18,240 nt of DNA. Origin: a bacterium. GTDB taxonomy: Bacteria > Vulcanimicrobiota > Vulcanimicrobiia > Vulcanimicrobiales > SCRA01. Location of the stretch: the NCBI GenBank assembly GCA_028869325.1, contig JAGWST010000114.1:1-18240 (forward strand), written 5' to 3'. Each line of letters starts with the position of its first letter. Positions within the stretch are counted from its first letter, which is position 1. Shown piece by piece: positions 1-18,240 of this stretch. The notes below the pieces were generated by a model. It saw only the letters and a program-made list of their open reading frames with translations, did no database searches and was not told the origin of the DNA. The position numbers and the translations under genes were made by a program.

Positions 1-9
1 CGAGGCTCA

Positions 10-501
10 TCAGAGCCAGGCCGGCTTCTTGCCGGAGGCGTTGCCGCACCAGGTCATGTACGGCCTGCCGGGCATATACCACGCGTGAATGTCGTAGTGC
101 GGGGCCTCGTAGCCCGGGTGGCCGTGCGGCTCAAACCAGATGTCCACATGATCGATATGGTAGCCGGGGAGCGCCTTGAGCTGGTCGTTCCAGCTCACGC
201 CCTGCTCGAAGAGGTCTTTCGCGACCATGATCTCCGTGAACGTAGCGCGACCGTCGTAGTAGCCGTAGATCGGGCCAAACGGCCAATTCTTTGGAGCGGC
301 GTAGTGGTAGCCCATCGTCGGGATGCAGCCTAAGTAGCCCTGAGTGCCCGCCGGCATGGCGCTCGGGCGCTCACGCAGCGGTGTCATCATCTTTTGGAAC
401 ATCTCCTGCGTCACGCCGGGAGGAAGCTGATGCGGCGCCTTCTCGGCGCCCAGCAGCAGCATCGCCGATGCGAACAGGGAGATAATAGCGAGCAGTCGCA
501 T
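10..501 (-). CDS. Small secreted protein, possibly TTHB210-like (DUF5602-type)
   Basis: This is a 163-residue protein with no assignable enzymatic role. Residues 1-18 form a clear signal peptide (a positively charged MRLL start, a hydrophobic core, then LLLGAEK), so export is predicted. The C-terminal half is rich in His and aromatic residues. It contains IDHVDIWFEPHGHPGYEAPH followed by YDIHAWYM, which resembles the PHFDFHFY-type motif I recall from TTHB210-like/DUF5602 secreted proteins; this is recognition from memory and not certain. The His/Asp/Glu cluster could bind a metal. Two cysteines (near residues 59 and 152) could form a disulfide. The ATG is preceded by a perfect GGAGG Shine-Dalgarno (511-515 region on the complementary strand), which fixes the start. 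It is transcribed divergently from the sulfoquinovose operon, so a shared promoter region is possible. The coding call is firm and the family call is tentative. Confidence 0.8.
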   Translation of the reverse strand: MRLLAIISLFASAMLLLGAEKAPHQLPPGVTQEMFQKMMTPLRERPSAMPAGTQGYLGCIPTMGYHYAAPKNWPFGPIYGYYDGRATFTEIMVAKDLFEQGVSWNDQLKALPGYHIDHVDIWFEPHGHPGYEAPHYDIHAWYMPGRPYMTWCGNASGKKPAWL

Positions 502-741
502 GGCGTACCTCCAAAAAAAACAGCCTACGGGTGTAACTGATTTTCATGACTCTAGCAGCGGCGTGCGCGACGCGCAATGGGCCGGAGTACTCACTCGCAG
601 AGGGTGAATGTCTCAGATGATCCGCGTCGCGCCGACACTCGGGAGCGGCGCCAAGAGAAATTTCTAGTCCTGGGGCGGGAGACTGGCTGCCGAGCGCACT
701 CCGTGTGCTAGAGGTCGCGGCTTTTGGCGCCGTTGTCCCCA

Positions 742-757
742 CGGTTTCGCGGTTTCG
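742..757. repeat. Tandem 8-bp direct repeat CGGTTTCG x2
   Basis: Two exact head-to-tail copies of CGGTTTCG occupy 742-749 and 750-757, about 100 nt upstream of the sqdB start. Tandem octamers upstream of a regulated operon can be activator or repressor half-sites, but nothing else here supports a specific regulator. Confidence 0.4.
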
Positions 758-805
758 CGCGCAATTGGCACCTATCAATCGGAGCGCTCGTTTTGTTACG
801 TTATG

Positions 806-831
806 CGAGTAGCCCCGTGTTCGGCTACTCG
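806..831 (+). promoter_or_regulatory. 26-bp inverted repeat / leader hairpin before sqdB
   Basis: The arms CGAGTAGCC (806-814) and GGCTACTCG (823-831) are perfectly complementary over 9 bp, with an 8-nt loop CCGTGTTC. The element ends 13 nt before the AAGGAG ribosome-binding site (845-850) and 25 nt before the sqdB ATG. It could be a palindromic operator for a dimeric regulator or an RNA hairpin in the leader of the operon mRNA. No T-tract follows, so a classical intrinsic terminator is unlikely. Confidence 0.55.
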
Positions 832-856
832 GGTGCTGATTGGCAAGGAGCCTTAC

Positions 857-2092
857 ATGAGAATATGCGTCCTTGGCGGTGATGGATACTTGGGCTGGCC
901 TACCGCCATGTATTTCTCGGCTCGTGGGCATAGCGTGCTCGCGGTCGACAACTGCATGAAGCGCCGCTTAGAAGCCGAGCTCGATGTCATTCCACTTGAA
1001 GACGTTCCTGATTTCAAGCAGCGTGCGGAGCGTTGGAACGTACTGACCGGGTGGGAGATCGAGGTCGTTCGGGGCGACATCACGCAAGCTGATCTGATGA
1101 ACCAGATTTGCGTGAACTTCCATCCCGAGGTTATCGTGCACTTCGCTGAACAGCCGTCGGCGCCGTATTCGATGATCGGCCGCGATGCTGCGGTACTCAC
1201 CCAGCAGAACAATATCGTCGGGACCCTGAACGTGATGTTCGCGATGCGCGAGCACTGTCCCGACGCCGAGCTCGTGAAGCTCGGAACGATGGGCGAATAT
1301 GGCACACCGAACATCGACATCGAAGAAGGCTGGATCGAGATCACGCACAAGGGGCGCAGCGATCGTCTGCCCTATCCCAAGCGCCCGTCGTCGCTCTACC
1401 ATTGCTCCAAAGTGCACGACTCGGTAAACCTCGAGTTCGCCTGTCGAAGCTGGGGCCTGCGCGTGACGGACCTGAACCAGGGCGTGGTCTACGGAATCGA
1501 AACCGATGAAATGTCCCTCGATCGAAAAGCGTTGCGGACGAGCTTCCACTACGACGATGTCTTCGGCACGGTGCTCAATCGTTTCGTCGTCCAGGCGGCC
1601 ATCGGTATGCCGCTGACGGTCTACGGGAAGGGCGGGCAGACGCGCAGCTTTTTGAACATCAAGGACACGCTCCAGTGCGTCGAGTTGGCAAGCGTGAATC
1701 CCGCGAGCCGGGGCGAGTTCCGCGTCTTTAACCAGTTTACGGAGCTGTTCAGCATCTTGGAGTTGGCGGAGCGCGTCAAGCGCGTGGCCCAAGCGCGCGG
1801 CCTGTGCGTCGAGATCCAAGGGGTCGCCAATCCACGCGTGGAGTCGGAGCTTCACTACTACAACGCGGCAAACACGTCACTGCTCGCCCTTGGGCTGAAA
1901 CCGCACCTGTTAAGCGATGAGCTCCTGGACGGCATGCTCGAGCGTGCACTGGAGGCCCGCAATCAGATTCGCGAGAGGTTGATCCCGCCACGGGTCGATT
2001 GGAAGCGCGGTATGGCGGCAGTGACGAGTGCTGCGGCGGGTTTCGAGGCGGCGCCCGAGCCGGAGCGCGAGCCCGCGGCCGCTACGGCGTAG
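857..2092 (+). CDS. sqdB: UDP-sulfoquinovose synthase (SQD1/SqdB family)
   Basis: This is a cytoplasmic short-chain dehydrogenase/epimerase-type enzyme of 411 residues. The family converts UDP-glucose plus sulfite to UDP-sulfoquinovose using tightly bound NAD, making the sulfonated sugar donor for sulfolipid or sulfoglycans. The nucleotide-binding motif GGDGYLG is at residues 7-13. The family-specific block GTMGEYGTPNIDIEEG and the block PYPKRPSSLYHCSKVHDS follow, placing catalytic Thr144, Tyr181 and Lys185. These almost coincide with T145/Y182/K186 of plant SQD1. Further hallmarks are DLNQGVVYG, LTVYGKGGQTRSFL and EFRVFNQFTE. The ATG at 857 is chosen over an upstream in-frame start because AAGGAG lies 6 nt before it and the Rossmann fold begins at once. 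The last ~25 residues are an Ala/Glu/Pro-rich tail. It is the first gene of a six-gene operon. No sqdX- or sqdD-type lipid glycosyltransferase accompanies it. Confidence 0.95.
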   Translation: MRICVLGGDGYLGWPTAMYFSARGHSVLAVDNCMKRRLEAELDVIPLEDVPDFKQRAERWNVLTGWEIEVVRGDITQADLMNQICVNFHPEVIVHFAEQPSAPYSMIGRDAAVLTQQNNIVGTLNVMFAMREHCPDAELVKLGTMGEYGTPNIDIEEGWIEITHKGRSDRLPYPKRPSSLYHCSKVHDSVNLEFACRSWGLRVTDLNQGVVYGIETDEMSLDRKALRTSFHYDDVFGTVLNRFVVQAAIGMPLTVYGKGGQTRSFLNIKDTLQCVELASVNPASRGEFRVFNQFTELFSILELAERVKRVAQARGLCVEIQGVANPRVESELHYYNAANTSLLALGLKPHLLSDELLDGMLERALEARNQIRERLIPPRVDWKRGMAAVTSAAAGFEAAPEPEREPAAATA

Positions 2093-2116
2093 CGGCTGCC
2101 ATATGAGGCAGTGACC

Positions 2117-3217
2117 GTGCTGGTCCGCTCGCTTCGGCCGATCGTTCCACGCGAGCTGCCACGCCCGCGACGCGGCTTCCCGTGGGCGCGTGCGATCCTC
2201 ATCGTGACGATCATTGCGCTGTGCACATACGTGTTGCTGCCGCGATACCTCAATCTGATTGCGGACGGTTTGGTCGAGGGTGATCTGATTCCCATAGCGC
2301 CGCTCTTCCGCGCACGTATCGAGCGCAGCTTCGTGCAGTGCGATCAGGTCGTACGCGAGGGGCAGCCCTTGGCGGCAGTGACAAACTTCCTGCTGGAGGG
2401 TCAATACGCACAGGATTACCAAAAGGCGGTCGACGATCTACGCGCGCAACAGATCGCGCAGAGCGAGGGCCTCGCGCAGGCCCGCATCGCGGAGGCGACG
2501 GCGCTAGAGAGGTATCAATCCTCCGTCTACGATGCTCGTAAGCTCGAGATAATGAAGGACGCCTACGAGCAGACCTATCGTCAGGGCGCGATCGGTCGCC
2601 TCGCCTTTGAGAGCGCGCGCGCCGACTGGAACGCCGCGAAGGCCGAATCGAACGGCCTGCGCGATATTTGGAGCCAGGCGCGGGAACACAGCCGCCGCAT
2701 CCAAGCGGAGAACGCTCAGCGCGTCGCGGGTTACGCCAATGAGGTGGCACTGCTCGGTGATCTGAAGAGCCAAGTCCATTCGCAGACCCTAGGCGCACCG
2801 GTTCGGGGGCGGGTCGTCGAGTGTGCGGCGCAACCGCAAGCGATCGTCGACGCCGGAACGCCGATCTACAAGATCTTTGCACCAAACCGCGCCTACATCC
2901 TCGCGTTCTTCGCACCGAACGTCGCCTCAAGCATCCACGTCGGAGAGCCTGCGAAGGTCTACATCACAGGGTTTCCGGCCCCCGTCGCGGGCAACGTCAC
3001 CGCAATCTACCCAAGTCTGGCCAAGCTGCCGGACCAATTGACGAAGTATTTCTGGCAGCACCAGCAGTGGTCCGAGTACCGGCCGGTCAAGATCGTCCTG
3101 TCGCAGGTGCGCCGAAACGTGAGAGAGCGGCTGACCTACGACGCACAGGTGCGCGTGGAGATTCGTCGCCGCGCTCTAACCTGGCAAGAGGGCGTTCACG
3201 AGGTAGGCCTGCGATGA
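2117..3217 (+). CDS. HlyD-family membrane-fusion (periplasmic adaptor) protein
   Basis: This is an adaptor expected to bridge an inner-membrane transporter or synthase to an outer-membrane channel. An Arg/Pro-rich cytoplasmic N-terminus precedes one transmembrane helix (about residues 24-43, ARAILIVTIIALCTYVLL). A first lipoyl/barrel half-motif follows (DGLVEGDLIPIAPLFRARIE). A long Ala/Gln/Glu-rich helical hairpin spans about residues 95-215. The returning lipoyl strand is APVRGRVVECAAQPQAIVDAGTPIYKI, and a beta-barrel region comes after it. This order is typical of HlyD/EmrA-type adaptors and of the periplasmic part of Alg44-like proteins. Two GTG starts compete. The GTG at 2111 has GAGG (2105-2108) only 2 nt upstream, whereas the GTG at 2117 has it at 8 nt, so 2117 is preferred (366 residues). 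It lies 24 nt after sqdB. With the GT2 synthase and TolC-like protein in the same operon, a role in glycan export is likely. Confidence 0.85.
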   Translation: MLVRSLRPIVPRELPRPRRGFPWARAILIVTIIALCTYVLLPRYLNLIADGLVEGDLIPIAPLFRARIERSFVQCDQVVREGQPLAAVTNFLLEGQYAQDYQKAVDDLRAQQIAQSEGLAQARIAEATALERYQSSVYDARKLEIMKDAYEQTYRQGAIGRLAFESARADWNAAKAESNGLRDIWSQAREHSRRIQAENAQRVAGYANEVALLGDLKSQVHSQTLGAPVRGRVVECAAQPQAIVDAGTPIYKIFAPNRAYILAFFAPNVASSIHVGEPAKVYITGFPAPVAGNVTAIYPSLAKLPDQLTKYFWQHQQWSEYRPVKIVLSQVRRNVRERLTYDAQVRVEIRRRALTWQEGVHEVGLR

Positions 3218-4236
3218 TCGAAAGGCGTCAGGATCTCTTCAGGGTGTTAGCGATCGTGCAGGGCTTGGGCGGAAATGTTCTCCCCGATTGGGATCGGGTG
3301 TCCGACCGTGGCGTCACCTACAATGCCCGTGGAGAACCGCTCGACGACCGGGATCTCGAGTCGCTGGTACAGAGCGATCATCTCGAGCGGATCTTCATGG
3401 ATCGGATCAGCCGTTGCCCTTGGTGCCGCAGCCACGCTCTGAATATGCGCGAGGTCTGCGTGAGCTGCAAGTCGCCGCGCATCGTAGCCGTCCAGCTCTT
3501 GCATCATTTTCGCTGCGGCTATGTTGCGCCTGAATATGAGTTTACTGCGGAGAGCGACGGCCGGCGCTGCCCCAAGTGCCACGGCATGCTGCGCGATCGC
3601 GGAACCGATCACGATGCTCCCGGACCGCACTTCACATGCCAGAGCTGCGACAGCTCCTTCCAGGTGCCCGAGATCGGAGCGGTATGTTTGGGCTGCGGGC
3701 GGCAAACCCACAGCGACGATCTGCAGAGGATCATCTACGAGGATGTCTACGGCTACAAGCTCAGCCCGCTCGGTGCAGCGGCCTTGCGCGCGGGCTCTCT
3801 TCAGCCCAAGCAGACGGAGCAGTTGACCGAGTTTGACCTGCCGCTGCTGCGGCGTAGCGTATTCATGGCGTTTCTGGACGATGAACGCAAGCGCCGGCGG
3901 CGTTTTCATTCGACGTTCAATGTTTTGCTCGTGACGACGGAACCGCCGGTGATCGACGGTGCCGCGCCGGACGAGCGAGCGCTCATCGAAACGATCGCTG
4001 AGTTCTTGACGGAGACCGACAAACTCGGCCGCCTCGATGAGTGCCAGTACCTGGTGCTCTTGCCATCGGTCGATTCGAAGACCGCGAGCGCGCTGGCTCG
4101 CAAACTATCGTCCGATCCATCGTCGATACTCCGCGAGTGGAAACTCCAGGCGCAAGTCGTTGTCGGACTTCTCGATGGCGCTCCGACGCCGGAGGGGATC
4201 GCCGCATCCCTGAGGGCCGTTCTTGCCGATGGTTGA
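3214..4236 (+). CDS. TackOD1-like zinc-ribbon protein with degenerate GGDEF-like domain
   Basis: This is a soluble 340-residue predicted signalling or regulatory protein with no signal peptide or membrane helix. Eleven cysteines cluster in residues 68-161, mostly as CxxC pairs: C68/C71, C82/C85, C119/C122, C142/C145 and C158/C161, plus C101 in HHFRCGYVAPEYEF. The order CxxC, CxxC, HHFRCGYV, CPKCHGMLRDRGTDHDAPGP, CxxC matches what I recall of the TackOD1 (thaumarchaeal output domain 1) family. The C-terminal part, about residues 225-338, looks like a GGDEF-type nucleotide cyclase fold. Where R-x-GGDEF would stand it has GRLDECQYLVLLP (272-284), so catalysis is probably lost. The ATG overlaps the HlyD stop by 4 nt and GAGGT lies 9 nt upstream. 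Its position between adaptor and synthase suggests it controls glycan synthesis, perhaps by nucleotide or redox/zinc sensing. That role is inferred and the domain names need profile searches. Confidence 0.75.
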   Translation: MIERRQDLFRVLAIVQGLGGNVLPDWDRVSDRGVTYNARGEPLDDRDLESLVQSDHLERIFMDRISRCPWCRSHALNMREVCVSCKSPRIVAVQLLHHFRCGYVAPEYEFTAESDGRRCPKCHGMLRDRGTDHDAPGPHFTCQSCDSSFQVPEIGAVCLGCGRQTHSDDLQRIIYEDVYGYKLSPLGAAALRAGSLQPKQTEQLTEFDLPLLRRSVFMAFLDDERKRRRRFHSTFNVLLVTTEPPVIDGAAPDERALIETIAEFLTETDKLGRLDECQYLVLLPSVDSKTASALARKLSSDPSSILREWKLQAQVVVGLLDGAPTPEGIAASLRAVLADG

Positions 4237-5521
4237 CTTTCTGCACGTCCTCGGATCGCCGCTGAGCCCGTTGGTGAGCGTCGGGGCGCTCCAGCATTGG
4301 CAGGCGCTGCTCGTCTCGAGCAACGTGCTGGTCTGGATGTTCATCGTCTCGGTGCTGCGTTTTGATGTGCCCGCATTCACGATGTGGATCGTCAGCCTCA
4401 TCGACTCGCGCGTGCTTCGTCCGCCGGGCCGGGGCGACACGTATTGGCCGTCCGTCTCGGTCATCGTCGCTGGCCGGAATCCGGGTGCGGCAATCCGGCG
4501 AACGATCAGCTCGGTCTTGGACAGTGGATATCCCCGAGTGGAGGTCCTGTACGCCGACGACCAGTCGACCGACGATAGCGTACGTCATGCCCGTTCGTTT
4601 GAGCGCTCTCGGTCGGTTCGAGTCTTCGCCTCCGCCCAGCATAGCGGCAAGCCCACGAATCTCAACCTCGCGATCCTCATGGCGCGTGGTGAGTTGGCGT
4701 TCGTGCTCGACGCGGATGCCGAGATCGAGGTCGGAACGATCCATCGGTTGGTCGCGTATTTCCGCGATCCGCGCGTTGGAGCGGTCTCAGCGAACATTTT
4801 CGTGCGCAACGCATCTTGCAACCTCGTGACGCGATTGCAGGAGATCGAGTACGCGTTGAATGGATCGATTGGGCGCCTCTGGCACGCTCGACTTGGGATG
4901 TTGCCGATTCTGCCGGGCGTAGCGTCGATCTTCCGGACCTCGGCTCTGCGCGAGCTGGGCGGCTATGATACGGGGCTCGGTGATGATACCGACATGACGA
5001 TTCGCATGCGTAAGCGGGGCTGGCGGCTGGAGTTCGCGCTCGAAGCGCGCATCTGGACCGACGAGCCGGAGACGATGGGGCGCCTAATGCGCCAGCGAAT
5101 CCGCTGGGCACGGAATATGGTAAAGGTGCGTATCCGCAAGCATGCGGATTTCATCAATCCGCGCTACGGCTGGGACAACACGGCACTTGCGCTCGATAAC
5201 CTCGTATTCCGCGTGACGCTTCCCCTCTGCGTCCTCTTCGCGATCACATGGGGACTGGCCGTTCACGGTGGCGACAAGCCGGTGTTGTTCACCAGCCTCT
5301 ACTTCTTCACGACCGTCTTAGTCTTTTGTAAGGTGCTGATCGCTAACGATCTCGCTCGCACGCCGCCCCTCTTCGATCTTGCCCTGGTACCCCTCTACCC
5401 ACCCTACCGGTTGCTGGTGCGCCTCGTCGAGGCGCTCGCGATTCTGCGCGAGCTACTCCGTATCGGCCTGTATCACCCGTACGTTCCCAGGCGCATCTGG
5501 TCCGAGATCCCCCATTGGTGA
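4229..5521 (+). CDS. Membrane-bound family 2 glycosyltransferase (processive synthase type)
   Basis: This 430-residue inner-membrane protein is predicted to polymerise, and possibly translocate, a polysaccharide using nucleotide-sugar donors on the cytoplasmic side. A hydrophobic N-terminal segment lies at about residues 27-55. The GT-A catalytic domain starts at YWPSVSVIVAGRN and carries ADDQSTDDS (109-117), the DxD-type DADAE (161-165), the acid motif GDDTDMTIRMR (251-261) and QRIRW (289-293), the Q/RxxRW motif of cellulose, hyaluronan and PNAG synthases. C-terminal hydrophobic segments at about 322-345, 350-371 and 381-411 would form the membrane part. No PilZ domain is present. The ATG at 4229 overlaps the upstream stop by 8 nt. 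A TTG at 4223 has better spacing from GAGGG (4212-4216) and is an alternative. Linkage with sqdB, HlyD and TolC-type genes suggests a secreted glycan containing sulfoquinovose, although its actual sugar donor is unknown. Confidence 0.9.
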   Translation: MVDFLHVLGSPLSPLVSVGALQHWQALLVSSNVLVWMFIVSVLRFDVPAFTMWIVSLIDSRVLRPPGRGDTYWPSVSVIVAGRNPGAAIRRTISSVLDSGYPRVEVLYADDQSTDDSVRHARSFERSRSVRVFASAQHSGKPTNLNLAILMARGELAFVLDADAEIEVGTIHRLVAYFRDPRVGAVSANIFVRNASCNLVTRLQEIEYALNGSIGRLWHARLGMLPILPGVASIFRTSALRELGGYDTGLGDDTDMTIRMRKRGWRLEFALEARIWTDEPETMGRLMRQRIRWARNMVKVRIRKHADFINPRYGWDNTALALDNLVFRVTLPLCVLFAITWGLAVHGGDKPVLFTSLYFFTTVLVFCKVLIANDLARTPPLFDLALVPLYPPYRLLVRLVEALAILRELLRIGLYHPYVPRRIWSEIPHW

Positions 5522-5527
5522 GGTCAC

Positions 5528-6850
5528 ATGGAAAGATGGACCCGTATTGCAATCACGGCCGTGCTGCTCGCAGCATGGGCGCCGGCCGGCGCGCTCCCGG
5601 CGCAAGCCGACGAGACGACCGTTCCTCTGGCGACCCTCGAGCAGCAGATCAGCGGCTCGTTGACGCTAGCTGCCGCAAAGGCGCTGATCGACGAAGACGA
5701 GGCGTCACTCCAGGTCGCGCGCGACAAAGCCGGCTTGGCGGCCTTTGCCACGAATGAGCTCGGACCGCACCACGATGTCGTGACCGACCGGAGCACCCGC
5801 TCCTTCCTGCGCTACGAGCAAGAAGCCGGGATACGCGTCCCGATGCTGGGGGCGCGTGCTCTGCAGCAGCAAGAGATCGCCATGGCCCTGGGCCAGCGGA
5901 CGCTGGGCGAACTTGCATACGAGCAGACTCGCGTGCAGGTCCTCGCCAAAGCGCGGGCGAGCTACATAGAGTACTTGACGGCTCGTCGCCTAGAGCGGCT
6001 CGCGCGCGGATTCTTCGAAGGGCTCAACGGCAACGCGCCGGCGGCGCTCGCGCTTCACAGAAACGGCTTCTGGACGGGCGCGGATAGGCTGCGGTACAAC
6101 GACCTGGTCGAGAGAACGAGGGTCGATGTCGCGCGCGCACAGGTCGGTCAAAGGAACGCTCTGCTGCAACTCGCCCTGGTGACAGGCTCGCCGCTGGACT
6201 CCTTCGCGCCGGTCGAACCGCGATTTGCAGGCTGTGCGACGACCGCGGCCATCGCGTTCGCATCGGCGGTCCGAAGCGACATCGAGTTGGCCAAGCTGGC
6301 TGCGGAGGCCAGCGAGGCGCGGGCGGTCGGCCGGCTCCAGCGCTGGATGGGATACGACGCGAACCTCTACATGGGACTCCGGACGTACGTCGACACGCCA
6401 GGCGGCCTGGGTGCGGGCTTTGTCGTCGGGCTAGACCTCGGCGTCCCCGTCCATGTCACGCGCGAGCAGCTCGATCTGCAGCGGCGCGTAGCCGCCGAAT
6501 TGCGGCAGTACGACCTGCTGGCGGAGCAGCGCCGCGCGGAGTTGGCGGCCGGCGTGGAGATCGCCCTTACCTCTCTAAAGCAGGCCTCGGTCGAGCTGGC
6601 GCAGGCGCGGCGCGACGACGTGGCCTTGCAAGAAGATGTCCGCGAGGCGCGAGTTCGATTTGCTCTCATCGCGCCGAACACCCTCACAGAGCTTCAAGCG
6701 AAGGCCGAGGCTGCGTACAGGGCACAGATCCAGACCGCTCAAGACGAAGGCGCGGTTCTGCTCCGGATCAACGACCTGTTGCAGATCGCGCCCGCTGCCT
6801 GCGATATGAAATTGACGGCGGCGCCCGATGCGGTCGGCGGGGTGAAGTGA
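5528..6850 (+). CDS. TolC-like outer-membrane efflux/export protein
   Basis: This 440-residue protein is predicted to form the outer-membrane exit duct. A signal peptide spans about residues 1-27 (positively charged start, hydrophobic core ITAVLLAAWAPAGAL, cleavage after AQA). The mature chain is dominated by long Ala/Leu/Glu/Arg-rich helices in two similar halves, for example around LAAAKALIDEDEASLQVA and later ASVELAQARRDDVALQEDVR. Short strand-like segments (GAGFVVGLDLGVPV) occur between them, as in outer-membrane efflux proteins. The length is normal for the family. GAGGT sits 3 nt before the ATG and overlaps the end of the glycosyltransferase gene, pointing to translational coupling. Together with the HlyD-type adaptor it would complete a trans-envelope route for the product of the GT2 synthase. 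No RND or ABC pump is encoded in the window, which fits export driven by the synthase rather than a classical efflux pump. Confidence 0.85.
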   Translation: MERWTRIAITAVLLAAWAPAGALPAQADETTVPLATLEQQISGSLTLAAAKALIDEDEASLQVARDKAGLAAFATNELGPHHDVVTDRSTRSFLRYEQEAGIRVPMLGARALQQQEIAMALGQRTLGELAYEQTRVQVLAKARASYIEYLTARRLERLARGFFEGLNGNAPAALALHRNGFWTGADRLRYNDLVERTRVDVARAQVGQRNALLQLALVTGSPLDSFAPVEPRFAGCATTAAIAFASAVRSDIELAKLAAEASEARAVGRLQRWMGYDANLYMGLRTYVDTPGGLGAGFVVGLDLGVPVHVTREQLDLQRRVAAELRQYDLLAEQRRAELAAGVEIALTSLKQASVELAQARRDDVALQEDVREARVRFALIAPNTLTELQAKAEAAYRAQIQTAQDEGAVLLRINDLLQIAPAACDMKLTAAPDAVGGVK

Positions 6851-8460
6851 AGATCACGTTCCTTGGACACGCGGGCTTCTGCGTCGAGACCCAGCACGCC
6901 GTCGTCGTCGCGGACCCGTGGCTCTCGCCAACGGGCGCGTTCGATGCTTCCTGGTTCCAACTTCCAAGGAACCACCACTTGGGGGCGCTCGTCGAGGAGA
7001 CGCTGGCCCTCCCCAAGGCGGCCAAGTTCGTCTACGTCAGTCACGAACACGAAGATCACTTCGATCGCGGATTTCTCGAGACGCTCCGAAACCGGAATTT
7101 CACGCTGGTCATACCCCGCTTTCGCCGGCCGGGATTCCGCCGGGCGCTCGCCGATTACCGCTGCGAGGAGCTGATCGCGACGGACGACGGGCAAGCGGTC
7201 TCCTTCCCCGGCGGCGAGCTGAAGCTCTATCTCGACGACTCGGAACTGAATCGCGACTCGGCGCTCCTGCTTCGCGCGGAGGGTGGAGTCTTTCTGAATC
7301 TCAACGACTGCCGTATCTTCGATCGCCTGCGTGCCATCTCGGAGGCGGAGGGGGCGATCGACGTCCTCACCTGCCAGTTCTCCGGCGCTTCCTGGCATCC
7401 GACCTGTTACGAGTATTCGCCAGAGGAGTTCGAGCGGATCTCCGAGGCAAAGGTCATGTCGAAGTTCGTGACGGTCGAGCGGGCCATCGACCAGTTGCGG
7501 CCGCGCATCTTTCTGCCCTCCGCCGGGCCGGTGTGCTTCCTCGATCCCGAGTTGTTCGAGCTGAACTTCTCCTCGAGTGGAATCTACCGCCGCGCTCCCG
7601 AGCTCCTGAGGTTCGTCGGCCCGGCGCTCGAGCGTGTCGGCACCGTTGCGTTCGAGGTCGTGCCGGGAGACGTTCTGGAGGTGGCGACGGGCCGGCTGCT
7701 GCCGTGCGCCGGCGATCGCTATGAAGATGCGAACTTCGTCTCGTACATGAGGGCTTATGCGGCGGAGTACGCCGACTTCTTTCGCGAGCGGGCACGTGCT
7801 CATGCCTTGGTCGATGCAGACGAGACCCTGGGGCGGTTGAAGGGAGAGCTCGAGAGAAAACTCGAGCTTTTAGTCTTGCGCGAGCGGGTGACGCTGCCGC
7901 TGTACTACGGCCTGCGCGAACGGCCCGAGGCCTGGCTGCGCGTGGATTTTCAGAACGGGCGCGTCGATCGCGCGGCCGGGATCGTTGAACCAGCCTATTA
8001 CAGCATCGTCGCCGCGGCGTGGCAAATCAGCAAGGTGCTCGATGGCGAGATGAGCTGGGAGAATTTCGCTCTCTCGTTTCGCGTCCGCTTGAAGCGCGTT
8101 CCAGACATGTACCGGGCGTTGATCCATGCGTTCCTCACGCTGGAGAAGGGCGACCTGTATCGCTTCTGCAAGATGCTCAGCGAGATCGAATCGCGCAAGG
8201 ATCGCATCACGGTGACCGCCGGCGGCAAGGCCTACGCCGTCAATCGCTACTGTCCGCATAACGGCGGCGATCTGCAGCAGGGCTGGGTTGAAAAGGATCG
8301 TTATCTCGTCTGCCCGCGACATCGCTGGTGCTTCGACCTGGAAGAGAAGGGCGCTTGCACGACGAACGCCTCGTCGATTTTCGCCGAAGAGGTCGCCGTG
8401 GAGGCCGGCGCCCTTGCGGTCAATACGGCAAGCCGAGGCGGAGCCACCAGGGATGGATAG
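6847..8460 (+). CDS. CMAH-like MBL-fold protein with C-terminal Rieske [2Fe-2S] domain
   Basis: This 537-residue cytoplasmic protein is a candidate sugar or nucleotide-sugar oxygenase. The N-terminal half is a metallo-beta-lactamase fold with FLGHAGF, DPWLSP and the metal motif H66-E-H-E-D-H71. The segments NLNDC, PRIFLPSAGPVCF and the distal WENFALSFRVRLKRVPDMY resemble CMP-N-acetylneuraminate hydroxylase (CMAH), for instance its PRIYCPFAGYF and WDDLYIGFQTRLQRDPDIY. The C-terminus carries a complete Rieske motif: C469-P-H471, 17 residues, then C489-P-R-H492. CMAH carries its Rieske domain at the N-terminus, so the domain order here is reversed. The GTG start overlaps the TolC stop as GTGA. 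No ferredoxin, cytochrome b5 or sialic-acid gene is nearby, so the electron donor and substrate are unknown; substrate linkage to UDP-sulfoquinovose or the glycan is inference. A UlaG-like hydrolase with an electron-transfer domain is the alternative. Confidence 0.85.
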   Translation: MKITFLGHAGFCVETQHAVVVADPWLSPTGAFDASWFQLPRNHHLGALVEETLALPKAAKFVYVSHEHEDHFDRGFLETLRNRNFTLVIPRFRRPGFRRALADYRCEELIATDDGQAVSFPGGELKLYLDDSELNRDSALLLRAEGGVFLNLNDCRIFDRLRAISEAEGAIDVLTCQFSGASWHPTCYEYSPEEFERISEAKVMSKFVTVERAIDQLRPRIFLPSAGPVCFLDPELFELNFSSSGIYRRAPELLRFVGPALERVGTVAFEVVPGDVLEVATGRLLPCAGDRYEDANFVSYMRAYAAEYADFFRERARAHALVDADETLGRLKGELERKLELLVLRERVTLPLYYGLRERPEAWLRVDFQNGRVDRAAGIVEPAYYSIVAAAWQISKVLDGEMSWENFALSFRVRLKRVPDMYRALIHAFLTLEKGDLYRFCKMLSEIESRKDRITVTAGGKAYAVNRYCPHNGGDLQQGWVEKDRYLVCPRHRWCFDLEEKGACTTNASSIFAEEVAVEAGALAVNTASRGGATRDG

Positions 8461-8473
8461 GCACGCTGCCCTC

Positions 8474-9340
8474 TCAGAGCGAGTCCAGTATCGTCGCCAG
8501 GTTCGCCGGCGTGCAGGCGGAGCAGTTGTTCGAGGGATAAGCGACGTAGACGGCATCGACAATTGCTCTCACAGCGGCGATCGCGGCGAGCGCGGTGGTC
8601 GGCGAGCTGTGGCGGAGCGATATCTGCGCGGAGATGACGATCCTCGGATTCGCGTTCCGCGCGAGGGCGACGGCTTGCTTGACGAAGGCGGCATAAGTCG
8701 TGACCCCGCCGCATCTCGCATCGTCGGCGAGCACCTGCGCTTGCAGGTTCAACGCGTCGACGCTCGACCAGTGGACCGCCGGCAGAATGCCGGCTGCAAT
8801 ATTGAACGTGCAACGCAGCGGGCGGATACCCAGGAACAAGCCGTCGGGCGTGATGCCGAAGGCCCTCCCCGCGGCGTGGGCTTGCAGCGCAGCCTGAGCG
8901 ATCGAGCGTATCGGGTTACGCTGCTCGGCGCTCGGCGTTCCCGGCCAATGCTCGATATCGTAGAAGACGAGCGCTGCGCCGTGGGCTGCCCAGACGTCCG
9001 CCGTCACCGCGGCGATCGAGTCGGCGAGCTGGAAGGTGTTGGTCGTGCCAATCCTTGCGGCCAGTATCGGGTCGGCTTGGACGATCCCGAGGGAGAGATG
9101 TGTGCGCGTCGTCGCCGTCTGCTGGAGTACGGGGTACGTCGCACCGAGGTTCGCCGCGAAGAGATATGCGCCGCTCGTGGCGGCGCGAGCCACCGCCAAC
9201 GCTCCGGGCGGGCCAGGAAGAGCGCCGCCCGCTCCAGCCCCTGCTCCACTGCCTGCTCCCCCGCAGGCGACGAGCGCAGCGGTGAGCGCAAGAAAGGCGC
9301 AGCGCGCCAACGATATGGATGGCTGTCTGAGGAGGTTCAT
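8474..9340 (-). CDS. Predicted lipoprotein, paralogue of the divergent secreted protein
   Basis: This is a 288-residue protein of unknown function. With the ATG at 9340, residues 1-26 form a lipoprotein signal (MNLLRQPSISLARCAFLALTAALVAC) with lipobox LVAC and Cys26 as lipidation site. A Gly/Ala-rich linker runs to about residue 40. The rest aligns by eye with the protein encoded from 9484: FYDIEHWPGTPSAEQ (127-141), GITPDGLFLGI (162-172), LNLQAQ (198-203), ISAQISLRHS (237-246) and VDAVYVAYPSNNCSACTP (261-278). Cys177, 210, 273 and 276 are shared, suggesting two disulfides. Alternating strand/helix segments ending in acidic or aromatic residues are compatible with a TIM-barrel-like fold, so an envelope glycan-active enzyme is possible but unproven. 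An ATG at 9367 is an alternative start. It converges on the Rieske gene with a 13-nt gap. Confidence 0.75.
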   Translation of the reverse strand: MNLLRQPSISLARCAFLALTAALVACGGAGSGAGAGAGGALPGPPGALAVARAATSGAYLFAANLGATYPVLQQTATTRTHLSLGIVQADPILAARIGTTNTFQLADSIAAVTADVWAAHGAALVFYDIEHWPGTPSAEQRNPIRSIAQAALQAHAAGRAFGITPDGLFLGIRPLRCTFNIAAGILPAVHWSSVDALNLQAQVLADDARCGGVTTYAAFVKQAVALARNANPRIVISAQISLRHSSPTTALAAIAAVRAIVDAVYVAYPSNNCSACTPANLATILDSL

Positions 9341-9483
9341 TGATCGAGATGTTACCACGTAGGCCATAAGACCTAGTGTGATGCTCGCTTGATGTACAAG
9401 CATTCGTCGGCACGCTCGCTGGTTGCCGCCGCTCGGAGGCATGCTCGCTTGTATGGGCCGCGTCGCAGCGGCAAGGGGGCGCT
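9341..9483. promoter_or_regulatory. Bidirectional promoter region with 30-bp-phased repeats
   Basis: These 143 nt separate two divergently transcribed paralogues. Three related 12-mers start at 9380, 9410 and 9440: gATGCTCGCTTG, gCACGCTCGCTGG-like, and cATGCTCGCTTG. The outer two share the exact 11-mer ATGCTCGCTTG (9381-9391, 9441-9451). All three share GCTCGCT. The 30-bp register places them on nearly the same helical face (close to three turns), as expected for cooperative regulator binding. The rightward gene has AAGGGGG as a probable ribosome-binding site 6 nt before its ATG. Confidence 0.5.
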
Positions 9484-10344
9484 ATGAAGCTGCGTTTGCT
9501 GTTAGCCTCGTTGGCGATGCTCGTGGTGCTCGCCTCAGCATGGATGGTTGCTCGCGCCGCGGATACGAAAGGCGCCGATCCGCCGGGGGCGTTCTTCATG
9601 TTTACGACCTCGAGGTTTGCCAACGCTGGCGAGCGCAAGGCCATCGTGGATGCCCTGCGGAGGTACGTCACCGGCCAAGATTATCTCGGCTCGCGTCTTG
9701 GGCACGAGGTGCCGGAGCTGGGTGGGCGCGTCGGCCGCGCGCATCTCTACGCTCTGCCGCCCAACCTCGAGAGCCTCGAGCGTCAAAGCGCGGGCCGCTG
9801 CGGCAGCGGGACGCCGGGTCTCATCGTCTACGACGGCGAGCACTGGCAAGAGACACCGGCGGATGAGCAGGAAGACATGCCGCGGGCAATTGCACGCGGG
9901 AAGGGAATGGTGAGAGCCACGGGCTGCCACGACTACGGGGTGGCGCCCGACGGAGAGTTCATCGGAATCGTGCCGAAAACGTGCAGCTACGAGCTGGGCG
10001 ACGCGCTCCATCGCCGCGTCGACTGGGACGACATCTCGCTATTTAACATTCAAGCCCAACGGCTACTCAGCGACGAGTGTGACCCGCGCGCCGGGCTCAA
10101 GGCGTACGTGACGTTCGTTACGGAGATCGCGCGAGATGTCCGAGCGAAGAGCCCGCGTACCAAGGTCAGCGCACAGCTCTCCTTTCGCTACACACCGCCG
10201 GACCGGATGGTCGCAGCGATCCGTCGGCTACGTGGCGTGGTCGACGGGTTTTACATCGCCTATCCGAGCAACGTCGGTCCGCGCTGTGCCTACTGCTCAC
10301 CGCATAACCTCGAGGAGGTCCTCGAGGCGATCCGGGCGACTTGA
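9484..10344 (+). CDS. Secreted protein of unknown function, paralogue of the divergent lipoprotein
   Basis: This is a 286-residue exported protein. The signal peptide spans about residues 1-26 (MKLRLLLASLAMLVVLASAW, then ARAAD). Conserved blocks with its divergent neighbour are VYDGEHWQETPADEQ (115-129), GVAPDGEFIGI (152-162), FNIQAQ (187-192), VSAQLSFRYTP (228-238) and VDGFYIAYPSN (253-263), ending in a CxxC-S-P (C268, C271). Cys167 and Cys199 also match the paralogue; Cys106 and Cys148 do not. The conserved Glu in EHW (E119) and the strand-end placement of other blocks are compatible with a glycoside-hydrolase-like barrel, but no known family was recognised. It is preceded by a repeat-bearing divergent promoter and followed, 84 nt later, by guaA. 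It sits next to the sulfoglycan operon, so a role on an extracellular glycan can be suggested only by location. Confidence 0.8.
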   Translation: MKLRLLLASLAMLVVLASAWMVARAADTKGADPPGAFFMFTTSRFANAGERKAIVDALRRYVTGQDYLGSRLGHEVPELGGRVGRAHLYALPPNLESLERQSAGRCGSGTPGLIVYDGEHWQETPADEQEDMPRAIARGKGMVRATGCHDYGVAPDGEFIGIVPKTCSYELGDALHRRVDWDDISLFNIQAQRLLSDECDPRAGLKAYVTFVTEIARDVRAKSPRTKVSAQLSFRYTPPDRMVAAIRRLRGVVDGFYIAYPSNVGPRCAYCSPHNLEEVLEAIRAT

Positions 10345-10360
10345 CCCGCTCGGAGGCGGG
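10345..10360 (+). terminator. GC-rich hairpin after the secreted-protein gene
   Basis: CCCGCT (10345-10350), loop CGGA and GGCGGG (10355-10360) form a 6-bp stem with one G-U pair, starting directly after the TGA stop. There is no following T-tract, so it may be a weak or Rho-assisted terminator, or an mRNA 3'-end protector. The remaining ~68 nt before guaA show no purine riboswitch or obvious promoter. Confidence 0.35.
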
Positions 10361-10428
10361 GCGACGGGTCGCATACCCCGCGCGGCATAGCCAAGGGTGC
10401 CCTCCGCCCTCTTGGAGAATGGGGCGCC

Positions 10429-12021
10429 GTGGCCTCCACGAGCTCATCGCCCTCCAGCACCGCCGTCTCGACCGCGCCGGCGCCCGTCATCATCCTGGAC
10501 TTCGGGGCCCAGTATAGCCAGCTGATCGCTCGCCGCGTACGGGAGGCGCGCGTCTACTCCGAGATCCTGCCCCACGACACGCCCTGGGAGGAGCTGCGCG
10601 AGCGCCATCCGCGCGCGATCATCCTCACCGGCGGCCCCGAGAGTGCCCTCGACGGCGATGCTCCGGCGATGGACGAGCGGATTCTCAAGAGCGGCATCCC
10701 CGTGCTGGGCATCTGCTACGGCATGCAGCTCATCGCGCGCGACTGCGGCGGCACGTTGGTCCCCTCGACCATCCGAGAGTATGGCCACGCCGAGCTCTCG
10801 CTCAACCGCGGCCGCGACTCCACGCTCTTCGACGGCGTCCCGGAGCAGAGTACGGTCTGGATGAGCCACGGTGATACCGTCACCTCCCTGCCGCCGGGCT
10901 TTCAGCCGCTGGGGCGAACGGGGCGCACGGAGATCGCTGCGATCGGCGACGACCGGCGCCGCATCTACGGGGTGCAGTTCCACCCCGAGGTGGCGCACAC
11001 GGCCTACGGCCGGAACGTGCTGAGGAATTTCCTGCATACCGTCGCGGGAATCGAGCCGACCTGGGAGATGGGGTCGTTCGTCGACGACGCCGTCGCGCGC
11101 ATCCGCGCGCAGGTCGGCGAAGCGAAGGTCATCTGCGCGCTCTCCGGCGGCGTCGATTCCGCGGTCGCCGCGACGCTGGTCGCGCGTGCGATCGGCGAGC
11201 AGCTCACCTGCGTCTTCGTCGACACGGGACTGTTGCGGGCGGGCGAGGCCGAGGAGGTCACCGCGGCCTTTCGCGAGGTGATGCACCTCAACGTGCGCTG
11301 CATCGATGCGCAAGAGCGCTACCTGCGCCTGCTCGCGGGCGAGGTGGACCCGGAGAACAAGCGCGTGCTGATCGGCCACGAGTTCATCAAGATCTTCGAG
11401 GAACAGGCGGCGACGCTGCCGGACGTGCGCTTCCTGGTCCAGGGAACGCTCTATCCCGACGTCATCGAGTCGAAGACCAAGGATTCGAAGGCGGGCCACA
11501 AGATCAAGACGCACCACAACGTCGGCGGCCTCCCGGAACAGATGAACTTAGCGTTGGTAGAGCCGTTGCGCCTGCTCTTCAAGGACGAGGTGCGTGAAGT
11601 CGGACGCGTGCTGGGGCTGCCCGAGCATATCGTGAATCGCCAGCCGTTCCCGGGGCCGGGGTTGGCCGTGCGCGTTCTGGGCGCCGTCGACGAGGAGCGT
11701 CTACGGATACTGCGCGCCGCCGACAAGATCGTGCGCGAGGAGATCGACTCGGCCGTGGAGCTGCAGCCGCACCCCTGGCAGTACTTCGCCGTGTTGACGC
11801 CGCTCAAGAGCGTCGGCGTCATGGGCGACGGCCGCACCTACGCGAACCTGGTGGCGATCCGCGCCATCACCAGCGAGGACGGCATGACGGCCGACTGGGC
11901 GCGGCTCCCGTTCGAGCTGCTGGCGCGCATGTCGACGCGGATCGTGAACGAGGTGCAGGGCGTCAACCGCGTCGTCTACGATATCACGTCGAAACCGCCG
12001 GCCACGGTGGAATGGGAGTAG
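10429..12021 (+). CDS. guaA: GMP synthase (glutamine-hydrolysing)
   Basis: This cytosolic enzyme converts XMP, ATP and glutamine to GMP, the last step of guanine nucleotide synthesis. The protein has 530 residues. A class I glutamine amidotransferase domain (about 19-205) has [18 protein letters not shown], nucleophile Cys96 in GICYGMQ, and His185/Glu187 in FHPEV. An ATP-pyrophosphatase domain follows with the P-loop SGGVDS (239-244). The C-terminal dimerisation domain includes [16 protein letters not shown] and the family ending [11 protein letters not shown]. The start is a GTG with GGAGAA about 9 nt upstream. The first ~17 residues are a Ser/Thr/Ala/Pro-rich extension beyond the usual N-terminus, and no ATG lies nearby. 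It is followed after 1 nt by purD, so the two are almost certainly co-transcribed as a purine operon. Confidence 0.97.
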
Positions 12022-12022
12022 C

Positions 12023-13288
12023 ATGAGGATCCTGGTCGTCGGCAACGGGGCGCGTGAAGACGCGCTGGCGTGGAAGCTTGCGCAATCGCCGCAGTGCGAG
12101 GCGCTCTTCGCCTCGCCCGGCAATGCCGGTACGGCTTCACGCGGCGTCAACTGGGCGATCCCGGTGACCGAGGCAAAGCGCTTGGTCGAGCGCGCAAAGG
12201 CCGAGGCGATCGATCTCTGCGTCGTCGGTCCCGAGACGGCGCTAGCGGCCGGCGTTGCGGATCGCATGCGCGAGGCAGGCATCTCCACCTTCGGCGCGGC
12301 ACGCAGCGCGGCGCGTCTAGAGTCCAGCAAGATCTTCGCCAAACGCTTCATGGAGCGGCACGGCATCCCCACCGCGTACTTCCGCGCGGTGCACTCGTTC
12401 GAGCAGGCGGAGAAGGCGCTGGACGTCTGGGAGGGCGGCGTCGTCGTGAAGGCGGACGGCCTGGCTGCCGGCAAGGGTGTGGTGGTCTGCGACGATCCGG
12501 AGGCGGCGCGCGCCGTCTTCAGGGAGTGGTACGGCAGGGGACTTCCCGGCGGCGGCAGCGATGCAATCCTCGAAGTGAAGCTCCACGGGCGCGAGGTCTC
12601 GGTCTTCGCCCTGCTCGATGGCCGAGCCGCCGTCATTCTCGGTGCCGCGTGCGACTACAAGCGTGCCGGCGATGGTGACGTGGGGCCCAATACGGGCGGC
12701 ATGGGGGCGTACTCGCCGCCGGCGAGCTTTCCGCACGATCTCATCGATCACGTGCGCGAGAAGATCCTTGCGCCGGTGATGGCAGGATTGGCGGAGGAGC
12801 GCGAGGAGTATCGCGGCGCGCTCTATCTCGGCTTGATGTGGAACGAGGAGGAGGGCGCCTCCGTGCTCGAGTTCAACGCGCGCTTCGGCGATCCGGAGAC
12901 GCAAGTGTTGATGCCGCGCTTCACCGGGGACCTTCCGCTGCTGCTCAAGTCGTGCGCCGACGGCGCCCTCGACCCATCGACCATCTCCACCAGCCTACAG
13001 GCCTGCGTCGGCGTGGTGCTGGCCACGCGTGAGTACCCGGTGCGCTCCACGCCCATCGAAGGCTTGGCCCCGCAGCTCCACCTGCCGGCAGGGTGCGCGG
13101 CCTTCTGGGGGGCATCCGAGTTGAGCGGAGGCCGGGTGCGCTCGCCCGGCGGACGCGTTCTGACCGTGACGGCGCTGGGCGACGAGATCGCCCAGGCGCG
13201 CGAGCGTGTCTACGCCGCCGTGCGGGGGTTGGGCGGCGCGCTGGGCGACGGGTTGACGTTCCGCTCCGACATCGCCCTGCTGCCCTGA
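12023..13288 (+). CDS. purD: Phosphoribosylamine--glycine ligase (GAR synthetase)
   Basis: This cytosolic ATP-grasp enzyme joins 5-phosphoribosylamine and glycine to form GAR, the second step of de novo purine synthesis. The 421-residue length is normal. Markers are MRILVVGNG at the N-terminus, SPGNAGTA, VVGPETALAAGVAD, the ATP-grasp segment VVVKADGLAAGKGVVVC, NTGGMGAYSPP, and the metal-binding end LEFNARFGDPETQV. The usual N-terminal motif GGREHALAWK reads GAREDALAWK here, with Gly to Ala and His to Asp changes. The rest of the protein looks intact. The ATG lies 1 nt after the guaA stop. The stop codon is within a hairpin that also contains the stop of the convergent CcdA-like gene. Confidence 0.96.
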   Translation: MRILVVGNGAREDALAWKLAQSPQCEALFASPGNAGTASRGVNWAIPVTEAKRLVERAKAEAIDLCVVGPETALAAGVADRMREAGISTFGAARSAARLESSKIFAKRFMERHGIPTAYFRAVHSFEQAEKALDVWEGGVVVKADGLAAGKGVVVCDDPEAARAVFREWYGRGLPGGGSDAILEVKLHGREVSVFALLDGRAAVILGAACDYKRAGDGDVGPNTGGMGAYSPPASFPHDLIDHVREKILAPVMAGLAEEREEYRGALYLGLMWNEEEGASVLEFNARFGDPETQVLMPRFTGDLPLLLKSCADGALDPSTISTSLQACVGVVLATREYPVRSTPIEGLAPQLHLPAGCAAFWGASELSGGRVRSPGGRVLTVTALGDEIAQARERVYAAVRGLGGALGDGLTFRSDIALLP

Positions 13289-13304
13289 GCCGGCGCGGCT
13301 CAGG
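13284..13304. terminator. Bidirectional hairpin containing both convergent stop codons
   Basis: CCTGAGCC (13284-13291), loop GGCGC and GGCTCAGG (13297-13304) form a perfect 8-bp stem with a 5-nt loop. The TGA of purD (13286-13288) and the TGA of the minus-strand CcdA-like gene (13302-13300) occupy mirror positions in the two arms. Neither side has a T-tract. It probably ends or stabilises both transcripts. Confidence 0.55.
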
Positions 13305-14127
13305 CGCGGGAGCTCGCCCCTTCGTACGAGGCGACCAGGCTCTCGACGCTCTGCCCCGTCAACAGGGAGAGGTAGGCCGGCAGAAGCGGCAGGACGCACG
13401 GTGAGATGCAGGAGACCAGCCCCGCGGCGAAGGCGGCGCCGGCGGTGATCGCACCCGCGCCGGCGCTGGGACCGGTGCCCAGCGTCGCGGCGGCCGGAAA
13501 CGTCTGATAGAGCCAGGCCGTGAAGCGCAGGAAGGAGTTGGTGAAGAGCACGACGCCCACGCCCAGCACGATGAGACCGGCGACGACGTCGATCAAGGGA
13601 AGGAGGCGCTTCAGCCGCGCCAAGAGCGGTAGAGCGTACTGCAGGCCGATCGCCAGCAGCAAGAGCGGAAGCGCGAGCCCCATCGAGTAGATGAAGAGCA
13701 AGCCGGTGCCGGCGGCGACGCTCTGCTGGGCGCTCGCAAGCGCCAAAACACCGGCGAGGATCGGGCCGATGCACGGCGTCCAGCCGGCCGCAAAGCCCAC
13801 ACCGGCCAAGAACGAGCCGAGGTACGAGATCCCGCTGCGCCGGATCTGCACGCGCCGGTCCATGGCCAAGAACGGCAGGCGGAAGAGGCCCAGCATATTC
13901 AACCCCAACAGGATGACGACCACGCCGAAGATGCGGGTCAGCACCTGCCGGTACTCGGCGAAGATCTGGCCAAGGGCGCTGGCGGTGGCGCCGGCGGCGA
14001 CGAAGACGAGCGTGAAGCCGGCGATGAAGGTCAGCGCATGGATGATCACCTCGCGCCGCCGGATCGCGGCGAGACGTGGTGGCTGGGAGGCATGGGTCGA
14101 GGGGTTCACGCCGGTCTCACTTGTCAT
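13300..14127 (-). CDS. ccdA: CcdA-family thiol:disulfide membrane protein, circularly permuted
   Basis: This 275-residue inner-membrane protein belongs to the CcdA/DsbD-beta family, which carries electrons from cytoplasmic thioredoxin to periplasmic thiols for cytochrome c maturation and related reactions. Six hydrophobic segments are seen at about residues 28-52, 63-84, 103-131, 139-163, 178-199 and 226-257. Both redox cysteines are present: Cys119 in GWTPCIGPIL and Cys244 in SCISPCVLPLLPAY. In standard CcdA the SPCVLP helix is first, followed by a loop and the HALxFVxGFxLVF helix. Here the protein opens with HALTFIAGFTLVF and the SPCVLP helix is last. The new termini fall exactly in the usual helix 1-2 loop (LLTGQSVESL... 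at the end, ...RRREVIIHAL at the start). The ATG at 14127 has only a weak ribosome-binding site. The gene follows an MFS gene by 70 nt; no cytochrome c maturation partner is in the window. Confidence 0.88.
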   Translation of the reverse strand: MTSETGVNPSTHASQPPRLAAIRRREVIIHALTFIAGFTLVFVAAGATASALGQIFAEYRQVLTRIFGVVVILLGLNMLGLFRLPFLAMDRRVQIRRSGISYLGSFLAGVGFAAGWTPCIGPILAGVLALASAQQSVAAGTGLLFIYSMGLALPLLLLAIGLQYALPLLARLKRLLPLIDVVAGLIVLGVGVVLFTNSFLRFTAWLYQTFPAAATLGTGPSAGAGAITAGAAFAAGLVSCISPCVLPLLPAYLSLLTGQSVESLVASYEGASSRA

Positions 14128-14197
14128 TGGAACGCTGCCGCCATGCGGGCCGGAAGGGATTCCCGCAAGGCAGGCGCGATTCCCTAGCGGCGCCCCG

Positions 14198-15391
14198 TTA
14201 GCGAGCGGCGCTCGACGGCGACATGCCGCGCGAGAGCACGGCCGGAATCGCGCCCAGCGCGACGACGATAGCCAACGCCTGCCATGCCAGCGCGAAGCCG
14301 AAGTGGTCGACGACGGCGCCGAAGAGGGGTGGGGCGACGATTCCCGTGCCGTACAGGTAGGTGAGGCCGACGCCAAGCGCGCTGCCCGCGGCCGAGACGC
14401 CGCCGATCTCCGCCTGCAGCGCCGAGAAGAGGCCGTTCCATCCGCCGCAGCAGGCGCCGACCGCGGCGGCGATCGCCAACGCGTTGTAGGCCGGCGCGGC
14501 GGCGGGCATTGCGCTCAGCCACCACAGCGTGAGCGCGCACAGGATACAGAGCAGAATGAGCGGCTGCGTTCGCTCGCCGCCGAACCAGCGGTCACTCACC
14601 ATGCCCCAGAAGAGGCGCGCAAGCCCAGCGGCGAGCTGAAAGACGGCGAGTGCCGTCGAGGCAAGGAGCAGGCTCTCGTGGCGCGCGATAAAGTAGACGG
14701 AGAGGAACGTGACTGAGGCATACTGCGTCGAGACCAGCAGCGCACCGGTCAGGTTGAGCAAGACGATGCGCGGTTGAACGGCCAGGTCCAGCATGCCGCT
14801 GACGATCTCTCGTGTGTGACGGACCTCGGCCTTGGTACCCTGCGGCTCGCGGTAGCGCGCGTAGGCGAACAGCGCCGTCGCGGCACCGATCACGCCGCCT
14901 ACGGCGAGCGCACCGCGATAGCCGAAGTGCACCGCGACGAACGGCAGCAGAATCGCGCCGACGGCGCCGCCCAGCGGCACCCCCGTTTGACGGACGCCCA
15001 TGGCGAAGCCGCGGCCGCGCTCGAACCAGAGCAGGATGGCACGCCCACCCGCCGGCGTGGAGGCACCGTACCCGATGCCGACCGCCGCCAGAGCGCAGGT
15101 GAGATAGGCGTAGTTGCGCCATGCTCCGGCGAAGATCGTAAAGAGGCCCACAACCAGGCCGCTCCAGAGAACCACGCGCCGCTCTCCGAGCCGGTCGACC
15201 AGCACGCCGGAGATGGCCGTGGTTGTCGCCGAGCCGGCCGCAAGCGCCGCGAAGGCGATGCCCAACGAGGCGTGAGAGAGGCCGTACGCTGTGGCGAAGA
15301 AAGGTGCCAGCGCCCCCAGCCCCTGTTGGATGACGGATGCGCCCAACTGCGCCTGCGTCATCAGCGCCAGCATGGCGTAGGCCGAGGGCAC
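14198..15391 (-). CDS. Major facilitator superfamily permease
   Basis: This is a 397-residue inner-membrane secondary transporter with about 12 hydrophobic segments. The cytoplasmic loop between helices 2 and 3 reads GVLVDRLGERRVV, a degenerate form of the MFS D-R-x-G-R-R signature. Helix 4-5 has GIGYGASTPAGGRAILLWF and MGVRQTGVPLGGAVG, typical of anion/drug-type MFS members. The substrate cannot be deduced. The GTG start at 15391 lacks a good ribosome-binding site; an in-frame ATG at 15373 is possible. An ATG at 15424, overlapping the stop of the upstream gene as TAATG, lies in another frame. It would join this protein in frame if the C4 run at 15391-15394 had one base less, giving an Arg-rich N-terminus as expected for a permease. 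The gene is probably co-transcribed with the upstream MHS-type permease and lyase genes. Confidence 0.88.
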   Translation of the reverse strand: MPSAYAMLALMTQAQLGASVIQQGLGALAPFFATAYGLSHASLGIAFAALAAGSATTTAISGVLVDRLGERRVVLWSGLVVGLFTIFAGAWRNYAYLTCALAAVGIGYGASTPAGGRAILLWFERGRGFAMGVRQTGVPLGGAVGAILLPFVAVHFGYRGALAVGGVIGAATALFAYARYREPQGTKAEVRHTREIVSGMLDLAVQPRIVLLNLTGALLVSTQYASVTFLSVYFIARHESLLLASTALAVFQLAAGLARLFWGMVSDRWFGGERTQPLILLCILCALTLWWLSAMPAAAPAYNALAIAAAVGACCGGWNGLFSALQAEIGGVSAAGSALGVGLTYLYGTGIVAPPLFGAVVDHFGFALAWQALAIVVALGAIPAVLSRGMSPSSAAR

Positions 15392-15424
15392 CCCGCCGCC
15401 GCTGCCGCGCCGGCATAGCGATCA

Positions 15425-16804
15425 TTACTGGCTCAGGGCCTCCAGCCGTACGCGGCTGGTCACCGGCCCCATCGAGCCGATGACGATCGCTACGATGGCC
15501 ATCGCTCCGGCGATGACGGTGAAGACGCCCGGAACGCCGGCATGACGCAGCACGGCCGCGATCAAGAAGCCGACGAAGATCGTGCTGAAGCGGCTCCACG
15601 AGTAGACAAAGCCCACCGCCTGCGCGCGGATGCGGGTCGGGTAGAGCTCGGCTTGGTAGGCGTGGAACGCCGGCGAGAGGATGTTATTGGCGAGCGTGAT
15701 GAGGATGCCAAAGATAATGATCCCGGCCGCAGCGGTCATCTGCGCCCAGATCAGCCCGAAGACTGCGATGGCGATCGCGGCTCCGACGATCTGCCACTTG
15801 CGTTGCGTCTTGTCGGCGATCGAGTAGCAGATCCAGGGGCCGAACGGGTTGGCGACGGCGATAACGAAGGTGTACTCCAGCGACTTCACCAGCGTGACGC
15901 CGTGGCTGAAGAGCAGGACCGGCACCCAGCTTGCAAAGCCGTAGTAGCCGACGGTTTGGAAGAAGTTGAAGATGATCAGCATGATCGTGCGCGAGCGGTA
16001 CTGCGGACTCCACATCTCGAACCACGAGCCCTGCACCTGTTGCTGCTCGCCGGCGACGAGGGTGGGCGGCGGAAGCGGCTGATCGAGTTCGGCTTGAACG
16101 TGTTGCTCGAACGTGGTCATCACCCGATCGGCCTCTTCCGCGTGGTCGTGGTTGGCCAGCCAGCGCGGCGACTCGGGGAGGCCCAGACGAATGAACCAGA
16201 TGGCGATGGCGCCCAGCGAGCCGATGATGACGACCCAGCGCCAGCCCGCCAATCCGGCGATCGTGTGCGGCACGAGCAGCGTGGCGATGAGCGCGACGAT
16301 CGGTACGGTGATGAAGGTGATGATCTGGCTGAACGCAATGGAGCGCCCGCGCGACTCCTTGGGTGAGATCTCGGAGATGTAGGTGTCGATGTTCACTAAC
16401 TCGACGCCGATGCCGACGCTGGCGATGAAGCGCCAGAAGTCGATGGATTGTGCCGTGTTCTGAAAGGCCATGATGAAGGTGAAGACGGAGTACCAGAGCA
16501 GCGAGAAGGCGAAGATCGAGCGCCGGCCGTAGCGATCCGAGACGTATGCGAAGAGGATCGTGCCGACGAAGAGCCCCGCGAACGAGGCCGCTACGAAGCT
16601 TGCATAGCCGGTCCAATCGAAGAGACCGCTCGTGGTGGCCTTGAAGACGCCGGCTTTGATGAGACCCAGGGCGATGTATGCGATGATGAAGAGATCGTAG
16701 AACTCGAAACAGCCGCCCAGGGAGATCAAGACGACCAGCCGGCGTATATACGCCGAGGGAGGAAGACGGTCGAGACGGGCTGCGATGGTCGGGGTCGATG
16801 CCAT
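15425..16804 (-). CDS. MFS permease, sugar-porter/MHS type
   Basis: This is a 459-residue secondary transporter with about 12 membrane segments. The first reads RLVVLISLGGCFEFYDLFIIAYIALGL, the FEFYDLF pattern seen in metabolite:H+ symporters and sugar-porter relatives. Family signatures are YVSDRYGRRS in the loop after helix 2, a PKESRGRS segment, LPESPRWLANHDHAEEADR after helix 6, and AELYPTRIRAQAVG in the second half. A hydrophilic central loop spans about residues 205-265. The ATG is preceded by AAAGGA about 11 nt upstream. The HMG-CoA-lyase-type gene lies 16 nt upstream on the same strand. By context the substrate is probably a carboxylic acid activated by the CoA-transferase and cleaved by the lyase, but the sequence alone cannot show this. 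Confidence 0.92.
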   Translation of the reverse strand: MASTPTIAARLDRLPPSAYIRRLVVLISLGGCFEFYDLFIIAYIALGLIKAGVFKATTSGLFDWTGYASFVAASFAGLFVGTILFAYVSDRYGRRSIFAFSLLWYSVFTFIMAFQNTAQSIDFWRFIASVGIGVELVNIDTYISEISPKESRGRSIAFSQIITFITVPIVALIATLLVPHTIAGLAGWRWVVIIGSLGAIAIWFIRLGLPESPRWLANHDHAEEADRVMTTFEQHVQAELDQPLPPPTLVAGEQQQVQGSWFEMWSPQYRSRTIMLIIFNFFQTVGYYGFASWVPVLLFSHGVTLVKSLEYTFVIAVANPFGPWICYSIADKTQRKWQIVGAAIAIAVFGLIWAQMTAAAGIIIFGILITLANNILSPAFHAYQAELYPTRIRAQAVGFVYSWSRFSTIFVGFLIAAVLRHAGVPGVFTVIAGAMAIVAIVIGSMGPVTSRVRLEALSQ

Positions 16805-16820
16805 GGCGATACTCGTCCTT

Positions 16821-17732
16821 TCATTGGTGCGCTGTTGCCGTAGGTTTCCTTTCCGGGAGCGGCGCGGCGCCGCATAGCGCCGAGCGGATGCGGTCGCTCG
16901 CCCGGGCGAGCGCCGTGGGGTCGATTCCCGTTTCGAGCCCGCAGGCGGAGATGAAACGATTCAATCGCTCGAGATCGAGGTTGCCCGGCGCGCCGGGTGC
17001 GAACGGGCAGCCGCCGAGTCCGGCCAGCGCCCCTTCAAACCGCCGGACGCCGCGCAGGAGGCCGGCGTAGACGTTTGCGAGGGCGTAGCCGAAGGAGTCG
17101 TGGAGGTGCAGCGAGAGCGGAACGCGCAGCGAGGCTGCGACCTGATCGATGCGGGTCGCGACGGTATACGGATCGGCGCGCCCGATCGTGTCGGCTAGCG
17201 TGATCAGCGTGCAGCCGCCTTCGGCGTAGCGGCGCGCGATGCCGCCGACGATTGCTGGATCGGTCTGCTCATCCGCATACGGCGAGACGAACGAGCATGC
17301 GATCGCGCCGTGTATCTCGACGCCGTCGCGCCGCGCGCGCGCGGCGACGGCGTCGAAGATCTCCAGCGTCTGTTCGATGCTGCGGTTGTTGTTGCTCTGG
17401 TTGTGGCGCGGGCTGGCCGAGGAGACGAAGACCAGACCCCAGCCCCCGGCCGCGTGGCTCGCAAAGGCGGCCAGCGCGCGCTCGTAGCCGCGCTCGTTCA
17501 TCACCAGCGCCGTGTAGTGCGGCCCGGGCGGGAGCTGCGATGCGAGCCGGTCTGCATCGGCCAGCTGCGGCACCCAACGGGGATGGACGAACGAGGTGAT
17601 CTCGATCTCGCCGACGCCGGCCTCGTGGAGGGCCCGCGCGACCGCGAGCTTCTCCTCCGTCGCCACCACGCACGGCTCGTCCTGAAGCCCGTCGCGTGCG
17701 CTGACGTCGAGAAGTGTGACGCGCTCAGCCAT
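16821..17732 (-). CDS. Hydroxymethylglutaryl-CoA lyase family enzyme
   Basis: This is a 303-residue cytosolic TIM-barrel lyase of the HMGL-like family, which cleaves HMG-CoA to acetoacetate and acetyl-CoA in leucine catabolism or acts on analogous acyl-CoAs. Catalytic and metal-binding positions are visible: R13-D14 in SARDGLQ, H209 and H211 in LHLHDSFG, the active-site Cys242 in GLGGCPFAPGAPGN, and Asn251. SFVHPRWVPQLADAD (47-61) is the family's substrate-loop block. The strand that normally reads FGCPYEG is FVSPYADE (148-155), so the Gly-Cys is replaced by Val-Ser and the acyl substrate may differ from HMG-CoA. Citramalyl-CoA-type substrates are conceivable. It is placed 15 nt after a class III CoA-transferase gene and 16 nt before a permease gene, implying uptake, CoA activation and cleavage of one branched acid. 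Confidence 0.92.
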   Translation of the reverse strand: MAERVTLLDVSARDGLQDEPCVVATEEKLAVARALHEAGVGEIEITSFVHPRWVPQLADADRLASQLPPGPHYTALVMNERGYERALAAFASHAAGGWGLVFVSSASPRHNQSNNNRSIEQTLEIFDAVAARARRDGVEIHGAIACSFVSPYADEQTDPAIVGGIARRYAEGGCTLITLADTIGRADPYTVATRIDQVAASLRVPLSLHLHDSFGYALANVYAGLLRGVRRFEGALAGLGGCPFAPGAPGNLDLERLNRFISACGLETGIDPTALARASDRIRSALCGAAPLPERKPTATAHQ

Positions 17733-17747
17733 GAGGGAGACCGTACA

Positions 17748-18240
17748 CTAGCTGCTTACCTCCATCGTCAAGCCCAGCTCGCGCATGATCTGGGCCGCGT
17801 CGCGGCCGACGGCGCCGGCCGCCATGGTGAGTTGGGCCGCGTGGGTACGGAACTTGGGCACGATGCCCGGCATGGTGATGCGCGCCCCCTTCTCGTCGGG
17901 CACCTGCGCAATCATGCCGCGCGCTTGAAAATGTGGGTCGGCGGCGATGTCGGCGACCGACATCACCGGCCCGGCGGGGACGGACGCCGCGACCAAGATC
18001 GCGCTCACCTCGTCGCTATCGCGCGTGCGTGTCCAGGCGGAGATGACCTCGTCGAGATCGGCGGCGTGCTCGACCCGCGCCAGATTGCTCTCGAAGCGCG
18101 GGTCGTCGGCGAGCTGGGGCTGCCCCATCGCCGCGGAGAGGCGCCGGAAGATGCCTTGACCGTTCCCGCCGATAGCCATCCAGCGCCCATCCTTGGTCGG
18201 GTAGATGTTGCTGGGCGCGGCGCGCAGGTAGCGATTGCCG
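17748..18240 (-). CDS. Class III (CaiB/BaiF family) CoA-transferase, C-terminal part
   Basis: The C-terminal 163 residues of a family III CoA-transferase are visible; the N-terminal part with the catalytic Asp lies beyond the window edge at 18240. Recognisable blocks are PSNIYPTKDGRWMAIGGNGQ, LADDPRFESNLARVEH, ILVAASVPAGPVMSVADIAADPHFQARGM and the terminal segment around PGIVPKFRTH, a pattern typical of the small C-terminal domain. The family transfers CoA between carboxylic acids, such as succinyl-CoA to HMG, itaconate or carnitine-type acceptors. It is the first visible gene of the leftward cluster and ends 15 nt before the HMG-CoA-lyase-like gene. A succinyl-CoA:dicarboxylate CoA-transferase feeding that lyase is a reasonable inference. 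Confidence 0.92.
   Translation of the reverse strand, partial: GNRYLRAAPSNIYPTKDGRWMAIGGNGQGIFRRLSAAMGQPQLADDPRFESNLARVEHAADLDEVISAWTRTRDSDEVSAILVAASVPAGPVMSVADIAADPHFQARGMIAQVPDEKGARITMPGIVPKFRTHAAQLTMAAGAVGRDAAQIMRELGLTMEVSS

What the first reader, a model, noticed from the sequence alone, without database searches (positions are those of the whole stretch)
857..8460. Six-gene operon predicting a sulfoquinovose-containing exported glycan
Seen: sqdB, HlyD adaptor, TackOD1-like protein, processive GT2, TolC-like protein and CMAH-like Rieske protein lie on one strand, with four of the five junctions overlapping or within 6 nt. Known: SQD1 makes UDP-sulfoquinovose, usually for sulfolipid, and GT2 synthases with HlyD-type partners export polysaccharides such as alginate. 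Inference: the sulfonated sugar donor is used for a secreted or surface polymer through a trans-envelope channel, not for SQDG, since no lipid glycosyltransferase of the SqdX/SqdD type is present. I know of no described system with this gene set.
Basis: partly seen in the sequence, partly recalled or inferred. Interest (0 to 1): 0.85.

Follow-up and report, generated by a model that had tools for sequence, protein, structure and literature searches.

The report
Probable operon for sulfonated polysaccharide
A bacterium carries a set of neighbouring genes that probably make and export a long sugar chain built with sulfoquinovose, a sulfur sugar known mainly from membrane lipids, and much the same set recurs in distantly related bacteria.

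Summary
The six genes are real and placed as described; four of five junctions overlap or lie within 6 nt. SqdB is a full-length SQD1 homologue with the T-Y-K triad. sqdB, hlyD, tackOD1, GT2 and oep recur together in Gallionellaceae, a Gammaproteobacterium, Sulfuricella and a second Eremiobacterota genome. All 7 sqdB-linked GT2s that could be placed, plus one without sqdB, form a 100/100 clade apart from 16 other TackOD1-linked GT2s, although their SqdBs are of two lineages. In 14 of 21 other same-order genomes sqdB lies beside a GT4, which has no match in the window's genome. Gene 6 has NamH architecture and is not core.

Best reading: a synthase-dependent polysaccharide exporter with a HlyD/TolC conduit, a TackOD1 plus degenerate-GGDEF regulator and its own UDP-sulfoquinovose supply. 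Sulfoquinovose in the polymer is inferred, not shown. Against: no PAPS reductase in the 82%-complete genome; that GT4 also occurs without SqdB. Ten searches of open-licence papers found no described system of this kind.

The parts
857..2092 (+). sqdB, UDP-sulfoquinovose synthase homologue (411 aa; T144, Y181, K185)
   Evidence: NF041015 433.5 bits over the whole model, below its cut-off of 575; PDB SQD1 480 bits; T-Y-K triad; clade of TackOD1-linked SqdBs 98/91
2111..3217 (+). HlyD-type periplasmic adaptor, one N-terminal TM
   Evidence: PF13437, PF16576; hydrophobic stretch 23-50
3214..4236 (+). TackOD1 zinc-ribbon domain plus degenerate GGDEF-like domain; putative cytoplasmic regulator of the synthase
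   Evidence: PF18551 3e-38; profile match to GGDEF structures 2.5e-08; beside GT2 in many phyla
4223..5521 (+). GT2 membrane synthase (TTG start; true start not certain)
   Evidence: PF13641; best NCBIfam model PgaC 133.6 bits, below its cut-off of 422.3; DADAE, GDD and QRIRW motifs, 3 hydrophobic stretches
5528..6850 (+). TolC/OEP-family outer-membrane protein with signal-like N-terminus
   Evidence: PF02321 4.4e-07; hydrophobic 7-25
6847..8460 (+). MBL (UlaG-like) plus C-terminal Rieske protein, NamH-type architecture; putative N-acyl or sugar hydroxylase
   Evidence: PF13483, PF00355; HEHEDH and CPH...CPRH motifs; many homologues named UDP-MurNAc hydroxylase by JGI
8474..9442 (-). hydrolase-like paralogue of 9484-10344, probably exported
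   Evidence: 32% identity to it
9484..10344 (+). probably exported (beta/alpha)8-like protein, putative glycan hydrolase
   Evidence: AlphaFold2 pLDDT 93.6, eight strands with helices between; homologue beside the operon in L062; contig lengths shared with TackOD1 homologues; no Pfam family

Best explanation
It is a synthase-dependent polysaccharide secretion system with its own supply of a sulfonated sugar. SqdB turns UDP-glucose plus sulfite into UDP-sulfoquinovose (homology and triad shown; activity inferred). The GT2 polymerises it across the inner membrane, most likely alternating it with, or adding it to, an N-acyl hexosamine (inferred: PgaC is its closest named model, and enzymes that could act on N-acyl groups recur at these loci, the NamH-like gene here and PIG-L plus hexapeptide proteins in Alphaproteobacteria). 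HlyD and the TolC-like protein carry the chain through periplasm and outer membrane (inferred). The TackOD1/degenerate-GGDEF protein controls the synthase, as PelD does in Pel (inferred from adjacency and fold). The hydrolase-like proteins trim the chain, as such enzymes do in Pel, alginate and cellulose systems (inferred; the comparison is recalled). The NamH-like protein would hydroxylate the N-acetyl group of the partner sugar (weakest step).
For: Conserved cluster in L051, L052, L053 and L062, from four lineages. All 7 sqdB-linked GT2s that could be placed fall in one 100/100 clade whose only other row is L060. Members of this clade are paired with two SqdB lineages: the window type (433.5 bits to NF041015) and L056 (528.8 bits; 44% identical to the window, outside its 98/91 clade). 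In 14 of 21 other same-order genomes with SqdB, sqdB lies beside a GT4 instead (places compared). In L062 cysH, tauE, APS kinase and ATP sulfurylase genes, a set that can make sulfite, lie upstream of sqdB. A protein of a family matching a putative GH lies between sqdB and hlyD in L051-L053. The block up to 10344 has no blastn match in the short stretches available upstream of the guaA-like gene in three same-genus genomes.
Against: No chemistry. No PAPS reductase (PF01507) in the window's 82%-complete genome, although all 14 controls have one, so the sulfite source is unknown. L060 has hlyD, tackOD1 and a GT2 of the clade; its genome G005 (99% complete) has no SqdB at E<=1e-60. L073 has a distant SqdB in its stretch but its GT2 lies outside the clade. 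L055 and L058 have sqdB beside TackOD1 but no GT2 match in the stretch. The TackOD1-linked label needs 4 changes on the SqdB tree. The GT4 used as the lipid-pathway marker also occurs in 11 genomes without an SqdB hit, so it is not strictly an SqdB partner. The 25 clade-specific GT2 positions could reflect mere divergence. I see no RxxD site in the GGDEF-like domain, so c-di-GMP control is a guess. The two hydrolase-like families show no profile similarity.
Confidence: 0.6

Rival explanations
1. The operon makes an ordinary neutral or amino-sugar polymer, and SqdB decorates it or serves SQDG lipid synthesis through an unlinked sulfoquinovosyltransferase.
For: TackOD1-GT2 pairs without sqdB occur in several phyla and on plasmids. 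The genome is 82% complete, so a missing SqdX proves little; L060 has the module without sqdB.
Against: sqdB-linked GT2s are one clade apart from the others. The GT4 that lies beside sqdB in most same-order genomes has no match here, and this genome shows one SqdB only.
Confidence: 0.22
2. The GT2 is not a polymerase: it puts sulfoquinovose on a lipid or small acceptor, and HlyD/TolC exports a sulfoglycolipid.
For: Some membrane GT2s with QxxRW motifs are lipid glycosyltransferases (recalled; HpnI is a weak match).
Against: The best models are for chain-forming synthases (PgaC first; NodC also); hydrolase-like partners recur at these loci.
Confidence: 0.1
3. The SqdB-like protein makes another nucleotide sugar, not UDP-sulfoquinovose.
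For: 433.5 bits against an NF041015 cut-off of 575; the family is one of many epimerase-type enzymes.
Against: 480 bits to SQD1 structures over nearly the whole length, T-Y-K kept and flanks alike; a same-order SqdB beside the GT4 also misses the cut-off (454); sulfate-assimilation genes near sqdB in L062.
Confidence: 0.08

Closest known systems
BgsB-BgsA mixed-linkage beta-glucan system (Sinorhizobium, Rhizobium etli)
   Same: GT2 synthase paired with a HlyD-domain protein thought to help form the export channel (PMC9495663, passages)
   Different: A two-gene operon in the passages seen, without sqdB or TackOD1; c-di-GMP binds the BgsA C-terminus (PMC5567048, start of abstract and passages; PMC9495663)
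Pel, alginate, PNAG and cellulose synthase-dependent systems (recalled, except PelD's degenerate GGDEF type, PMC5567048 passage)
   Same: Inner-membrane glycosyltransferase, nucleotide-type regulator, periplasmic hydrolase, outer-membrane exit
   Different: HlyD/TolC conduit instead of TPR plus beta-barrel porin; TackOD1 zinc ribbons; own UDP-sulfoquinovose synthase
Agl3 N-glycan pathway of Sulfolobus acidocaldarius
   Same: UDP-sulfoquinovose is used for a surface glycan, not a lipid (PMC4245038, passages)
   Different: Short N-linked hexasaccharide on proteins, archaeal; not a secreted polymer
SQDG pathway (SQD1/SqdB with SqdX, SQD2 or SqdD; largely recalled)
   Same: SqdB
   Different: No lipid glycosyltransferase in the operon; the GT4 found beside sqdB in most same-order genomes has no match here
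sfz/sfb stalk cluster of Zeta- and Betaproteobacteria
   Same: GT2-based exopolysaccharide cluster with a predicted hydrolase; a Gallionellaceae genome is among the hosts here
   Different: Sfz1 has BcsB-like domains and Sfz2 an EpsE-like N-terminal domain; the words HlyD and TolC do not occur in the text (PMC8250860, abstract and passages); sqdB was not looked for in it

Membership tests
UDP-sulfoquinovose synthase (SqdB/SQD1) | full-length homology to SQD1 | tested here: met
   480 bits, residues 2-384 of 411
UDP-sulfoquinovose synthase (SqdB/SQD1) | catalytic T-Y-K (T145, Y182, K186 in SQD1; roles recalled) | tested here: met
   T144, Y181, K185; kept in all 14 rows that one search printed of 15 asked (the cut L057 gave none)
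UDP-sulfoquinovose synthase (SqdB/SQD1) | score over the NF041015 curated cut-off | tested here: not met
   433.5 against 575; none of the other SqdBs scored reaches it either (341 to 529)
UDP-sulfoquinovose synthase (SqdB/SQD1) | makes UDP-sulfoquinovose from UDP-glucose and sulfite | not testable with these tools
   needs an enzyme assay
Synthase-dependent polysaccharide secretion system | membrane GT2 with processive motifs | tested here: met
   DxD, GDD, QxxRW and hydrophobic stretches
Synthase-dependent polysaccharide secretion system | periplasmic adaptor and outer-membrane exit encoded with it | tested here: met
   HlyD and OEP
Synthase-dependent polysaccharide secretion system | TPR scaffold plus beta-barrel porin (AlgK/AlgE, BcsC, PgaA type; recalled) | tested here: not met
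   the exit protein is OEP/TolC family; no TPR or porin family at E<=0.001 among the six proteins
Synthase-dependent polysaccharide secretion system | regulatory protein with nucleotide-binding fold | tested here: inconclusive
   GGDEF-like domain, no GGDEF or RxxD motif seen; model pTM only 0.43; binding untested
Synthase-dependent polysaccharide secretion system | glycan hydrolase or modifying enzyme encoded with it | tested here: inconclusive
   hydrolase-like genes nearby; the Proteobacterial type matches PDB 10yv, a putative GH; the window type matches none (best E 0.2); activity untested
SQDG pathway | lipid sulfoquinovosyltransferase (SqdX/SQD2/SqdD) | tested here: inconclusive
   the GT4 beside sqdB in 14 of 21 same-order genomes has no match here, but it is not SqdB-specific; SqdD and plant or cyanobacterial types not searched; genome 82% complete
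NamH (UDP-MurNAc hydroxylase) | N-terminal UlaG MBL and C-terminal Rieske domain | tested here: met
   NamH order from PMC10050696 passages
NamH (UDP-MurNAc hydroxylase) | hydroxylates the N-acetyl group of UDP-MurNAc | not testable with these tools
   needs an enzyme assay

The most novel reading that the evidence does not exclude
Bacteria of at least two phyla make a glycosaminoglycan-like polymer in which sulfoquinovose takes the place of a uronic acid and alternates with an N-acyl (here N-glycolyl) hexosamine. It is made by one GT2 under TackOD1/degenerate-GGDEF control and exported through a TolC-type conduit: a carbon-bound sulfonate polysaccharide and a little-recognised pool of environmental organosulfur.
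Probability: 0.25. Interest if true: 0.88.

Novelty: new variant of a known kind. Interest (0 to 1): 0.72.

Why it matters
Sulfoquinovose is counted among the abundant organosulfur compounds on Earth, and its source is taken to be the membrane lipid SQDG (recalled). A conserved bacterial system that puts it into an exported polymer would add a second source, a new anionic polysaccharide carrying C-sulfonate groups instead of sulfate esters, and a substrate for sulfoquinovose-degrading microbes. It would also give the TackOD1 domain, whose functions a 2018 paper calls obscure (PMC5847659, passages), a testable role as the partner of a polysaccharide synthase.

Tried and rejected
Stalk (sfz/sfb) cluster as the identity of the system: rejected, the gene content described differs. 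BgsBA as the same system: a S. medicae plasmid GT2 (L103) lies beside a HlyD-like reading frame and a TackOD1 fragment, but I could not show that it is BgsA; a pSymB stretch fetched by an accession recalled from memory carried no annotation. Common origin of the two hydrolase-like families: the profile comparison gave no support, and the window type found no solved relative. Empty-site comparison with the same genus: possible only on the right side; G001's contig ends 777 bases upstream of the guaA-like match, and the window begins at its contig's first base. The left-flank protein 10-501 matched the three genus mates only weakly (E 6.6e-5 to 2e-4). PAPS reductase in the own genome: none. Gene 6 in 100 relatives: partial matches only; 27 of 101 genomes including the own one had any at E<=1e-10. 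Papers: 10 searches listed no described sqdB-GT2-HlyD-TolC system; the library holds open-licence papers only. I saw passages of eight papers, none whole.
Full report
The window is the whole contig G000:C4 of a genome of 2.53 Mb in 539 contigs, 82% complete. Family searches give an SqdB homologue, a HlyD adaptor, a TackOD1 protein, a GT2, an OEP-family protein and an MBL plus Rieske protein.

SqdB. It matches the SQD1 structures over residues 2-384 at 480 bits and keeps the T-Y-K triad (residue roles recalled). It misses the NF041015 cut-off (433.5 against 575), but so does every other SqdB scored (341 to 529), so the cut-off is not decisive. The genome shows one SqdB; three same-genus genomes show none at E<=1e-60.

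Conservation. A scan of genome contigs with the TackOD1 alignment, by two peptide patterns, gave 24 loci. In L051 (Gallionellaceae), L052 (Gammaproteobacterium) and L053 (Sulfuricella) the order is sqdB, hydrolase-like gene, hlyD, tackOD1, GT2, oep. In L062 it is sqdB, hlyD, tackOD1, oep, GT2, then a hydrolase-like gene on the other strand. Of the 24 loci 9 carry a clear SqdB in the fetched stretch (L051, 052, 053, 055, 056, 057 cut by the contig end, 058, 059, 062); L073 has a distant one (36%; 351.5 bits) several kilobases away. 21 of 24 carry a GT2 match; L054, L055 and L058 do not, and L054's contig ends about 1.2 kb after tackOD1. So TackOD1 and GT2 are the wider module, and sqdB marks a subtype. 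In the phylum TackOD1 is rare: 3 of 149 genomes over the cut-off (6 at E<=0.001), 0 of 14 controls.

GT2 and SqdB trees. Among 24 GT2 rows (partial L059 and L067 left out; four plasmid rows added) the 7 sqdB-linked ones plus L060 form one side of a branch with 100/100 support; 16 others lie outside, L073 among them. Of 113 positions invariant in the 7, 25 are rare in the others, including D254, T256 and K301 near the catalytic motifs; L060 shares D254 and K301 but not T256. A long-separated clade would show such positions anyway. In the SqdB tree the window, L062, L051-L053 and L058 form a clade (98/91) across Eremiobacterota and Alpha-, Beta- and Gammaproteobacteria. L055, L056 and L059 fall elsewhere, some on long branches, so the TackOD1-linked label needs 4 changes. 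L056 scores 528.8 bits to NF041015, unlike the window type, yet its GT2 is in the same clade. I read this as the GT2 clade requiring UDP-sulfoquinovose whichever SqdB supplies it.

Contrast with the lipid pathway. In 14 of 21 other same-order genomes with SqdB, a GT4 gene lies beside sqdB; in 2 more it lies on another contig and in 5 it was not found (places compared). That these pairs make SQDG is inference. The window's genome has no match to this GT4 at E<=1e-15. Against using it as a strict marker: 27 of 101 genomes have the GT4, and 11 of those have no SqdB hit. SqdD and other sulfoquinovosyltransferases were not searched. Because of this caveat I set the confidence at 0.6, not 0.62 as first written.

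Sulfite. L062 carries cysH (PF01507), tauE (PF01925), an APS kinase and an ATP sulfurylase upstream of sqdB, separated from it by a regulator on the other strand. The window's own genome shows no PF01507 hit. That counts against the simple picture, or reflects the missing 18%.

Missed parts. 9484-10344 (+) and 8474-9442 (-) are paralogues (32%). Its homologue lies next to the GT2 in L062. Of the 9 other TackOD1 homologue clusters whose longest contig exceeds 7 kb, 6 share that exact contig length with a listed MBL-Rieske homologue and 5 with a hydrolase homologue. That is indirect but strong evidence for shared contigs. The Proteobacterial hydrolase-like family is different in sequence and matches PDB 10yv, named a putative GH97 (E 2e-13). 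A member also sits in the Methylocystis plasmid module.

Gene 6. The order MBL then Rieske is that of NamH (PMC10050696 passages), and JGI names many homologues UDP-MurNAc hydroxylase. It has no match in the other loci; relatives match only in part. Three Alphaproteobacterial loci instead hold a PIG-L family gene and a hexapeptide-transferase-like gene by tackOD1 (L054, L056, L057). Both sets could act on the N-acyl group of an amino sugar, which is why I favour a polymer with a hexosamine partner; this is inference.

Regulator. The TackOD1 protein has a C-terminal GGDEF-like domain (model pLDDT 80.5 but pTM 0.43), without a GGDEF motif or RxxD site that I can see in the 17 aligned sequences. 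5 of 17 match Pfam GGDEF and 1 matches PelD_GGDEF weakly (E 0.0037). TackOD1 was described in archaeal response regulators and some bacteria, with functions 'obscure' (PMC5847659 passages).

Island. Matching sequence with three same-genus genomes begins at 10390-10461, at the gene I read as guaA (no family search was run on it). Upstream, the available stretches (about 0.8 kb in G001, 4.3 kb in G002, 1.5 kb in G003) show no blastn match to the window. So the operon with its hydrolase-like genes behaves as an accessory block. A chimeric contig cannot be excluded, but the hydrolase-operon link recurs in L062.

Verdict. A real, probably horizontally moved variant of synthase-dependent polysaccharide secretion with a dedicated UDP-sulfoquinovose supply. 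The step that makes it interesting, sulfoquinovose in the exported chain, is well motivated but unproven.

Noticed in passing
L061, L063-L074; plasmid loci L098, L099, L101: TackOD1-GT2 pairs, several with HlyD or OEP, occur without a clear sqdB in Omnitrophota, Caldisericota, Nitrospinota, Nitrospirota, Planctomycetota, Lentisphaerota, a record named Chryseobacterium, and Proteobacteria. TackOD1 occurs in one paper of the library.
   Followed up: partly
L062:521-3709: cysH, tauE, APS kinase and ATP sulfurylase genes upstream of the sqdB operon. A tauE-like gene also flanks the module in L060, which lacks sqdB.
   Followed up: partly
L054, L056, L057 after tackOD1: PIG-L family and hexapeptide-transferase-like genes, an Alphaproteobacterial variant of the locus.
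   Followed up: partly
L066:10448-12799, L068:325-2343, L070:3788-6598: In L066 the hydrolase-like domain is fused to an outer-membrane efflux domain in one polypeptide; by my reading L068 and L070 look alike.
   Followed up: partly
L072-L074: Gammaproteobacterial TackOD1-GT2 loci lie near a GlmS-like gene (SIS plus glutamine amidotransferase in L073), which hints at an amino-sugar polymer there.
   Followed up: no
L103:9377-9589: Fragment of a TackOD1 reading beside a GT2 and a HlyD-like frame on a Sinorhizobium medicae plasmid.
   Followed up: no
G001-G003 contigs with the guaA-like gene: All three assemblies break within or close to this gene region, so it may be repetitive or variable.
   Followed up: no
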